The translations under genes were made by a program, and so were the position numbers. A stretch of DNA of 64,000 nt from Planococcus antarcticus DSM 14505 (GTDB lineage: Bacteria > Bacillota > Bacilli > Bacillales_A > Planococcaceae): contig NZ_CP016534.2 of assembly GCF_001687565.2 (NCBI RefSeq), forward strand, positions 1,864,501 through 1,928,500. The letters run 5' to 3'. Position 1 is the first letter of the stretch, and each line of letters opens with the position of its first letter. The notes beneath the pieces are model-generated. The model was not told where the DNA came from and did not search any database. It saw nothing but the letters and a program-made list of their open reading frames with translations. Positions 1-64,000 of the stretch are shown here, one piece after another.

Positions 1-2
1 TC

Positions 3-923
3 TGGGCCATTACCGCGGCGGGCGGCACCCATGTCTGTTTGCGGAAAGTAGATCCGTCGCTTATTTTGGATCTGTTCGAAACGCATAAAATTTCAATTTT
101 GTGCGGGGCGCCAACTGTTGTGAATATGTTAGTTAATGAACCCAAAGCGAAAACTATCCACATTACCACCAATCCGCGAATGGGAACAGCTGGCGCTCCG
201 CCCGCTGCTGCGTTAATCGGCAAAGCGCAAGAATTGCTGGGCTTGAATATGATGCATGTCTACGGTCTAACAGAAACTTCACCATTTATCCTATACAACG
301 AATGGAAAAAGGAGTTTGATGATAAAACGCCGGATGAACAAGCGACTATCAAAGCGCGGCAAGGCATTGAGTTGGCGTTTAACGGCGAAACCAAAGTCGT
401 AAACCAGGAAGACGGCAAAGAAGTTGCATGGAATAGCCAGGAATTGGGGGAAATCATCACCCGAGGCAATGTCGTCATGAGCGGCTATTACAAAGACCCA
501 GAAAAAACCGCGGAAGCAATCAAGGATGGCTGGTTCTATACAGGGGACTTGGCTGTGACTTATCCGGACGGTTATATTGAAATCCAGGACCGCATCAAGG
601 ACATGATTATTTCAGGAGGTGAAAATATCTCTTCTACTGAAATTGAAGGAATTCTATACAAGCATCCCGATGTTATGGAAGTGGCCGTTATTGCGGTACC
701 GGACGAGAAATGGGGAGAAGTACCAAAAGCCATCATCGTCCTGCAGCCGGGAGCGACTGTCACAGAGCTAGAAATAATCAGCTACACATGCGACAATATG
801 GCTCATTTTAAAGCGCCAAAGTCAATTGAGTTTGTCGAGGCGCTGCCAAAAACTGCTACAGGCAAGCTGCAGAAATTTCGTTTGCGTGAAATGTATTGGA
901 GCGGACCGAAGAAAGTAAATTGA
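3..923 (+). CDS. AMP-forming acyl-CoA synthetase, C-terminal part (5' end outside window)
   Basis: Activates a fatty acid to its acyl-CoA through an acyl-adenylate, feeding beta-oxidation or lipid synthesis. The reading frame is open from base 3, so the start lies upstream and about 300 residues are seen. Visible family motifs are VYGLTET (adenylation core), GWFYTGDLA with the conserved Asp, the hinge DRIKDMIISGGENIS, and PKTATGKLQKF with the catalytic Lys near the end. The AAGGTHVCLRKVDP segment and the short MYWSGPKK tail resemble the AlkK/medium-chain fatty-acyl-CoA ligase branch. Substrate chain length cannot be read from the sequence. A strong terminator follows 24 bases downstream, so this ends its transcript. 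Confidence 0.93.
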   Translation, partial: WAITAAGGTHVCLRKVDPSLILDLFETHKISILCGAPTVVNMLVNEPKAKTIHITTNPRMGTAGAPPAAALIGKAQELLGLNMMHVYGLTETSPFILYNEWKKEFDDKTPDEQATIKARQGIELAFNGETKVVNQEDGKEVAWNSQELGEIITRGNVVMSGYYKDPEKTAEAIKDGWFYTGDLAVTYPDGYIEIQDRIKDMIISGGENISSTEIEGILYKHPDVMEVAVIAVPDEKWGEVPKAIIVLQPGATVTELEIISYTCDNMAHFKAPKSIEFVEALPKTATGKLQKFRLREMYWSGPKKVN

Positions 924-946
924 CGTGTTGAAGGAATAGAAAAGAC

Positions 947-986
947 AACGTCCGTAAATGCTTTTTAGCATTTTACGGACGTTTTT
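947..986 (+). terminator. Rho-independent terminator after acyl-CoA synthetase
   Basis: A 15-16 bp stem (947-962 with 967-981) around the loop TTTT is followed by a run of T. It closes the acyl-CoA synthetase transcript. Confidence 0.85.
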
Positions 987-1168
987 CACTTTCGACTTTT
1001 GACATAAAAGGAGTGATTTTTAAAAGTGGTTTAAAGTGACAATACGAGACGATAATAAATAGTTAAACCAGTTAGATTTTCTGACCACTAATATGGTATA
1101 TTTTAGTAAAATAAGGTTTTTACATAGAATGTTCGATCAATAAAAAAATAAAATCAGTAGGAGGTATT

Positions 1169-1727
1169 ATGAAATTTATTATGCTATTTGGTCCTCAAGC
1201 CGTCGGCAAAATGACAGTCGGACACGAACTTGAAAAAAATCACGGCCTTGAAACTGTTTCATAATCACATGACCATCGATATGCTGTATCCATTATTCGG
1301 TTTTAGTGCAGAAACCTGGCGTCTTTCCACTTTGTTTCGTGAAGAGATATTCAAATCGGTCGCCAGTAGTAACGAAGAAGGAATGATCTTCACTTATGTA
1401 TGGGCATTTGATTGTAAAGAAGATTGGGATTTTGTGAAAAAGACTCAGTCAATCTTTGAATCTGCCGGCGGAGAGGTTTATTTTGTCGAACTAGAAGCGA
1501 ATATAAGTGAGCGATTGCAGCGGAACCAGTCTGCTCATCGACTCAAACACAAACCAACCAAGCGGAATGTGGCAGAATCTGAACTGGAGTTAATCGAAAC
1601 CAAGAACAAGCATCGGTTGAATTCATTGCCGTACGAAATCGAAGAAGAAAGCTACCTACGAATTGATAGTACAAATCAGGAGGCGGGAACTGTTGCTGCT
1701 AGGATTAAAGCGCATCTTGGTTTTTGA
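1169..1727 (+). pseudogene. P-loop kinase/AAA-family ATPase, broken by +1 in a poly-A run
   Basis: The start at 1169 follows GGAGG and encodes MKFIMLFGPQAVGKMTVG, a Walker A of the shikimate-kinase-like nucleotide-kinase family. At 1233-1239 there are seven A where six are needed (GAA AAA ATC), so the first frame stops at 1262. The second frame continues without a break (ITALKLFHNHMTIDML...) to 1727. The rejoined protein is about 185 residues, normal for this small family; the LFHNHMTID stretch is typical of it. The function is unknown, probably phosphorylation of a small molecule. The lesion lies in a homopolymer, so sequencing error and a true frameshift are both possible; the product would be a 31-residue peptide if real. 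Confidence 0.75.
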
Positions 1728-1804
1728 TTTATGTATGGGAAGGTCTATGGAGCACCAATAAAAGTAGGTTGAAAAACTAAAATGCAATGAATAAGAAAAT
1801 AGAG

Positions 1805-1957
1805 TTACTCATTTACAGGTTTATTTTTTAAATGGCGTAAGATTACTCTGATTTGTCCTCGGTGGCTGATTTCGTCTTCCAAAACATGATCATCTTGATT
1901 TAGCTCAGAGATCTCACTTAACGTAACGTCTGTTGAAAAGATTCGGTAATCAATCAT
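1805..1957 (-). pseudogene. DinB-family fragment (C-terminal end only)
   Basis: The minus strand has an open stretch of 50 codons ending at 1805 that reads DEISHRGQIRVILRHL near its end. This matches the last helix of DinB/YfiT-type four-helix proteins, whose H-x-x-x-HRGQ segment carries metal-binding histidines. The first two thirds of the protein (about 100 residues) cannot be found upstream in one frame; fragments such as HFFELLFAYA occur, broken by stops. I read it as a decayed, 5'-truncated gene. It occupies most of the 310-base gap between the broken kinase and the DUF3885 gene. Confidence 0.45.
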
Positions 1958-2038
1958 TTAGATACGTACAATCTTTTTTAAAACGATGAACCAATTATTT
2001 ACAGTGTTCTATGCATATGCGAACAACAGCTCAAAGAA

Positions 2039-2695
2039 ATGAGTGATCAGATGATAGAATCGCCGGAACATTATTTAGCCTAACGTTTTGGTGGTCTCCA
2101 GCTAGAACCCGCTTTATTTTACGAGTGGCAGAACAGCATCCGATTTGAAATTTCGGATCCACAGATTGCATACGATAATTCTGCAGTTATGCAGCAGGCG
2201 TTCTATCGTTCTAAAACCTTATTCAACGAAGTGTTTGAACCGGAGGATGACCTTTTTTTAGTGACAGATATACTTACGAAATCAGAGAATAACTTTCTTC
2301 ACAAAAAGCCATTGAACGTATATCGTAAGTATATCAAAGACCGTCAAATCCTAAACAAATTGCAACTTTGCGAAAGCGAAGATTTGGAAGACGAAGTGAA
2401 GAGATATCGGTTTTGGTTAACATGTAAAAAGGGTGACATTCGCTACCCGCAATTGCTGCAGGCAATCTGTTATGAGGACTTCGGCCATTCTTCTAGAATT
2501 CTTAAAAGCAATCCTGAGAGTGGCTCCAATGTCTATTTTATCAACCAGTCCAAGAATTTCGTTTTCCACCTTTATGATGATCGTGGCTGTGATATTTTGG
2601 CTGCAAACAAGGAAGCTATCCGGTTTCTATATGAAAAACACAATGAATGGATTCTGAATTACGATAGAAAAGAAATTGACCAGTTGTTTAAATAA
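2039..2695 (+). pseudogene. DUF3885 family protein, interrupted by an early in-frame stop
   Basis: The body reads YRSKTLFNEVF ... YDDRGCDILA ... WILNYDRKEIDQLF, which is the DUF3885 family of unknown function found in Bacillus relatives. The family N-terminus is also present upstream of the first internal ATG (2189): FGGLQLEPALFYEWQNSIRFEI runs in the same frame from 2084, and a start at 2039 gives the normal length of about 218 residues. A TAA at 2081-2083 lies between them, with no alternative start codon between 2084 and 2189. The gene is therefore either dead or makes a 168-residue product lacking the conserved N-terminus. The stop would be explained by CAA to TAA. Confidence 0.7.
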
Positions 2696-2763
2696 TAGTT
2701 CTAGATAGATGAATAATGTTAAAACGAGTGTCAACACTCGTAATATGAATAGAGGTATCTATT

Positions 2764-3207
2764 ATGAATGAAAAAACGATTAATTTTTGGAATGAATACT
2801 GGACGCTGAATAAAAAAACTCCGACCGCTGAATTTGATGCTTTTCAATTTGGATCTGATGCTGATTGGTTGGCTAAATTAGTTGCAGATGGAAAGAAAAC
2901 GGCTACTTGTTCAGCACATATCCTGTATGAGTTGGAAGGTGAACCTTTGCCGCAAGCCGGCCAATATAGTGTGGTGCTCAATTCCAGTGACGTTCCAGTT
3001 GCAATCATTCAGGTGACAAGCGTTTCGTTAATTCAAATGAATCAAGTACCGGAAGCTTTCGCGTTAGCAGAAGGAGAGGGGGATTATACATACTGGTGGC
3101 ATGCACACAAGAATTTTTTTGGGCAGGAACTGAAAGTGCATGGCTTAAGTTATTCGGAAAATCTATTGCTCGTTTGTGAGCGATTTAAAGTTATTCACAA
3201 ATCTTGA
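2764..3207 (+). CDS. ASCH domain protein
   Basis: This 147-residue protein belongs to the ASCH superfamily, a PUA-like beta-barrel fold thought to bind RNA or act on modified nucleosides. Visible features are the N-terminal WNEYWTLN, the GKKTATCSAHILYELEGEPLPQAGQYSVVL block with the family's K-[KR]-[TA]-[AT] signature, and the C-terminal Trp-rich EGEGDYTYWWHAHKNFF. GAGGT precedes the ATG. It is the only intact gene in a 3.5-kb run of broken genes, which makes it likely to be under selection. The exact substrate is unknown. Confidence 0.88.
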   Translation: MNEKTINFWNEYWTLNKKTPTAEFDAFQFGSDADWLAKLVADGKKTATCSAHILYELEGEPLPQAGQYSVVLNSSDVPVAIIQVTSVSLIQMNQVPEAFALAEGEGDYTYWWHAHKNFFGQELKVHGLSYSENLLLVCERFKVIHKS

Positions 3208-3275
3208 TTATATAGAAATTGATGGATTTCTTGAGTAAGAACATCATCAGTTTATAGTTGGAAAACTTGCGGAGC

Positions 3276-3312
3276 ATATAGAAAGGGACCTCAACAGGTT
3301 CCTTTCTATATT
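3276..3312 (+). terminator. Hairpin after the ASCH gene
   Basis: ATAGAAAGGGACCT (3278-3291) pairs with AGGTTCCTTTCTAT (3296-3309) around a 4-base loop. The T run is short, so it is a probable rather than a clear terminator. The rest of 3208-3518 is AT-rich and I see no gene in it. Confidence 0.6.
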
Positions 3313-3518
3313 CATGTAAAAGCTTAACTTATGCAACAGTTTAATAGAAGTTAAATAGATTTTTATTATAAATGTAATAATCTACTTAAGGATTTATCAC
3401 CAAAATCCAAAACTGTCATTACAAAAAAATGATAAGTAACGTTAAGATGTAAAAAAGGAGGAGAAGACTAGAGCAACTGCACAACAAATGCCTTTAAAGA
3501 GTTCGAGGTGTGAATTTG

Positions 3519-3606
3519 ATGAAGAAAAAAGGATTATTATTACTGTTTTGCGGCAATCCTTATTTTGTTGATGGTTGCGGGAGTAATTGGTGAACTTGCC
3601 GTTTAA
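3519..3606 (+). pseudogene. Very small membrane peptide with a frameshift
   Basis: After GAGGTG, an ATG at 3519 opens MKKKGLLLLF and then, with one surplus T in a TTTT run, continues FAAILILLMVAGVIGELAV to a stop at 3604. The repaired peptide would be 28 residues with one transmembrane helix. It may be a real small membrane protein, or the signal-peptide remnant of a larger lost gene. Only the ribosome site and hydrophobic pattern support it. Confidence 0.3.
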
Positions 3607-3733
3607 TCCAATGTGAGAATTGGCTTACATGTGTTTCATATAGGCATATAAAAGAAAGAAAAAAGGTATGGTTAAGTAAACAGGTTATTGCGAATCCGTT
3701 AAACCTAAGCCATAGGGAAGTAGGAGAAGATAA

Positions 3734-4242
3734 ATGGAGAGAATCGAAAAAGAGTTTTCTGTTTATTTTCAGACGAAAAAAGCCCCTATTTTCAAGTAAA
3801 TGACGCATGGCGATTAGCTATTCCGTTTCAGCAATTAAAAGGAAAGCCATCTTTGCAGAAATCCATCGTAGAATGTTTATTTGCCGGAAATTCACAAATC
3901 GACCTTACTTTTTTAAAGTCCTACAAAACCAGTAGTGGCAAACACTTCAAACGGTTTGAAAAGCAATCCTTGCACCAAGCTATTTGCATTCGGAATTGGC
4001 GTGAACATGTTGTGCTCAAGCAGGAGAACGAACCCCGGTTGATTTATGTGACAATACAACACATCAACGCACTCGAAGTTCTTGCCTATAGTAAATCGAT
4101 TGTGCGCGGGAAACAATCTTCTTTTATCGGTTTTTATAATGATCACTATTTGCTGACAGTGGATGACGATGAATTCGTTGTGATATCCAGGAACAAAGAA
4201 GCTATGGAACCAGTGAGGGATTTGATTCGAAATACAGTTTAA
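3734..4242 (+). pseudogene. Unknown protein, frameshifted near its start
   Basis: I do not recognise the family. An ATG at 3734 lies 7 bases after AGGAGA and encodes MERIEKEFSVYFQTKKAP; the frame then stops. The neighbouring frame picks up at once with YFQVNDAWRLAIPFQQLKG and runs to 4242. One missing base around 3782-3788 (a CCCC run) joins them into a coherent protein of about 169 residues. The downstream part alone has no good start codon (only a TTG at 3853). The C-terminal half is rich in beta-strand-like segments (LTVDDDEFVVISR). It is followed 12 bases later by the DHFR-family pseudogene, so they were probably one operon. Confidence 0.5.
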
Positions 4243-4254
4243 GGAGGAATCGAT

Positions 4255-4769
4255 ATGGCAAAATGTATTTTGGCATGCTTGTTTCACTTGATGGGTTCGT
4301 CAACGACCGCAATGGCGGGATAGAGAAACTGTATGAAAGTTACGAACCGCGCGAGGAGGTTCTCGGTGCTGTCGTAATGGGACGCAATAGCTTTGATATG
4401 GCCAGTGATCCGGACAACTATGAGTTCCAGGTGCCTTTGTTTGTGATGACTCATAAATCACCGGCAAAGCATCCAAAGGAAAACGACAAGCTCACTTTTA
4501 CTTTTGTAACAGATGGTATTGAATCGGCCATCCGTCAGGCGAAAGTCGCCGCGAATGGAAAAGATGTATTGGTGCTGGGGGCGAATGTCAGCCAGCAGCT
4601 GCTTCGAATCAAGCTGGCAGATGAGCTATAGATTGCCATCGCACCGATTTTACTTGGAAAAGGACTTCGGTTTTTCGACCATCTGGAAGGGCTAGAAATC
4701 AAACTCGAGAAAATCCAGACAAACGAGACCAATCAACAAGTAGAAATCTGGTATAAAGTCATTCAGTAA
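4255..4769 (+). pseudogene. Dihydrofolate reductase family (RibD C-terminal-like) protein, two lesions
   Basis: The sequence SLDGFVNDRNG near the start, VVMGRNSFD, and LVLGANVSQQLL are the landmarks of the DHFR/RibD C-terminal fold, usually an NAD(P)H-dependent reductase. The well-placed ATG at 4255 (after AAGGAGG) reads only MAKCILAC; one A is missing from the run at 4260-4263 to give MAKMYFGMLVS. A second lesion, TAG at 4629-4631, interrupts ADEL*IAIAPILLGKGL, and the frame goes on to a natural TAA at 4767. The stop fits CAG to TAG. Translation could start at the ATG at 4263 but would still lose the last 46 residues. Confidence 0.75.
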
Positions 4770-4851
4770 ATACAACTATAGCGTTTATGAATCACTTCTT
4801 CCTGAATATAGTTATTCATTTTTTTCCCAAAAGAAATGGATGTGACATAAC

Positions 4852-6639
4852 ATGACAAATAAATCAGCGATTGCGGCGTTAGTTTGGTTGGGACGTGACG
4901 TTCCACGAGAACAGCAACTTTCTTATTGGCGCAGTACGCATGCCCAAAAAGCAGCGAGAACCAGAGGGGTTTTGGAATACCGCCAGCATCATTTCGACCA
5001 AAACTCCCTTGGACACTGGCCACTAGTTGCCGGAATAGACACCGAGATTCATCCTGAACATCGAATCGATGGCGTGGAAGAGGTTATATTGAACACAAGA
5101 GCGGTAAAATATCACCGGAAGCTAACTAGCGCAGAGGCGGTAGAAGCATTTAAGAAAATCGAGTGGCACGTGACAAAACTGGCAACTAGTCACTGGCTGT
5201 CTTTCGCGCAAAGTCGTAAAGCAAGTTATCGTGAAGTCGTTTTGATTCGTCGAAAGCCACACGTCCAACTGCCGGAGTTTCATGCGTTCATCAATCACTT
5301 ACTGACTCCAGCTATTGCATCAGCTCCCGGCATTGCTGAAATGCACTATCACCTATTTGAATCTTCACAACAGCGCGAGGCACGTTCAAGCTACCAGGCC
5401 ATGCTGATAATTGGTGCAGTGGACTCCACCATGTTGAAAAAGGCATTGACTTCAACGAGTTTCCAAGCGACAGAATCCGCTCAGCAAGCCTATTGCGAAG
5501 CGATACATGCCTATCCGGTTGAGGACAGTTATATTTTTACAAAGAGTGGCAGGCCTACCTTGCCTCAAACGAAAGCAGAGCGCAAGCCACCCCTCGAGCC
5601 AGTTCGCCGAAAGTTACCACCTGCACCTGCACGAGCAAGACGGACATCAAGTGGAATCCCGTTTCCCCCAGTACAACGGATCCCGCTAAGCGGTTACGGG
5701 CCAGAGGATGTTATTGCGGATGACCAAGGCCGTTTACTATGCGGAGTCGAAGACGGGCGTATTCTTCGCATCCATCCGGAGCGGGGTTCCGAAGAAGTGA
5801 TTGGAAACACAGGTGGCCGCCCGTTAGGACTTGAACTTTTGCCTGACGGACAGCTATTGATATGCGACGCCCACAAAGGACTGCTTCAATTGAATAAAGA
5901 GACAGGGAAGATAGAAACCTTGGTCCAGTACGTGGACGGAATCCCGCTCCGTTTTTGCTCCAATGCTGCCGCGGCCAAAGATGGAACGATTTGGTTCACT
6001 GAATCGAGCGACCGCTACGACTTCGAACAGTATACGGGTGCGCTACTTGAACACAGGCCTTCGGGACGTCTGTTCAAGCGCTATCCGAATGGCCAAGTAG
6101 AAGTGGTTCTTGAAGGCTTACATTTTGCCAATGGTCTGATCTTGTCCGACGACGAACAGGCAGTTATTTTTTCTGAAACGGGCGGATATCGCATCAATCG
6201 TCTGTGGATACAGGGAACCAATGTTGGAAAGAGAGAGCTATTGGTGGATAATTTACCAGGCTTTCCAGACAACATCTCCCGACTGCAGGACGGAAAATTC
6301 TGGGTGGCCATAATGACGAATCGCAACTCTTTGCTTGACCGGCTTGGGACGATGCCGGCTTTTCTCCGCCGACTGCTGTGGCGAATTCCTGAGCGCTGGC
6401 AGCCCGCAGCAACCAAAACGGTCTGGGCAATGCAAATTGATGAACAAGGCAATTGCCTAGTGGATCTGCAGCACTCAGCCATTGGTTATCACGGCGTGAC
6501 GGGAGTGGTGGAGTCTAGTGGAACAGTGTATTTCGCCAGTATAGAACAAGGCGCACTGCTAGCAGTTAGATTAACAAGTGACGCGGGAACGGCCGCAAAT
6601 TTTTACACAGAATTCCCCCAAAAAACGAGCACAGTCTAG
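4852..6639 (+). CDS. Fusion: two EthD-like domains plus strictosidine-synthase-like beta-propeller
   Basis: This is a 595-residue protein. Residues 1-115 resemble an EthD-type dimeric alpha-beta barrel (YWRSTHAQKAARTRGVLEYRQ, then IDGVEEV); residues 130-235 look like a second, weaker copy. A basic, Pro-rich linker (240-270) follows. Residues 275-580 form an SMP-30/strictosidine-synthase-like six-bladed propeller: GPEDVIADDQG, GRPLGLELLPDG, GTIWFTESS, LHFANGLILSDD, FPDNISRLQDGKFW, YHGVTGVVES. Propellers of this class bind a metal ion and hydrolyse lactones or esters; EthD-like domains often handle hydrophobic or aromatic substrates. No signal peptide is seen, so it is probably cytoplasmic. The ribosome site is weak. 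It lies 87 bases before an exporter gene and may share a role with it. Confidence 0.7.
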   Translation: MTNKSAIAALVWLGRDVPREQQLSYWRSTHAQKAARTRGVLEYRQHHFDQNSLGHWPLVAGIDTEIHPEHRIDGVEEVILNTRAVKYHRKLTSAEAVEAFKKIEWHVTKLATSHWLSFAQSRKASYREVVLIRRKPHVQLPEFHAFINHLLTPAIASAPGIAEMHYHLFESSQQREARSSYQAMLIIGAVDSTMLKKALTSTSFQATESAQQAYCEAIHAYPVEDSYIFTKSGRPTLPQTKAERKPPLEPVRRKLPPAPARARRTSSGIPFPPVQRIPLSGYGPEDVIADDQGRLLCGVEDGRILRIHPERGSEEVIGNTGGRPLGLELLPDGQLLICDAHKGLLQLNKETGKIETLVQYVDGIPLRFCSNAAAAKDGTIWFTESSDRYDFEQYTGALLEHRPSGRLFKRYPNGQVEVVLEGLHFANGLILSDDEQAVIFSETGGYRINRLWIQGTNVGKRELLVDNLPGFPDNISRLQDGKFWVAIMTNRNSLLDRLGTMPAFLRRLLWRIPERWQPAATKTVWAMQIDEQGNCLVDLQHSAIGYHGVTGVVESSGTVYFASIEQGALLAVRLTSDAGTAANFYTEFPQKTSTV

Positions 6640-6659
6640 GATATCTTTGAAATAGCATT

Positions 6660-6717
6660 ACACCTTTCAACAGAATATTGTATAGTTAATAAGGATTTAT
6701 ATAGAAGTGAAAGGTGT
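6660..6717. promoter_or_regulatory. 10-bp inverted repeat flanking the exporter promoter region
   Basis: ACACCTTTCA (6660-6669) and TGAAAGGTGT (6708-6717) are perfect inverted copies separated by 38 bases. The AT-rich spacer contains TTGTAT and TATAT-type elements, and the right arm sits on the ribosome site of the exporter. It could be a pair of half-sites for a regulator, or an RNA hairpin that hides the ribosome site. Confidence 0.4.
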
Positions 6718-6726
6718 TTTCATGAT

Positions 6727-7953
6727 ATGATGCAAAACCCCAAAGGAAAAAAACGGCTCGGCTTAGCCTTGATCCTCAGCATGCTAGGAATTTTGGCGCC
6801 ACTGAATATCGACATGTATTTGCCAGCTTTCCCGTCTATCGCAGACGAACTGGATGCGCATGTCTCACTCGTGCAGCTCAGCTTGACGGCGTGTTTGATC
6901 GGGCTCGCTGCCGGCCAAATCGTCATTGGACCTCTCAGTGATGCTAATGGTAGACGCAAACCGCTGATTGTTTCCGTAATTTTGTTTGCGTTGTCGTCGC
7001 TCCTTTGTGCAGTGGCGCCGACTATCGAAATGCTGATTGTTGCCCGCTTTCTTCAAGGATTTACCGCTTCAGGCGGAGTGGTCCTGTCTAAAGCAGTGGT
7101 TAGTGATATGTTCACCGGTCGTGAAATGACAAAGTTTTTTGCGTTGTTGATGGTCATCAATGCAGTGGCTCCGATGGCTGCCCCAATTGCCGGTGGCGCG
7201 ATTTTGACGTTGCCATTTGCTGGCTGGGAAACGATTTTTTATTTCCTTGGCTTCCTCGGGTTGCTTATGGTAGTGGTTGTCATACTGCGGCTGCCGGAAA
7301 CCTTACCACCAGAAAAACGCGTCCCGAGCTCGATTGGACATTCTGTCAAAACCATGATCAGCTTATTTAATGAACGCCCCTTTATTGGTTATGCCTTGGT
7401 GGTCGGGCTGATTCATGGCGGCAGCTTTGCTTATGTTGCTGGAACGCCTTTTGTCTATCAGGAGATTTACGGCGTGTCGCCTCAAGTTTTCAGTGTGCTG
7501 TTTGGCATTAATGGCTTGGCGATGATTATGGGAAGCTTTATCATTGGCAAGTTCGGCGGCATCGTTTCTGAGCATCGCCTCTTGCAGGGGGCAGTTGTTG
7601 TGGCGGTTAGTGCGACATTTGTACTTTTGGTCATGACGATGATTCAAGGGCCGCTCGTGTCATTAGTTATTGCTATTTTTGTCTACATGACTGCAATCGG
7701 TATGATCTTCACCAGTTCCTTTACCTTGGCTATGAGAGGACAGGGACATCGTGCGGGAAGTGCCAGTGCAGTGGTCGGCATGCTGCCGTTAGTCATCGGA
7801 TCAATCGTTTCACCTCTTGTCGGCATTAATGAAACTTCCGCAGTTCCGATGGGTGCTATTCTTTTTGGTACTTCTGTTCTTGGTACGATTGCCTTTTTCA
7901 GTTTGACTGGGCACAAGCAAAAAGTTGCAGCGGATAAAAAACTAGCTAATTAA
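6727..7953 (+). CDS. Bcr/CflA family multidrug efflux MFS transporter
   Basis: A 408-residue, 12-helix major facilitator of the drug:H+ antiporter (12-TMS) family. The N-terminus has LGILAPLNIDMYLPAFPSIA, the signature of Bcr/CflA proteins, followed by the loop 2-3 motif GPLSDANGRRKP (motif A, usually GxLaDrxGrkx). The antiporter motif C appears around INAVAPMAAPIAGG. ATGs at 6727 and 6730 both lie after AAAGGTG; either can start. It exports drugs or small metabolites from the cytoplasm by proton exchange. The upstream inverted repeat suggests local control. A strong terminator follows. Confidence 0.92.
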   Translation: MMQNPKGKKRLGLALILSMLGILAPLNIDMYLPAFPSIADELDAHVSLVQLSLTACLIGLAAGQIVIGPLSDANGRRKPLIVSVILFALSSLLCAVAPTIEMLIVARFLQGFTASGGVVLSKAVVSDMFTGREMTKFFALLMVINAVAPMAAPIAGGAILTLPFAGWETIFYFLGFLGLLMVVVVILRLPETLPPEKRVPSSIGHSVKTMISLFNERPFIGYALVVGLIHGGSFAYVAGTPFVYQEIYGVSPQVFSVLFGINGLAMIMGSFIIGKFGGIVSEHRLLQGAVVVAVSATFVLLVMTMIQGPLVSLVIAIFVYMTAIGMIFTSSFTLAMRGQGHRAGSASAVVGMLPLVIGSIVSPLVGINETSAVPMGAILFGTSVLGTIAFFSLTGHKQKVAADKKLAN

Positions 7954-7981
7954 GAGAGTACTCGTTGTGGAGGCTTTAAAG

Positions 7982-8023
7982 AAAAACAGGAGCGGGAAGA
8001 AAAATCTTCCCGCTCCTGTTTTT
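7982..8023 (+). terminator. Terminator after the MFS exporter
   Basis: A 17-19 bp perfect stem (AACAGGAGCGGGAAGA with its complement) with a 4-base loop is followed by TTTTT. Confidence 0.9.
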
Positions 8024-8119
8024 GTCTGTTGTTGTAAAAAAACTATTTTCAAGACTTTTGATGATTTTTAGTCAGCTATTGAATTGAAAGAATATTTTTT
8101 AGTCATCCAACTTGGGGGA

Positions 8120-8530
8120 TTAGTCGATCAAATCGGTAGCGCTCAGAAAGTCGTAGATTTGATCGGCATTGTTATCTTTGATCATATAGAGGGTATTGCT
8201 GTCTTCTGAATCCATGACAGAACTGCGGTCTTGGTCTATCCATAAATAGTATACTTTCTCACCGAACTCTACTTGGAACTGGGGGTCTACTACATCCGCC
8301 ATACCAGACACTTTCTTAGCGCTAGAGATTGCTTCTTTGAATAGTTGAATCGTATATTCATCAGACACTGTGAAAAAGGAGTCTTCTTCAATTTCGCCGA
8401 AACTTACCATTCGATACAGTAACACCGGTGAGTCAACGTCCTTTTCCTGTTGCGCCAACAACTCATTCTGACACCCCATCATTATCGCTGACAGCAGGCA
8501 CAGAGAGAGAAAACTCACTAATTTCCGCAT
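8120..8530 (-). CDS. Lipoprotein with a YhfM-like domain
   Basis: A 136-residue predicted lipoprotein. I chose the ATG at 8530, which follows GAAGGAA by 8 bases and begins MRKLVSFLSLCLLSAIMMGC, a signal peptide with lipobox IMMGC; an upstream in-frame ATG at 8578 would put 16 charged residues in front of the signal. The mature part reads SFGEIEEDSFFTVSDEYTIQLFKEAISSAKK...VDPQFQVEF...LWIDQD...NTLYMI, similar to the small YhfM-type lipoprotein domain of Bacillus. Its role is unknown. It is attached to the outer face of the membrane and stands alone between converging or diverging genes. Confidence 0.75.
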   Translation of the reverse strand: MRKLVSFLSLCLLSAIMMGCQNELLAQQEKDVDSPVLLYRMVSFGEIEEDSFFTVSDEYTIQLFKEAISSAKKVSGMADVVDPQFQVEFGEKVYYLWIDQDRSSVMDSEDSNTLYMIKDNNADQIYDFLSATDLID

Positions 8531-8735
8531 GTTTAATTCCTTCAATAACCAATTTTTCTTTATCCTTATTATAAACACATCAGACCTAAAAAAGCATTTA
8601 ATCGTTTCATTTTGATTGCTGTTATAGTGGGCTGTTGCTAGTAAACTAATTATAATGACTTTTGTGCCGCTAGAAGAAGATAGAAATAGGAAATTGAGAG
8701 AACAAAGTTCATGCCAGGAAAAGGGAGGCTATTAA

Positions 8736-8993
8736 ATGAAGAAGTTTTTTGGTTCATTGTTGATCGGTTTGCCGTTGGCGTTTTGGTGGATTGGTTACGA
8801 AGACATCACTTACAACCAGCTAAATGTCTCTGGAGTCGAGAAAGTCGTTGTTCGTAAAATGGATTTCGATTTTGTTTTTTACGCTTCACTTCTAGTGATT
8901 GCAATTGCGGCGGTCACCTACCTCGTCTGGAGCGAAATTAACAAAAAGCGTGAAGAGCAGTTTTACCAGAATTATAGGAAAGATTCCAAGTAA
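8736..8993 (+). CDS. Small membrane protein, unknown function
   Basis: An 85-residue protein with two predicted transmembrane segments (about residues 4-20 and 47-66), a 25-residue loop between them and a charged C-terminal tail (SEINKKREEQFYQNYRKDSK). AGGGAGG lies 9 bases before the ATG, and a terminator follows directly, so it appears to be a stand-alone unit. I do not recognise a family. Confidence 0.75.
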   Translation: MKKFFGSLLIGLPLAFWWIGYEDITYNQLNVSGVEKVVVRKMDFDFVFYASLLVIAIAAVTYLVWSEINKKREEQFYQNYRKDSK

Positions 8994-8997
8994 GTAG

Positions 8998-9043
8998 AAG
9001 AGCTTTGTTGTTGCATATCAGCAGCAAAAAGCTCTTTTTTTCA
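8998..9043 (+). terminator. Terminator after the small membrane protein
   Basis: GAGCTTTGTTGTTGC pairs imperfectly with GCAGCAAAAAGCTC and is followed by seven T. Confidence 0.75.
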
Positions 9044-9121
9044 TGTCCCCATGTTTAACGCTAACCGACTGGAGGTATGAGCAAAAGATAAGGTTTGTGT
9101 CAAAACCTTGGAAAGAGAGGG

Positions 9122-10728
9122 ATGTCCATGTTTGACCAGACAGCAGGGAGCTATGTCATCGACTTGTTGAAAGAATGGGGTGTTGACCATATCTACGGAA
9201 TGCCGGGAGACTCCATCAATGAATTTATGGAAGAGTTGCGAAAAGAAGAACAAATCCGTTTTATCCAGATTCGCCACGAAGAAACCGGTGCGCTCGCAGC
9301 ATCCGCTTATTCAAAATTGACCGGCAAGATTGGCGTCTGTTTGTCCATTGCGGGTCCCGGAGCGGTTCATCTGCAGAACGGTCTGTATGACGCGAAAAAA
9401 GACAAGACGCCTGTGTTGGCGATTGTTGGACAAGTCAGCAGCGATTTGGTTGGCACGGACAGTTTCCAGGAGCTGAAGTTGGAATCGCTGTTCGGGGAAG
9501 TGGCCGTCTACAACCGACGCGTCCAAAAGGCGGAACAATTACCGGATATGCTAAACCAAGCCATCCGGACCGCTTATGCCGAAAAAGGGCCGGCGGTGCT
9601 GATTGTCTCCGATGACTTGTTTGGCACCAAAATCAAGCGGGACAAAGCACTGACGTCTCCGGCTTATGCCACACCGAATATCCGAGCAGGAGAAGAAGAT
9701 TTGCAGTGTGCGCTGACACTGCTACAGGCTGCGAAAAAACCGGTGATTTTAGCTGGTAAAGGCGCAGCTGGCGGCACGAAGGAATTGCTGGCATTCACGG
9801 AAAAACTGAAAGCGCCGCTCATTGCCTCATTTCCGTCAAAAGGATTGATTCCTGACGATCACCCGCACAACCTCGGACAATTGGGGCAGCTCGGGACCGA
9901 TCCGGCCGAACAAGCGATGAAGGAAACGGATTTGTTGATCTTAGCAGGGACAGCTTTTCCGTACCGCGAGTATTTGCCTGACGACGTGCCGGCCATTCAA
10001 ATTGATGTCGATCCAAAAGTCATCGGCAAGTATTATCCGGTACTCGTCGGACTGGTCGGGGAATTAGCGCCGGCTGCGGCTTGGCTGACGGAACATTTAA
10101 ACGAGAAGGAAGATGCGTTCCTATTGAAGTATCAGGAGAAACGCAAGGAATGGCATAATACCCTGAAACGCGACATGGCCAAAGAAACCGAGCTTCTCCA
10201 GCCTCAGCAGGTTATCGCGGAAGTGCAAAATGTCCTGGAGCGGGACGCTGTGGTATCGCTTGATGTCGGCAGTGTGACGCTTTGGCAGCGCGTTACCTGC
10301 AGCTGACCCAGCAGCAACTCGTCGTCTCAGCGTGGCTCGGTACCATGGGCTGCGGATTACCCGGAGCGATTGCCGGAAAACTGGCCTATCCGGACAAACA
10401 GGTCGTGTCACTGCTCGGCGACGGGGGCTTTTCCATGGGCATGCAAGACTTTGTTACTGCAGTAAAATACGACTTGCCGATGATCCTGGTCATTTTCAAC
10501 AACCAGAAAATTCAGCTGATCGAACACGAACAGGAAGAAATGGGCAACAAAGCGACACAAACCGATTTGGCAAACATCGACTTTGCAGTGTTTGCTCAGG
10601 CTTGTGGCGGAGAAGGCTATACCGCTAAGACCCGCAGTGAACTGACAGATGCCCTGGCAAAAGCTAAGGTTAGTCGGAAACCGGTGGTTATTGACGCTTA
10701 CGTCGAAGACAGTGCCCCGCCTTCTTAA
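9122..10728 (+). pseudogene. Pyruvate oxidase-like thiamine-diphosphate enzyme, one-base frameshift
   Basis: The gene encodes a ThDP/FAD enzyme of the pyruvate oxidase (YdaP/PoxB) branch, converting pyruvate to acetate or acetyl phosphate. Motifs: GMPGDSINE and HEETGALAA (ThDP pyrimidine domain with the catalytic Glu), central FAD domain, and ThDP-binding GDGGF...NNQ. The frame breaks at about 10282: SVTLW is followed by an out-of-frame stop, while the next frame continues AARYLQLTQQQLVVSAWLGTMGCGLPGAIAGK. One G is missing in TTTGG(G)CAG. Repaired length is about 535 residues, somewhat short for the family (570-580). AGAGAGG favours the ATG at 9128; 9122 is also possible. A lone one-base loss in an otherwise pristine gene could be a sequence error. 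Confidence 0.85.
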
Positions 10729-10740
10729 TAAAAACAACGC

Positions 10741-10776
10741 AAAAGGCGACCGGTTTTTAGCCGATCGCCTTTTTTC
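10741..10776. terminator. Bidirectional terminator between pyruvate oxidase and the GGDEF-EAL gene
   Basis: AAAAGGCGACCGG/CCGATCGCCTTTT stem with A run on one side and T run on the other; it lies between two converging genes and can serve both. Confidence 0.85.
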
Positions 10777-12924
10777 TTATGGTCGTATCTTAAATTGAGT
10801 GGAAAGATCATGCAGTTCCGCTGGCAAGGGGCGGCCGAAATAATAGCCTTGACCTTCATCGCAATGTGCCCCTTGCAGGAAGGTCAATTGCGTTTTGTCT
10901 TCAATGCCTTCTGCTACGACCGTCATGTTCAGTTGGTGTGCGAGTGAAATGATGGTGGCGGTAATAGTTTTTCCGTTTAGGTCTTTACTGATGTCTTCGA
11001 TAAAACTGCGGTCAATTTTGACACGGTCAAACGAGAATTGCCGCAAATAGCTGAGGGACGTGTAACCGGTGCCGAAATCGTCAATGGACATCGAGACGCC
11101 TAATTCTTTCAAGCTTTGCAAACTATATTTGAGAAGATCGGTGTCTACCAATAAAATACTTTCGGTCACTTCCAGTTCCAGCCACTTTGCGCTCAGTCCG
11201 GTTTCTTGCAGGATTGCTTTGACGGTCTGGACGAAATTCGGCTGCTGCAACTGAATGGTGGAAATGTTGACACAGATTTTAATGGGCGGATAGGCCTGAT
11301 CCTGCCAGGCTTTGTTCTGCGCGCAGGCGGTGTGCAGGACCCAGCGGCCGATGGAGACGATTTGTCCACTTTCCTCCGACACCGGAATAAAGGAATCCGG
11401 CGGTACTAAGCCCAGTTCTGGATGGTTCCAGCGGATCAAGGCCTCCATGGCACTCAACTGACCGCTCTTTAAATCTGTAATGGGTTGATAATGAAGAACC
11501 ATCTCCTGTTTCGTGATGGCTGACTTTAGTTCTCTTTCAATGGTCAGTCGATAAGCAGACTGTTGATCCAGTTCTTCGGAATAAATCGTGTACTGATTGG
11601 TCTTGTACTTTTTTGTATAATACATAGCGGCGTCTGCTTTCTTGATCAACCCATCGGCGGTTTCTTCCGGTCCGATGCTGAAGGCGATGCCGATGCTTGC
11701 CGAGATGGATACGGAATGGCCGAGTGCTTCAAAGGATTTTGCCAAAGCTTCATTCAACCGTTCAGCAAGATCTAACACTTGCGGGGGGGCGAGGTCGGGC
11801 AGCAGCACCGCAAATTCATCACCTGCAAACCGTCCCACTGTCCCGCTCTGTTCGACATGGTCCAGAAGTCGTTGCGCGATGTCCTTTAAAAATTCGTCGC
11901 CGAACTGGTGGCCGAACGAATCATTGATGAATTTAAAGCGATCCAAATTCAGGAACAGCACAGTGGGTTGTGTTTTTTCATAGCAGGATTTTTCAATTGC
12001 TTGTTTGACTCGGTCTTCGAATAATTTACGGTTCGGCAACCGGGTCAGCGGGTCGAAAAACACCAGCTCTTCCATCAGTTTTTTGTAGTTTATTTCAGCG
12101 GTGATGTCTTTGGCAATGCCGTAAGCGCCTATGATGCTTCCACCTGCTTTCATGGGGAAATTGGTCACCAGCATATTCCGCCTGTCCCCATCTTTTCGGA
12201 TAATGGTGATTTCGTAGGTCTCAGTAATGCCATTTAGAGCATTGCTAAAGTGAAGCAGGGCGGTAGGCAAATCTTGTGCAACAATCATAGGCGTAAAAGT
12301 TAATTGAAGAATTTCTGCAATTGAATAGCCGGATAGAGTTTCACACCCCAAATTGGCCGTTTTAAAATTTCCTTCTATATCGAAAGTGAAGACAGCGTCC
12401 GGATTGTAGGCGAAAAGAGAATTCAGCCGCTCCTCATTCTCTTTTAACTGCAGATTGGCCGTCACTTCGGATGTAATGTCAATAACGGTTCCGAACAGGA
12501 CGTTTTTACCTTGCCATTGCTTTTTAGTCGAATGGATTTCAACATGGCGCAACTGTCCATCACTCCTAAATGCTCTGACACGATAGCGCGCATAAATGTT
12601 TTGAGCGTCGTAGTCAGTCGAAATTCGTGTTTGAATGATAGGCAGATCCTCCGGATGAATTAAGTTCTCCGGGGTAATGCTGCCACTCAGCAGTTCGCTT
12701 TGGCCGTAACCCACTAGTTCACAGAAATGCCGATTCACATAGGAATAAGACCCACCACTCACGATATACATGCTGACAGGCCCCTGATGAATCATCCCAT
12801 CAAATAGATCCTCATACAGAGAGTCATCCGATGGAGACTGCCCACATATTAGAGAGTTTTTCAAGTTGCTTTTACCATTTTTCACTAATCTGGCCTCCTG
12901 GTGACTTGTATTAATGACTTCCAA
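10777..12924 (-). CDS. PAS-PAS-GGDEF-EAL cyclic-di-GMP enzyme
   Basis: A 715-residue soluble signalling protein. Order: N-terminal PAS (about 35-155), second PAS (165-280), GGDEF (285-445) and EAL (455-710). The GGDEF signature is AGDEF (367-371), with the first Gly replaced by Ala, so cyclase activity is doubtful. The EAL domain keeps EALIRW (494), EVTES, DDFGTGYTS (615-623), KIDRSFI and AEGIE, the residues needed for phosphodiesterase activity. It probably degrades cyclic-di-GMP in response to a signal sensed by the PAS domains, with the degenerate GGDEF as a GTP sensor. Transcribed alone; the next gene on the strand is an AraC regulator 143 bases upstream. Confidence 0.93.
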   Translation of the reverse strand: MEVINTSHQEARLVKNGKSNLKNSLICGQSPSDDSLYEDLFDGMIHQGPVSMYIVSGGSYSYVNRHFCELVGYGQSELLSGSITPENLIHPEDLPIIQTRISTDYDAQNIYARYRVRAFRSDGQLRHVEIHSTKKQWQGKNVLFGTVIDITSEVTANLQLKENEERLNSLFAYNPDAVFTFDIEGNFKTANLGCETLSGYSIAEILQLTFTPMIVAQDLPTALLHFSNALNGITETYEITIIRKDGDRRNMLVTNFPMKAGGSIIGAYGIAKDITAEINYKKLMEELVFFDPLTRLPNRKLFEDRVKQAIEKSCYEKTQPTVLFLNLDRFKFINDSFGHQFGDEFLKDIAQRLLDHVEQSGTVGRFAGDEFAVLLPDLAPPQVLDLAERLNEALAKSFEALGHSVSISASIGIAFSIGPEETADGLIKKADAAMYYTKKYKTNQYTIYSEELDQQSAYRLTIERELKSAITKQEMVLHYQPITDLKSGQLSAMEALIRWNHPELGLVPPDSFIPVSEESGQIVSIGRWVLHTACAQNKAWQDQAYPPIKICVNISTIQLQQPNFVQTVKAILQETGLSAKWLELEVTESILLVDTDLLKYSLQSLKELGVSMSIDDFGTGYTSLSYLRQFSFDRVKIDRSFIEDISKDLNGKTITATIISLAHQLNMTVVAEGIEDKTQLTFLQGAHCDEGQGYYFGRPLPAELHDLSTQFKIRP

Positions 12925-13067
12925 AAGCTGCTCGTTTACAGCTGAGTAAATACCTGTCGTTCCTTACAACAATATGCTTTCTTGTTATGTATGTTAAAGT
13001 AATCTTCAAACGAATGCCATTTATATTTTATATTAACAAATAAGGATTTTTTAATATAAGTTCGAAT

Positions 13068-13892
13068 TTATCGTTTGGATGCCAACCGATAATACCTAGG
13101 TGTAGCCCCGACAGCTTTCTTAAATGCAGCATGGAACTGCGTATCGCTTTTATAACCGATTGCAGCCGCAATGGAACCCACCGAACTTCCGGTAGTACTC
13201 AGCAGCCGTTTTGCTGTGTCCATGCGGCAGAAAATGATGTATTGGAGGGGACTCATGCCGGTGTGCTGCTTAAAGAGGCGCGCCAACTGATATTTGTCCA
13301 AGCTGAACTCATCGGCAAGGTTTTCTAGCGTCAGAGAGCGGCAATGATTTTCTTCCATAAAGTGTTTGACCTTCCGGATAGTTTCTGCGAAATTGCGGTA
13401 GTCAATGGAACTACGGCTATCTCCGAAGCGGCTTAGCAGAGCTACTATCATTTCAATCAGGTGATGGACCATCTGTTTGGAATCTGCCTGTGGATGATCA
13501 GTTTCCTGATGCAACTGGACAAACAGCGCTTCCAATCCCGTAAGGTCGCTTATTGGGATGACAGGCGGCAATTCAGCCTCAGGAGCATGCTCTGTCGAAA
13601 GATTTCGGATAAAAGACAGCCGATAACCGTTTTGCTGTTCTGCAGCGGTATACTTTAGTTCGTGCCAGGAACCTGGCTGGATGAACAAAACTGTACCCGA
13701 AGAGACTTTGTAGGTTTTAGTGTCAATTGTGCAATGGACGTTTCCTTCCAACACTAACAGCAATTCCATGGTTTCGGGGTGACGGTGGAGCGGTTGCTGT
13801 TGTGAGTGTCCTTGTGGATACGAAAAAGACTGGATGGCATGAAATACGAAAGAAAAGGGTGTAGAGTCTGGAACATTAGGCAAGAAGATCAC
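13068..13892 (-). CDS. AraC family transcriptional regulator with cupin sensor
   Basis: A 274-residue regulator. The N-terminal half is a cupin-type ligand pocket (PLHRHPETMELLLVLEG...GTVLFIQPGSWHEL). The C-terminal hundred residues contain two helix-turn-helix motifs: SLTLENLADEFSLDKYQLARLFKQHTG and SVGSIAAAIGYKSDTQFHAAFKKAVGATPRYYR, the classical AraC signature. It should bind DNA and act on nearby or remote genes after binding a small molecule. The neighbours do not reveal the target; the divergent VOC-family gene 260 bases away is one candidate. Confidence 0.92.
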   Translation of the reverse strand: MIFLPNVPDSTPFSFVFHAIQSFSYPQGHSQQQPLHRHPETMELLLVLEGNVHCTIDTKTYKVSSGTVLFIQPGSWHELKYTAAEQQNGYRLSFIRNLSTEHAPEAELPPVIPISDLTGLEALFVQLHQETDHPQADSKQMVHHLIEMIVALLSRFGDSRSSIDYRNFAETIRKVKHFMEENHCRSLTLENLADEFSLDKYQLARLFKQHTGMSPLQYIIFCRMDTAKRLLSTTGSSVGSIAAAIGYKSDTQFHAAFKKAVGATPRYYRLASKR

Positions 13893-14155
13893 TCATTTCT
13901 GTTTTCTTCTATTTTATCAAGAATTAATAAGATTTTTTGTATAATACCGGTAGTTTTTTTCCAACAGGCAGAGTGTATCACAAGAATTAATAGGAAATAT
14001 CATCAGTAAGTTGTAATAGCTGTCTATCTTCAGTGTCAAAAAGGGGTATTTTCAGTATGAATATTCTGTTAATTATATTAGAATCGAAGAGAAGAAGCGA
14101 ATAAAGGTGAGATTCGGTCGCATAGAATCTACCCTGAGAAAGCGGGTGAAAAATC

Positions 14156-14542
14156 ATGAAAGAACTGTGGATCAACTTGCCGGTTAAGGATTTAAACAAA
14201 TCAAGAGTGTTTTTCGAAGACATCGGATTTAAGTTCCTGAAGCAACGAGGGGACAACGATCAACTGGTCGGTTTAGTCATCGGCAATCATCAAGTGCAAG
14301 TCATGCTGTTTCCAGATGAGACGTTCAAAGGCTTTACGCAAAACGCATTGACGGACACGAATCAATCGACAGAAGTGTTATTTTCGATTTCAGTAGATAC
14401 AAAAGAAGAACTTGATGAAATCATCGGAAAAGTAAAACAAGCAGCCGGTTTCGTATTTGGCAAACCATCAGAACGGAATGGATTGTACGGCGCAGGATTT
14501 GCGGATTTGGACGGACACCGATGGAATTTGCTAGTGATGTGA
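14156..14542 (+). CDS. VOC (glyoxalase/bleomycin-resistance fold) protein
   Basis: A 128-residue protein of the vicinal-oxygen-chelate superfamily with two beta-alpha-beta-beta-beta modules: KELWINLPVKDLNKSRVFFEDIGF at the start and GLYGAGFADLDGHRWNLLVM at the end. The C-terminal D-x-DGHRW element is typical; the metal ligand pattern is incomplete, so an enzymatic role is not certain. A weak GAAAGCGGGTG lies before the ATG. It is followed by an exceptionally long perfect hairpin. Confidence 0.87.
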   Translation: MKELWINLPVKDLNKSRVFFEDIGFKFLKQRGDNDQLVGLVIGNHQVQVMLFPDETFKGFTQNALTDTNQSTEVLFSISVDTKEELDEIIGKVKQAAGFVFGKPSERNGLYGAGFADLDGHRWNLLVM

Positions 14543-14590
14543 TTAAATGAAGTTTGTTGTATGACAAGTTAACTAAAGTTCATATGCAGA

Positions 14591-14642
14591 ATTGATTTGC
14601 TGAAGAATTTTCCGGTGAGAAAAAATTCTTCAGCAAATCAAT
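14591..14642. repeat. 21-bp perfect inverted repeat (hairpin)
   Basis: Bases 14591-14611 and 14622-14642 are exact reverse complements around a 10-base loop. There is no T run on the + side, so it is not a typical terminator, although it follows the VOC gene by 48 bases. The rest of 14543-14925 is AT-rich with no gene that I can support. Confidence 0.85.
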
Positions 14643-14740
14643 CCAGTAATAAGTTCTGCAGAAATACACAGCGATGCACAGAAAACACGCCATAAACAGA
14701 AATCCTTGAAATGAGCCAAAACAGAAAAAAAAAACAGTTT

Positions 14741-14776
<36 letters not shown>

Positions 14777-14779
14777 GAT

Positions 14780-14811
<32 letters not shown>

Positions 14812-14925
14812 AGAAATTTCAAGAATTGCAGCTTTACTTCGACTTAGTGCTCTTATCTTCTATCGCTCCAATCTTTCTTTTTCCTTCAAACATTTGAAGC
14901 TTCTACTGCTTAACGTAAATGTGCT

Positions 14926-15145
14926 TTATTCACGTTTAACTTTTTCTAGCTTTTTCTTATCAGCTGGTTCATCCATTACACGCTGAGTAAAATATTCATA
15001 GGACACGCCACTGATCTTCGAATGAATATAAAAAACACCCATCAATCTGCTGAATGTCACTTTGGTTTATAACCCTTAACCTTGTATCCAGACGTGTCTT
15101 GTTCGACAAAGCTTTAAATACATCCAACTCATTTAAATTATCCAT
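14926..15145 (-). pseudogene. Small decayed gene with an ArsR-like N-terminus
   Basis: On the minus strand an ATG at 15145 opens MDNLNELDVFKALSNKTRL, which matches the first helix of ArsR-family repressors (VFKALSNxTRL). The frame stops at 14996, but dropping one T from the six-T run near 15030 lets it go on as YIHSKISGVSYEYFTQRVMDEP to a stop at 14926, a protein of about 72 residues. The second half does not resemble an ArsR DNA-binding domain, so the family is uncertain. A near-perfect inverted repeat lies just upstream of the ATG. It belongs to the degenerate island that also holds the MazEF remnant. Confidence 0.4.
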
Positions 15146-15151
15146 ACCCGG

Positions 15152-15183
15152 ATTGACGCATCGAATTTGTTCGATACGTCAAT
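15152..15183. promoter_or_regulatory. Inverted repeat upstream of the ArsR-like fragment
   Basis: ATTGACGCATCGAA and TTCGATACGTCAAT are inverted copies with one mismatch (13 of 14) and a 4-base centre, 7 bases from the ArsR-like ATG. The size and position resemble operators of small dimeric repressors. Confidence 0.45.
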
Positions 15184-15330
15184 CAAGAGCCATCGAGAAA
15201 ATTCGAAATCAACCTCTTTTGATGGCAATCAGTTTTAGCAATAATACTTCACAATAGATATCGTGGCATCCATCTTCCGTCGAGTTTATACAGAAAAAAA
15301 AGCATAGGAAGGAAACTTACTTTCCCAAGC

Positions 15331-15595
15331 TCAATATCCCCTACTTAGGTATGTATAATATGCTGTCAATAATTTTTTGCATTTCCACATGTTCTCTACC
15401 GTACCCGTAACTTTTTCTTCTTTAGTTTCTACTGAAAAGTGTGTTGGAAATTTATCTGTAGCACTTGTGATAGTTACGGCCCAAACCATTCCTGTTTTGT
15501 CTTCACGTCCAGAAACAGAAACTACCATTCTGTTCATGTCCTTTAGTTGGTGAAAAGTCCATCATAATAATGTCTTCAGTTTTGTATTTCGCCAT
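15331..15595 (-). pseudogene. mazF: MazF/PemK-type endoribonuclease toxin, degenerate
   Basis: After TGGAGG, the ATG at 15595 reads MAKYKTEDIIMMDFSPTKGHEQ, the N-terminal strand of MazF/PemK toxins. The frame then breaks; the adjacent frame resumes with VVSVSGREDKTGMVWAVTITSATDKFPTHFSVE, the family's central region (normally PxLVVS...PITS). A further loss of similarity follows after TGTVENM and the frame ends at 15331. An intact toxin would cleave mRNA. This copy lacks the RPALV junction and the C-terminus, so it cannot be active. It sits downstream of its antitoxin remnant in the expected order. Confidence 0.75.
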
Positions 15596-15670
15596 CAAAA
15601 TCCTCCACTCGTGAATAATATGCGCCTTCTTAGAAGAGAAGGCGCTAAACAATGTTGCTTCTTACCAGAT

Positions 15671-15919
15671 TTACTTGCCTACCGGCTCATCGTCCCAATC
15701 AAACTGGATTCTTGGCTGATTGTCGTCGTAGCCTTCAAATAGCTAGTCAAAAGGAGATCGTTTTACTACCGGCTTTCAAGCGATTTCGCTTCCGTTTACT
15801 TGTACACCAAAAGAAACGTCTTTAAAGTTTGCTATGCCAATTTGTTCAAGTAAATCTTTCGATAGTCGGATGCCTTGGCTGTTACCCCATTTCTAAAGCT
15901 TAACCTCTGCGACTGCCAT
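15671..15919 (-). pseudogene. mazE: MazE-type antitoxin with three in-frame stops
   Basis: From an ATG at 15919 (after GAGGGTG) one frame of 83 codons shows KWGNSQGIRLSKDLLEQIGI, the AbrB/SpoVT-type DNA-binding fold of MazE, and the acidic tail LFEGYD...FDWDDEPVGK that binds MazF. It is interrupted three times: TAG after AEVKL, TGA after GSEIA and TAG after SPFD. No indel is needed. All three stops fit C-to-T change from Gln or Arg codons. The tail motif is diagnostic of MazE, so identity is firm even though the gene is dead. Confidence 0.8.
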
Positions 15920-15949
15920 ATACTTCACCCTCTTATGTTTTTTAGCGTT

Positions 15950-15982
15950 GTATGCATGACCTATACGATAGGTCATGCATAC
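15950..15982. promoter_or_regulatory. 15-bp perfect palindrome, probable mazEF operator
   Basis: GTATGCATGACCTAT (15950-15964) and its exact complement (15968-15982) are separated by 3 bases, about 30 bases upstream of the mazE start. Toxin-antitoxin operons are usually autoregulated through such palindromes. It is still perfect although the genes are broken. Confidence 0.6.
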
Positions 15983-16165
15983 GTAGTGTTGTTCCAGTTC
16001 TTTTTTGACCCTAACATAAACACAAGTAGAATCTTTCATTGTCTTCTCTAGTTCTTCTTTTGAATAATGCCTGTACATTTCCTTTTCAGGAGTTAAGTAC
16101 AGGCAAAGAGTTTTTAATTTTTGATGGACTTCGCTTTATCCTAGAAGACTGGGATACATGCTTTT

Positions 16166-18169
16166 CTAGGTGGTGCTTCGCTTCATATCGCGTATCGCCT
16201 GAATGGACAACCTGACGAGCAGGATAACACACAGGAACAATCCGGTATAGGCGGCTGTATTCAAGTAAACAGCGTAGGCGGTATTGATGAACTGTGCAAT
16301 GGCTAGTAGGGCTGCCGATATTAGCCCGAAAGTGATCCCAGAAAACAATAACACAAACCGAGAGAACAGTTGAAGGACAAAGTTGGCATTGTGCTTATCG
16401 GAGAAAACGTCATGATGGAGTATCATCTTACCGCCTTCGATGCGTTGAATCAACTGATCGGCTCGTTTCGGCAATTTCATCAGTTCCGGAATCAGTAGCG
16501 CCAGTTCTTCTTCAATTTTCTGCTTTGTTTCGCGTGGTTCTTTGAATGGTTTTTTCAAGACAGCGGTCTTGTATTTTTTCGCAAAGACCTTGGCTTCAGT
16601 GAACATATCGAATTTCGGGTCGATGGTATGCAGCGTGCTATCTAAACTGATCAAGGAGCGCAACGCCATTCCGACAGAAGGGTAAAACGCCAAGCCGAAT
16701 TCTCGGACGATATCAAACATGGAGTGGATCAGTTCTTCAGTCTGAATCTTGTCGACGTAGGAGATCTTCAACAGCAATTGCCCAACCGCTTGTTCGAGCT
16801 TTTGGCGATCAATCTGGCTATTGTCTTCCACCAATGCGTTGATGGCGTCACAAATGACCTCCGCGTCATTTTGTTGGACACCGATGATGAAGAGGTTCAA
16901 TCCGTCTTGCTGTGGAGCAGCAAGACGTCCGACAGCACCAAAATCCAGCAGAATGGGCTGTCCATCTTGTTCATCGATAAAGATATTGCCGGGATGCGGA
17001 TCGGCATGAAAAATTCCAGAAAACAGCATTTGTTCGAAAAAGGAAAACAATACGATACGTCCAAACTCTTTTGGGCCGACTTGAAAGTGATCAAAAACTG
17101 CTTGTCCCCGTGAAACGCTTTTTCCTTTAAAATACTGCATGACAATCAGGTTGGCGTTACTGTACTCCCGGTAAACATGTGGTATTTTAACGGGGTAATC
17201 ACTTTTTTTCAGCGCGTTGGCAACTTGGATGGTGTTGCGGGTTTCAATTTCAAAATTGATTTCTTCACGCAGACCATTAGCAAAGCCGATAGCCAGTTCG
17301 CGGAAGCCAATATTTTCGGCCCATTTTGATTTGCTGGCGACCCAATCGGCGAACTCAACGAGGATATCCAAATCATTGCGCATGCTACCTTTGACTTCAG
17401 GACGCAGCAATTTAACCACGACGTCTTCCTGTGTTTTTCTTAGGACAGCCTGGTGTACTTGGCCAATAGAACCGGCAGCCAGCGGATCCATATTGAATTC
17501 CGAAAAAACGTCTTCCACACTCGTTGATAAAGAGTTCTTTAAAATTAATGTGACTTGGTCACTTGTCAGCGGTTTGACATCTTGCTGCAGTGTCTCGAGT
17601 TCTTCGATGAAGACCGGGGAAAAAAGCTCGGTGCGCGTGGACAACACTTGCCCAAATTTGATGAAGATTCCTCCACTTTGCTCCAGCGTATCCCGGAAAG
17701 CGATAGCGAAATCCCGGTTACTTTCCCGGTGCCTCGCATAGCGAATGGTACGAGAAAAGCCGTTCCTGACAGCGATTTCCAAAACTTGGCTCAGCCGCTT
17801 CTGGCGCCGCCACCGATGTCTAAGCCGCTGGATGATAAATTTTTGACCAGTGATGCGCTCGCCGCGCTCCCCGAGCTCAATTGGATCGAACAACTCAAAG
17901 AAGAGATAAAACAACATCGAAATCAACAGCATGCTGCCAATCCAGATGATGGCACTGGCGTCAGCGACTGCAAAGCCAATGTTTTCAGTTAAAAAATCCG
18001 TATAGCGTAAATAAGAATACCAATAAACGAAAGTCGTTAAACTGACTCCCAACAGGACAGAAAGGATTCTTTTGGTGAAATTGATCTTAGAACCCATCAA
18101 ACGACCGCTTACGTAATAAATAAATAAGACCACTGCCAGCAGTTCCAGTAACATAATCAAAAAGTTCAT
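16166..18169 (-). CDS. ABC1/UbiB-family atypical protein kinase-like membrane protein
   Basis: About 667 residues from the ATG at 18169, which lies 7 bases after GAGGAGG; upstream in-frame starts at 18178 and 18202 are less well spaced. Three N-terminal transmembrane segments are followed by the ABC1 domain: KFGQVLSTR (KxGQ motif), AAGSIGQVHQA (Ala-rich loop), DPHPGN and DFGAVG. Two hydrophobic helices close the protein. In other organisms UbiB/COQ8 proteins support isoprenoid-quinone synthesis through ATPase activity; Bacillota make menaquinone and the role there is unclear. There is no obvious operon partner. Confidence 0.93.
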   Translation of the reverse strand: MNFLIMLLELLAVVLFIYYVSGRLMGSKINFTKRILSVLLGVSLTTFVYWYSYLRYTDFLTENIGFAVADASAIIWIGSMLLISMLFYLFFELFDPIELGERGERITGQKFIIQRLRHRWRRQKRLSQVLEIAVRNGFSRTIRYARHRESNRDFAIAFRDTLEQSGGIFIKFGQVLSTRTELFSPVFIEELETLQQDVKPLTSDQVTLILKNSLSTSVEDVFSEFNMDPLAAGSIGQVHQAVLRKTQEDVVVKLLRPEVKGSMRNDLDILVEFADWVASKSKWAENIGFRELAIGFANGLREEINFEIETRNTIQVANALKKSDYPVKIPHVYREYSNANLIVMQYFKGKSVSRGQAVFDHFQVGPKEFGRIVLFSFFEQMLFSGIFHADPHPGNIFIDEQDGQPILLDFGAVGRLAAPQQDGLNLFIIGVQQNDAEVICDAINALVEDNSQIDRQKLEQAVGQLLLKISYVDKIQTEELIHSMFDIVREFGLAFYPSVGMALRSLISLDSTLHTIDPKFDMFTEAKVFAKKYKTAVLKKPFKEPRETKQKIEEELALLIPELMKLPKRADQLIQRIEGGKMILHHDVFSDKHNANFVLQLFSRFVLLFSGITFGLISAALLAIAQFINTAYAVYLNTAAYTGLFLCVILLVRLSIQAIRDMKRSTT

Positions 18170-18300
18170 GGAAGACATCCTCCTCTCGCCACCAGTCCAC
18201 ACCAGCTAAGAACCGGTTTAATTTCTTCAGTATACCAAAATTTTGCTATATATTCTTGAAACACTCAGTGTAACAGCATCTGATTCATATGTACCGGTCA

Positions 18301-18717
18301 TCACTTCAATTTGATAGTATCAGCCATATTTTTAATGAGGTCGAGCAGGACGACCGGATAAAGCGTCGTTTCTTGAAGCGATAACTCTTCCAAGCTGACC
18401 CACTTTGCTGTGGTTTTTTTGCCTGCTCCGGTAACCACGAAGTAATCTCGTTCCAAAAGGTGACGTTCTTCAAATTCGACTTCGTAAATAAGCGTGATTT
18501 CATGAAAGGTTTGCTCTTTCAGCGCGTAGATATTCTCCAGTACATTTAAGGAGCGCACGATTTGAATATCGGCACCAATTTCCTCTTTGAATTCTCTCTT
18601 CAGCGCATTAGCGGAAGGTTCCCAAAGCTCGATGGTTCCGCCCAATGGCCAGTAAAAGGGCCCCTCTCCGGTTTGAATGAGCAGTAAATAACGGACTGTC
18701 CCCGTCTTAAGACTCAC
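18301..18717 (-). CDS. Nudix hydrolase, apparently short at the N-terminus
   Basis: A 138-residue protein with a complete Nudix box: G-TIELW-E-PSANALK-REFKEEIGA, the GX5EX7REUXEEXGU pattern that binds Mg2+ and cleaves nucleoside diphosphates linked to X. It starts with GTG at 18717, which overlaps the stop of the upstream MBL gene (GTGA), so the two are probably translationally coupled. Only about 25 residues precede the box where 35-45 are usual, so the first strand may have been lost or the true start may be disrupted. Substrate unknown. Confidence 0.85.
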   Translation of the reverse strand: MSLKTGTVRYLLLIQTGEGPFYWPLGGTIELWEPSANALKREFKEEIGADIQIVRSLNVLENIYALKEQTFHEITLIYEVEFEERHLLERDYFVVTGAGKKTTAKWVSLEELSLQETTLYPVVLLDLIKNMADTIKLK

Positions 18718-19562
18718 AAAGCATTGGCTCTTGGCCGCAAATGTCGGCTTTTTCTATCGTCATAGTCTGCAACGACAGATGAAACAATATGAATGGTGTC
18801 CCATTCTCTTTCTGGAAACTGGATGATCGGATAAATTTTTTGAAAAATCTGGCGATCAATATCGCTTGGGTGCAGGCCTTCTTCGTAAAGCTGGACGATG
18901 TTTTGCTGAAGCGTTTCCAAGTGCTGCAATTTCTGTTCCAGCAAAGCACGACCATTTTCCAGAAAACCTGCATGGCTGCAGAACACCGACTGAAATGGCA
19001 AAGCCAATAAGGTCCGTAGCGATGCCGCAAGGAGCGGGACTGATTCACTTTTCATCATGACACGCGTTTTTTGTGACACAAATAGGTCTCCAGTAAACAA
19101 GCGCCCCGAACTCTCGTGAAACAAAGTTACATGGTCTTCTGCATGTCCTGGTGCATGAATGACCTGCCACTCGAGTGTACGTGAGCGGATGCGGTCACCA
19201 AGCGGCTGTGTTTTAATTGCTTTTCGATTTCCCCACGTAATCTTGCGGTAGTCTGGATATTCGCCATCTTCTTTAAGTATCTCCGTGCCGAGCGGATGAA
19301 TAAAAAACGGAACCTCCCGATCTCGCTGTAACCATGCTGCATTTCCAGTGTGATCTTCATGATGATGCGTGAGAACCACCTGATCGAATGAATGACCATT
19401 GAAAAAACCAACCAACTCTTCTTGCAGTTTTTCTGCTCCAGTATCGATCAGCATGCCGTCAACCAGATAGACAAATATTTTGTTGCGGGTTTCTTCGAGA
19501 ATCCCTTCCACACACAGCACGTGTTCTTTTTCATAGACCTTGATCGTGTACCATTCCCCCAT
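18714..19562 (-). CDS. MBL-fold metallo-hydrolase
   Basis: A 282-residue metallo-beta-lactamase-fold enzyme. Metal-binding motifs are visible: LTHHHEDHTGNA (HxHxDH), APGHAEDH, TGDLF with the bridging Asp, and a terminal CSHAG His. These proteins use two Zn or Fe ions to hydrolyse thioesters, lactones or phosphodiesters; the substrate cannot be inferred. The stop codon overlaps the start of the Nudix gene by 4 bases, and the two probably form one transcript. Confidence 0.9.
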   Translation of the reverse strand: MGEWYTIKVYEKEHVLCVEGILEETRNKIFVYLVDGMLIDTGAEKLQEELVGFFNGHSFDQVVLTHHHEDHTGNAAWLQRDREVPFFIHPLGTEILKEDGEYPDYRKITWGNRKAIKTQPLGDRIRSRTLEWQVIHAPGHAEDHVTLFHESSGRLFTGDLFVSQKTRVMMKSESVPLLAASLRTLLALPFQSVFCSHAGFLENGRALLEQKLQHLETLQQNIVQLYEEGLHPSDIDRQIFQKIYPIIQFPEREWDTIHIVSSVVADYDDRKSRHLRPRANAL

Positions 19563-20034
19563 AATTAATAATGAAGTACCTGCCCTTTTCTTTCATGATA
19601 CAGAATTTTACAGTTTGCAGCCGCAAAAAGTTATAATTTGATTTCTATTTATATCGAACCAATACTATGCCTAATGAGATTCTGCAAACCAGACACGCTC
19701 TCTGAAGGTCTCTTGGACATCGTTGCGTTGCTAACGCAGACTTCTCCATTGTTTACTCCATATCTTCTAGTAAAATAGTAAAAGATAAATGGTCACTTTT
19801 TCGCGTTGCCTTAATGCTGGCAAGTCCATGGGCTACTGGAGCCATTCTCAAAGCGGCTATAAAGCCTTGTAAAAGCTATGTTCATTAGTTCAATTCTTAT
19901 AAAGTATAGACTCAAAGATTTTAAGGTTGTTTAATGTATTCTCTATAAGTTTTTTGGATTTTTTTAGTAGATGCGTTTTTGATTTTATTCAATGATCCTT
20001 AAGTAGAATGTTACATATTTAATGAAAACGAGCT
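19563..20034. other. 470-base gap without a supported gene
   Basis: AT-rich sequence upstream of the MBL gene. It should contain that gene's promoter. Short open stretches occur on both strands but none has a ribosome site or recognisable protein. Confidence 0.5.
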
Positions 20035-20403
20035 TTATATATAGAATTGAACTAAATCCGCTATAAATTCTTTTGTCTGTTGTTGGTTTTTAAGGATGAC
20101 CACTTTTCCAGGGGCTGGTTCCAACCGAACATTTTCCTCAGCATCGAGAAACTGGGCTTGTAATTGGACCGCTCCTTCCCCATCTTTTGTTTCAAGTACC
20201 GGGAAACAAACCTCAACGTCCTCATGTGATGCTGAAAAAAATTGTCCATCTCTACTAGACTCAACCCTCCTGACGTCTGCGCCACCCTGTCGCTGCCAGA
20301 CAAAATTATCCGTTTCAAAATGCGGAATCTCCAAAAGTGCTGACAGCTTGCGTGCCAATGTGGTCTTACCGCTCCCCACTGAACCGATGATGTAAATCTT
20401 CAT
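20035..20403 (-). pseudogene. DNA topology modulation protein-like P-loop kinase, decayed
   Basis: The start MKIYIIGSVGSGKTTLARKL (Walker A GSVGSGKTT) and ETDNFVWQRQ match the FlaR/topology-modulation family of adenylate-kinase-like proteins. The frame then drifts: family sequence RTLRFVSRYLKQKMGKERSNYKP and MLRKMFGWN is found in the neighbouring frame, and the end KVVILKNQQQTKEFI is back in the first. At least two frameshifts and an internal deletion are needed; about 120 codons remain of the usual 170-180. A 122-residue product could be made, but its middle would be nonsense. It overlaps the SRPBCC gene upstream by 4 bases (ATGA). Confidence 0.75.
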
Positions 20404-20849
20404 GATTCCGCAGCCATTGCAACCCGCTCCATCAGATCCTCCACTTCCTGCTTGCTACTGTTTTGCTGATCGAGTTTCAGTAAGGTCCGTCCGAATAAAT
20501 TAGCGCCTGCATTGGAGCCACTGTAAACGAAAAGCGTTTTTTCGTCGTCTATCCGTGTCAGTGCAAAGCTCAAGGAGATTTTGAATAGCCCAGCCGCCAC
20601 GAACCCGATATCTTTGCGTTTTTGCTCCGGCGAATCCTCATAGGCAGTAATTTCCATGACATAGCTGACCAAACGGTTGCCCATCCGGTTCTGCTGCGCA
20701 TATTTCGACCCAACTTGATTTGGCGGTCCTTTAACCAATTGATGTTTTTCCAACTGTGGCATAATGGTCTGCAGCTGCTCATCCGAAAACAATGCCCATA
20801 CTTTGTCAATGGACGCATTAATTACACATTGCTCATTCCAATAGACCAT
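20400..20849 (-). CDS. SRPBCC (START/Bet v1 fold) protein, copy 2
   Basis: A 149-residue SRPBCC-fold protein: NEQCVINASIDKVWALFSDEQ is the usual first strand and helix, and the last 20 residues form the long C-terminal helix that closes the hydrophobic cavity. AGGGGGA precedes the ATG. It is a diverged tandem copy of the gene just upstream (same order of blocks, such as xxINASIDKVWxLF, GSKYAQ/GAKHAQ and VMEITAYED/IIETVGYED). Such proteins bind hydrophobic ligands; the ligand here is unknown. Confidence 0.82.
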   Translation of the reverse strand: MVYWNEQCVINASIDKVWALFSDEQLQTIMPQLEKHQLVKGPPNQVGSKYAQQNRMGNRLVSYVMEITAYEDSPEQKRKDIGFVAAGLFKISLSFALTRIDDEKTLFVYSGSNAGANLFGRTLLKLDQQNSSKQEVEDLMERVAMAAES

Positions 20850-20866
20850 TTCGTCTTCCCCCTGTC

Positions 20867-21319
20867 TTACAATTTCAACGCTTCATCTCTTACCCGCTCC
20901 ATGAAAGCCGTGACAGTTTGCAGGCGGGTCTTTTTGCTGCCTGACAGCAGCATCGCCTTGCCCATCAGTCCTTTGCCTTTGTTGACCCCTTCATAAATGA
21001 ACCTCGTGCGGTTTTCGTCTTCTTTCAGCAGCGTAAACGAATAAAACACCCCGAAGCTCTGACCCATATCGAATTGGGTCTGTTTAAGCTTGCTGTCCGG
21101 TAGGTCTTCATAGCCCACCGTCTCGATGATATAGGTTTGCAGCTGGGTGCCTTCATGATAACTTTGGGCATGCTTGGCACCCAGCTGGTCATTGCTATTT
21201 TCTAGCAGGATATGCTCTTCCACTTTCGGCATCAATAGTTTGATGTTGTCATCTTTGAACAAACTCCAGACTTTTTCGATCGATGCACCAATCACCATTT
21301 CCTCTTTCCATTTAACCAT
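20867..21319 (-). CDS. SRPBCC (START/Bet v1 fold) protein, copy 1
   Basis: A 150-residue SRPBCC-fold protein. I chose the ATG at 21319, 6 bases after GAGGAGG, over the longer frame from 21373. The sequence EEMVIGASIEKVWSLFKDDN and the closing helix MERVRDEALKL match its tandem neighbour, from which it is separated by 17 bases. The pair plus the decayed kinase form one probable operon. Function unknown; the duplication suggests two related ligands. Confidence 0.82.
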   Translation of the reverse strand: MVKWKEEMVIGASIEKVWSLFKDDNIKLLMPKVEEHILLENSNDQLGAKHAQSYHEGTQLQTYIIETVGYEDLPDSKLKQTQFDMGQSFGVFYSFTLLKEDENRTRFIYEGVNKGKGLMGKAMLLSGSKKTRLQTVTAFMERVRDEALKL

Positions 21320-21506
21320 GGCTGCTCCTCCTCTGTAACTAACGGACTCTCTGTCATTATCCCATGAGTGCAACTAACATTCACGTCCAATTGCTTCAGT
21401 CTGAGGAAAAGACCGACAGTTAAAGGCGCTTGACTAGTCCGAGTTTTGTAGCTGCTTGAATTAATCGGCAGCATGTCTATAATGAAGAATGGAACGGAGT
21501 GGTGCA

Positions 21507-21695
21507 ATGAAGACCTCGACAATATTGATTTTATTTATCCTTGCGATGCAATTGATCACTGCAGTAAATGCCTTGATTTTTGATGGCGGGCTGGGGGATC
21601 TCGTCTTTTGGTTCAACTCGGCTTTGTTTATGGGAGCGTTGGCAGTTTATGTCTACCGCATGGATAAAGACAAAGCAGCGACAGCGAAAAAATAA
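21507..21695 (+). CDS. Small two-helix membrane protein
   Basis: A 62-residue protein starting at the ATG at 21507, 6 bases after GGAGTGG; an upstream ATG at 21489 lacks a ribosome site. Two transmembrane segments (about residues 4-22 and 31-50) are followed by a short basic tail. No family is recognised. A terminator shared with the converging phosphatase gene lies at its end. Confidence 0.7.
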   Translation: MKTSTILILFILAMQLITAVNALIFDGGLGDLVFWFNSALFMGALAVYVYRMDKDKAATAKK

Positions 21696-21731
21696 AAAGC
21701 AGCAGGGCGTTTTCCGCCCCTGCTGCTTTTT
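21694..21731. terminator. Bidirectional terminator
   Basis: AAAAAGCAGCAGGGCG pairs with CGCCCCTGCTGCTTTTT (one mismatch) around a short loop; it serves the small membrane gene and the histidine phosphatase. Confidence 0.85.
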
Positions 21732-21742
21732 CAGTTCAAAAC

Positions 21743-22330
21743 TTATCGTTCACTCATCGATTTCTCCAAGTGGCTGACCTGATTATAATTTCGAATGATC
21801 CAATTGTTTTCGTCAAAATGAATGTGGCTGAGACAGGCATTCAGCAGACGAGTTTTTCCGGACCCGATTTCACCGTCCGACAACTTCCCAAGGATGGCAT
21901 TGATGACGCCGCCGTGGGAGACCAGCAATACGCGTTTATCCAGGTAACAGTCATTGATGATTTCCAGACCGGTTGCGAGTCGTTCGCTGAAGGAGCCATT
22001 GTCTTCCTGATTCGGATAATGCCGGTCAGGAAAAGTAAAGGCCCGCTCTTTAAAGGTTAATCCTTCCGCGTCACCAAAATGCTTTTCCACAAACTCGTCC
22101 ATTTCGACGAATGGCAGTCCCAATGTTTCATTGATGATTTCAGCGGTTTGCCGTGCACGCTGAAGCGGACTTGTAATGATCAGATCCCAATCAGAGGCTG
22201 TTAAATACGCCCCGCATTGCCTTGCCTGCTGTGTGCCGGCAGCATTCAAGGGGATATCAGTTTTCCCTTGGATTTTCCCTAATGCATTCCAATCCGTTTC
22301 GCCGTGGCGAATCAGGCAGACGATGGTCAT
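21743..22330 (-). CDS. Histidine phosphatase (phosphoglycerate-mutase-like) protein
   Basis: A 195-residue member of the histidine phosphatase superfamily. The catalytic RHGETDWN lies near residue 8, with SPLQRARQTAE and the second catalytic His in LLVSHGGVINA. The overall form resembles the Bacillus YhfR/PhoE group of broad-specificity phosphatases rather than a glycolytic mutase. It transfers phosphate through a phospho-His intermediate in the cytoplasm. It appears to be a single-gene unit. Confidence 0.9.
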   Translation of the reverse strand: MTIVCLIRHGETDWNALGKIQGKTDIPLNAAGTQQARQCGAYLTASDWDLIITSPLQRARQTAEIINETLGLPFVEMDEFVEKHFGDAEGLTFKERAFTFPDRHYPNQEDNGSFSERLATGLEIINDCYLDKRVLLVSHGGVINAILGKLSDGEIGSGKTRLLNACLSHIHFDENNWIIRNYNQVSHLEKSMSER

Positions 22331-22709
22331 ATTTAGTCACCCCTTTATCCTTCTATTATAGATTATTACTATTTTTTCATTTTACCACAAAAAGGTATCC
22401 TACTCACTTGAAAAGTCCGTCAGATAGTCTTTAAAGAGGACGTCTGTCAATCAGTTAAATTGCTATCAGAATTCTGAAACAAACAGTCGATTCTACTCTT
22501 CTCACGTGTTACGACATCTCCGTTCAATCACCACTTCCAAACGCTTTTTCACCAGAGAATCGACAAAGCAGTATTAAATGTGAATGTCTTACTTGTCTAT
22601 ACTCATATAGTAGCTTATTTGCTGTTTTTGAATTTTTCGTTGATATCCTTATGTAAATAATTACATTTAAAACTTTACCCCCGCTTTCCCCATTACTATT
22701 CTTTTTGTA
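22331..22709. other. 380-base gap without a supported gene
   Basis: AT-rich. It contains the promoter side of the phosphatase gene. A 71-codon open stretch on the minus strand (22524-22739) begins inside the terminator hairpin and has no ribosome site, so I do not call it. Confidence 0.5.
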
Positions 22710-22737
22710 AGAAAAACCCCTACTTTTTAATAGGGGC
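22710..22737 (-). terminator. Terminator of the NTF2-like gene
   Basis: On the minus strand GCCCCTATT-AAAAAG-TAGGGG is followed by TTTTTC, 17 bases after the stop codon. Confidence 0.8.
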
Positions 22738-22753
22738 AATAACTACCTATTCA

Positions 22754-23125
22754 TCATTCTTTTATTTGGATCATAAAGGTAGTCAGTTCTTTTACTTTTT
22801 CACTATGTTCCGTTTCCATCACGTAAAAATCACAATAAGAATATATTTTCTGCTCGCCCGCTAATCCATTCTTTTTCATGGTACCTTTGACTGCCGCTTC
22901 TCCATTGGTAGCAACAGAAAGTTCGATGCTGAAATCCACATCTCGATAGCCATCCTCGACACCAAATGCTGCATCGAGGAAAGCCTGTTTCCCTGTGATT
23001 GACTGTGAACCGACGATAGTCCATACAACATTCTCTGAAATGTGCTCTTCGATGAATTGTCGGTCTCCTTGAAAAAAAGCACGATTAAAATGACAGAAAA
23101 AATCTGTATTTTTTGCTACGCTCAT
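22754..23125 (-). CDS. NTF2/SnoaL-like protein
   Basis: A 123-residue protein with the cone-shaped NTF2/SnoaL-like fold: NRAFFQGDRQFIEEHISENVVWTIVGSQSITGKQAFLDA at the start and YSYCDFYVMETEHSEKVKELTTFMIQI at the end. I chose the ATG at 23125 because GGAAGGAG lies 9 bases before it; the frame is open upstream to 23263 but without a ribosome site. The family includes polyketide cyclases and many uncharacterised proteins; no catalytic His/Asp set is clear. The region 23126-23426 upstream has no other supported gene. Confidence 0.8.
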   Translation of the reverse strand: MSVAKNTDFFCHFNRAFFQGDRQFIEEHISENVVWTIVGSQSITGKQAFLDAAFGVEDGYRDVDFSIELSVATNGEAAVKGTMKKNGLAGEQKIYSYCDFYVMETEHSEKVKELTTFMIQIKE

Positions 23126-23426
23126 TACTAGCCGCTCCTTCCAGTCGTCATTTCCTATCGCCAGTTTAAGCTTCTGCTGATGATTTTGAAAACATTCTGC
23201 AGCTTTTTGCTTGGTCATTTCCTGAGAAACCGAGCAACTGCCGTCATGCCCGATTCCATCCAAAAAAACACTGTTACCAGATTACTTCACTTCTTCCTTC
23301 TCGATTGTCTTAATAATGGGCTCGGCACCGCTGTTCTAACTGTAGTATTCAATACCCATTTCCGATTAAGATCAGTCGTGAAACCCGTTTTCTGCAAGAT
23401 TTATTTTTATGTTTCTGCGAATAGGC

Positions 23427-23463
23427 GCAAAAAAACCGCTCCAGGTGTTTTTTCCTGAAGCGG
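23427..23463 (-). terminator. Terminator of the fru operon
   Basis: On the minus strand CCCGCTTCAGG pairs with CCTGGAGCGG and is followed by TTTTTTT, directly after fruA. Confidence 0.85.
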
Positions 23464-23470
23464 GTACAGA

Positions 23471-25378
23471 TTATGAGGCTAATGCCACACGTTTTTTTAA
23501 AGAGCCGACAACGAGTGCAGTAACAACGGCACCTGCCAAAATGGCCAAAACATATAGCAAGATGCTAGAAATTCCTCCGTCGACAAGTCCGATGACGAAA
23601 ATGCCGCCATGCGGTGCACGCAGTCCGATGTCAAACAGCATGACCAAGGCACCAGTAACTGCCGCTCCAGCGACTGAAGCCGGAATGACGCGCGCTGGAT
23701 CGGCTGCAGCGAATGGGATGACGCCTTCAGTAATAAAGCAGGCACCAAGCACGTACGCCGTTTTGCCGGCTTCACGTTCCGGTTTGCTGAACTTGTTTTT
23801 AAACAAGCTTGTAGCAATTGCTAAGCCGAGCGGAGGAACCATCCCTGCCGCCATAACCGTAGCCATGAAATTGAAGTTTTGCGCGTCCAACATCGCAATG
23901 CCAAATGTATAGGCTGCTTTATTGATGGGACCGCCCATATCGATCGCCATCATCCCCCCAAGAAGCAAGCCGACAAGCACTAAATTCGTACCGCCAAGAC
24001 TTTCAAGGAATGTAGAAATGCCCGTATAGACTCTAGTAAGCTGTGGATTGACAAGCATCATAACGATACCGGTGATGGCAATGGCAAAGACCGGGTAGAA
24101 CAAAACGGGTTTCAAGCCTTCTAGGGAGTTCGGCAAACCGGAAAAGGCTTTTTTAACCAACAGCGTTACGTAACCGGCAAGGAAACCGGCGATCAATCCG
24201 CCAAGGAAACCGGAACCGCCGCTTGCTTCTTCAACACCGGTGACGGTGATGGCAATCAAACCGCCGATCATACCCGGTGCAAATCCGGGACGGTCGGCAA
24301 TACTCATGGCGATAAAGCCGGCAAGTACTGGAACCATCAGGAAGAAGGCATTGGCGCCGCCGATGGTGTTGAGCATGGCAGCAAATTCATTGTATTCAGG
24401 ACTGTCGGGATTCCCGGCATTAATACCCCAGAAAAACGAGATGGCAATGAGAATACCGCCACCGACAACAAACGGCAACATATTCGATACACCGTTCATC
24501 AAGTGCTTGTAGAACCCACCTTTAGTTTCTCCTGTATCCGCTTCGTCTGTTGATTTGTCGTGCTTATACGTCGGTGCGTCACCCGTAACGGCACGATTTA
24601 ATAAGTTATCCGTTTCGTAGATTGCTTTGCCGACCGCTGTTTGAATGACCGGCTTGCCGTCAAAACGGCTCATTTCCACTTTGGTGTCTGCCGCTACGAT
24701 GATGGCATCCGCTCCGGCAATGTCTTCAGCAGTCAACTGGTTTTTCACGCCGCTCGAGCCGTTGGTTTCCACTTTCAAAGCGATCCCCAACTCCTTAGCG
24801 CGTTCATTCAGTTTTTCAGCGGCCATGTAAGTATGCGCAATGCCCGTCGGACAAGCGGTGACCGCCAGAATTTTCTTTTGTGCGCTGTCAGCAGGACTGC
24901 TTTCAGCTTCTGGTTCATCCATAGAAGACTCTTTATCAGATACCACTTGCAGTACTTCCTGCTTCGACTTAGCGGCAAGGATGTTCGTGCGGAACTGTTC
25001 GTCCATCAAGAACGTAGCCAAGCGTGACAGCGCCTCCAAATGATCGTCATTGGCGCCTTCACTGGCCGCGATCATGAAGAATAAATTAGCTGGCTGACCG
25101 TCAAGTGATTCAAAATCCAGCCCGTCGAGCGCACGGCCAAAGGCAATAGCCGGTGACTTGACTGCTGCGGACTTGGCATGAGGTATCGCAATGCCGTCCC
25201 CAATGCCGGTCGTGCTTTGGCTTTCGCGCTCCATAATAGCTGCAGTGAATGCGCGTTTGTCTGATAATTTTCCGGCCCGGTCAAGTTGCGACGCTAGTTC
25301 TTCAAGCACTTCTTGTTTTGTTGTGGCTGAAAGGTTCAGGATAATGGTTTGTTCTGTTAATAGTTGAGTGATTTTCAT
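23471..25378 (-). CDS. fruA: PTS fructose transporter, EIIABC
   Basis: A 635-residue fused fructose permease of the phosphotransferase system. EIIA (about 1-147) has the phosphorylated His67 in AIPHAKS. EIIB (about 168-265) carries the phosphocysteine Cys176 in VTACPTGIAHTYMAAE. EIIC (about 290-630) holds the membrane helices and sugar site. Phosphate passes from HPr to His67, Cys176 and then fructose, giving fructose-1-phosphate on entry. The order A-B-C is the Bacillus FruA type. It overlaps fruK by 4 bases and is last in the fruR-fruK-fruA operon, which ends in a terminator. Confidence 0.96.
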   Translation of the reverse strand: MKITQLLTEQTIILNLSATTKQEVLEELASQLDRAGKLSDKRAFTAAIMERESQSTTGIGDGIAIPHAKSAAVKSPAIAFGRALDGLDFESLDGQPANLFFMIAASEGANDDHLEALSRLATFLMDEQFRTNILAAKSKQEVLQVVSDKESSMDEPEAESSPADSAQKKILAVTACPTGIAHTYMAAEKLNERAKELGIALKVETNGSSGVKNQLTAEDIAGADAIIVAADTKVEMSRFDGKPVIQTAVGKAIYETDNLLNRAVTGDAPTYKHDKSTDEADTGETKGGFYKHLMNGVSNMLPFVVGGGILIAISFFWGINAGNPDSPEYNEFAAMLNTIGGANAFFLMVPVLAGFIAMSIADRPGFAPGMIGGLIAITVTGVEEASGGSGFLGGLIAGFLAGYVTLLVKKAFSGLPNSLEGLKPVLFYPVFAIAITGIVMMLVNPQLTRVYTGISTFLESLGGTNLVLVGLLLGGMMAIDMGGPINKAAYTFGIAMLDAQNFNFMATVMAAGMVPPLGLAIATSLFKNKFSKPEREAGKTAYVLGACFITEGVIPFAAADPARVIPASVAGAAVTGALVMLFDIGLRAPHGGIFVIGLVDGGISSILLYVLAILAGAVVTALVVGSLKKRVALAS

Positions 25379-26307
25379 TTTGTCACATCCTTTTCTTTGA
25401 ATGGATAAATCTCTACTTGATCAAGCAACAGCTCAACGTCTTCTTTGCGGCATAAATCTGAACGAAAAGCGGTCGCACTGCCGCTCGCGACACCATAGCG
25501 GAATGCTAGCGCTGGATCTTGGTGCGCCGCATACGATGCAATAAAGCCAGACACCAGCGAATCCCCAGAGCCGACCGTATTGACGACAGTTCCTTGTGGT
25601 GCTTTCGCGATGAGCGCAATATCTTTTGTTACCAGCAACGCCCCGTCGCCTCCCATGGAGACGATAACGTGCTGTGTACCTTTTGCTACTAATTTACTGG
25701 CATAACGATAAGCAGCAACCAAACTGCTAATTTCCACATTAAACAACTCACCTAATTCTTGTTGATTGGGTTTAGCCAAGAACACCGACGTTGTCAACAG
25801 GCTTTCCAGTGCAGGACCCGATGTGTCGAGTACGAATCGAACTTGATTGGCTTGGCAAATTTCTGCTAGTTCTAAAAAATATTCTGTCGCTATAGAGTGT
25901 GGCAGACTGCCCGCTAACACAAACCAGTCATCTTTGTTCATCAAGCGAACTTTTTCAGTCAATACTGCTAGTTGCTCAGCTGTCAATTTAGGACCAGGGC
26001 CGTTCAGCTCGGTTTCTTCGTCCGCTTTAATTTTGACGTTGATGCGGGTGATTTCAGTTGTTTCAATAAAATCGGTAGCGACGCCTTCAGTTTTCAAAAA
26101 CTCTTCTATATAGTGTCCTGTAAAACCCCCAGCATAGCCAAGCGCCTGATTGGAAACGCCCAGCCGCTTCAAGACACGGGAAACATTGATGCCTTTTCCG
26201 CCGGGATAATAATAGACCTCTTCAGAGCGGTTCAGTTTCCCACTTTCAAATTCGGGTACATATACTGTGTAATCGATGGACGGTGTAATCGTGCAGGTGT
26301 ATATCAT
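25375..26307 (-). CDS. fruK: 1-phosphofructokinase
   Basis: A 310-residue PfkB-family sugar kinase converting fructose-1-phosphate and ATP to fructose-1,6-bisphosphate. Signatures: GGKGINVSRVLKRLG (PfkB motif 1), LAGSLPHS, AKPNQQELGELF and VNTVGSGDSLVSGFIASYA (motif 2 with the catalytic Asp in GSGDS). It overlaps both neighbours by 4 bases (ATGA), so the three genes are translationally coupled. It completes the fructose route to glycolysis. Confidence 0.96.
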   Translation of the reverse strand: MIYTCTITPSIDYTVYVPEFESGKLNRSEEVYYYPGGKGINVSRVLKRLGVSNQALGYAGGFTGHYIEEFLKTEGVATDFIETTEITRINVKIKADEETELNGPGPKLTAEQLAVLTEKVRLMNKDDWFVLAGSLPHSIATEYFLELAEICQANQVRFVLDTSGPALESLLTTSVFLAKPNQQELGELFNVEISSLVAAYRYASKLVAKGTQHVIVSMGGDGALLVTKDIALIAKAPQGTVVNTVGSGDSLVSGFIASYAAHQDPALAFRYGVASGSATAFRSDLCRKEDVELLLDQVEIYPFKEKDVTK

Positions 26308-27056
26308 GGTGTCACGACCTTTACTATTGTCTTTTTTTGGAGCCTGGCATTGGCTTCTTCGGTAATTTCATCTACAATTAGAGTGGCACGACCCAAATCC
26401 ATAATCTTGGCGAAACTGATTTTATTGGCTTTGGAATGATCAGCAAGCGCATAGGTTTTTCGCGCCAAAGAACTGGCTAACTCTTTAACCGCTGCTTCTT
26501 CTGGATCTGGTGTCGTGTAGCCATAGTCTGGATGGAAGCCGTTGATGCCGAGAAAGCAGACATCAAACCGGTAGTTCTGCAACGCTTGAATCGTATGGGA
26601 ACCAACAAAGGCACCCGTTCGCGGCTTCATTAATCCACCGGTCAAATAGGTGGTAATGCCCTGCTCGTTAAGGGCTTCGACGAGTGTCAGGCAGTTGGTG
26701 ACGACCACCAAATCCTTATCTTTTAGAAACGGAATCAGTTGGAATGTCGTGGTGCCGGCATCTAGGAACACACTGTCTCCTCGTTGAACGAGCGAGGACG
26801 CATATTCCGCTATCCTGATTTTCTCTTCTAGAAACCGTGTGGATTTGTCCATTATGCTGGGTTCCATCAGATTCCGCCCTGGCAAAATCGCGCCGCCGAA
26901 AACGCGTTCGAGTTTTTGCGATTGCTCGAGATCGGTCAAATCCCTTCGGATCGTTGATTCCGATGCACCCGTCGATTCCACCAGTTCTTGTATTTTGACT
27001 GTCTGTTTTTCTTCCAGCAGCCCTAAAATATAGGCATGCCGTTCGTTGGTCAGCAA
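26304..27056 (-). CDS. fruR: DeoR/GlpR-family fructose operon repressor
   Basis: A 250-residue DeoR-family regulator. The N-terminal winged helix reads LTNERHAYILGLLEEKQTVKIQELVESTGASESTIRRDL, and the C-terminal DeoR sensor domain contains VFLDAGTTTFQLIPFL and LTGGLMKPRTGAFVG, which bind a sugar phosphate (in fru operons, fructose-1-phosphate). The start codon is TTG at 27056, 6 bases after GAAGGTGA. As first gene of fruRKA it should repress its own operon until fructose is present. Confidence 0.93.
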   Translation of the reverse strand: MLTNERHAYILGLLEEKQTVKIQELVESTGASESTIRRDLTDLEQSQKLERVFGGAILPGRNLMEPSIMDKSTRFLEEKIRIAEYASSLVQRGDSVFLDAGTTTFQLIPFLKDKDLVVVTNCLTLVEALNEQGITTYLTGGLMKPRTGAFVGSHTIQALQNYRFDVCFLGINGFHPDYGYTTPDPEEAAVKELASSLARKTYALADHSKANKISFAKIMDLGRATLIVDEITEEANARLQKKTIVKVVTP

Positions 27057-27099
27057 GTTATCACCTTCTATTTAATAGAGTAAAAGTTCTGTTAAATAG

Positions 27100-27128
27100 A
27101 TAATACTTGAAATCGCTTCCACAATCAA
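27100..27128 (-). promoter_or_regulatory. fruRKA promoter with embedded cre site
   Basis: On the minus strand, TTGATT (27128-27123), a 17-base spacer and TATTAT (27105-27100) form a good sigma-A promoter. The spacer contains a 15-base sequence (27107-27121) that meets every position of the CcpA cre consensus WTGNAANCGNWNNCW. CcpA bound there would cover the RNA polymerase site, giving glucose repression of the operon. Direct repeats of AATCA-type sequence just upstream may bind FruR. Confidence 0.7.
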
Positions 27129-27248
27129 TCATAATCGTTCATAAGCAATCAAAAAACGTCATTTTTTATTTCTTTTCACTCAAAAACCGTCACATTCGGT
27201 CAGCGAATGAACAAAAATGATTGCACCCACTAAAGGAGGAAACTAATC

Positions 27249-27518
27249 ATGGTCGAAAAACAATTTACAATTACAGATGAAGCAGGAATGCACGCACGTC
27301 CGGCATCCGCATTAGTTGGAGCGGTGTCAAAATTCAAGTCAGACATTACGATTGAACACAAAGGCAAAAAAGTAAACTTGAAATCCATTTTGGGCGTCAT
27401 GTCTTTAGGCGTTCCTAGCGGTTCAGTGGTCACCATTGCAGCTGATGGAGAAGACGAGAACGAAGCAATCGAAAAAGCAGCTGACGTAATGAATACAGAA
27501 GGGATTTCAACCCAATGA
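27249..27518 (+). CDS. ptsH: HPr phosphocarrier protein
   Basis: An 89-residue HPr, the central PTS phosphocarrier. His15 in GMHARPAS takes phosphate from enzyme I; Ser46 in [11 protein letters not shown] is the site of HPr kinase, and HPr(Ser-P) is the corepressor of CcpA. AAAGGAGG lies 10 bases before the ATG. The stop overlaps the ptsI start (ATGA). It is divergent from the fru operon, sharing a 190-base control region. Confidence 0.97.
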
Positions 27519-29233
27519 CACAAACAATGTCCGGAATAGCAGCATCGAATGGAATAGCCATCGCTAAAGCTTTTCGCTTAGAGAATCCGGAATTGAATGT
27601 GGACAAGCGGACGATTTCGGATGTCGACAGCGAATTGGAGCGATTGACATCGGCTTTGGACAAATCAGTTGCCGAACTTGAAGTGATTCAAAAGAAAACA
27701 GCAGAACAAATCAGTGACAAGGAAGCAGCGATTTTCGGTGCCCACTTGTTGGTCTTAAGCGACCCTGAACTGGTCGGTCCAATTACAGAGCGAATCACTG
27801 CAGACAATGTCAATGCGGAATTTGCACTGCAGGAAACGACAGATATGTTCATCTCCATGTTCGAAGAGATGGACAATGACTACATGAAAGAACGCGCCGC
27901 GGATATCCGTGACGTCAGAAAACGTGTACTTGCCCACTTGCTCGGTGTCAGCATCCAAAGCCCAAGTATGATTTCAGATGAAGTGATCATCATTGCGGAA
28001 GATTTGACTCCTTCTGATACGGTTCAGTTAAACGCCCAGTTCGTCAAAGGCTTTATCACCGATATCGGCGGGCGCACCTCCCACTCGGCGATTCTTGCGC
28101 GTACGCTGGAAATCCCGGCCGTGGTCGGCGCCAAAACTGCGATGACGGACATTCAGAATGGCACCATCGTCATTGTGGACGGTTTGGACGGGACGATTTT
28201 AATTGCTCCTGAAGACAGTGTCATCGAAGAATACAAAAACAAACAACTGGCTTATGCCCAGCAAAAAGTGGAATGGGCCGTCTTGAAAAACGAAGCGACC
28301 GTTTCCGCTGACGGACAAGCCGTTGAAATCGGCGCCAATATCGGCACGCCAAAAGACATTGCTGGTGTCCTCGATAACGGCGGTGAAGCAATCGGCTTGT
28401 ATCGTACCGAGTTCCTTTACATGGGACGGGACCAGTTCCCAACAGAAGACGAACAAGTCGAAGCTTATGCCGCAGTTTTAAAAGGCATGCAAGGCAAACC
28501 GACCGTAGTCCGTACATTAGACATCGGCGGCGACAAAGAGCTGTCCTACCTGGATCTGCCGAAAGAACTAAACCCTTTTCTTGGCCTTCGCGCAATCCGC
28601 CTATGCCTGGAAATGCCGGATATGTTCAGAACGCAATTGCGTGCCTTGCTGCGCGCCAGCGTCCATGGAAACTTAAAAATCATGTTTCCGATGATTGCAA
28701 CACTGGATGAATTCCGAGAGGCGAAAGCCCTGCTACTGGAAGAAAAAGCGAAGCTGCAGGCTGAAGGCGCCGAAGTCAGTGAATCGATCGAAGTCGGTAT
28801 TATGGTCGAGATTCCATCGACGGCTGTCATGGCCGATACGTTTGCCAAAGAAGTCGATTTCTTTTCTATTGGTACCAATGACTTGATCCAATACACGATG
28901 GCCGCGGACCGCATGAACGAAAGCGTGTCGTATTTGTACCAGCCATTCAATCCGGCTATTTTGCGCCTGGTCAAAATGGTAATCGATGCCTCTCATCTTG
29001 AAGGCAAATGGACAGGCATGTGCGGTGAAATGGCAGGAGACGAAATTGCCATTCCGATCCTTCTAGGTCTAGGTCTGGATGAGTTTTCAATGAGTGCTTC
29101 ATCGATTCTCAAAGCCCGTTCACAGATCAGCAAGCTTTCCAAAGCTGAAATGGCACAGCATACAGACCGCATTCTGGCACTAAGCAATTCACAGGAAGTT
29201 GAAGACTACGTTACGAAATTATCCGCTAAATAA
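27515..29233 (+). CDS. ptsI: PTS enzyme I
   Basis: A 572-residue phosphoenolpyruvate-protein phosphotransferase that moves phosphate from PEP to HPr. Visible are the HPr-binding helical N-terminus, the active-site His190 in [13 protein letters not shown], the PEP-binding barrel with [12 protein letters not shown] and [17 protein letters not shown], and the catalytic Cys in MCGEMAGD. Full length for the family. It forms the ptsHI operon, which ends at a strong terminator. Confidence 0.97.
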
Positions 29234-29234
29234 A

Positions 29235-29274
29235 CAAAAAACGAGCCGAGGGAACTTTTCCCCGGCTCGTTTTT
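29235..29274 (+). terminator. Terminator of ptsHI
   Basis: AAAACGAGCCGAGGG pairs with CCCCGGCTCGTTTTT, followed by T run; an SDR gene converges from the other side and may also use it. Confidence 0.85.
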
Positions 29275-29281
29275 CTATGGA

Positions 29282-30001
29282 TCAAAATGGATTGGTTGCC
29301 CACTGGCTGGAAGTTGGAATAAAAATTCGTGGATGCAGCTTCAGTTGCGCTACCATATATTCTGCTAAATCTTCAGGCTGCATGAATTTTTCCTTTTGCT
29401 GATCTGTTTCGCCTTCTTTAAACGTCAACTCCGTTACCACTCGGCTTGGCGTCAAAGCAAAGACTCGAATGTTGTGCTTGCGGACTTCCTGTGACAAAGA
29501 TTCGGTCATTCCGAGCACTCCGAACTTGGAAGCACTATAGGCGCTCGAGCCGGCTGTTCCCCGCAAACCTGAACTTGAAGAAATGTTGATAATGTCTCCC
29601 CCGTTCTTTTTAATCATTTGCGGCAGCACGGTTCTGGTGACATAATACATACCCATCAAATTAACATCGATGACCCGTTTCCAGTCTTCTGGATCTAACT
29701 CCAAAAATGGGCCGTATGTTCCAATGCCTGCATTATTAATCAAAATATCAGCAGTCCCGAGTTCGTTCGTCAATTTTTCGATAGCCGCTTCCACTTGTGC
29801 CAAATCAGATACATCCGCCACTGCGAAAGATGCGCGGCCGCGCAATGATTTGATTTCTGCGGTGAGCTTCACTAAATCCGCTTCCGTTCGTGCAATCAGG
29901 CCGACGTTAACACCTTCATTTGCCAAAGCAAGTGCTGTCGCACGCCCAATCCCTTTTCCCGCTCCTGTTATAAAAGCCGTTTTTTCTGTCAATAATTGCA
30001 T
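29282..30001 (-). CDS. Short-chain dehydrogenase/reductase (FabG-like)
   Basis: A 239-residue classical SDR. NAD(P) binding: [19 protein letters not shown]; active site Ser in INISSSSG and Tyr-x-x-x-Lys in YSASKFG; NNAG at [11 protein letters not shown]. It is the size of 3-oxoacyl-ACP reductases and of many other alcohol or ketone reductases; the substrate cannot be told. The start at 30001 fits GAGAGGTGG better than the GTG at 30016. Single gene, converging with ptsI. Confidence 0.92.
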
Positions 30002-30191
30002 AACTAAAAATTCCACCTCTCATTGATTGCTTTTATTCATTTGACGCTCTGACAATTTTGCTAAAGTGAAAAATGACGTTTTTCCAACTGTATACTTTTT
30101 CTTTACCCTTAAGAGATGAATAGATAAACAGCGATGTTGAAATCACTTGCATCATGGTCAAGGTCGAAATTAGAATGAATAGTCCAGTTTG

Positions 30192-30220
30192 CTCATTCAT
30201 TAAACATAATAATGAATGAG
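30192..30220. repeat. 10-bp perfect inverted repeat
   Basis: CTCATTCATT and AATGAATGAG flank a 9-base AT spacer upstream of the SDR gene. It could be an operator or a weak hairpin. Apart from this, 30002-30323 shows no supported gene. Confidence 0.4.
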
Positions 30221-30323
30221 TTATTTTGAATAACTGTAAATTTCTCCACATTCATTCAATAGGTAGATCGACTTTCCTGCAGCAATTTATTATTCGACCC
30301 CATTGAATAACGAACATTATTAT

Positions 30324-30494
30324 TCAGTTATCGGAACCTTCTTTTTTTCCGTTCTGTGCTGTGTTTTCGTATTGCTCTTTCTGCTGGCCCTTTTGACCTT
30401 CGGCTTCGAAGTCCGGAAACTGCTGCTCAGGGGTGCCAGTAAATTCTTCTTTGTCCTTTTCTTCGCTCTTGTTCTTTTTTTCATTATCCAGCAT
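30324..30494 (-). CDS. Small highly charged hydrophilic protein
   Basis: A 56-residue protein in a frame easily missed: ATG at 30494, 8 bases after AGGGGTG, running to TGA at 30324. It begins MLDNEKKNKSEEKDKEEF and continues TGTPEQQFPDFEAEGQKG. Lys, Glu and Gln dominate and there is no hydrophobic core, so it is probably disordered. Two competing open frames on this DNA code for low-complexity Lys/Arg- or Phe/Leu-rich strings and look like its shadows. I do not know its function; small charged proteins of this sort are common in Bacillota stress regulons. Confidence 0.65.
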   Translation of the reverse strand: MLDNEKKNKSEEKDKEEFTGTPEQQFPDFEAEGQKGQQKEQYENTAQNGKKEGSDN

Positions 30495-30595
30495 TCCGTT
30501 TCACCCCTTTTGACTGTTGTTACCCATAGATTACCCTCTCTTGATTTCTTTAATCCAGCATAAGAAAGTTCATTGATCAAATTTTTCATTGCCTA

Positions 30596-30633
30596 CAAGA
30601 ATAAACCTGTTCAACTGCACAGGTTTATTCTTG
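30596..30633 (-). terminator. Hairpin at the end of the MBL gene
   Basis: CAAGAATAAACCTGT and ACAGGTTTATTCTTG form a perfect 15-bp stem with an 8-base loop that overlaps the MBL stop codon (TAA at 30627-30625). A T run is missing on the minus side, so termination efficiency is uncertain. Confidence 0.55.
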
Positions 30634-31569
30634 TTTCGATAGCCTATCCATTATCCCCATGGCACTGACCTGCATATCCAGCCGAATATACGGATAAACT
30701 TCATGATCGTCCGGCACATCTTGTGTTCTCAAATAAGCCTGGATTCGGTCAAACAAACGATCCGCCAATTGACTGGACTCCAAGTGAGTGGCAAAAGCGT
30801 CCCGTCCTTCATCAACGAACACTTTTAACCATTCCCCAGACATGCGCAGTGCCCGCTCGGGTTGGTCCGTTTTGCTGAAATGGCCGTAATAGATGGTATC
30901 TAGCTTTGCAGCAGACATCCGTTCAATTGCATGTTGCATAGCCTCTGGATTGAATTGATTAGGAGATGTGGAAGGCAGATACAAGTCAATGCCTTCCCTC
31001 ACCAATTGGTCATAGCGGATGCCCACCGTGTCCCCTGCAAATATGCCGTTACTGACAGGATCGTAAATGCTGAAATGGTGATTGGCATGACCTGGTGTAT
31101 TCCAGAATTCCAACGTACAACCAGGGCCGATTTCCAGCCGGTCTCCTTCTGTCTTGATGAGCAGACGCTCTTCTGGAATAGCGACAATCGGATCGAACAA
31201 TCGATCAAACTGGTCTCCGTAAACCATCCGCGCTCCCGCAGTCAAACGGCTCGGATCCGCCAGATGCCGGGCGCCTTTCGGATGAACCACCACTGTTGCG
31301 TTCGGACAATCCGAACGCAACAGGCCTGCTCCTCCGGAATGATCCAAATGGACATGGGTGACGATTATGTATTTGACGTCTTCGAGCGTATAGCCTAAAG
31401 CGGCCAACCCTTTTTTGACATATTTGACAGACGGGCTCGGTCCGGTATCTATTAGCGTTAGTTCTTTCTCCCCGATGACGTAAGTGCCGGTTCGTTCCGG
31501 CAGCCCCAAATCGAACCCATCGATCAGGTGCAGGCGTTCAGTTAAGCGAATCGGTTGCTTGTCTTTCAC
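30625..31569 (-). CDS. MBL-fold metallo-hydrolase
   Basis: About 314 residues of a metallo-beta-lactamase-fold enzyme: THVHLDHSGGAG (HxHxDH), WNTPGHANHHFSIYD, FAGDTVG, and a final His in YYGHFS. A C-terminal helical extension of about 100 residues follows the core, as in several MBL hydrolases of Bacillus. The GTG at 31569 is 9 bases from AAAGGGG and seems the best start; ATG at 31578 directly abuts that site. Substrate unknown. No close operon partner. Confidence 0.88.
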   Translation of the reverse strand: MKDKQPIRLTERLHLIDGFDLGLPERTGTYVIGEKELTLIDTGPSPSVKYVKKGLAALGYTLEDVKYIIVTHVHLDHSGGAGLLRSDCPNATVVVHPKGARHLADPSRLTAGARMVYGDQFDRLFDPIVAIPEERLLIKTEGDRLEIGPGCTLEFWNTPGHANHHFSIYDPVSNGIFAGDTVGIRYDQLVREGIDLYLPSTSPNQFNPEAMQHAIERMSAAKLDTIYYGHFSKTDQPERALRMSGEWLKVFVDEGRDAFATHLESSQLADRLFDRIQAYLRTQDVPDDHEVYPYIRLDMQVSAMGIMDRLSKQE

Positions 31570-31865
31570 TCTATCCATCCCCTTTGCTTTTTGAACAGCC
31601 AATGATCGTACAATAACTTGCCTCGCAATTGGTCATATTAAGAATAGTCTACCACTTTGCTGATAGCTTAGACGTTTTTTTGGTAAAGTCCTCACTGGAT
31701 AATAGACATTCTTCACAAGCTGCTTCGGCCCTAGTCATTCAGCTAGCAGACATAGGATATTCGAGCCAGTTGTCGGGCTTGACTAGCATCGCCTCTGTCA
31801 GGGTGCACATCGAAGGGATATCATTAAAATCCACGATGGTGACTGAAAGGAAATTACCGGCTGTG

Positions 31866-31919
31866 CAGCTTGTATATTCTATGTCTTATACAAGCTGGAC
31901 TAAAGAAACCAGCTTGTAT
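31866..31919. repeat. Three-arm inverted repeat (mutually exclusive hairpins)
   Basis: CAGCTTGTATA (31866-31876) pairs with TATACAAGCTG (31887-31897); the same middle arm, ATACAAGCTGG (31888-31898), pairs with CCAGCTTGTAT (31909-31919). Both pairings are perfect and cannot form together. The surrounding 31603-32283 has no gene I support. Confidence 0.6.
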
Positions 31920-32283
31920 TCATCGCTCCGCTCCGCCCAGCCCATGGACGCTCCCGGCGCTGAGAATTTTATTAAGCCAGAAGAAAGCCTATGTCTTTTC
32001 ACTGTTCCCACAAAAAACAGAAGGCAAAACAAAGAAGACTCGCGAGGGAAAGCGCAGCAGCCAATGCGTTTACGTGAAAAGTCCACTTGAGCGTATCGCC
32101 CGGGTTTGTTCGGTGCAAGCCTTCAACAGCAGACGAAAATCGATAATTCAACTCAGGTAGCATCATTTCACTATCCGATTAACCGGAAGATAATGAACTG
32201 ATAATTTTTGCAATTTGAAAAAATAATGCGTACTGTTATGAGGAATAAGAGATGCATAGATTTGCGAACAGGAGGAATCAGAA

Positions 32284-33135
32284 ATGTCCCCATCAATTGC
32301 AACACCACGCCTATGGACAAAAGTGCAGGTTAAAGCATCACTTCCGCAAAGAGGCTCAGACAGCCATAAAGGAAGCTATGGAACCGCTTTATTGATTGCC
32401 GGAACGAAAGAAATGCCAGGCGCTGCGTTGCTTGCGGGGCTCGGCACGATGAGAAGCGGTGTCGGTAAACTGGTCATTGCGACAGAAGCTCAAGCGATGG
32501 CGATGATTGTCCAACGGCTGCCGGAAGCAACCTACCTACAGAACGGCTTGCAGCAGATCGCTGAAAAGCAGGTGACGGTCGATTCCTACCGCGCAGCAGC
32601 CATCGGACCTGGCACCAATCCGGACGCTTTGATGGAAGATGCCATAGAGGTTCTTCTCGGAAGCGGGCTTCCGGTCATTCTGGATGCTGGTGCTTTAAGT
32701 AAACGCACTTATCCCGACCGTGAAGCACCGATCATTCTAACGCCACATCCTGCTGAATTTTCCCGCATCACCGGTGTTGAAGTGGAAACGCTGCAGGAAA
32801 ACAGGGTTCAATATGCCAAAGTCTGGGCCAAGAAATTAGGCGTCGCTATTGTATTAAAAGGCCAAAAAACCATCGTGGCGTTTCCGGATGGAGAAGTTTG
32901 GGCAAACCCGACCGGCAACAGCGCGCTTGCTAAAGGCGGCACCGGTGACACTTTGACCGGCATGATGCTCGGCATGCTGTGCTGTCATACCGATTGGAAA
33001 CACGCGGTGCTAAACGCGGTCCATCTTCACGGAGCTTGTGCCGACGAATGGACCAAGCATCGCTCTCCACATACCCTGCTAGCACATGAATTAACCAATC
33101 TATTGCCGGGGGTTTGGGCAGGATTTGAAGCGTAA
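32284..33135 (+). CDS. nnrD: ADP/ATP-dependent (S)-NAD(P)H-hydrate dehydratase
   Basis: A 283-residue carbohydrate-kinase-like enzyme that repairs hydrated NADH and NADPH, using a nucleotide to drive dehydration. Signatures: GSYGTALLIAGTKEMPGAALL, AIGPGTN, LTPHPAEFSRI, VLKGQKTIVAFPDG and the catalytic NPTGNSALAKGGTGDTLTGM. The frame begins after AGGAGGAAT. The usual N-terminal epimerase partner domain is absent here, as in other Bacilli with a stand-alone dehydratase. Monocistronic with a shared terminator. Confidence 0.94.
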   Translation: MSPSIATPRLWTKVQVKASLPQRGSDSHKGSYGTALLIAGTKEMPGAALLAGLGTMRSGVGKLVIATEAQAMAMIVQRLPEATYLQNGLQQIAEKQVTVDSYRAAAIGPGTNPDALMEDAIEVLLGSGLPVILDAGALSKRTYPDREAPIILTPHPAEFSRITGVEVETLQENRVQYAKVWAKKLGVAIVLKGQKTIVAFPDGEVWANPTGNSALAKGGTGDTLTGMMLGMLCCHTDWKHAVLNAVHLHGACADEWTKHRSPHTLLAHELTNLLPGVWAGFEA

Positions 33136-33143
33136 AATCCATC

Positions 33144-33178
33144 AAAAAACCGGCAGGATTTTTTCCTGGCCGGTTTTC
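33144..33178. terminator. Bidirectional terminator after nnrD
   Basis: AAAACCGGCAGG pairs with CCTGGCCGGTTTT around a T-rich loop, between converging genes. Confidence 0.8.
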
Positions 33179-33191
33179 ATTGGTTCATTCA

Positions 33192-33656
33192 TTAAAATTT
33201 ATGGTCTTCCATTATTTTCCCCAGCAAGGCCTCACAGCCCTCATCAATCAGTTGGTAGGTTTCCTGAAAGTCATCAGTAAAATAAGGGTCCGGGACATCT
33301 TTCAGGTGATCGGTCAGATCCAGGAACCGAAAGATCTTCGGGTGATCTGGCTGTCCCAGCATGGAGCGGATGTCGTCAATATTCGTTCGGTCCATGCCGA
33401 TGATGTAGTCAAATTTATCAAAATCGCTCCTTTGCAGCTGACGCCCTGTCAAGCCGTCGGACGAGATGTCGTAATCATTCAATATTTTTAGTGTCCCGGG
33501 GTGCGGGTTTTTGCCGATATGCCAGTTTCCCGTTCCGGCCGAGTCCACCGCTACTTTTTCGGACAAGCCTTCTTGAAATAACTGCTCGCGCAAAACTGCT
33601 TCTGCCATCGGAGATCTGCAAATATTCCCAAGGCACACAAACAACACCTGAATCAT
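33192..33656 (-). CDS. Low-molecular-weight protein tyrosine phosphatase
   Basis: A 154-residue LMW-PTP. The P-loop CLGNICRS (Cys8 to Arg14, CX5R) lies at the N-terminus and the general acid is in VPDPYFTD. It hydrolyses phosphotyrosine (and perhaps phosphoarginine) by a cysteinyl-phosphate intermediate. The ATG at 33656 is 8 bases after AAAGGAG. It resembles B. subtilis YfkJ more than YwlE by length. Stand-alone gene. Confidence 0.93.
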   Translation of the reverse strand: MIQVLFVCLGNICRSPMAEAVLREQLFQEGLSEKVAVDSAGTGNWHIGKNPHPGTLKILNDYDISSDGLTGRQLQRSDFDKFDYIIGMDRTNIDDIRSMLGQPDHPKIFRFLDLTDHLKDVPDPYFTDDFQETYQLIDEGCEALLGKIMEDHKF

Positions 33657-33867
33657 ATCAAGCACTCCTTTTTATCGATCGGATAGTCATGTTCACACCT
33701 TGCCATCGAGCTCTCCCGACTTTATAAAAGCAATTATAGCATTCTACGCTGAATTTCAGCAGCAAGGGCTTTGTTTCCATCCTTAAACCAGCTAATGAAC
33801 GAAAATGGGTTTAGTGGATGCTCAGTGCGGAATACTAAGAACATACAGCGAAAGCCAGGAATCGATT

Positions 33868-34290
33868 ATGGATACACAAATCCAGGCATTGCCGTCTACA
33901 CAGACAAAAGTTAACAAAGCGACACCTGACCACATCAATCAAAAAATCGAACGTGAAACTGAAGCTCGCATTAACACGTTTAAACGCCAAGAATCCCGAG
34001 CGATTAAGGAACGCATTTCAGCGCTGGATCACGAATGGGATACGGAACGTGTGCTTGAAGTCACAATGGCTACTCTCTTACTGTCCTCTTCGGTCCTGAC
34101 ACTTACAGCTAGTAAAAAATGGGCATTGTTAAGTAGCACCGTCAGTTTCTTTATGCTGCAGCACGCGTTACAGGGCTGGTGCCCCCCACTTTCTTTGATC
34201 CGTCGAAAAGGAGTCCGTACGGCAAGCGAAATCAAACTTGAAAAACAAGCGTTGGAAAATCTATTACAAGATGAACATTACCCTGTTTGA
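33868..34290 (+). CDS. YgaP-like transmembrane-domain (DUF2892) protein
   Basis: A 140-residue protein from the ATG at 33868 (after AGGAA). Residues 1-65 are helical and charged (KIERETEARINTFKRQESRAIKERI). The C-terminal part carries two membrane segments (about 68-85 and 88-105) ending in QGWCPPLSLIRRKGVRTASEI, the DUF2892 signature seen after rhodanese domains in YgaP. The rhodanese domain itself is absent. It probably sits in the membrane with a role in sulfur or redox chemistry, which is inference only. Confidence 0.75.
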   Translation: MDTQIQALPSTQTKVNKATPDHINQKIERETEARINTFKRQESRAIKERISALDHEWDTERVLEVTMATLLLSSSVLTLTASKKWALLSSTVSFFMLQHALQGWCPPLSLIRRKGVRTASEIKLEKQALENLLQDEHYPV

Positions 34291-34302
34291 TTGAAAAATG
34301 AC

Positions 34303-34341
34303 AAAACGGCTTGTCCCATCTAGATAAGGCAAGCCGTTTTT
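34303..34341. terminator. Terminator after the DUF2892 gene
   Basis: AAAACGGCTTG pairs with CAAGCCGTTTTT over a 16-base loop; the converging small membrane gene may use it too. Confidence 0.75.
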
Positions 34342-34351
34342 ATACCGGTAT

Positions 34352-34561
34352 TCAGATCTTGAAATGTCGTTTACCGGTCGGTTTATTGCGTACTAACTTT
34401 CCTTTGTAAATAACCCATAGCAAATAAAGGATACCGATGATGTTCAATGAAAACAAAATGACCTGGTAAGAAGTCAGAGCGCTATGCATCATAGTTTCTG
34501 TATAGCGGATGCAATTCATTGAAAAAATCAATACCGGCAACCATAACCAGTTATTAGAAAT
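34352..34561 (-). CDS. Small two-helix membrane protein, possible ATT start
   Basis: A protein of about 69 residues with two transmembrane helices and the basic tail KLVRNKPTGKRHFKI. The only strong ribosome site, AAAGGGAGG, lies 8 bases before an in-frame ATT at 34561, giving ISNNWLWLPVLIFSMNCI. ATT is a very rare start codon. The next candidates are TTG at 34540 and ATG at 34516, neither with a ribosome site. Either this is a rare ATT start or the ATG has mutated. No family recognised. Confidence 0.55.
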   Translation of the reverse strand: MSNNWLWLPVLIFSMNCIRYTETMMHSALTSYQVILFSLNIIGILYLLWVIYKGKLVRNKPTGKRHFKI

Positions 34562-34700
34562 TGACTGTTCCTCCCTTTTTTAAGAGCGACCGGCTTTTCT
34601 GCGAAAGCTTCTAATCATCTCAACGTCTAATTCTATCAAAAAAACAGGATAAATAAAGAGTTTTTTATTTCGCTGTATTTATCAGAGAAAATTACTATAG

Positions 34701-34731
34701 AAAAAAGCAGGCTACTGGAGCCTGCTTTTTT
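34701..34731 (-). terminator. Terminator after the hydrolase/small-protein pair
   Basis: AAAAAAGCAGGCT pairs with AGCCTGCTTTTTT around a 5-base loop, immediately after the small membrane gene on the minus strand. Confidence 0.85.
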
Positions 34732-34839
34732 CTATTCGACTGTGACTACAGTTTGAATGTCTTCTTTTCGGTTTTCTCTGGCCTTGCCATAGAACAGCAC
34801 AACGACGATGGCGGTCAGGACCAAACCGATAATAATCAT
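34732..34839 (-). CDS. 35-residue single-helix membrane protein
   Basis: A short gene below usual length cut-offs. Its ATG (34839-34837) overlaps the TGA stop of the hydrolase frame as ATGA, and it ends one base before a terminator. It encodes MIIIGLVLTAIVVVLFYGKAR, one transmembrane helix, then an acidic/polar tail ENRKEDIQTVVTVE. The overlap and terminator strongly suggest a translated, coupled gene rather than chance. Function unknown. Confidence 0.65.
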   Translation of the reverse strand: MIIIGLVLTAIVVVLFYGKARENRKEDIQTVVTVE

Positions 34840-36129
34840 TTTAAAAATACCAATATTCCTTCCATCAATCCTTCTGCGAGTGGCAAGTTGGGATTGCTGT
34901 AGGTCTTGATATTTTCCGCAGGATCAGCAGAGGCATTTTTCAATACATGGTTCATGTTATCAATAATGACAATTTCTGCTTTGTCATTAACCTGTCGAAG
35001 CAGTTCTGCATCTCTTATGGGTACCTGCAAGTCAGTGGTCCCACCTATAAGCAGGACAGGAATATCGAGTTTGGCCAGTTCTGTCTGGGGGTCATAGGCT
35101 AGTCAAGAAATCAAGTAAGGTTGAACTGACGGCCGAAAGACGCTGGCCAGTTCTGTGCTGACTTGCTCTACAGTCTGTCCTTTTTTCAATTCGGCAATGA
35201 TTTCCCCCGACTCGGCCAGTAGGTTTTCGTTTAGCTGCTCGTACAACTGCTCCATCAGAACTTCATCGATCGCACGACCTGGACCCGCTATTGAAACGAA
35301 CGACGAGGCTTTTTGACGTTCGGCCGCTATCATACCGATCAGCGATCCTTCACTGTGGCCGATAACCCCTACCGATGAAAAGTTTTCTTGAGATTTTGCA
35401 TAGTCAATCCAAGCAGAAGCATCTTTGACGTAATCATCAAACCGCAGATCCTCTTCGTTCCTGGCCAGTGCTGCATTTTCTCCAACTGCGCTTGTCGTAG
35501 CGAATGGTGGAGATTCCCCCTTCAGCTAGCGCTTCCGCCACCATTTTCAAGCTATTGTTTTTGCCAGCCATCACCGGGGAATTGCCGTCTTTATCAGTCG
35601 GCCCAGAACCTGACAGCATCAGCATGACTGGAAATGGCCCATCGCCTTGTGGTGTTAGGATGAACGCTGTCATGCTTCTGCCTGCCACGTCAATCTCTGC
35701 CTTGGCGCCAACTTCTTCTGTAGCCGTAACCGCTTTGATCAGCTCGAACGGAAAGGCTTGTCCCTGTTGTATGTATGTACCCGTAATGGTTCCTTGCTGA
35801 AGCGTACCATCAAATACAAGCTGTTGATTTTGAATGGTCATTTCAAAATGAATAGCCGGATCCTTGAAGTCGATGGCCGTGAGAGGGAAATTTGTAATCC
35901 CTTGTACAGGTATGGAAATCGCAGCTTGTTGTCCGTCAAATGCGACTACAATTGGTAATGGTTGGTTGGGCACTTGGATCGCCCCTTCCCAGTTCCCTTC
36001 GATTTTCGACAATGGTTCATTTTTCGGCAATGGTTTCTTCTCCTCTACTTTGCTATTGTCATTGCTGCAGGCCTGCAAAAAAAGAACAAGAAAAACAAGG
36101 AATGTACAAAAAATAACAACTTTTTTCAT
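34836..36129 (-). pseudogene. Alpha/beta hydrolase lipoprotein, frameshift plus in-frame stop
   Basis: The gene begins MKKVVIFCTFLVFLVLFLQAC, a lipoprotein signal with lipobox LQAC, then an N-terminal domain with AIQVPNQPLPIVVAF and the alpha/beta-hydrolase core: MLMLSGSGPTDKDGN (oxyanion region), VIGHSEGSLIG (nucleophile Ser), and DNMNHVLK (catalytic His). After TIRYDKR one base is missing (about 35455), giving a stop at 35437; the next frame continues GENAALARNEEDLRFDDYV. A second lesion, TGA at 35103-35105, replaces Trp in YLIS*LAYDP. The repaired protein is about 431 residues, normal for this esterase family. The product would be inactive. Confidence 0.85.
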
Positions 36130-36189
36130 TCGATTCCTTCGCTCCTTTTATGAAAAAACTCTTGCTATTATCATTATAACAAAGTCATT

Positions 36190-36722
36190 CACCCATCCTT
36201 TTGGAGAAAAAGAAAAAAGAGCTGTCCCAAAAGATCATAAAAAATAATCTTTGGTGACAACCTTTTGGCCGTTCTCGAAAGGATCGGCTAATTTCTGGTG
36301 CAACGGATGCTATCGGCTCGTAATATGTGTGTCACGCAGTTGGCGCGATAAGATGTCGCGATGCCCAGTTGCCCGGACAAGACCTCTTCCGGTCTCCTCA
36401 CTCTGCTCAGTCCAACGTATTCAGCACAAGTCACTTCGCTACTATATAAGTTGAACGAATGATTCCGGGCTGTTAATGTTCCGCCAATCAGCTGCTAAGA
36501 GCTGGCGCCGAACGAACTCGGGCTGTCCAAGTGGATTTCTTTCCATGTCACTTACGCTACTCTCATAACAGTCTCCGCTAGTTTGCTCCGTATCTTGATG
36601 ATTAGTTACTCAAGGATGCTTAGAAGAAAGAGTGTAAGACGGCGAAGCTAGCGGGGTGATGCAAGAGCATATCTTTGTTCTTCGCCGCCTCCATTCCAAT
36701 TAGCCTATTCTTAAAATAGAGA
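36190..36722. other. Non-coding, GC-richer, repeat-like segment
   Basis: About 530 bases between the hydrolase and the SGNH gene. It starts with AAAAGAGCTGTCCCAAAAG, half of a hairpin without its partner, and is richer in GC than its flanks from 36250 to 36690. CGGCGAAG and CTTCGCCG bracket 36642-36690. A stretch of the minus strand is open (CAEYVGLSRVRRPEEVLSGQ) but has no start or ribosome site. I think it is an interspersed extragenic repeat; the sequence alone does not prove it. Confidence 0.35.
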
Positions 36723-36729
36723 GAAAGCA

Positions 36730-36772
36730 AAAATAAATGGAGAAAAATATTTGATTTTTCTCCATTTATTTT
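36730..36772. terminator. Terminator of the SGNH hydrolase gene
   Basis: A 19-bp perfect stem (36730-36748 with 36754-36772) around a 5-base loop, ending in T-rich sequence on both strands. Confidence 0.8.
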
Positions 36773-36822
36773 ATGGTTCAAAACTTATGGGATAGCCTCT
36801 TTTAATCGTTTTTACCAGACAA

Positions 36823-37518
36823 CTATAGCTCACTTTTTTTTTCCGACTGAATGGAAAAACCGGTTGTCGATAAGGTTTGAATCAACAATTTATGCATAAG
36901 CTTGTAACCTTCATCGTTGGGGTGAATAGAATCCAACCAAATGGACGGATTTTTTCCCATTGTCTCTGTTTTAGAAACGATAATGCCTTTTTCGCCAATG
37001 GCCGTATTCCATAAGCGGAACAGTAGATTGGTAAAACCAAAATATTGCTCTTCCTTTTTCATGGAATTGTATAAGTTATTCTGGACGATAATAACTCTTT
37101 GGTTAGCCTCCCGAAGATGCCAATAGATTTCAAGTAAATTTTGGCGGTAGATGCGTTTCAAGATGGAGAATTGCCGAATCAAGCCCTTAGCTCCGCCGTT
37201 CCGGAACCCACGAAGCAAGTCATTCCCGCCAATATTCAGTAGTACAAGGTCGGCTTGTTGAAGCGGTATGAGCCAGGAGTCTGTTCGCATTTTCTGGACT
37301 AGTCCACTGCTAGTCAATCCGTTGATGCCGAGATTGGTGATGTGGCTTGAAGGAAAGGTTTCTTTCAAGTAATTGGCAATGCCGCCTTCAGTGCCATAGC
37401 CATAAGCTACAGAGTCACTTAAGATGACGATATTGTCTATACGAAGCGCTGTTTCAACTTTTTTGGTAGCGAAAAAAGGTGCTCTTCCAAAAAGGGCACT
37501 GGATCGAATGTTAATCAC
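36823..37518 (-). CDS. SGNH/GDSL-family hydrolase
   Basis: A 231-residue esterase/lipase-like protein. Four SGNH blocks are visible: LSDSVAYGYG (block I, with Ser in place of the usual Gly before Asp-Ser), NLGINGLTSSG (block II Gly), NIGGNDLL (block III Asn) and DSIHPNDEGY (block V Asp and His). It probably removes acyl groups from lipids or cell-wall polymers. The start is GTG at 37518 after AGAGGGGA; no signal peptide is seen, so it may act inside the cell. Ends in a strong terminator. Confidence 0.88.
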   Translation of the reverse strand: MINIRSSALFGRAPFFATKKVETALRIDNIVILSDSVAYGYGTEGGIANYLKETFPSSHITNLGINGLTSSGLVQKMRTDSWLIPLQQADLVLLNIGGNDLLRGFRNGGAKGLIRQFSILKRIYRQNLLEIYWHLREANQRVIIVQNNLYNSMKKEEQYFGFTNLLFRLWNTAIGEKGIIVSKTETMGKNPSIWLDSIHPNDEGYKLMHKLLIQTLSTTGFSIQSEKKSEL

Positions 37519-37688
37519 TCTGCCGCACGTCCCCTCTTGCTGTTTTTCTCTGTTATTTTATCATATTTCAGCTCATTTTCTTCTTATCGTGCTTTCGGCT
37601 GAAAATCGTTAGTTTATACAATACTCACCAAAAGCTTTATTATGGAAGGAGATGAATCTTCTTCCATAGTTCCCCCTTATTCATCTGA

Positions 37689-38693
37689 GTGAAAGGAATG
37701 ATTTTTCTGGATATACTTTATTTAGTAATTGGAATTCTATTGATTGTCCTGTGCATCATTGATTTTACTTGGACCACGCTGTGGATTGACGGCGGAGCAG
37801 GACCGGTTACTGACCGTTTGTCATCGTTCATCTGGAGAACCTTCCGCCTATTTGTAGGAGACCATTCAAAGTCTTTGAGTTTAGCCGGACCCGTCGTATT
37901 GAGCGCTTCTCTTACGATGTGGATCGCCATCCTGTGGGCAGGATGGACTTTGGTGTTTGCTGGACTAGAAGGGTCGATTTCACCTTCTCATGGAAATGAC
38001 CCGATTTCTTGGTTTGATCGCATTTATTTTGCAGGTTATTTAATCTTCACATTAGGAAACGGCGATTTCAGTCCGACTGAAGGAGTTTGGCAAATCCTCA
38101 CAGTTCTCGCTACTGGAACAGGAATGCTGTTCATCACCTTTGGCGTCACTTACTTAATCTCTATATTGAGTGCGGTAACAGTTAAACGTTCTTTCTCAGC
38201 CAGCATTCAGGGACTGGGACACTCTGCGGAAGAGCTGGTTGAAAGCGCATGGAACGGCAGTAATTTCCACGACATCGATTCACTGCTGACTACTTATTCG
38301 GAGCAGTTAAGCTCGTTAACGGCTCAGCACATTGCTTATCCTGTACTGCATTACTATCACGCAGCAAATAATGTGTCGTCCATGCCGACAGCGGTCGTGG
38401 TTCTTGACGAAGCACTAAGCATCATGGGTGTACCAAGAGACTGCCATCCCAATCAGCTATTGTTGAAAGAAACACAGTCCAGTGTGCAGCTTTACCTGGA
38501 AACGCTCAATAAATCCTTTTATAAGCCGTCAAAAAATGTACCCGAGCTGCCGGATTTCAAATTTCTCAGTAATGCTGGAATCCCTCTCGTTCCGAGTGAA
38601 GAGTTCAAAGAAGCTTATAAACAGTTGCGAGAACGCCGCAGAAAATTACTGGGGGTCATTGAAGCGGATGCGAGGCCATGGCCAAAACGATGA
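37689..38693 (+). CDS. Potassium channel family protein with large C-terminal domain
   Basis: A 334-residue ion channel. One N-terminal helix (residues 5-27) is followed by a pore unit: two helices around the selectivity filter TLGNGDFSP (121-129, a TxGNGD form related to the K+ filter). About 165 residues after the last helix form a soluble, helix-rich regulatory region (HSAEELVESAWNGSNFHDIDSLL...). The start is unsure: GTG at 37689 has no clear ribosome site, ATG at 37698 directly follows AAAGGA. It sits 37 bases before the sirtuin gene and may be cotranscribed. Confidence 0.87.
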   Translation: MKGMIFLDILYLVIGILLIVLCIIDFTWTTLWIDGGAGPVTDRLSSFIWRTFRLFVGDHSKSLSLAGPVVLSASLTMWIAILWAGWTLVFAGLEGSISPSHGNDPISWFDRIYFAGYLIFTLGNGDFSPTEGVWQILTVLATGTGMLFITFGVTYLISILSAVTVKRSFSASIQGLGHSAEELVESAWNGSNFHDIDSLLTTYSEQLSSLTAQHIAYPVLHYYHAANNVSSMPTAVVVLDEALSIMGVPRDCHPNQLLLKETQSSVQLYLETLNKSFYKPSKNVPELPDFKFLSNAGIPLVPSEEFKEAYKQLRERRRKLLGVIEADARPWPKR

Positions 38694-38730
38694 ATAGATT
38701 TAGAAGGTGTTTTATATAGGGGTGAACTGA

Positions 38731-39447
38731 ATGATTAAAGATTGGCTAACAAATGCTAAGTATATGGTGGTGTTTACCGGTGCCGGCATGTCCACTGAAA
38801 GCGGATTGCCCGACTTCCGCTCAGCGAACACGGGGCTGTGGCAACAAAAAGATCCAAGTCAAGTAGCAAGCGTCAAGGCATTGAATACAAACGTCGAGGA
38901 ATTTATCGAATTTTACCGAAAACGTGTACTTGGTGTAAAGGAGTTTGAACCGCATAATGGCCATCGCATCTTAGCGGAATGGGAAAACGACGGACGGCTC
39001 CAGTCCATCATCACCCAAAACGTCGACGGCTTCCACCAACTGGCAGGCAACAGAAACGTCGCCGAGTTGCACGGCACATTGCAAAAGGTTCATTGTCAAT
39101 CATGCGGAACTTCTTACAGCAGCGAAGAATTCCTCGGTGAATCGTACCACTGCGAATGTAGCGGCCTCCTTCGTCCTTCTGTTGTGCTGTTTGGGGAGAT
39201 GCTGCCGGAAGAACCTTTCGAAATAGCATTTAACGAAGCAATTCGGGCCGATTTATTCATTGTTCTCGGTTCTTCGTTGTCTGTCACGCCTGCCAACCAA
39301 TTTCCGCTCATTGCCAAAGAAAACGGCTCTAAACTTGTCATTGTCAACCAGGAAGCGACACCCTTCGATAGCTATGCCGACCTGGTGATCAACAACCGGC
39401 AAATCGGCGATGTCTTGTCAGAATGGCATCGCTTTTGGACAGATTAA
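38731..39447 (+). CDS. cobB: NAD-dependent protein deacylase (sirtuin)
   Basis: A 238-residue class U/III-like sirtuin that removes acetyl or other acyl groups from lysines using NAD+. NAD site: TGAGMSTESGLPDFR (17-30) and TQNVDGFH (96-102); catalytic His114 in ELHGT; zinc site Cys122, Cys125, Cys141, Cys143; and VLGSSLSVTPA. Full length. The start follows a GGGGTGAA-type ribosome site. The 37-base gap to the channel gene upstream suggests cotranscription. Confidence 0.94.
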   Translation: MIKDWLTNAKYMVVFTGAGMSTESGLPDFRSANTGLWQQKDPSQVASVKALNTNVEEFIEFYRKRVLGVKEFEPHNGHRILAEWENDGRLQSIITQNVDGFHQLAGNRNVAELHGTLQKVHCQSCGTSYSSEEFLGESYHCECSGLLRPSVVLFGEMLPEEPFEIAFNEAIRADLFIVLGSSLSVTPANQFPLIAKENGSKLVIVNQEATPFDSYADLVINNRQIGDVLSEWHRFWTD

Positions 39448-39492
39448 AGCATCAGCATTTGGCTGGTGGTTTAATCTTCATTATTCATTTCA

Positions 39493-40185
39493 TCAATAAT
39501 CGAGTAGGCGACCATTGTCGTTCCACTGGCCGTACATTTTATTTTCTTTCGTATTTTCGATAAACTTGTTCAATCTTTTTTCAAAAACTGTAGGATCGTT
39601 GCTATAACTTTGAATAGTATCAATTCTGATTCTCCTATACAGTTCAGGAAAGTTAAGAAAGTTTTGGTATAGCTGTTCGTCTTCTTCTAAACGAATTTCA
39701 ATTTCTTTATCTATAACGAAAGATTCAAGACGCATGTCAGGTAGAATTTTCATTCCTTCCCCTTTCATCAAACCTAATTTCTCCAGTCTTCTTACTCTCT
39801 CCTTATTCAGCTCTGTCCAGTTGCTTGTTTTCTTTCTCGGAGAAAACCTTTGAGCTAGTTCAGTATCTGATTTTTTCTTCATTATGCCATCAATCCACCC
39901 AAAGCATAAGGCTTCTCCAACTGCATCTAGCTACTGAATGACACTTGGTTTTTTCGTCACACTAACGAGTATCCAACAAAATTTTTCTGTGATTGCATTT
40001 TCCTCAAGCCAGTCTCTAAACTCCTGCTTTGTCTTGACGTTAAGCAACTTCTCAATTTTTATTTTGAACAGATCCTTTCTAGATCTCATTATTGAATTTT
40101 GACTGGGACTACTTTTCTCTTTCATTATCAAGGACATTTCCTTTTTGGATCCCGACACTTTTCTTCTGGTCTTGCCACAATTCAT
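39493..40185 (-). pseudogene. YdeI/OmpD-associated family protein with an internal amber stop
   Basis: Two open stretches lie in the same frame. The upstream one (to 39931) has TKQEFRDWLEENAITEKFCWILVSVTKKPSV; the downstream one has EALCFGWIDGIMKKKSDTELAQRFSPRKKTSNW, then MYGQWNDNGRLLDY at the end. Together these are the YdeI family (cationic-peptide or bacteriocin protection in other bacteria). A TAG at 39931-39933 falls just before LDAVGEALCFGWID, where relatives usually have Tyr. No indel is needed. The downstream half could be made from the ATG at 39882 but would lack a third of the domain. The most probable start is ATG near 40125. Confidence 0.8.
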
Positions 40186-40263
40186 TTTTCAGTCTTTTAA
40201 GCAAGTTAATTGGTATAATCAAGAAACTAAATGAAAATCTATTCAGTTGAAAGGGGCATTTTT

Positions 40264-41199
40264 GTGATCCATTCTATACCACTCAATTCAAGTCAGCTTC
40301 ATTCTTCCTTTAACCGGGAATACAAGCCGATTCTGACCGTCGCTTCAGGAGACACTATTCAGTTGAAAACACTCGACATCCAATGGGGTTATTCGGCATC
40401 CCAAACCGACGAACGGACGATCTTTACATCACGCGAAAACGAAGAAAAACTTGCCCATCCTATTATCGGCCCGATTGCAATCGCAGGCGCTAAACCCGGC
40501 ATGGTGCTAGAAGTTCGCACCAACAAGCTGATACCCGGCTGGTATGGGCGCAACTGGGCTGGCGGAATACACGCCTGGCAAAATGAAAAACTGGGCATTG
40601 TCGATAGCGAACGACTACAAGTGGATTGGAAGCTAGATGCAGAAAGAATGACCGGCAGTTGTGAACTGAGCGGTCAGGAATTCAAAGTCGGCTTGTCTCC
40701 TTTTCTCGGCTTAATGGGCGTAGCACCTGCCGAAGCCGGTAGCTTTCCGACAAAGCCTCCTGGCTATTTTGGCGGCAATATCGACTGCAAGGAATTGGTG
40801 CCAGGCAGCAGCCTGTTTCTGCCTATTTCAGTAGATGGTGCGCTGTTTTCATTGGGCGATGGCCACGCACTTCAAGGAGATGGTGAAAGTTCTGGTACGG
40901 CAATTGAATGCCCAATGGATTTGGCCGATATTACGCTAACCCTCCATGAAGATATGACACTTTCCATGCCGCGTGCTAATACGCCAGCCGGATGGATCAC
41001 TTTTGGATTCGCTGAGGACCTCAACGAAGCGGCATCCGTCGCACTTTCTGATATGGTCTCTTTCATGGAGCAATTGTATGGCATTTCCCGGACTGAAGCA
41101 ACAGCCTTATCGAGTGTGGCAGTCGATCTGCACATCACTCAAGTCGTCAATAATGTTAAAGGCGTCCATGCGATTTTGCCTCATGCAGTGATTCGATAA
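40264..41199 (+). CDS. Acetamidase/formamidase family protein
   Basis: A 311-residue FmdA/AmdA-family amidohydrolase from GTG at 40264, 7 bases after GAAAGGGG; ATG at 40231 lacks a ribosome site. Motifs: ILTVASGDTIQLKTLDIQWGY, GPIAIAGAKPGMVLEV, PPGYFGGNIDCKEL and FSLGDGHALQGDGE, the last with the family's metal-binding Asp and His. It hydrolyses short amides to ammonia and acid in the cytoplasm. The family's substrate range is wide, so acetamide versus formamide is open. It may be followed by the DUF2207 gene on one transcript (52-base gap). Confidence 0.92.
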   Translation: MIHSIPLNSSQLHSSFNREYKPILTVASGDTIQLKTLDIQWGYSASQTDERTIFTSRENEEKLAHPIIGPIAIAGAKPGMVLEVRTNKLIPGWYGRNWAGGIHAWQNEKLGIVDSERLQVDWKLDAERMTGSCELSGQEFKVGLSPFLGLMGVAPAEAGSFPTKPPGYFGGNIDCKELVPGSSLFLPISVDGALFSLGDGHALQGDGESSGTAIECPMDLADITLTLHEDMTLSMPRANTPAGWITFGFAEDLNEAASVALSDMVSFMEQLYGISRTEATALSSVAVDLHITQVVNNVKGVHAILPHAVIR

Positions 41200-41251
41200 A
41201 AGATATTTCTGAAACTTTTGCTTGCCGTTTCCGTACATAAAGAAAGAGGTG

Positions 41252-42928
41252 ATGAAAGTGCAGAAGAAAAGATCTTTCATAATTTTTATGGTGTTGCTCG
41301 TTGTTGCTTTGTTCCCCATCCAAGCTTTGGCCGTCGATTATACGATTCCCGAAGTGACAATCGACGCGCAGGTAAATGCAGATGGTACGGTGCAAGTAGT
41401 CGAGAACCACACGTACGAGTTTGATGGCGATTTTAACGGCATCACACGGGAAATAGCTCCAAAAGATGGAACTTCGATTCAAAATTTTAACGGTTATGAA
41501 AACGGCACGGCATTGGAGGTCGAGCGTGATGGCGATCTATACAAAGTTTTCCGTGAAGGTGAAGATGAAACCGTGACAATTGAATTGCGCTATGAAATCC
41601 AGAAATCCATCGAAAAATTCGAAGATGGTGCTGAGTTTTATTGGCCATTTTTTGATGACCGTAACGACAGTGAATATGAACAACTGACGATTGCGGTCAG
41701 CCCTCCCGCTCCGTCAGAAGAGACAGATTTTGTCGGCTATGACGCAGCCTACCAAACAGACAGCTTGCAAAACGACGGAGCGGTCCTGTTCGAAATGGGT
41801 ATGGTACCAGCAGGCACCAACGGAGATATTCGCGTCATTTTTGATGCCGAATTGTTCCCCGCCCTGCCTCAACAGGACGGCATTATCCGCGAGGAGTTGG
41901 CTGTTGAAAAAGAGCGGCTGGAAAACGAAGCCGCCATTTTTGCGGCAAGACAAGACACCGGTAGTTCTATCGGCAATGGGCTGATACCTGCTGCCGGTGC
42001 ACTCTTGTTGGCACTGACCGCTTGGGCCTGGAATCGTGCACGGAAGATTAAACAGCAGGCACAACCTGCTACTGATGCCTTTTTCGTCCCTAAGCAAAAG
42101 ATGAGCATTCCGGCAACTTTGTATTTCACCAAGTCTTCCGTTTTGACCCCTGCCACAACGGCTGCCGCCTTGATGGAACTGGTGCGCAAAAAGAATGTCG
42201 AACAGCTTTCAGAAGAACACTTTCGGTTGATTGACCGCAACACTGAATTTGCACATGAAGCGGTGTTAATCGATTTGCTTTTCGACAAGGTCGGTGACGG
42301 CGAGTTTTTTGAAACAAAAGACCTTGAAAGTTATACAAAAAATGAACTGAACCATGCGTCCTACAACGAATCCATCAGCGAATGGCAACAAAGTGTCGCA
42401 GAAGAAGTGAAACAGCACAAGTTATATGAAAAACATCCCCTGTTTCGCTGGACAGTCGGATCCATTGGACTGGCGTTATTTGCAGTCGCTGTCTTTTTCG
42501 GTCTCTTAAACTTGTTTGCGTTGATGTTTTTCTCTATCGTAGTCGGTATTTTGTTTATTGCTTTCTGCTTCTACTCCCCCATCACTTACGAGGGCCATGT
42601 AATCCGGGAAGAATGGAAACAATTGCGCGTGGCCATGGAAAACCTAGACGGAGCGGAATGGACCCAATTAACATCGGACGAAAAAATGCGTGCCTTTGCC
42701 TACGTTCTAGGAGACGATGAAAAATCGGCAAATCTAAAAACGCAAAGTTTCACCAATGCCTACAGTGAATCAGCATTTGCAGACTTTGGCGTGTTTTACA
42801 ATCCAGTCCTGCTGACGGGACTTTTCATTGCTGCCAATTCCAGTAGCAGTGCTTCGGCTAGCGGAACAGGCTCTATGTCTGCCGGCGGCGGTGTCGGTGG
42901 TGGTGGCGGCGGCTCTGGTGCTTTTTAA
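41252..42928 (+). CDS. DUF2207 membrane protein with glycine-rich tail
   Basis: About 558 residues. An N-terminal signal/anchor (to about residue 28) is followed by an extracellular beta-rich DUF2207 domain (YTIPEVTIDAQVNADGTVQVVENHTYEF...FNGITREI), a transmembrane helix near residue 245, a cytoplasmic region, and two helices near 400-440. The C-terminus is a low-complexity GGGVGGGGGGSGAF tail typical of the family. Start: ATG at 41252 abuts AGAGGTG, and GTG at 41258 is better spaced. The function is unknown; family members sit in the cell envelope. Confidence 0.9.
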   Translation: MKVQKKRSFIIFMVLLVVALFPIQALAVDYTIPEVTIDAQVNADGTVQVVENHTYEFDGDFNGITREIAPKDGTSIQNFNGYENGTALEVERDGDLYKVFREGEDETVTIELRYEIQKSIEKFEDGAEFYWPFFDDRNDSEYEQLTIAVSPPAPSEETDFVGYDAAYQTDSLQNDGAVLFEMGMVPAGTNGDIRVIFDAELFPALPQQDGIIREELAVEKERLENEAAIFAARQDTGSSIGNGLIPAAGALLLALTAWAWNRARKIKQQAQPATDAFFVPKQKMSIPATLYFTKSSVLTPATTAAALMELVRKKNVEQLSEEHFRLIDRNTEFAHEAVLIDLLFDKVGDGEFFETKDLESYTKNELNHASYNESISEWQQSVAEEVKQHKLYEKHPLFRWTVGSIGLALFAVAVFFGLLNLFALMFFSIVVGILFIAFCFYSPITYEGHVIREEWKQLRVAMENLDGAEWTQLTSDEKMRAFAYVLGDDEKSANLKTQSFTNAYSESAFADFGVFYNPVLLTGLFIAANSSSSASASGTGSMSAGGGVGGGGGGSGAF

Positions 42929-42937
42929 ACAATACGC

Positions 42938-42970
42938 AAAACGGCTGAAAAAATTTCAGCCGTTTTTGTT
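42938..42970 (+). terminator. Terminator after the DUF2207 gene
   Basis: AAAACGGCTGAAA pairs with TTTCAGCCGTTTTT, followed by T run. Confidence 0.85.
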
Positions 42971-43034
42971 TTGCTCAGCATTTCTTAGGGAACTACAAAG
43001 AAGACGTTATTTTATTCATATGGAGGAACGATTA

Positions 43035-43769
43035 ATGATTACAACTAACTCACCTTTATTAACAAAAGAGGATTTTTTAGTACGGACCGATTTGCCGGAA
43101 TGGCTTTTGGGTGAATACAAGACTTTTCACGAAACTGTAACCGATACGACCTTCCCTTGCTATTTCGGAATGAGTGGCGAGTTAAAGGGAGAATTGCGCT
43201 ACACCTATATCACCCAGGAGGACTGGAGCAATTTGCCCGTCGCGGTCGAATCGTTTCTGACACTATTTAATGACCCGAAGCATAAACGCCACGGATTATT
43301 CGTTTTTGTAGAACCTGTCAAGGAAGAAGGCTCACTAGAGACCTATCGCCAGCAATTTTGGGACATTCTTCAATATTTGCATGACGAGGATAAAATGGAA
43401 TGGCCAAAAGACGCCCCACGCGATCCCGGTCATTATTTATGGGACTTTACTTTTCAGGGCGAGCCGATCTTCATCTTTGGTAACACACCAGCCTACAAGC
43501 AGCGGAAAACACGTGACCTTGGCAACGCCATGGTGTTGGGTTTCCAGCCCCGCCGCATCTTTGAGGGATTGAAAGGAACCGAAAAAGGCGGTGTCATGTC
43601 TCGCGACAAAGTCCGCCAACGTGTGGAAGCATGGGACCATCTGCCGACACATCCCGACATCAGTCACTTTGGCGATCCGGAACACAACGAATGGAAACAA
43701 TTTTTTATCGGAGACGATAGCGAGCCGATTCAAGGAAAATGCCCATTTACCCATAAAGAAATGAAATAA
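43035..43769 (+). CDS. YqcI/YcgG family protein
   Basis: A 244-residue protein of the YqcI/YcgG family. ATG at 43035 is 10 bases after GGAGG; the longer open frame back to 42828 runs through the terminator of the upstream gene and is not used. Typical blocks are FPCYFGMSGELKGELRYTYI, FVFVEPVKEEGSLETYRQQFWDILQYLHD, DFTFQGEPIFIFGNTPAY and CPFTHKEM with a late Cys and His. Relatives include heme-containing aldoxime/guanitoxin-type and N-oxygenase enzymes, but the bacterial role of this one is not established. Confidence 0.85.
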   Translation: MITTNSPLLTKEDFLVRTDLPEWLLGEYKTFHETVTDTTFPCYFGMSGELKGELRYTYITQEDWSNLPVAVESFLTLFNDPKHKRHGLFVFVEPVKEEGSLETYRQQFWDILQYLHDEDKMEWPKDAPRDPGHYLWDFTFQGEPIFIFGNTPAYKQRKTRDLGNAMVLGFQPRRIFEGLKGTEKGGVMSRDKVRQRVEAWDHLPTHPDISHFGDPEHNEWKQFFIGDDSEPIQGKCPFTHKEMK

Positions 43770-43801
43770 TAGGCGATACTTCACTATTTTCTAACTAACT
43801 G

Positions 43802-43845
43802 AAAAAGAGCCGTACCGGAAGCAATTCCGGCACAGCTCTTTTTTC
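43802..43845. terminator. Bidirectional terminator
   Basis: AAAAAGAGC...CCGGAA pairs with TTCCGG...GCTCTTTTTT; between the YqcI-like gene and the converging LacI regulator. Confidence 0.8.
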
Positions 43846-43907
43846 GGTTTACAGATACTCTATACTAGGGTAAGACTATAATGTAGCCTTTAGGTTTTTG
43901 GGATTTG

Positions 43908-44915
43908 TTAAAGAGATGCAGTCGTTTTCCGCTCATACAGAAGAACTTCCCTGCTCACATTGAATGCTTCGTCTTGATCGAGTGTCAAAATATCCAACAG
44001 CCTTGTTATGGCTTCTATCCCGAGATTGGCAAGGCTGTCCGCCGTGCCGACAGAAGTTAAGCTCAAGGCTGAATGCTGTCCCATTTCTGTGTTACCAATG
44101 CCGATGATGCTGACGTCTTCAGGAATTTGATAGCCTGCTTCTTGGTAGAAATCCATCAGCTGGATGGCGATTTCGTCTGTAGCAGCTACAATACCGGTCG
44201 GTTTTTTCTTTAAAACCTGAAGGTCCTCGAACACGTTCAACAGAGAAGCTTTATCTGTATCAGCAATTACCAGCCGCTTTTTACGTATTTTACTTTTAAC
44301 TTCCTGAAGTGCATGGATAAATCCCTGGAAGCGCTCTTTGTAAGTGGGGTTATTTAACGGTCCGCCGACCCAGGCGATTTCCTGATGATTGCTGCCGAGC
44401 AGATGGCTTGCTGCAACATAGCCAGCCTCCACATTATTTAGCCCAATTGAGTGCTGGCTGCCGGGATAGCTTGAATTGAGTAGGATGAAAGGAATTTTTG
44501 ACTGAAGCATCCTTTCATAAACCGCCTCATTAAGTTGAACCGACGTCAAAATTAAACCATCTGCTTTACTTGAAAGCACAGTGTCATAGGTTTCAAGTTC
44601 ATTTTCTTTCGTAACAAAATGAACGTTGACTTGGTAGCCTTGTTGTTTTGCAAGGCTTATAATCGAAGGAGCAGAACCAATGAAGATTGGATCATCCAAA
44701 GGTCCTGCGATCAGGCTGATTGTTTTGATGGTTCTGGCTACAGGCACCGTATCTTCAGTACCTGTTGCCGAATAGTTCAATTCATTGACGGCAGCCATCA
44801 CTTTGTCATACGTATCTTTTTTCACTTGATCCGGTTTGTTCAGTACACGTGAAACAGTTGTCTGTGAAACACCTGCACGCTTTGCTACATCAGTAGTTGA
44901 TACCAAATTCATCAC
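43908..44915 (-). CDS. LacI family transcriptional regulator
   Basis: A 335-residue LacI/GalR regulator. The helix-turn-helix STTDVAKRAGVSQTTVSRVLN is followed by the hinge helix and a periplasmic-binding-protein-like effector domain (ISLIAGPLDDPIF, DGLILTS, AATDEIAIQLMDF, DVSIIGIGN). There is no sugar operon in the adjacent genes, so its target is elsewhere or it acts on the divergent N-acetyltransferase gene. An extended -10 promoter is visible upstream. Confidence 0.92.
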   Translation of the reverse strand: MMNLVSTTDVAKRAGVSQTTVSRVLNKPDQVKKDTYDKVMAAVNELNYSATGTEDTVPVARTIKTISLIAGPLDDPIFIGSAPSIISLAKQQGYQVNVHFVTKENELETYDTVLSSKADGLILTSVQLNEAVYERMLQSKIPFILLNSSYPGSQHSIGLNNVEAGYVAASHLLGSNHQEIAWVGGPLNNPTYKERFQGFIHALQEVKSKIRKKRLVIADTDKASLLNVFEDLQVLKKKPTGIVAATDEIAIQLMDFYQEAGYQIPEDVSIIGIGNTEMGQHSALSLTSVGTADSLANLGIEAITRLLDILTLDQDEAFNVSREVLLYERKTTASL

Positions 44916-44988
44916 CCTGCTTTCTTTTATTTGTCCACCTTACCCAACCATTCATTTTCCGAGTCATTACAATTTTATTTACTTATTC

Positions 44989-44997
44989 ATTATACCA
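44989..44997 (-). promoter_or_regulatory. Extended -10 promoter element of the LacI-family gene
   Basis: On the minus strand the sequence TGGTATAAT, a perfect TGnTATAAT element, lies about 75 bases upstream of the start codon; the -35 is poor, as is common with extended -10 promoters. Confidence 0.5.
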
Positions 44998-45104
44998 CGC
45001 CAATGCGTAATCTACACATGTAAAAAATAAAAATCGTACCATAAACTACATTTGAATAGTTAATAATTATTCAAACATCAAGAAGAAGGGGATGAATAAA
45101 ATTC

Positions 45105-45863
45105 ATGAATAAAGAAAAATACCTTGAACGATTCAACGCTGCCCTTATTCAGGAGAATTTCTTGCAGAATTTGGCTGAGCTCCAATCTTTGCATATGCAG
45201 AATATCCCTTTTGAAAATTTAGATGTCATCCGCAAGACGCCGATTTATTTGAATATCGAAAATATTTATGACAAAATCGTTAACCATCACCGCGGCGGCT
45301 ATTGCTATGAGTTGAATGGCTTGTTCCACTGGTTGCTGAAGCAACTGAATTTTGATGCAAAACTGATTTCTGCCACTGTCCAAAAACCTGATGGCACTTG
45401 GTCAAAAGCCGATACACACGCTGCAATCCTGGTAAAGCTTGATACTCTCTATCTTGTCGACGCCGGATTTGGTGATTCCACCATCAGTCCAATTCCAATT
45501 GGCGGTGAACGTCATACCGATCACAGCGGTACATACCGTGTCGAAAAAGCGGATGAACTTTTTTACGATCTGATCAGAGAAAAAGACGACACTGAAAAGC
45601 TGCTTTACAGGTTCGCAACAACAGAAAAACAGTTGGCTGATTTTCATGAAGGCTGTGTTTTCAATCAGGTTTCAAAAAATTCTCCATTCACCCATGATGA
45701 TCTAATCACGCGGACAACTGCGGATGGCCGTATCACGTTATCTGGCCATCAGTTGACACGTTCAGAAAATGGCAATAAAGAAAAAATCGAACTCTCTTCA
45801 GCCGATAAAAAACGTGTATTGAAAGAAGAATTTGGCATTGACTGGGATGCCCTCGGAAAATAA
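45105..45863 (+). CDS. nat: Arylamine N-acetyltransferase
   Basis: A 252-residue NAT that moves an acetyl group from acetyl-CoA to arylamines or hydrazines. The catalytic triad is visible: Cys67 in RGGYCYELNG, His105 in DTHAAILV and Asp119 in VDAGFGDS. NIPFENLDV at the N-terminus is also typical. It may detoxify aromatic amines. AGAAGGGGATG-type ribosome site upstream; a terminator follows. Divergent from a LacI regulator with a 190-base gap. Confidence 0.95.
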   Translation: MNKEKYLERFNAALIQENFLQNLAELQSLHMQNIPFENLDVIRKTPIYLNIENIYDKIVNHHRGGYCYELNGLFHWLLKQLNFDAKLISATVQKPDGTWSKADTHAAILVKLDTLYLVDAGFGDSTISPIPIGGERHTDHSGTYRVEKADELFYDLIREKDDTEKLLYRFATTEKQLADFHEGCVFNQVSKNSPFTHDDLITRTTADGRITLSGHQLTRSENGNKEKIELSSADKKRVLKEEFGIDWDALGK

Positions 45864-45896
45864 GTACTCTAACAAAGAATACTTATTGACATAGAG

Positions 45897-45925
45897 AATC
45901 CCCGCTTTTTACAGCGGGGATTTTT
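45897..45925. terminator. Terminator after nat
   Basis: AATCCCCGCT pairs with AGCGGGGATT followed by TTTTT; also suits the converging BtuF-like gene. Confidence 0.85.
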
Positions 45926-45932
45926 GCCGATT

Positions 45933-46877
45933 TTATTCAAATGCTTCCGGGTACACAGTTTCAGCTACTAATTTAACGGCATCTCCAATTCTCGGTCCCG
46001 GGCGTGAAGTAATGTCTGAATCCAGGAAATAGACCTGATCGTTCTGAATGGCTTCGATGTCGTTCCAGCCTTCACGAGCTTTGATGTCGTCAATAGGATT
46101 TTCTACATAAGAAACTGTTGTGGCAATGATTTTTGGATTCCGATCGATAACTTCTTCTTCAGAAATCTGCGGCCACCCTTCAAGATCACCAAACAAATTT
46201 TCTACATTAGCATGGTTTAATATCTCCTGCTGGAAAGTTTTTTGGCCGGCAGTATAGATTTCCGGCGAAGGACTAATTTCGAAATAGAGCTGTTTTTTTT
46301 CTTCTACTGAAGCCAGTTTTTCCTCAACGCCTTCAATTTGCTGTTGGATAGAGCCAATCAGTTCCTCGCCCTTATCTTCAAGTCCCATGACAGTGGAAAT
46401 TTGTTCGATGTCCCCATATACATCCTCAAAGGATTGGGCTGACTCAATGACAAACACTTGGATTCCTGCTGCTTCTAAATCCTCATAGCCAGTTGGTGCC
46501 CCTGTAGAATAGCCGATGACAACATCAGGCTCCATTTCAATGATGCGTTCTGCGTTAAACGCCACGGAATCGGAAACACGCTCCACTTCAGATGCTTCAG
46601 CCGGGTAATTGTCATAATCTGTCACGCCGACAATTTGATTTCCTGCTCCAATTTCATAAAGAATTTCGGTATTGCTTGGGATTAACGACACGACAGTTGC
46701 TGGAACTTCTTCAAATGTCAGTTCCTTGTCCAAGTCATCAGTTACTGAATAACTTGACTGCTCTTCGGATTCAGTTGCTATTTCAGGAGATTCTGTTTCA
46801 GTAGTATTGGATTGGCATGCTCCTAGAGCTAAAGCCACTGCTCCGATGGATACGTACTTGAATAGGGTTGTTTTCAT
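45933..46877 (-). CDS. BtuF/FhuD-like ABC transporter substrate-binding lipoprotein
   Basis: A 314-residue periplasmic-binding protein (class III). Signal MKTTLFKYVSIGAVALALGAC has the lipobox LGAC. The body has VVSLIPSNTEILYEIGAGNQIVGVTDYDNYP and EMEPDVVIGYS, typical of vitamin B12 and siderophore binders. Because it lies behind a cobalamin riboswitch with an adenosyltransferase-like gene, B12 or a corrinoid is the likely ligand. The permease and ATPase are not next to it, so it must use subunits coded elsewhere. The start overlaps the preceding stop by one base (TAATG). Confidence 0.9.
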   Translation of the reverse strand: MKTTLFKYVSIGAVALALGACQSNTTETESPEIATESEEQSSYSVTDDLDKELTFEEVPATVVSLIPSNTEILYEIGAGNQIVGVTDYDNYPAEASEVERVSDSVAFNAERIIEMEPDVVIGYSTGAPTGYEDLEAAGIQVFVIESAQSFEDVYGDIEQISTVMGLEDKGEELIGSIQQQIEGVEEKLASVEEKKQLYFEISPSPEIYTAGQKTFQQEILNHANVENLFGDLEGWPQISEEEVIDRNPKIIATTVSYVENPIDDIKAREGWNDIEAIQNDQVYFLDSDITSRPGPRIGDAVKLVAETVYPEAFE

Positions 46878-47422
46878 TAGTTGTTAGCCACTTCTTTCTT
46901 TTTGGGTTTTGTTGGATAAGATTTGCTGACAAACGGGATTTCTTGCACGTCATGATGCTGATTGACATAAACAGCCATCGTAAATAGGACATTCGCTAAA
47001 AGATTGGCATAATCAAAGAGGATTTCAGGCACTTCACGTTCCAAACTCACTTTATGTAAGGCACGTACTGATTTTTTTGCCTCGCTGCGGCATACGTGTA
47101 ACACACAGGCAGCTTGAGTTCCTTGCGGCAAAACAAAATTGCCGATTTTGTCCCTTGTGAAGTTTACATAATAATCATACATGTCACTTAGCTCGATCAG
47201 ATCTTCCTCATGAACGGCTATTTTACCGCGAACAGAGCCGTTTAAATGATAAGCCATAGGTTGTAGAATCCGCAGATCTCGTTGTACAGCTTCTACATCT
47301 TGGGTCAATGACAAGGCTTCTCCGATTCGGGTGGTTAACGAATCAGTCCTAATTTCAAAATCCACAGTGGCTGCGGATTCCCGCATAAATGGATAGCAAA
47401 GATAACGCATGTCTTTTTTCAT
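46877..47422 (-). CDS. Cobalamin adenosyltransferase-like protein
   Basis: A 181-residue protein related to PduO-type ATP:cob(I)alamin adenosyltransferases, with helices and the VCRSEAKKSVRALHK region equivalent to the family's RxxCRRAER motif. The active enzyme attaches adenosyl to cobalt to make coenzyme B12. Some key arginines are changed, so it may be a divergent member. The start at 47422 is 7 bases after GAGTGAGGTG; the open frame upstream to 47503 runs through the riboswitch terminator. First gene of the B12-controlled operon. Confidence 0.75.
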   Translation of the reverse strand: MKKDMRYLCYPFMRESAATVDFEIRTDSLTTRIGEALSLTQDVEAVQRDLRILQPMAYHLNGSVRGKIAVHEEDLIELSDMYDYYVNFTRDKIGNFVLPQGTQAACVLHVCRSEAKKSVRALHKVSLEREVPEILFDYANLLANVLFTMAVYVNQHHDVQEIPFVSKSYPTKPKKKEVANN

Positions 47423-47485
47423 CAATTTCACCTCACTCTGGTTTGGTTTGGTGAAAATCACTGCATTGAACGCTCTCGTAAAACA

Positions 47486-47516
47486 ACAAAAAGCCGCCCT
47501 CAAAAAAGGGCGGCGG
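47486..47516 (-). terminator. Attenuator terminator of the cobalamin riboswitch
   Basis: On the minus strand GCCGCCCT-TTTTTG-AGGGCGGC is followed by TTTTTG, between the aptamer and the first gene. When B12 is bound, transcription should stop here. Confidence 0.85.
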
Positions 47517-47607
47517 CATAGCTATTCAGAGACATACTTCAGTAGTCAAAAATAGACATTTTGCCGTATGATTCCCTTATCTTCCGAAGAGTAAAAATAC
47601 GTTCAAA

Positions 47608-47780
47608 AAAAGGTAGGTCTCCTGGCTTGTGCATCGATTTACTCTAAGAACCTTCCCGTCTAGATGATTTAAATCATCTAGACAGTGGCATTTTCTTATT
47701 TCATACGCACTTACAGTTGCGGAAACAGCACCGGAATTTAACCGGGTTCCCTGTTATGCTGACAAATCAGCACCTTTTTT
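47608..47780 (-). ncRNA. Adenosylcobalamin riboswitch
   Basis: On the minus strand the conserved core is complete: GGTGC near the 5' end, GGGAA...CCGGTTAAATTCCGG, the segment CTGTTTCCGCAACTGTAAGTGCG, the B12 box GCCACTG (47700-47694), GGGAAGG, and the closing AAGCCAGGAGACCTACC. A perfect 13-bp hairpin (GTCTAGATGATTT and complement) forms the variable arm. It lies upstream of the adenosyltransferase-like gene with a terminator between them, so the operon should be shut off by B12. Confidence 0.95.
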
Positions 47781-47848
47781 CTGCATGATTATTCACTTAA
47801 TCCAAGTGTAGCATATTCTTTACGAGAAAAGACGTACTTAAAAAACGA

Positions 47849-48802
47849 TTATTCTTGATTTGTCAGCAGTTTCACTTTTCTTGGTTCAGCAAAAACGATT
47901 CGTTTATGCCAACGTAAATAAGGAGCATGCTCTGGTGATACGGGTATTTTCACACCTTTTTTCAATCGGTAGATCGAGTAATCCTCTTCTGGAATTTGAC
48001 TCGAGACATGGAGACGTCCTCCCCCGGTAAAAGCGATGAACCCGGCTGAATATAAAGCGGAATGGTTGGCACAAAGTAAGACGCCATTAAAAGGATCTAG
48101 CCGATCTTCAGCTGAGCTGTCTTTCCAAGGCTTCGCGTGAGTCGCTTTCAACACATCGACAATGGCAATTCCACAAAGTGGACATTCGCCATTCCAAAGC
48201 GGCAATAAGCTTTCCCTAAATTGTTCTTTTCCTCTACGCATTTTCGTTTTAATTTCCAATTCTGCTTCAGCAATCAAGCTGAGTAATGGGTCATGCTCAG
48301 TTTTTTTGACGACTTCCATTGATAATTCTAGCTGTTCTACTTCCAAAGTAAAAATATTTAACGAACTGATCAGTTCTAAAAACTTCATCGCCAGTTCTTC
48401 ATTGCACGGATATAAATAGCCTGAATTTCCACTAGCATCTTCTTGAAATGCCGCGTATTTTACTGGCAACAAAGGCTCAATTTCCCGGAAAAACTCCTTG
48501 ACCGATAACGGGTTTTCCAATTCGCGATAAACGGCCCGTGCGATAAATGCATCTTCAGTACCGTCCTGCTGCTCATCCGTATTTTTTGGTTTTGTCCCAT
48601 TTCTGCAATCTTCTCGTACATGGCTGATTGCTACCAAAAATCCTTTTACATAATGAAATACGATATCGCCTTTCTTCAACTCCTGCATCCGGTACCAAGA
48701 ATGCGGCACCATGCCTGACTTGTCGATCTGTGGCGTCCAAAGAACCCCGGCACTCTGTTCTCCCTGATAGGTCTCCCCTTGCATAACAATAAAACTATTC
48801 AT
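47849..48802 (-). CDS. EVE/PUA-like plus HNH nuclease, possible modification-dependent restriction enzyme
   Basis: A 317-residue protein from ATG at 48802, 6 bases after AGGAGGAT. Residues 1-155 look like an EVE/PUA-like pocket (FIVMQGETYQGEQSAGVLWTPQ, GDIVFHYVKGFLVAISHV), the sort that flips out modified bases. The C-terminal part is an HNH nuclease: CPLCGI, THAKPWKDSSAEDRLDPFNGVLLCANHSALYSAGFI. EVE-HNH fusions are known type IV-like restriction enzymes that cut hydroxymethylated or methylated phage DNA. Here no partner methylase is seen nearby, which fits. Sits next to a repeat-rich gap. Confidence 0.8.
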   Translation of the reverse strand: MNSFIVMQGETYQGEQSAGVLWTPQIDKSGMVPHSWYRMQELKKGDIVFHYVKGFLVAISHVREDCRNGTKPKNTDEQQDGTEDAFIARAVYRELENPLSVKEFFREIEPLLPVKYAAFQEDASGNSGYLYPCNEELAMKFLELISSLNIFTLEVEQLELSMEVVKKTEHDPLLSLIAEAELEIKTKMRRGKEQFRESLLPLWNGECPLCGIAIVDVLKATHAKPWKDSSAEDRLDPFNGVLLCANHSALYSAGFIAFTGGGRLHVSSQIPEEDYSIYRLKKGVKIPVSPEHAPYLRWHKRIVFAEPRKVKLLTNQE

Positions 48803-48920
48803 GAATATCCTCCTAATGATGTTGATGCTCAAATCCATTCAATTCTATGTAGTAAAACAGATTATTCGAATCTAAACGCTTATCTCTAGTTTAACCCAAA
48901 TCAAAAGCATTTGCCGGGTT

Positions 48921-49260
48921 AACGAAAAGCGAAAGCAGCCGTTTAGACCCGACAAGCGCTGGAAGCCTTACCGGTGATGGTGTTTTTTACCATCGCTGGT
49001 AAGGCTTAAGCGACTCGAGGGGCTGGCTGCTGAAGCCTAGACAACGAAAAGCGGAAGCAGCCGTTTAGATTCGACGGGCATAAGACGCGCCGGCGAAGCG
49101 TCGTTCTTCAGCCGCACAGCCGGCGTGGCTTATGACCCTAGAATCTGGCTGCTGGAGCCTGGACAACGAAAAGCGGAAGTGCCCGTGTAGCTCTTATGAC
49201 CCAAAGAGCTGGGCGCTGAAGCCTGGACATTGAAAAGCGAAAGTGCCCGTTTAACACCGC
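48921..49260. repeat. Tandem extragenic hairpin repeats, 3.5 units
   Basis: Four units start with (A)ACGAAAAGCGGAAG(C/T): at 48921, 49043, 49165 and 49229 (last one partial, ATTGAAAAGCGAAAG). Starts are spaced 122, 122 and 64 bases. Each full unit ends (T/G)GCTG(A/G)AGCCT(G/A)GAC, so that GCAGCC or GCCC near its start pairs with GGCTGC or GGGC at its end. Middle parts differ and carry own hairpins (for example ACCGGTGATGG/CCATCGCTGGT). GC is high compared with flanks. They look like mobile extragenic repeats known in Bacillaceae relatives. Confidence 0.8.
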
Positions 49261-49298
49261 AATAATCCATAACTCTATTCCCAATCCTAACCTTTTCT

Positions 49299-50084
49299 TT
49301 ATATCTCTCCAATCGAAGCTGTCTTCCGAGGAGTGGTAGCTTTATACCATTGATAGCAAAGGATGACGATAATGGCCAGCTCGATAAAGTCGCCACCATA
49401 ATACATGACCATGCCCCCCGCTTCCGCCTGTGCCCGTGGAACATTTGCAGGAGGATTGGCGTAAATAATTTTCGACAGGATTTTGTGTGCTGCCAAAGAC
49501 AGAATAAGAACAATCGAACGAAACAGGTAGCTTAGGCGATGTGCTGTCACATCGATATAAATAATGGAAGCGGTAAACAGGTAGCCAGCTAAAAAGACAT
49601 GGAGATGGACAATGGCATAAACAATCAATGACTGATGCATCCATCCGAACAAGTTGGATAGATACAGAATGTACAAGCCACCAGTATTGAGAACCAAAGC
49701 AACAGCCGGATTGCTCAATAGCATGAAGGGCCGACTTTTTAAAATGAACGACACGTTTCTCGCCACTCGGACAGGTAGCGACCTCAACAGTAAAGTCATG
49801 GGCATCGCTAGCAACAGCAATAAAGGTGCCAGCATACCGAGCAGCAAATGCGTCCACATATGACCAACAAAATGGGCCTGTGCAAAATCTGCTAAGGGCC
49901 CTGTAAAGGTAATGGCAATGGTAAAAATTCCAAAACTCCATAAAAAAATGCGGTACAGAGGCCACGCTTTATACCGCAGACTCGTCAATACAGCAGCCAG
50001 TGGATACAGCAGAAATGCCGTGAAAAGCAAAACGACAACCGCTGCCTCCAGACTTGCTATTCCTGGTTGCAAATTATGCTCCAT
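49299..50084 (-). CDS. CtaG-like cytochrome oxidase assembly membrane protein
   Basis: About 261 residues with seven transmembrane helices, matching the Caa3_CtaG family (DUF1404-like): FTGPLADFAQAHFVGHMWTHLLLGMLAPLLLLLAMP has the conserved H-x-x-x-H pair, then HQSLIVYAIVHLHVFLAGYLFTASI and a late AGGMVMYYGGDFIE. In Bacillus, CtaG is needed for active caa3 oxidase, perhaps in copper delivery to CuA. The start at 50084 follows ATAGGGG; an in-frame upstream start (50123) is hydrophilic. No oxidase genes are near. Confidence 0.87.
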   Translation of the reverse strand: MEHNLQPGIASLEAAVVVLLFTAFLLYPLAAVLTSLRYKAWPLYRIFLWSFGIFTIAITFTGPLADFAQAHFVGHMWTHLLLGMLAPLLLLLAMPMTLLLRSLPVRVARNVSFILKSRPFMLLSNPAVALVLNTGGLYILYLSNLFGWMHQSLIVYAIVHLHVFLAGYLFTASIIYIDVTAHRLSYLFRSIVLILSLAAHKILSKIIYANPPANVPRAQAEAGGMVMYYGGDFIELAIIVILCYQWYKATTPRKTASIGEI

Positions 50085-50203
50085 TCGACATCCCCTATCC
50101 TTCGTTCCATTATCTCGGTCCATTTCACTCTGATTTAACTTTCTCTTTATCTACTCTACCCGAATTGGCTGCATGCTATGTACGAGCAGTCGATTTCAAT
50201 AAG

Positions 50204-50240
50204 AAAAGACAGCCACTTTACTGAAAAAGCGGCTGTCTTG
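50204..50240 (-). terminator. Terminator of the diguanylate cyclase gene
   Basis: On the minus strand AAGACAGCCGC pairs with GTGGCTGTCTT and is followed by TTCTT. Confidence 0.7.
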
Positions 50241-50254
50241 CTTTAGTTGGTTTT

Positions 50255-51376
50255 TCAAGCTTGCGCTTTGAGAACTTCCCTATCCTCTGTTGCAGCAAAA
50301 GCTGATACTTGATTTCTACCGCTCCGTTTGGATTGGTATAAAGCTTGGTCTGCTTCATCAATCAACTGATCAAGAGATTTATGGTAGGAATCCAGGCTGA
50401 CCCCCATCGATACCGTCAGCTTACCTTCAGGCTGGAGCTCTTCGCCGTCAAAATGATGTTGTTCGATTCCAATACGCACTTTTTCAGCAATTGCCATTGC
50501 TTCAGAGTTGTCAGACGGATCGGTAATACAGAAGATGAATTCTTCACCACCGTACCGCGCCACATAATCTTTATTGCGCGTATTGTCTTGCATTAATTGA
50601 CCAATCGACCGCAGCACAACATCTCCTTTTTGATGCCCGTGGTGATCATTATAAGATTTGAAGTAATCTACATCTAGCATGACGATGGATACTGGGACGT
50701 GTTGCGCGACCAAGGTCTGAACTTTGTTCCTAAAATAGCGCATATTGGGCAATTGCGTCAAAGGATCCTGATTCGAAAAAGACTCCAGTTCTTTCCGGAG
50801 GAGAATGTGATGATTTTCTCCATTGGCGATCAAGCCCATTGACAGAACAGCAATTCCTGCGAAAACAGCCATCGTAATAGTGATGAACAATGTGGCGGGT
50901 GTTGTAGTCAACATCCATACTGATTTCAAAAGTTCGAAAATCAACCAACCAACCATCATCCTTTTGACATCTAGTAAAGTAAAAAATTTGTTAGCTGTTT
51001 TTTTGTCCCGGAACAGACTGCCCAGAATGACCGGGAATATTATCGTCTGTAGAATCCCTTCAATTACAGTGGGTCCTCCAAAAGAAAAACGGTAGAAGGA
51101 AGGGAAAATCGCAGACAGGACCCCGACCTTCCATCCACCGACAAAGGAAATGAAATAAAGCGGAACTTCCCGCAGATCCAATCTCATGCCATTATAGAAA
51201 AACGGATTGTACATCACCGAAAAAGTCATAAAACTAACAAATAATACACTCAATGCCACTAACATTTTCGATTCAGTCAAATCAGGAAATAGCACTTCTT
51301 TTACCTTTAAAGCTAAATACAATAAAGCAATGATTAATGCCATATTCTCAAGAAAGAAAAAAAGTAATGAATTCAT
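50255..51376 (-). CDS. Membrane-bound diguanylate cyclase
   Basis: A 373-residue GGDEF protein. Residues 1-190 form five to six membrane helices of the 5TM-5TMR_LYT type, which sense a ligand or the cell wall. The GGDEF domain (195-365) has the full catalytic GGEEF (276-280) and the product-inhibition I-site RNKD (267-270), so it should make cyclic-di-GMP from two GTP and be feedback-controlled. It balances the PAS-GGDEF-EAL phosphodiesterase at 11-13 kb. Monocistronic. Confidence 0.94.
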   Translation of the reverse strand: MNSLLFFFLENMALIIALLYLALKVKEVLFPDLTESKMLVALSVLFVSFMTFSVMYNPFFYNGMRLDLREVPLYFISFVGGWKVGVLSAIFPSFYRFSFGGPTVIEGILQTIIFPVILGSLFRDKKTANKFFTLLDVKRMMVGWLIFELLKSVWMLTTTPATLFITITMAVFAGIAVLSMGLIANGENHHILLRKELESFSNQDPLTQLPNMRYFRNKVQTLVAQHVPVSIVMLDVDYFKSYNDHHGHQKGDVVLRSIGQLMQDNTRNKDYVARYGGEEFIFCITDPSDNSEAMAIAEKVRIGIEQHHFDGEELQPEGKLTVSMGVSLDSYHKSLDQLIDEADQALYQSKRSGRNQVSAFAATEDREVLKAQA

Positions 51377-51518
51377 TGATGCATCTCCTAATAAAAGCTT
51401 TCCTTTAACAGTTTACATTTTTTACATCTCGAAATACAGATAAACTACAATATTAGCCAAATTTATGTATAGAATGCAACAGTAATTAGTTATTTCCAAC
51501 GAGTATTTTCCTTTGAAC

Positions 51519-51567
51519 AAAAAAAGCTCTCCACCAGCTATCTTTCCAGACTGGTTGAAGAGCTTTA
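51519..51567 (-). terminator. Terminator of the GNAT gene
   Basis: AAAGCTCTTCAACCAG (minus strand) pairs with CTGGTGGAGAGCTTT and is followed by TTTT. Confidence 0.75.
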
Positions 51568-51581
51568 ATAGAGTTAAAACA

Positions 51582-52070
51582 TTATAGCAGTTTCGACATG
51601 TACAACTCGTTGACATACTTGCTGTCTATCAGTAGCGAATCTCGCTTTAGCCCTTCCACTGCGAACCCCATTTTTTTATACAAAGCAATCGCGGATTGGT
51701 TATGCTCTAGTACAGTCAGTTCAATGCGATGAAGTTCCAAATCTTTTGCCCATTGTTCCAAGGCCAGAAACAGTTGTGTCCCTATTCCTTTACCCCGCTC
51801 TCCTTGCTGCACACCTATCGCTACATGAACGCAATGCTGTTTGCGTTTGACGCCTTCATTCATTGCAAACAAATAGCCTTTCAACTCAATCTTTTCATCT
51901 GCTACTAAAACGATCGATTTATGGTCCATGGAAAATAGCCGTTTCTGTAGCTGCTCGGACGTGGTTTTTCGCTCTCCCGGCTCAAACAGCATAAAACCTG
52001 ATTTTTCCACACGCTTCATTAAATCTGCTAATTGCTGGGCATCGGCTGGAACCGCTTGTCTAATCTTCAT
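51582..52070 (-). CDS. GNAT family N-acetyltransferase
   Basis: A 162-residue acetyltransferase. The acetyl-CoA loop GVQQGERGKGIGTQLF carries the Q/RxxGxG/A signature; LTVLEHNQSAIALYKKMGFAVEG is motif B. Other parts are FMLFEPGERKTTSEQL, as in putative ribosomal or small-molecule acetylases. AGGAGG lies before the ATG. The MFS transporter gene ends 31 bases upstream of its start, so they may be cotranscribed. Confidence 0.92.
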   Translation of the reverse strand: MKIRQAVPADAQQLADLMKRVEKSGFMLFEPGERKTTSEQLQKRLFSMDHKSIVLVADEKIELKGYLFAMNEGVKRKQHCVHVAIGVQQGERGKGIGTQLFLALEQWAKDLELHRIELTVLEHNQSAIALYKKMGFAVEGLKRDSLLIDSKYVNELYMSKLL

Positions 52071-52101
52071 GATTTTCCTCCTGGCATTTATTGTATTTTA
52101 T

Positions 52102-53364
52102 TCATCCTATTTTTTGGACAATTTCCCGCTTAGTCAATTGATCGTTCTTAGCTTTGCTAACAAACAATCCCGTGTAGACCAGCAGCGTACCAATCATCAA
52201 CAACACGCCCATATAGACGGACATCATAGTCGGAATCAGAAAGGCACCCAAGATAATGGTTGAACGAGCCAGCAAATCTGCTCCGCTAAAAGAAAAATTT
52301 GAGAAAGCAGAATAAGAGCCCCGCTTGTCTTCCGGAATCATATTCGCCATTTCTGCATTGCGGACCGGTGAATAAATCAATTCGCCGATGGTGCCGATCA
52401 AGTTGAACAAGATCAATAAGTACCAGCTGTTCGCAGAGGTAATGGTAATATAGCCGACGCTGTAAAGCAATAGCCCGGTCAACAGGACGTGCTGTTTGGA
52501 AAAACGGTCCGTAAATTTATTGATCATGAAAGTCAAGCAGACGACTAGCAGCATGTTTTGGATATTCAACAAACTCAACATGTGAACTCCTGCGACGTTA
52601 AAATCTGCGATGGCGAACGTCTCAAAACTTTCAGCAAGCCGGACGCCGATATAGCTGTTTAATGAAAACTCAGCCGAAAAGATGAACATGGAGCCGATCA
52701 CCACTTTAACAAAAGGGCGATCTTGAAATGCGACTTTGTAATTTTGCAGCAAATCGATCAGGACATTGTTATGCTGTTTTTTCAAACTCTGGACGCGTTC
52801 GTCTGTCAGCCAAATCTGGTAGGCAATCGGCAGGCTGGCAGATGTCACAGTCAAGAGAACGAACAGTTCGATCTGATGATTGAGATACAGTAAGCCGCCC
52901 AGTGCAGCGCCGATCGCCATTGACAGATTGACCATCCAGTAATCGATGGCATAAATTGCTTTGCGGTTTTCAGGAGTCGTTGAATCGATAATAATAGCAT
53001 GCATCGCCGGCCTGCCTAAGCTACTGGTAATGATAAAAATTACATACGCTAGTGCAAACAAGCCGATCCATTTGTCACTCGGCAACAGACTGAGTGCCAT
53101 CAGCAGGAACATGACAGCGCTAAGTGAAGAAGTCAACACCAGTACTTTTTTTCTCGAAAAACGATCGGAGATATAACCACCGATCAAATTGACAAAAAAA
53201 CCGATAAACACCGTGATAATCAGAAAGGAACCTGCCCAAACCTTACTCATTTCCTGTGCGAAAAACAAGGCCATGAACGGCATGACAGCTGAAGTAACAG
53301 CCCGGTTAAAAAAAGAAGTAATTAAACGTACTTTAATATTTTGTGGATAGTCTGTCCATTTCAT
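52102..53364 (-). CDS. MFS transporter
   Basis: A 420-residue, 12-helix major facilitator with motif A as GGYISDRFSRKKVL between helices 2 and 3. It is similar in form to the MDR-type exporters of Bacillus. It is divergently transcribed from an SgrR-like regulator 97 bases away, an arrangement that suggests the regulator controls it. In E. coli, SgrR controls the exporter SetA in the same functional pairing, so a sugar-phosphate-stress role is a guess worth testing. AAGGAGG precedes the start. Confidence 0.9.
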   Translation of the reverse strand: MKWTDYPQNIKVRLITSFFNRAVTSAVMPFMALFFAQEMSKVWAGSFLIITVFIGFFVNLIGGYISDRFSRKKVLVLTSSLSAVMFLLMALSLLPSDKWIGLFALAYVIFIITSSLGRPAMHAIIIDSTTPENRKAIYAIDYWMVNLSMAIGAALGGLLYLNHQIELFVLLTVTSASLPIAYQIWLTDERVQSLKKQHNNVLIDLLQNYKVAFQDRPFVKVVIGSMFIFSAEFSLNSYIGVRLAESFETFAIADFNVAGVHMLSLLNIQNMLLVVCLTFMINKFTDRFSKQHVLLTGLLLYSVGYITITSANSWYLLILFNLIGTIGELIYSPVRNAEMANMIPEDKRGSYSAFSNFSFSGADLLARSTIILGAFLIPTMMSVYMGVLLMIGTLLVYTGLFVSKAKNDQLTKREIVQKIG

Positions 53365-53377
53365 CTTGTCAGCCTCC

Positions 53378-53406
53378 TTCGTCTTATGTATATTAAACTA
53401 GACGAA
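53378..53406. promoter_or_regulatory. Candidate operator between MFS and SgrR-like genes
   Basis: TTCGTCT (53378-53384) and AGACGAA (53400-53406) are inverted copies 15 bases apart within the 97-base divergent region, flanked by AT-rich promoter-like sequence. Confidence 0.45.
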
Positions 53407-53461
53407 AGATACTAAAAATAGACAATTTTTAAAATCATGTCCACTTTTAAAAGGAGGCATC

Positions 53462-55123
53462 ATGGAAAAAACTCTTTTGGCTTTATGGCAGACTGTCCCA
53501 TCCGGCAACATCAAGCAAACTCAGGTGGCTGACTTGCTCGGCTTAAGCAGCAAGCAGACGACGCGCCTTCTGCGCAAATGGTCCGACGAAGGCTGGTTCA
53601 CTTTTACTTCAGGACGCGGCAGAGGAAACACTTCCCATTTAGAGTGGCATAAAAATGTAGAAGATATATACGAACAGCAACTTGTGAAATTGATTGAAGA
53701 ACAGACTGTCGAAGCTGCCAGCAAATATCTTCTATTCGACTGGTCACCCGAACTTAAACAGCGTTTGATGCATAAATTTCGTTCAAATTTCGGCTACGTT
53801 CAAAACAGTAAAAGCGACAACGACAAGCTAATCATCCCCAGGAAATATCCGTTACTGACGCTCCATCCACTCTACGCTGCAGATGTTCATAGTGTCAATA
53901 TGGTCGCTGCTGTCTATAGCCGTTTGGTTTCAGTCAATGAGCAAGGCGACGTTTCTCCGGAACTAGCACATAGCTGGGATTTGACCTCAACTAGCCTCCG
54001 CCTTTATCTACGAAAAGAAGTCCACTTCCACAATGGTTCGTTTCTGACTGTAGAAGACGTAGTGGAATGCCTGGGCCGGTTGCGAACGCATGCTTCCTAT
54101 GTGGATTTGTGGAAGCCGATCACCACCATCAAGACGATTTCACCACATATTTTGGAGATTTCTTTTCCCGGCGGCTGCAGCTATTGCCTACAGATGCTTG
54201 GCATGATAAATGCCAGCATTTACAAAGAAACGGCTGTGCAACCAATCGGTTCTGGCAGCTTTTTTGTCGAAGAAAATCACGAACTGAAAACCACGTTGAC
54301 TGCATTTGGGGATTATTTTAAAGAACGGCCATTGCTCGATACTGTAGAGTTTATCCAAGTGCCTGAAGATTTTGACTTTGCTTACCGTACTTCAGCGAAT
54401 GATAAAACGGAAGAGACATTTCAAGTGGAAAGCGATTCGGGGTTTGGCGTCGTCGTTTTGAATGCATTTCGGGATTCCCCCATCAACCGACAAGAAGTGC
54501 GTGATTATGTCCATTATGCGATCGCCAAACATCGTCATAAAATTGGCCTGTTTCATCCGCGAGCGATGGCGAATCACCAGAGCTGCCTGATTGGCCAGGA
54601 ACAACCGTATTCGCTGCCTGCGCCCAAGAAACCTCATCTGGAACAGCCTCTGATCATCAAGGCAGCCAATTACACGAATGGAGCCACTCGTTGGCTGAAA
54701 GGAGCGCTTGAAAGTGAAGGCATTCCTGTTGAAATCCAGTGGTTGTCTTTCCGGGACAAGATGATGGATACAAAAGAAGACCAAACAGCCGATTTGTTTG
54801 TTCACGGAGAAGTGTTTGAAATGAATCAGAATTTCTCGTTTTTTTACTTTCTATCCAATGGCTATTCGCCACTAGCCACCATTATGAAATCCCAGCCAAA
54901 GTTCGGCAACTATATGCAGCAATACGCAACTGCGCCTTTTGAAAATTGGACAGCGTTGAACCTGAAAATCGAGCGGGAATTAATCGAATCGTCCATCATG
55001 CTTCCCTTGTACTACGAAAAACGGCAAATTCCTTTTTCAGTGGACTTGATGAATATTTCTATCAGCCATTTTGGCTATGTCGACTTTTCAAAGCTCTGGG
55101 TGCGTCCGGTCAAAAGGGATTAA
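53462..55123 (+). CDS. SgrR-type transcriptional regulator
   Basis: A 553-residue regulator. The N-terminal 115 residues are an SgrR-like winged helix (KQTQVADLLGLSSKQTTRLLRKWSDEGWFTFTSGRGRGNTSHLEW). The rest is a family-5 solute-binding domain (KYPLLTLHPLYAADVHSVNMVAAVYSRLV...ELAHSWDL) that should sense a ligand, as oligopeptide-binding proteins do. There is no signal peptide. AAAGGAGG lies before the ATG. It is divergent from the MFS transporter. Ligand unknown. Confidence 0.92.
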   Translation: MEKTLLALWQTVPSGNIKQTQVADLLGLSSKQTTRLLRKWSDEGWFTFTSGRGRGNTSHLEWHKNVEDIYEQQLVKLIEEQTVEAASKYLLFDWSPELKQRLMHKFRSNFGYVQNSKSDNDKLIIPRKYPLLTLHPLYAADVHSVNMVAAVYSRLVSVNEQGDVSPELAHSWDLTSTSLRLYLRKEVHFHNGSFLTVEDVVECLGRLRTHASYVDLWKPITTIKTISPHILEISFPGGCSYCLQMLGMINASIYKETAVQPIGSGSFFVEENHELKTTLTAFGDYFKERPLLDTVEFIQVPEDFDFAYRTSANDKTEETFQVESDSGFGVVVLNAFRDSPINRQEVRDYVHYAIAKHRHKIGLFHPRAMANHQSCLIGQEQPYSLPAPKKPHLEQPLIIKAANYTNGATRWLKGALESEGIPVEIQWLSFRDKMMDTKEDQTADLFVHGEVFEMNQNFSFFYFLSNGYSPLATIMKSQPKFGNYMQQYATAPFENWTALNLKIERELIESSIMLPLYYEKRQIPFSVDLMNISISHFGYVDFSKLWVRPVKRD

Positions 55124-55237
55124 ATAGAAAAATGGGATACAGCATGTGTATAGGCTGTATCCCATTCTTAATTGGAATGTGAATAGTTGGTCGGTCACAT
55201 CAAATCGCAAACCACTAATATTGATGAGTGTGATAAA

Positions 55238-55504
55238 TTATAAGAAGTGTAACCCTGTTGAGAAAATCAGGTATAAGCACAATGTCAGCAAGTTAAATAA
55301 GACAAGATTGAATTTTATGTCGCCTTTTGCCCCGATCAGCGCCGCCACAACTCCTAATCCGCTTAGAACACAGGGAAAATGAAGATGAAAGACAAGCAGA
55401 AGTTCAAGTGGTTTGTGAAACCAATGAATCGCCGCCAACGTCAGCGGCAGCATGGTCAAAAGCAACAGACCTGCCGAGATCCATGAAAAGCATTTCTTAT
55501 ACAT
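55238..55504 (-). CDS. Small membrane protein, MerC-like
   Basis: About 88 residues from ATG at 55504, which is 7 bases after AAAGGTGG. Three hydrophobic segments (about 6-26, 30-48, 60-85) suggest a polytopic membrane protein; the LLLVFHLHFPCVLSGLGVVAALIGAKGD pattern with one Cys resembles the MerC family only weakly. It lies 14 bases after the preceding gene and is probably cotranscribed. Confidence 0.55.
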   Translation of the reverse strand: MYKKCFSWISAGLLLLTMLPLTLAAIHWFHKPLELLLVFHLHFPCVLSGLGVVAALIGAKGDIKFNLVLFNLLTLCLYLIFSTGLHFL

Positions 55505-55518
55505 AAGAAAACCACCTT

Positions 55519-55998
55519 TTACTGTTCGTTGGCTTTGGCGCAAGTCCATGGCAAAGAAAAACAGAAAGGCTGTTCACTAGGGAAAGGCAATCCATCGATC
55601 GCCTTCAGAGATGCCGCTAGACGCTTGGCAAAGGGTTCAGGAAGTTCTTGTGTTTCCAGGTATAGGCAATAAACACTCAGTTCCACCACTAGACGTTGTG
55701 AATAATTGTTTGGCAAGGGGTTCACCTGGCTAATCAAAGCGGATAAAAATACAGAAAGCTCTGATGGCAGCAGTAGAATTTCTGCTTTATTAATTGTCAT
55801 TTTTGACTGTAGCATTGTCTGGAATGTAATATCGCAACCCATCTCGAATGAGAATTTAGCATCATCAGACTGAATGACTAAAGTTCGAAACTTTTTTACT
55901 GAAAAGAGATTGCCGATCACTTCTACTTCAGCATCCAACGCTTTCTCCAGAATCATCGTCATCTCTTTAATCGGGTCTGCTAGTATCATTTCCTTCAT
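55519..55998 (-). CDS. Unknown cytoplasmic protein
   Basis: A 159-residue protein without a signal peptide or membrane helix. I do not recognise a family. Its N-terminal 35 residues look helical (MKEMILADPIKEMTMILEKALDAEVEVIGNL), followed by strands (KFRTLVIQSDDAKFSFEMGCDITF) and a helical, Leu-rich C-terminal half. AAGGG overlaps the first ATG; a second ATG three codons later is also possible. It precedes the small membrane gene in a likely two-gene operon. Confidence 0.55.
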   Translation of the reverse strand: MKEMILADPIKEMTMILEKALDAEVEVIGNLFSVKKFRTLVIQSDDAKFSFEMGCDITFQTMLQSKMTINKAEILLLPSELSVFLSALISQVNPLPNNYSQRLVVELSVYCLYLETQELPEPFAKRLAASLKAIDGLPFPSEQPFCFSLPWTCAKANEQ

Positions 55999-56402
55999 CC
56001 CTTCAGATATTCATTGTCAGCTAACACAATAAAAAAATGTTAAAGAGCATCATTAATATATTTCTAATCTTTTTAGAAGAAAAGTCTTATAACCTATATT
56101 TTTTACTAATAATTTGAAATAGTGTACATTCAACAATACTATTAGACTACAATGAATTATGCAAATTGTAAATAGATTAACATTATTTTATCATTTTTTT
56201 GCATTTGAAATGCAGCAACAATATTTTTTTGGTATTATTGCTGATAATCCTTCTATCTTTATATATCTTTTGTTCAAAGTAAATTCATCTTAGATTGTTT
56301 ACATAGCTAGAAAGTTCGCCCATCAAACAGCTCTTCCTCTAGAATGTAATTATTCACTTTACGCTTTAGAAACTTCATAATTAACGTATTTTTTGCTTTA
56401 CT
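55999..56402. other. 400-base AT-rich gap
   Basis: Very AT-rich; it should hold the promoter of the unknown-protein operon. I see no gene, hairpin or repeat that I can support. Confidence 0.5.
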
Positions 56403-56434
56403 CTCAAAAAAAAAAAAGAATCCTTTAAGGATTC
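56403..56434 (-). terminator. Terminator overlapping the P1 peptidase stop
   Basis: On the minus strand AAGAATCCTTAAAGGATTCTT is followed by ten or more T; the stop codon TAA lies inside the loop. Confidence 0.85.
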
Positions 56435-57495
56435 TTAAGTGATAAAGCGAATTTTTCAAGCAAGTCTTTTAACGTTGGCCTTTCATTGCCGTCCCGTCCG
56501 ACCACGGCTTCGGCAGTAATCAATGAATTCAACACCGCTTCTTCTGCCGCTTCGCCGACGGCTCTGAATGCCTCGTCCATGTCTTCTTCATGGATGGTTT
56601 CGATTGCTAAGCATTGCGATGGTTTGACATGTGGAATTTTATTGGCCGTCGTAAAGCCGAGTACAATTTCTCCGCTGCCATTGGTGATAATGGAGCCGGT
56701 GCGGGAAAGGCCCGTGACCGCTCGTTTCAGGATACGGTTCAATTGCCGTTCGGATAAAGGAAGATCAGTGGCCACGATGACCATGACCGAGCCTTTGTCT
56801 TCTTCCTGATAGGATTGTAGAATGTTGTTCTTCAATTCTTTGCCGATTGGCTTGTTGCTAACTGTCAAATCGCTCAGTATCCCAAAATTCGATAGCACCA
56901 AAACGCCGATCGTATACTCTCCGTGTCCGAGCGCCAGAACGCGCGAAGCGGAGCCGATTCCGCCTTTCAGCGAATAGCACAGCATTCCTCTACCCGCGCC
57001 AACTGCACCTTCTTCAAATTCCACACCGGTATGGTCCAGCGCTTGCCGCACATGTTCTTCTTTGACAAAACGGCCCCGTACATCATTCAGAAACATATCG
57101 TTGCATTCGCCGATGACCGGATTTACCGTACCAGTTGTGTTGCCGATGTCGGCATTTTTCTCCAGCATATAGTCGATGACAGCATTGGCTGCTGTGCCGA
57201 CATTTAATGTATTGGTCAGAATAATTGGTGTTTCAAGCGTACCGAGTTCTGCCAACTGAATGGTCCCCATTGTTTTCCCGAAGCCATTGATAACATGACT
57301 TGAGGCAATCAGTTTTTCGTGAAATACATTTCCTTGATGCGGCAAGATGGCCGTTACTCCGGTCTGCATATTGCCATTACTCAATGTGACATGGCCCACT
57401 GTGACACCTGACACATCTGTTATGGCATTTAGCGAACCCGGCTTCATACTGCCGATTTCTACACCGTAATCTCGAATTCTTTTCTGATTGTGCAA
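56425..57495 (-). CDS. P1-family (DmpA-like) aminopeptidase
   Basis: A 356-residue N-terminal-nucleophile peptidase. Family landmarks: RIRDYGVEIGSMKPGSLNAITDVSGVTVGH, LTNTLNVGTAANAV, VNPVIGECNDMFLND and the cleavage site KGGIGSASRV, where the precursor is cut before the Ser that becomes the nucleophile of the small subunit. DmpA relatives remove beta- or D-amino acids from peptides. No signal peptide is present. Single gene. Confidence 0.92.
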   Translation of the reverse strand: MHNQKRIRDYGVEIGSMKPGSLNAITDVSGVTVGHVTLSNGNMQTGVTAILPHQGNVFHEKLIASSHVINGFGKTMGTIQLAELGTLETPIILTNTLNVGTAANAVIDYMLEKNADIGNTTGTVNPVIGECNDMFLNDVRGRFVKEEHVRQALDHTGVEFEEGAVGAGRGMLCYSLKGGIGSASRVLALGHGEYTIGVLVLSNFGILSDLTVSNKPIGKELKNNILQSYQEEDKGSVMVIVATDLPLSERQLNRILKRAVTGLSRTGSIITNGSGEIVLGFTTANKIPHVKPSQCLAIETIHEEDMDEAFRAVGEAAEEAVLNSLITAEAVVGRDGNERPTLKDLLEKFALSLKNP

Positions 57496-57749
57496 ATGCC
57501 CACCCCCTAATCATTTTATTATGGCTCGCTGTCGATTCATCTCGCAGGAATGACCATAACCCCCTCTGTCCATCATACAGTTAAAGTGTTGTTTAACGAA
57601 AGCCTCTTTCAGCTGTCAACTGAATTTTCATAACTCCCGGTTGCTGTTATGATGAAGTAAAGCAATGCTTGCTCTCTGCAGAATTTTTGACTCTTCCAGC
57701 TGTTACGATAAAAATTCAGTTTATAGAAAAAGAGGTGTCGTATATCGAA

Positions 57750-58307
57750 TTGTTACCTGCTTCAATGGAATTTTTGTTTCTCCTTTTCGTCAATTTAGTA
57801 GTCGGAGCCGTGGGATTTATTCCGAGTGTTGTCTTGACTGCCGTCAATATTCAGTCTTTCGGCCTTTATGGCGGCTCAGCTTTAACATTTATAGGTGAAA
57901 TAGTTGGTGCTTTACTCGGATTTTATTTATACCGCTTTGGATTTTCAAAAGCAAATCCGAAATGGCTGCGTCATCCTTTTTGGCAGAAATTTCAGCATCA
58001 ATCGACAAAACGTGTTTTTAGCTTGGTGATTCTTCTTCGCGTGCTGCCTTTTATGCCGTCCGGCTTCGTTACAGCAGGTGCAGCACTTACGAATATAAGC
58101 GGGAAATTGTTTTGGATCGCCAGCACCATCGGCAAAATTCCAGCTGTCGTTCTGGAACTGGCTGCCGTTTATGGAGTTGTACAATTTGTACCGGTAAACA
58201 TTCAACTCTTCTTGTTTGGCATCATCTTGGTTGTTTCTATAGCGCTGTGGCAGCTAGAACGGATTAAAACCGCCAAACAAAAAAAAAGCCCTCAATCAGC
58301 TGATTGA
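57750..58307 (+). CDS. VTT-domain (TVP38/TMEM64/DedA-like) membrane protein
   Basis: A 185-residue polytopic protein with the SNARE-associated/VTT fold: FIPSVVLTAVNIQSFGLYGGSALTFIGEIVGALLGFYLYRFG and LLRVLPFMPSGFVTAGAALTNISGKLFWIASTIGKIP, containing the reentrant G-x-x-x-V/P-x-x-P region. Family members are thought to move lipids (for example undecaprenyl phosphate) across membranes. Starts: TTG at 57750, 12 bases after GAGGTG, or ATG at 57765. The open frame continues to 57669 but without a ribosome site. Confidence 0.87.
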   Translation: MLPASMEFLFLLFVNLVVGAVGFIPSVVLTAVNIQSFGLYGGSALTFIGEIVGALLGFYLYRFGFSKANPKWLRHPFWQKFQHQSTKRVFSLVILLRVLPFMPSGFVTAGAALTNISGKLFWIASTIGKIPAVVLELAAVYGVVQFVPVNIQLFLFGIILVVSIALWQLERIKTAKQKKSPQSAD

Positions 58308-58316
58308 GGGCTTTTT
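58280..58316. terminator. Bidirectional terminator
   Basis: The perfect palindrome AGCCCTCAATCAGCTGATTGAGGGCT is flanked by A and T runs, between the converging VTT and guaC genes. Confidence 0.9.
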
Positions 58317-58323
58317 GCGAAGT

Positions 58324-59307
58324 TTAATAGACTTTGTCGCCGTTGAAAATGGAGTTTTTAACGATAACATAATCCACATTGCGGATCGCCAGCAACTTGT
58401 CTCCTCCGGCGTATGAAATGGCAGATTGAAGATCCTGTTCCATTTCTACTAAGGTGTGCTTTAACATTCCTTTATATTCCACGAACATCTTCTTGCCTTC
58501 GACGTTTTTCTTTTCACCTTTTTGGAATTCTGAGGCTGATCCGAAATACTCTTTTAGCAGCTTGCCGTCCTGATTGATCGTTTGTCCAGGTGATTCTTCA
58601 TGTCCCGCAAAAAGAGAACCAATCATAACCATCGAAGCACCAAAGCGAACCGATTTGGCAATGTCGCCATGTGTCCGGATGCCACCGTCTGCGATGATGG
58701 GCTTACTTGCTGCCTTTCCACACCAGCGAAGTGCTGCCAGCTGCCAGCCGCCCGTTCCAAAGCCGGTCTTGATTTTGGTAATGCATACTTTTCCGGGCCC
58801 GATGCCAACTTTCGTTGCATCCGCTCCAGCGTGTTCCAATTCACGTACTGCTTCCGGCGTACCGACATTTCCAGCGATCAGAAAGCTTTCTGGAAGCAAT
58901 TTCTTTATGTGCTGAATCATGTTGATGACAGCATTGGAATGACCATGAGCCACATCGATGGTAATGTATTCCGGCGTAATCTTTTCATCTGCCAATAGCT
59001 GCACAAACTCATAATCTTCCGGTTTTACGCCGACACTGATGGAAGCGTATAGGCCGCGTTGCTGCATGTCTTTTGCAAACGCCAACCGTTTTTCAGGTTC
59101 AAAGCGGTGCATAATATAAAAATAATTATTTTCAGCCAGAAATCCGGCAATTTTTTCATCTATAATGGTCTGCATATTTGCAGGAACGACTGGCAATTTA
59201 AAAGTCCGTCCGCCAAACTCAATCGACGTATCGCATTCTGAACGGCTATCTACCACCGCTTTTGCAGGAACCAACTGAATATCTTCGTAATCAAATACAT
59301 TTTCCAT
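58324..59307 (-). CDS. guaC: GMP reductase
   Basis: A 327-residue IMPDH/GMPR-family enzyme converting GMP to IMP and ammonia with NADPH. The catalytic Cys175 lies in [45 protein letters not shown] and a flap with [21 protein letters not shown] support GMPR type 2. It lacks the CBS domains of IMPDH, and the length is right. It connects guanine and adenine nucleotides. A PurR-like site upstream suggests purine control. Confidence 0.95.
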
Positions 59308-59324
59308 AAATTACACCCCTATAC

Positions 59325-59361
59325 ACGAATGATATATCTATATATTTTCATAATTGTTCGT
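59325..59361 (-). promoter_or_regulatory. Candidate PurR box pair upstream of guaC
   Basis: On the minus strand GGACGAACAATTAT is followed after about 19 bases by an inverted ATCATTCGTGT. The cores CGAAC and its inverted ATTCG match the PurBox pattern of two inverted boxes, 20-50 bases before the guaC start. The second box is weaker than the first. Confidence 0.5.
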
Positions 59362-59365
59362 CCAT

Positions 59366-59774
59366 ATGATAATGTACTTTATTTCAGATGAGATGTCAAA
59401 GAGCAAAATTCATACCATCTGTTTCACCCGCTTAACAGGAAGCTAAGAGATCTTTTACTGACTTTTGAGACTGTGTTTTCAAACACTGGTTCGATCAAAC
59501 TTTTCCATTAATCATGTTCATGATGTAGGACTGTTTCAACTAATGATTCTTGAGCGTAGAAATTTCCGCTCTGCCCAAAAAGGTTTCGACATAGGCTTTT
59601 GTAGAATCAGCTGGGCATTGTCAGCACCAATCTGTCCGATTCTTTAAGCTAGCCCTTATTCGATTCCAGTAGTCGGATGACCTTACTGTATATGTTTAAC
59701 TACTAATTCTTGCCTGTTGGTTCACCGTAAGATAAAGGATGATTCCTAAGACCCTCCAAGTTATGATTTTAGTA
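59366..59774. other. 410-base gap, possible relic of a broken gene
   Basis: Between guaC and the peptidase-E-like gene. Minus-strand reading gives short protein-like fragments (for example VETVLHHEHD then FENTVSKVSK) broken by stops, which could be remains of a transposase. I could not assign it. Confidence 0.25.
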
Positions 59775-60386
59775 TTAGTTTATCGACAAATATTCATGAT
59801 CTTTCAGTCTTACTACTGTTTCATTTTTGTCTAATTCAAATCTTTTTATCCGTTGTTCTATCGTTCTTCCTATCCCATCCGGAAATAAATCTTCCCGATC
59901 ATAATGGGGAAACAGCAGCTTTTCCGTGAGGCCTAAAGCATTAAAATCGGCCAGTTTCAACGTATTCAATTCCGGTTTGAAAAAACCTGCAACTTCTATA
60001 GACCCCCCAAGAACCATTGCACCAGCACTGGCGCCGACAAATACTGTTTTCTGTTGAGCGAGTTCGTTCATGATTTCGGAGCCGCCGCTTTTCTTTAGCC
60101 AATAAAGCAGTTGAAAGGGATTTCCTCCATTGAGAAAAACGGCATCATAACTACCAAGAGCTTTTGGACTTTCGTATTCGAAATCAAAAAAGGTAACATG
60201 GACAACTCCCATTTCAATCAAATCCTGTTTTGCTTTGACCGCAGATTTGCTTGCTTCTTTCTCTGGAGATGCGGTTGTAATGATTACTGCTTTAATCGCT
60301 GATGCAGGTTTGGGCAAAAGCATTAAAAACTTTTGTTTTATTTGTTCAGTCCCAAATCCGTTAGAAGTCAGCAAGATTCTGCACAT
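59775..60386 (-). CDS. Type 1 glutamine amidotransferase-like / peptidase E family protein
   Basis: A 203-residue protein of the S51/peptidase-E group. The nucleophile elbow is GASAGAMVLG with Ser; FLNGGNPFQLLYWL precedes it, and FPHYDRED carries a conserved His. Members are dipeptidases or act in cyanophycin breakdown. ATG at 60386 is 8 bases after AGAGGAGA; the open frame to 60428 has no other site. Single gene. Confidence 0.87.
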   Translation of the reverse strand: MCRILLTSNGFGTEQIKQKFLMLLPKPASAIKAVIITTASPEKEASKSAVKAKQDLIEMGVVHVTFFDFEYESPKALGSYDAVFLNGGNPFQLLYWLKKSGGSEIMNELAQQKTVFVGASAGAMVLGGSIEVAGFFKPELNTLKLADFNALGLTEKLLFPHYDREDLFPDGIGRTIEQRIKRFELDKNETVVRLKDHEYLSIN

Positions 60387-60546
60387 GGATAGTCTCCTCT
60401 TTTCTACTATATTGTTTCGCAAAGCCATGCCAGGCTAAACATATCTTCTGCATGCCTGCTTTAGAACTGGAACAAAAGACAAAACATGAAAAATGCCTCC
60501 GCACTTTTTTAGAACGCTTCGGAATATTGCTTTTTCAATTTGTCTT

Positions 60547-61444
60547 TTAGGCTTTCCAGCATGTATAGATTATACACCCGTTCCTCTCACTCAATAATTG
60601 ACGATATCCTGCCAGCGGCTCATCAGATTTGATTTTCTCGTAATGGGTAACGAGGTCTTCTTCAACATGATCGAATTCACTTTCCTACAGCGAAACCTTA
60701 GGATCGATGAACAGGTAAACTTCAGCAAGAAGCAATAAATCTTCAATGAGAAATTCTTCCGTGCCTTCCGCAATTTTCTTGTTCAGCAAATCTTCCGCTT
60801 ATCCGAATTTCCCTTAAGCCAATTGAGCATCCACCAGTATCCATTCGGCGGCGTCTCCATCGTAAATGTCTCCTGCTTTTTTATAGCCACTTTTGTTTTT
60901 TGGCTGCTGCATAGTTTTTCTTATCCAACTGCTCATAAGCTTGGTTAAACCAGTCATGCAGCTGATCTTATTGCACAATCATTTGTTCAAGGAAAGTTGC
61001 CTTGTATTCCTCAATTCCTATGCAAATCGAATATTCCGTTTTTTTACAGTATATGTTTGTTGATCTGGACATCAATAAGTCCGGGATTATGTCCTGTCCA
61101 TGTGCCTCCACCAGAGATTCTACAGTCAAAAAGCTTTGCGCATAAGAATCATATACATCTGTAGCAGAAGTGTCAAAGTCCTGCTGGCTGTCGAGGTCAT
61201 GGAAATCGATTAGTCTAATGTCTCCCAAGTTATACCACCCACTGGATTCACTGGTAAAGTAATCGGCAATGCCTTCTTCAAACCAGGAAGGCATTCGTGT
61301 GATCAACAAGCTGTGCTGATTGGAGAAAATATGACTTTGATAACGGGAATTTTCATGCACCAAGATCATCTTCCAATTTCCATCTGTCGGAACCAAATGG
61401 AACATCCCAAAAATCATCGGCCCGATAATAAACCCTCGATTCAA
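60547..61444 (-). pseudogene. Gluzincin (peptidase MA-like) metalloprotease with TPR-like tail, heavily decayed
   Basis: The N-terminal part (61444 to 60968) reads WKMILVHENSRYQSH and PSWFEEGIADYFTS, the two motifs of peptidase MA-like gluzincins (HExxH and EGIADY), but the second His of HExxH is Arg. After a TAA at 60968 the same frame continues DQLHDWFNQAYEQLDKKNYAAAKK, then a frameshift near 60900 leads to AGDIYDGDAAEWILVDAQLA, interrupted by TAA, TAA and TAG. All four stops fit Gln codons changed by C to T. The tail resembles tetratricopeptide repeats. No start codon with a ribosome site was found, so the 5' end is also lost. Confidence 0.7.
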
Positions 61445-61752
61445 TATGAGGAACTATATCAGATATGAGTGTACAGCAAGTAAGAAAAATTATTTAACTG
61501 GACCTTTCATTTAAAACTCCGATAAGTTTGGTAGGGAAAGAAAAACAGACATTATCAAGCGGTTTATTAATTCAATAAATAGTCTTTTAACAGTAATCAG
61601 CTTATTTTCCAACGAACTTTAACGCTTGTGCTGGATGACAGACATTCTTCAATATTGATGCAAAAAAAGGACTGCCCTAAAGTCCTGTTTCATGACTTTT
61701 AAAGGCAATCCTTTTTAATTTCATTTATCGTTGTTTCGTAAACTCACTTTAA
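61445..61752. other. 300-base gap with terminator for the surface protein
   Basis: AT-rich. Its main feature is the hairpin at 61661-61719, given separately. Confidence 0.5.
61661..61719 (-). terminator. Terminator of the surface protein gene
   Basis: On the minus strand AAAAAGGATTGCC pairs with GGGCAGTCCTTTTTTT; the loop is long (about 25 bases). Confidence 0.65.
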
Positions 61753-63114
61753 TTACTGTTTACGTGTACGAACCGCAACAACAGTCGTAAGCGCTGCAAG
61801 CATCAAACCAGCCAATACCCACATGAATGGGAATGATCCGGTGTCTGCTGTTCCACCCATGCCTGTTTTCGGCATTTCAGATGGCATTTCCGTTGCGCCA
61901 AATTCTTCTGGGAATTGGTCTACGATCGCGGCGGATAAGCCCGCTGCCGGCATTTGCATGTGGGCATACGCTTCACGAATCGAACTATACGCGGTTTCGT
62001 AATCGCCTGCAACATATGAGTCAAATGCCGTCAGTAGCTGTTCCACATGTGCCGTTAAGCCTTCTTCTAAGGCATCAGCCGGAACGCGTCCTTCTGTCGC
62101 TGAATCCAAGAAGGCCGCCTGGTCTAGGATGTACTGATCCAGTTCCGCACGTGCTTGTTCTTGCCCTTCTGCATTTTCTTCACCGGTCGCCACTACGTAA
62201 TCGACAAAGTAGCCAATGTGCGACTTCCAGGTTTCTTCAAATTGGGCACCGGCTTCTTCGCCGTAGACCGAACCAACAGCGGCCGACAAGTCATCGGCAT
62301 TGGCCAGCAACGCGGCGGATGCTTGGTCAAAACTTTCAGCGCCATCGGCACCGTCTTGCATCGCCATTGCGGCAAGTCCTGCATGCTCCGTGAACGTCGT
62401 GTTCAGTGTCGCACGCAAATCAATGGCAGGTGTATCGGGATTGGTATTTTCGAACTTCTCTGGGAACTGTGTCGTGATGGCAATCGACAAGCTTTCTGCA
62501 AACATGCTCATGTGTTGAATCGATTCCCGTTCAAGCGAGTACGCTTGTTCAAAATCACCCGCAACATAGGCATCAAACGCCATAATTAATTGATCCACGT
62601 GCACGTCCAAACCTTCTTGAACCGCTGCGGCTGGCAATAGTCCGTCCGTGGCCGTATCAAAGAACTTCGACTGTTCCACTTTGTATTCTTCCAATTCGGC
62701 TAGAGCTTGGTCTTTGCCTTCTTGGTTGTCTTCAGCGGTCGCTGTGACATAATCCACGAAATACCCAATGTGTGATTTCCATATTTCGTCAAACTGTGCA
62801 GCGCCTTCGTCGCCGTAAACGGAACCGACGGCAGCTGACAGGTCATCGGCGTTGGCCAATAATGCACCCGACGCTTGGTCAAAATCTTCCGCGCCATCGA
62901 CGCCTTTTCTCATCGCTTCGACTGCCAAGAAGGCATGTTCGGTTAAGGTCGTATCGAGTGCGATGCGCAGTTCTGCAGCAGGTGTCATCGTGCTTGCTTC
63001 CATAGCAGATTCGCTTGTTGGCGTTGAGTGGCCGTGGCTGTCTGCCAGTGCCGCCGTTGGTACGAGTAGAGATAGGCTGAGTGGTAAGGCTAAAAGAACT
63101 TTGTTTAATTTCAT
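61753..63114 (-). CDS. Wall-anchored protein with two His-containing helical repeats
   Basis: A 453-residue exported protein. Residues 1-25 are a signal peptide. Two helical repeats (about 45-228 and 229-412) align with a constant offset of 184 residues. Each has four histidines: H60/H244 (TEHA), H115/H299 (KSHIGYFVDYV), H172/H356 (HV-x-QL) and H201/H385 (HM). The C-terminus has MPKTG (414-418, an LPXTG variant), a hydrophobic span and RTRKQ, suggesting sortase anchoring. The His pattern suggests metal or heme binding. A His-rich stretch (DSHGHS) follows the signal. It lies downstream of an anti-sigma factor and after its own promoter-like element. Confidence 0.8.
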   Translation of the reverse strand: MKLNKVLLALPLSLSLLVPTAALADSHGHSTPTSESAMEASTMTPAAELRIALDTTLTEHAFLAVEAMRKGVDGAEDFDQASGALLANADDLSAAVGSVYGDEGAAQFDEIWKSHIGYFVDYVTATAEDNQEGKDQALAELEEYKVEQSKFFDTATDGLLPAAAVQEGLDVHVDQLIMAFDAYVAGDFEQAYSLERESIQHMSMFAESLSIAITTQFPEKFENTNPDTPAIDLRATLNTTFTEHAGLAAMAMQDGADGAESFDQASAALLANADDLSAAVGSVYGEEAGAQFEETWKSHIGYFVDYVVATGEENAEGQEQARAELDQYILDQAAFLDSATEGRVPADALEEGLTAHVEQLLTAFDSYVAGDYETAYSSIREAYAHMQMPAAGLSAAIVDQFPEEFGATEMPSEMPKTGMGGTADTGSFPFMWVLAGLMLAALTTVVAVRTRKQ

Positions 63115-63153
63115 TTCAATCTCTCCTTTTTTTTAGATTCTATAGACATAACG

Positions 63154-63165
63154 GAGAGCGCTCTC
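63154..63165. promoter_or_regulatory. 12-bp palindrome in the surface-protein promoter region
   Basis: GAGAGCGCTCTC, a perfect palindrome, lies 40-50 bases upstream of the surface-protein start. On the coding strand it sits between TGATCTAAA and CCGTTA, a spacing seen in promoters recognised by ECF sigma factors (-35 and -10). It also resembles a cre site with two mismatches. Confidence 0.45.
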
Positions 63166-63186
63166 ATTTAGATCACAATAATTTTT

Positions 63187-63224
63187 TAAAAAAAAAAAAA
63201 ACTGACCGCAACAGCGGCCAGTTA
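63187..63224 (-). terminator. Terminator of the anti-sigma factor gene
   Basis: On the minus strand AACTGGCCGC pairs with GCGGTCAGTT (one G-T pair) and is followed by more than ten T. Sigma/anti-sigma transcripts should end here, so the surface protein needs its own promoter. Confidence 0.85.
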
Positions 63225-63944
63225 AATCTCAGAACTCAATACAATTTCTCCTTCAGGCGTTTCATTCCCTGTCTCGGGCTCCAGCGTAATGGCGATCGTA
63301 TCCCATTCCTCTGTATTTTCTTCCAGCTGATAATAGCTTGCCCCTTCACCGTTCGGATTGGGCGAAAATGCGCCTGCTGGTATCGGTTGGCCGTCCTTGA
63401 TCAGCCATACCTGATAAACTTGGCTGGCATCTAGTTCGGCCAATTGATCAGCTTGTACGACCAGATTCAACAAACCTTCCTCTTCTATCAGCGCTGCAGT
63501 AGCAGTTCCTGAAAATGTTTCGTTCGGCTGCAGTTCGAATGATTTAATGGCCGTTTCCAGTGCATCGTCTTGATCTGACAATTGCTGGAAAGCGTAGCCA
63601 TTGCCCAAGAGCGACACCAGGAGCACAGCCGCAATAAGCGGTTTCCAGATATTCGCCTTACTTTTCTTTTTGTGCAACGGTATCGGTGACATTGTTGGTT
63701 TTAATGCTGCGGGCGGATTGTTCTGTTCCGGTATTTCTTCAAAGACATTGGACAGGATCCGTACTTTCATATCTGCTGGCGGTTCCACTGGATCTGCAAG
63801 ATAAGGGAGCTCGCCAGTCACTTCTATCATTTCCTGACATTCTGTGCATGTTTTCAAATGTTGTTCAAATTGCTGGATTTCATCTGCCGACAGCGTTCCA
63901 TTCAGATAATCTACTAAACGGTCACAATCCATATTAGTCATCAT
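63222..63944 (-). CDS. Anti-sigma factor with zinc-finger and RskA-like domain
   Basis: A 240-residue membrane protein. The N-terminal zinc-binding anti-sigma motif is H29-x3-C33-x2-C36 (QHLKTCTEC), typical of ZAS proteins that hold an ECF sigma factor. A transmembrane helix lies at about 100-118. The extracellular part (120-240) has the RskA-type fold: LNLVVQADQLAELDASQVYQVWLIKDGQPIPAG. AAGGGGGG precedes the ATG, and the start overlaps the end of the sigma gene, showing translational coupling. An external signal should release the sigma factor. Confidence 0.93.
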   Translation of the reverse strand: MMTNMDCDRLVDYLNGTLSADEIQQFEQHLKTCTECQEMIEVTGELPYLADPVEPPADMKVRILSNVFEEIPEQNNPPAALKPTMSPIPLHKKKSKANIWKPLIAAVLLVSLLGNGYAFQQLSDQDDALETAIKSFELQPNETFSGTATAALIEEEGLLNLVVQADQLAELDASQVYQVWLIKDGQPIPAGAFSPNPNGEGASYYQLEENTEEWDTIAITLEPETGNETPEGEIVLSSEI

Positions 63945-64000
63945 AAGCCCCCCTTTCCTGCATCCCGTGCAGCGATGTTTTTAATTTCTTTAAAGCCAGC
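63934..64000 (-). CDS. RNA polymerase ECF sigma factor, C-terminal end (continues outside window)
   Basis: Only the last 22 residues are present, LALKKLKTSLHGMQERGAYDD, which fits the end of region 4 of an ECF sigma factor (after the recognition helix). It overlaps the anti-sigma start by 11 bases. Family assignment is by context and this short tail. Confidence 0.7.
   Translation of the reverse strand, partial: LALKKLKTSLHGMQERGAYDD

What the first reader, a model, noticed from the sequence alone, without database searches (positions are those of the whole stretch)
61753..64000. Sigma/anti-sigma operon driving a wall-anchored protein with a duplicated four-histidine helical module
The surface protein has two repeats offset by exactly 184 residues, and each repeat places histidines at the same four positions (60/244, 115/299, 172/356, 201/385). 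Non-His positions vary between the copies, so the His set appears selected. The motif pattern suggests a helical bundle binding a metal or heme. The protein has an LPXTG-like MPKTG signal and sits next to an anti-sigma factor that could sense the outside. A redox- or metal-responsive envelope system is an inference; I know no named function for this module.
Basis: partly seen in the sequence, partly recalled or inferred. Interest (0 to 1): 0.75.

Follow-up and report, generated by a model that had tools for sequence, protein, structure and literature searches.

The report
Wall protein with four-histidine bundles
An unnamed cell-wall protein of Bacillus-like bacteria carries two helical bundles, each with four strongly conserved histidines that probably hold a metal such as copper, and it seems to be switched on through its own sigma-factor promoter.

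Summary
The 453-aa protein (61753-63114, minus strand) has two modules at offset 184 with His at the same four positions. At 64% module identity that alone proves little, but across 445 homologous modules three of these His are the top columns (tied with Asn88) and the fourth is 96.6% conserved; all four persist in single-module relatives at 22-25% identity. No Pfam family covers the module. It is predicted all-helical (pLDDT 96.5), and coevolution places the His near one level of a helical core. Model coordinates could not be inspected.

'Operon' is only partly right: a terminator-like hairpin separates the anti-sigma gene from the protein gene, which has its own ECF-type promoter (GTGATCY-N16-CGTTA). 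The motif precedes 72 of 93 family genes, 25 of 40 linked sigma genes and 0 of 943 other ORFs; in this genome its promoter-position hits are the four family genes, not the sigma gene. Recurrent neighbours are sortases and, in two lineages, CopC (with CopD and YtkA in Exiguobacterium).

Most likely a wall-displayed transition-metal (probably copper) binding protein under a dedicated ECF system. Metal binding and metal identity are inferred; heme is less likely.

The parts
61753..63114 (-). W: 453-aa two-module surface protein with MPKTG-type sorting signal
   Evidence: 445 proteins matched at E<=0.001 among 8000 scored candidates, best 120 listed
62449..62979 (-). module 1 (residues 46-222)
   Evidence: profile match; fold pLDDT 96.5, pTM 0.89
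61897..62427 (-). module 2 (residues 230-406)
   Evidence: 114 of 177 identical to module 1
62935..62937 (-). His60 codon (module 1, helix A)
   Evidence: 439 of 439 non-gap of 445 modules
62770..62772 (-). His115 codon (module 1, helix B2)
   Evidence: 440 of 442 non-gap
62599..62601 (-). His172 codon (module 1, helix D)
   Evidence: 439 of 441 non-gap
62512..62514 (-). His201 codon (module 1, helix E)
   Evidence: 426 of 441 non-gap
62383..62385 (-). His244 codon (module 2)
   Evidence: aligned with His60
62218..62220 (-). His299 codon (module 2)
   Evidence: aligned with His115
62047..62049 (-). His356 codon (module 2)
   Evidence: aligned with His172
61960..61962 (-). His385 codon (module 2)
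   Evidence: aligned with His201
61756..61875 (-). sorting signal: MPKTG (414-418), hydrophobic helix 430-452, basic tail
   Evidence: sequence; M414, P415, G418 invariant and T417 nearly so in 67 rows; helix; NCBIfam sorting-signal models match only below cut-off
63149..63176 (-). ECF-type promoter of W, GTGATCT-N16-CGTTA
63200..63223 (-). terminator-like hairpin between the anti-sigma gene and W
   Evidence: 10 pairs, T run; number of such sites in the region not above shuffles
61668..61686 (-). terminator-like hairpin after W
   Evidence: same caveat
63222..63944 (-). anti-sigma factor, RskA_C + zf-HC2
   Evidence: both above curated cut-off; NF052375 anti-sigma factor above cut-off
63934..64000 (-). 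3' end of the ECF sigma gene (L006:3435-4001, continues to about window 64500)

Best explanation
W is a surface protein, attached to the wall by a sortase, made of two copies of an unnamed module of about six helices. Four of the helices (A, B2, D, E) bring one His each to about the same level of the core, making a tetra-His site for a transition-metal ion, most likely copper. An ECF sigma factor, held by its RskA-type anti-sigma factor, switches W on through a dedicated GTGATCY-N16-CGTTA promoter together with the other family genes elsewhere in the genome. On the wall the protein binds metal outside the membrane and buffers it or hands it to uptake proteins such as CopC and CopD. Shown computationally: the family, the His conservation, the helical fold, the promoter distribution, and the sortase and CopC neighbourhoods. 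Inferred: metal binding, copper as the metal, actual anchoring, that the neighbouring sigma factor reads this promoter, the hand-over, and whatever the anti-sigma factor senses.
For: His conservation over 445 modules and in relatives 22-25% identical. Confident helical models. Coevolution registers of the helix pairs A-E, A-B2 and B2-D match the His pairs within one residue. Promoter motif before 72 of 93 family genes, 25 of 40 sigma genes, 0 of 943 other ORFs; spacer exactly 16 in 66 of 69 family sites and 29 of 29 sigma sites. In the own genome the only four promoter-position hits precede the four family genes. Sortase near the gene in 45 of 80 loci. CopC near it in 9 of 80 loci, CopD in 7, YtkA-like in 5, and CopC within about 0.8 kb in 10 of 53 CopC-bearing genomes, in two genera (compared by eye). 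CopC, CopD and YtkA are the three domains of the B. subtilis copper importer YcnJ (PMC13344008, passages). Four His at one level of a four-helix bundle bind Cu(II) in a KCa3.1 crystal structure (PMC6023178, passages). The module also sits on SLH and LysM proteins, so it is a surface module.
Against: No coordinates were available, so His-His distances are unmeasured. The D-E register is off by 4 in the sum (rank 11 of 80); the diagonal pairs A-D (rank 16 of 80) and B2-E (rank 46 of 84) give no support; in the W-like subset alone B2-D falls to rank 6 of 74, and in the single-module subset A-B2 falls to rank 19 of 84. The window locus has no copper gene beside W. The CopC-linked Exiguobacterium genes lack the strict promoter. 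The own genome's sigma gene has no motif hit upstream. Genome-wide motif counts do not exceed their controls (3 vs 3; 14 vs 17). A nickel-type ABC transporter lies downstream of W in four Planococcus loci. Paralogues C and B have lost one or two of the His. The copper context rests on about two lineages.
Confidence: 0.5

Rival explanations
1. The site holds another ion (zinc, nickel or iron) for buffering or protection, and the copper neighbours are incidental.
For: A NikA-type ABC transporter follows the sigma, anti-sigma and W genes in four Planococcus loci: directly in L040 and L052, after two genes in L048 and L055; NikA of L052 passes the curated cut-off (the other three loci by clustering only). 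Tetra-His sites suit zinc and nickel too (general knowledge). The window locus has no copper gene next to W.
Against: CopC adjacency occurs in two genera, with CopD and YtkA-like genes in one; the nickel-type context is seen in one genus only.
Confidence: 0.25
2. The His are structural or serve another purpose, and W is a general envelope-stress or adhesion protein that binds no metal.
For: ECF/RskA systems often answer envelope stress (general knowledge). Paralogues C and B keep the fold-defining residues while losing one or two His. No biochemical data were found.
Against: His60, His115 and His172 are at the top of the conservation list with Asn88, at mid-helix positions.
Confidence: 0.15
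3. The module binds heme through two of the His.
For: Helical bundles with paired His can bind heme (general knowledge); wall-anchored heme capture exists in Gram-positives (recalled, Isd/NEAT); a PepSY_TM protein lies near W in 8 of 80 loci.
Against: Four His near one level leave little room for a porphyrin; no heme uptake or biosynthesis gene was among the recurrent neighbour clusters that I examined (reading of clusters, not an exhaustive test).
Confidence: 0.08

Closest known systems
B. subtilis YcnJ/YcnI copper import (CopC-CopD-YtkA domains)
   Same: In Exiguobacterium loci W sits among YtkA-like, CopC and CopD genes, the three domains fused in YcnJ (PMC13344008, passages)
   Different: YcnJ and YcnI have no such helical module in those passages; W is wall-type, ECF-linked and present in many loci without any CopC gene nearby (71 of 80)
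Isd-type wall-anchored heme relay (recalled)
   Same: Sortase-type surface proteins that would capture a metal cofactor outside, with sortase genes beside family genes
   Different: Different fold; no NEAT domain reported by Pfam for W; linked to an ECF sigma factor; no heme evidence
Csp copper storage proteins
   Same: Helical bundle proposed to hold copper in its core (abstract starts of PMC5171941 and PMC10155185)
   Different: Csps use many Cys; W has no Cys and four His per module
KCa3.1 coiled-coil tetra-His Cu(II) site
   Same: One His per helix at one level of a four-helix bundle (PMC6023178, passages)
   Different: That is a homotetramer of a eukaryotic channel; resemblance of principle only
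ECF sigma / RskA anti-sigma systems
   Same: Sigma and anti-sigma domains above cut-off, ECF-like promoter shared by targets and many linked sigma genes
   Different: The apparent targets in this genome are four paralogous surface proteins
Proteins named 'copper amine oxidase' or 'glycosyltransferase'
   Same: Homologues carry these names in public records
   Different: No such domain in W or in 43 module sequences scanned with Pfam; the names look like misannotation

Membership tests
LPXTG-type sortase substrate | LPXTG-like motif, hydrophobic helix and basic tail at the C-terminus | tested here: met
   MPKTG, helix 430-452, RTRKQ end; motif conserved in 67 rows
LPXTG-type sortase substrate | match to a curated sorting-signal model above cut-off | tested here: not met
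   GVDTG_CTERM 24.3 bits vs cut-off 29; LPXTG_anchor 10.5 vs 15.9
LPXTG-type sortase substrate | sortase in the genome | tested here: met
   7 PF04203 matches above cut-off; those next to B and C match the class F model best but below its cut-off, 128.6 and 134.8 vs 166
LPXTG-type sortase substrate | covalent wall attachment | not testable with these tools
   needs cell-wall fractionation
ECF sigma factor | sigma-70 regions 2 and 4 only | tested here: met
   Sigma70_r2 64 bits and Sigma70_r4_2 57.3 bits, both above cut-off, 188 aa
ECF sigma factor | own gene under the same promoter motif (common, not universal) | tested here: inconclusive
   25 of 40 linked sigma genes in other records carry it; the own genome's sigma gene shows no hit
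RskA-type anti-sigma factor | zf-HC2 plus RskA_C domains | tested here: met
   33 and 66.6 bits, above cut-offs 22.2 and 29.4
copper amine oxidase | copper amine oxidase domain | tested here: not met
   no such family among Pfam or NCBIfam matches of W
glycosyltransferase | glycosyltransferase domain in single-module homologues | tested here: not met
   none in L033, L034, L035 or in 43 module sequences
Csp copper storage protein | Cys-lined four-helix bundle | tested here: not met
   no Cys in W
tetra-His metal site in a helical bundle | four His meeting at one point | tested here: inconclusive
   coevolution registers agree for three adjacent pairs, not for the diagonals; no coordinates
tetra-His metal site in a helical bundle | bound metal | not testable with these tools
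   needs purified protein
any solved fold | clear structural match in the PDB | tested here: inconclusive

The most novel reading that the evidence does not exclude
Bacilli carry a wall-anchored copper relay, comparable in layout to the Isd heme system: tetra-His helical modules hung on the surface by MPxTG, SLH or LysM anchors capture Cu(II) outside and pass it to CopC and CopD/YcnJ-type importers, and a dedicated ECF sigma/RskA pair with its own promoter controls little more than this set of surface proteins.
Probability: 0.2. Interest if true: 0.8.

Novelty: new variant of a known kind. Interest (0 to 1): 0.6.

Why it matters
A module with no Pfam family, whose relatives are named copper amine oxidase or glycosyltransferase without domain support, occurs in 59 of 200 sampled genomes of the class (single-module hits included). 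It has a strongly conserved candidate metal site, and the sigma regulon around it can be read from sequence. If it binds copper it would give these Gram-positive bacteria a wall-level stage of copper handling, which none of my nine literature searches turned up. The site, the promoter and the neighbours make it directly testable, and the names in databases could be corrected.

Tried and rejected
Copper amine oxidase and glycosyltransferase functions: names in homologue records, no domain support. Weak Pfam hits (WXG100_2, DUF7832, DUF2150, VirE2 and others) lie below, or in one case at, curated cut-offs and differ from protein to protein; rejected. A PDB sequence hit to a designed protein (9dm3, E 0.00029 over 45 positions) was taken as helical similarity. 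Fold comparison gave no match clear of chance for helical bundles. The Foldseek 'pdb' search never ran. Genome-wide counts of the promoter pattern are not above controls (3 vs 3; 14 vs 17); only position singles out the family genes (the other ten hits lie inside open frames of 197-579 codons; three of them also have a start codon close downstream). The number of terminator-like sites (4) is not above shuffles (mean 2.9, sd 2.0). In the column-shuffled control of the coevolution test the best registers differ from the His registers, though single His ranks as good as 4 of 80 and 8 of 90 occur by chance. In one search the row G000_W was off by one base and is void; the comparison of W with its copy rests. 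Literature: searches returned no paper; some searches returned listings (only the best few of the matches shown), none on this family. Of PMC13344008 and PMC6023178 I saw passages found by term; of the others only listings and starts of abstracts.

Rows dropped: paralogue B's two modules, which lack His115 and His201, were left out of alignment A4 (39 of 41 representatives used, plus two window modules, L034 and L035). For one search, 65 of the 80 genomes with a hit were given; the 15 left out are those with only single-module or partial distant hits. Alignment A2 had 67 rows, mostly the 64 representatives of 136 full-length proteins. The promoter count skipped ORFs without 200 bp upstream (93 of 95 family ORFs, 41 of 43 anti-sigma ORFs counted). 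The protein searches listed only the best 120 of 445, 430 and 814 matches, and only the best 80 of 470 loci.

Full report
What is there. On the minus strand a 453-aa protein (W, 61753-63114) follows an anti-sigma gene (63222-63944) and an ECF sigma gene whose 3' end is at window 63934 and which continues outside. W has a signal-like N-terminus (by eye), two modules at offset 184, and MPKTG, a hydrophobic helix and a basic tail at its end. It has no Cys; its ten His are His27, His29 and the eight in the modules.

Are the His special? Inside W the modules are 114 of 177 identical, so their agreement is weak evidence. The family decides it. Among 445 module sequences, from proteins listed by three searches plus W, B and C, His60 (439 of 439 non-gap), His115 (440 of 442) and His172 (439 of 441) head the conservation list, practically tied with Asn88 (438 of 440); His201 is 426 of 441. 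These rows are related and not independent. In an alignment with three single-module proteins (W modules 22 and 25% identical to the first of them), the four His are among 16 invariant columns. In a set thinned to under 70% identity His60, His115 and His172 are invariant in 43 rows; His201 is lost in some paralogues, and paralogue B, which also lacks His115, had been left out of that set.

Regulation. A terminator-like hairpin separates the anti-sigma gene from W and another follows W. Between the first hairpin and W lies GTGATCT-N16-CGTTA. In 80 loci from named records, TGAWCY-N16-CGTT occurs in the 200 bp upstream of 72 of 93 family genes, 25 of 40 sigma genes, 5 of 48 sortase genes, 0 of 41 anti-sigma genes, 0 of 9 CopC genes and 0 of 943 other ORFs. 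In the wider scan the spacer is exactly 16 at 66 of 69 family sites and 29 of 29 sigma sites. Of the 72 family genes with the motif, 41 have no sigma gene within 3 kb, so it is not merely shared local sequence. In the window's genome the loose pattern hits 14 places (control 17); four of them lie 34 to 56 bp before the start of a family gene (W, W-copy, B, C) and the other ten lie inside longer open frames. The sigma gene of this genome has no hit upstream. That the neighbouring sigma factor reads this promoter is inferred from the shared motif; the other four sigma-like hits in the genome are at most 34% identical to it.

Neighbours. In the 80 loci, which are biased to close relatives, sigma and anti-sigma genes lie near a family gene in 34 each and a sortase in 45; sigma plus anti-sigma directly upstream in 22 and a sortase directly downstream in 34. 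In the own genome W has no sortase next to it, but B and C do; those two match the class F model best, below its cut-off. CopC lies near a family gene in 9 of 80, CopD in 7, PepSY_TM in 8, YtkA-like in 5. In unnamed whole genomes CopC lies within about 0.8 kb of a family gene in 10 of the 53 genomes with CopC, out of 65 searched: six of the window's genus (own genome included; one beside a gene fragment) and four of genus g49 (compared by eye). YcnJ of B. subtilis, a copper importer, joins CopC, CopD and YtkA (PMC13344008, passages), so the Exiguobacterium order places W inside what looks like the split form of that system. Against this, four Planococcus loci have a nickel-type ABC transporter downstream, and the seven CopC-CopD-linked Exiguobacterium genes lack the strict promoter, showing by eye a variant with the same CGTTATC box.

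Paralogues form a series: W and its copy have His at all four places in both modules, C has lost His201, B has lost His115 and His201. The module is also carried by SLH proteins (P0065, and P0121 with four modules by eye) and by a LysM protein (L035): different anchors, same place, the cell surface. Distribution: 59 of 200 sampled genomes of the class and 27 of 40 relatives, own genome included in both.

Reading. The best account is a wall-displayed transition-metal binding protein tied to an ECF sigma system. Copper leads by neighbourhood, with nickel or zinc open. Metal binding, hand-over to CopC and sensing by the anti-sigma factor remain inference.

Noticed in passing
window 61753-63114 and L007:7141-8502: W has a second copy 1.47 Mb away differing at 3 of 1362 bases (1 residue) while the upstream DNA differs; G014 and P. 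stackebrandtii also hold pairs closer to each other (28 and 44 differences) than to other species, but one G002 pair does not (214), which suggests gene conversion in some genomes.
   Followed up: partly
window 63154-63165: A perfect 12-bp palindrome GAGAGCGCTCTC fills much of the spacer of the W promoter and is absent from the copy's promoter; possible operator.
   Followed up: no
L007:6603-6956: A 117-aa ORF resembling the start of the anti-sigma protein lies between the W copy and the CopC gene; Pfam gave no anti-sigma match.
   Followed up: no
window 60968-61444: A 158-aa ORF downstream of W is 69% identical over 143 residues to the middle of a 506-aa protein at the same place in L048, so it is probably a remnant of that gene.
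   Followed up: partly
window 59775-60428: A protein resembling peptidase E (by eye) follows; its relative keeps the same place in L048 and L055, 62-70% identical.
   Followed up: partly
L086, L088, L091, L096, L097, L100, L102, L107, L112: In nine Rossellomorea-type loci a 359-360-aa ORF that looks by its first residues like a nitric oxide synthase oxygenase lies just downstream on the other strand; not scanned.
   Followed up: no
L094, L110, L116: PepSY_TM and YtkA-like genes precede the family gene in Exiguobacterium, and CopC and CopD follow it.
   Followed up: yes
L093, L095: In Metabacillus and Peribacillus a family gene sits between two large genes that look by eye like gyrB and gyrA.
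   Followed up: no
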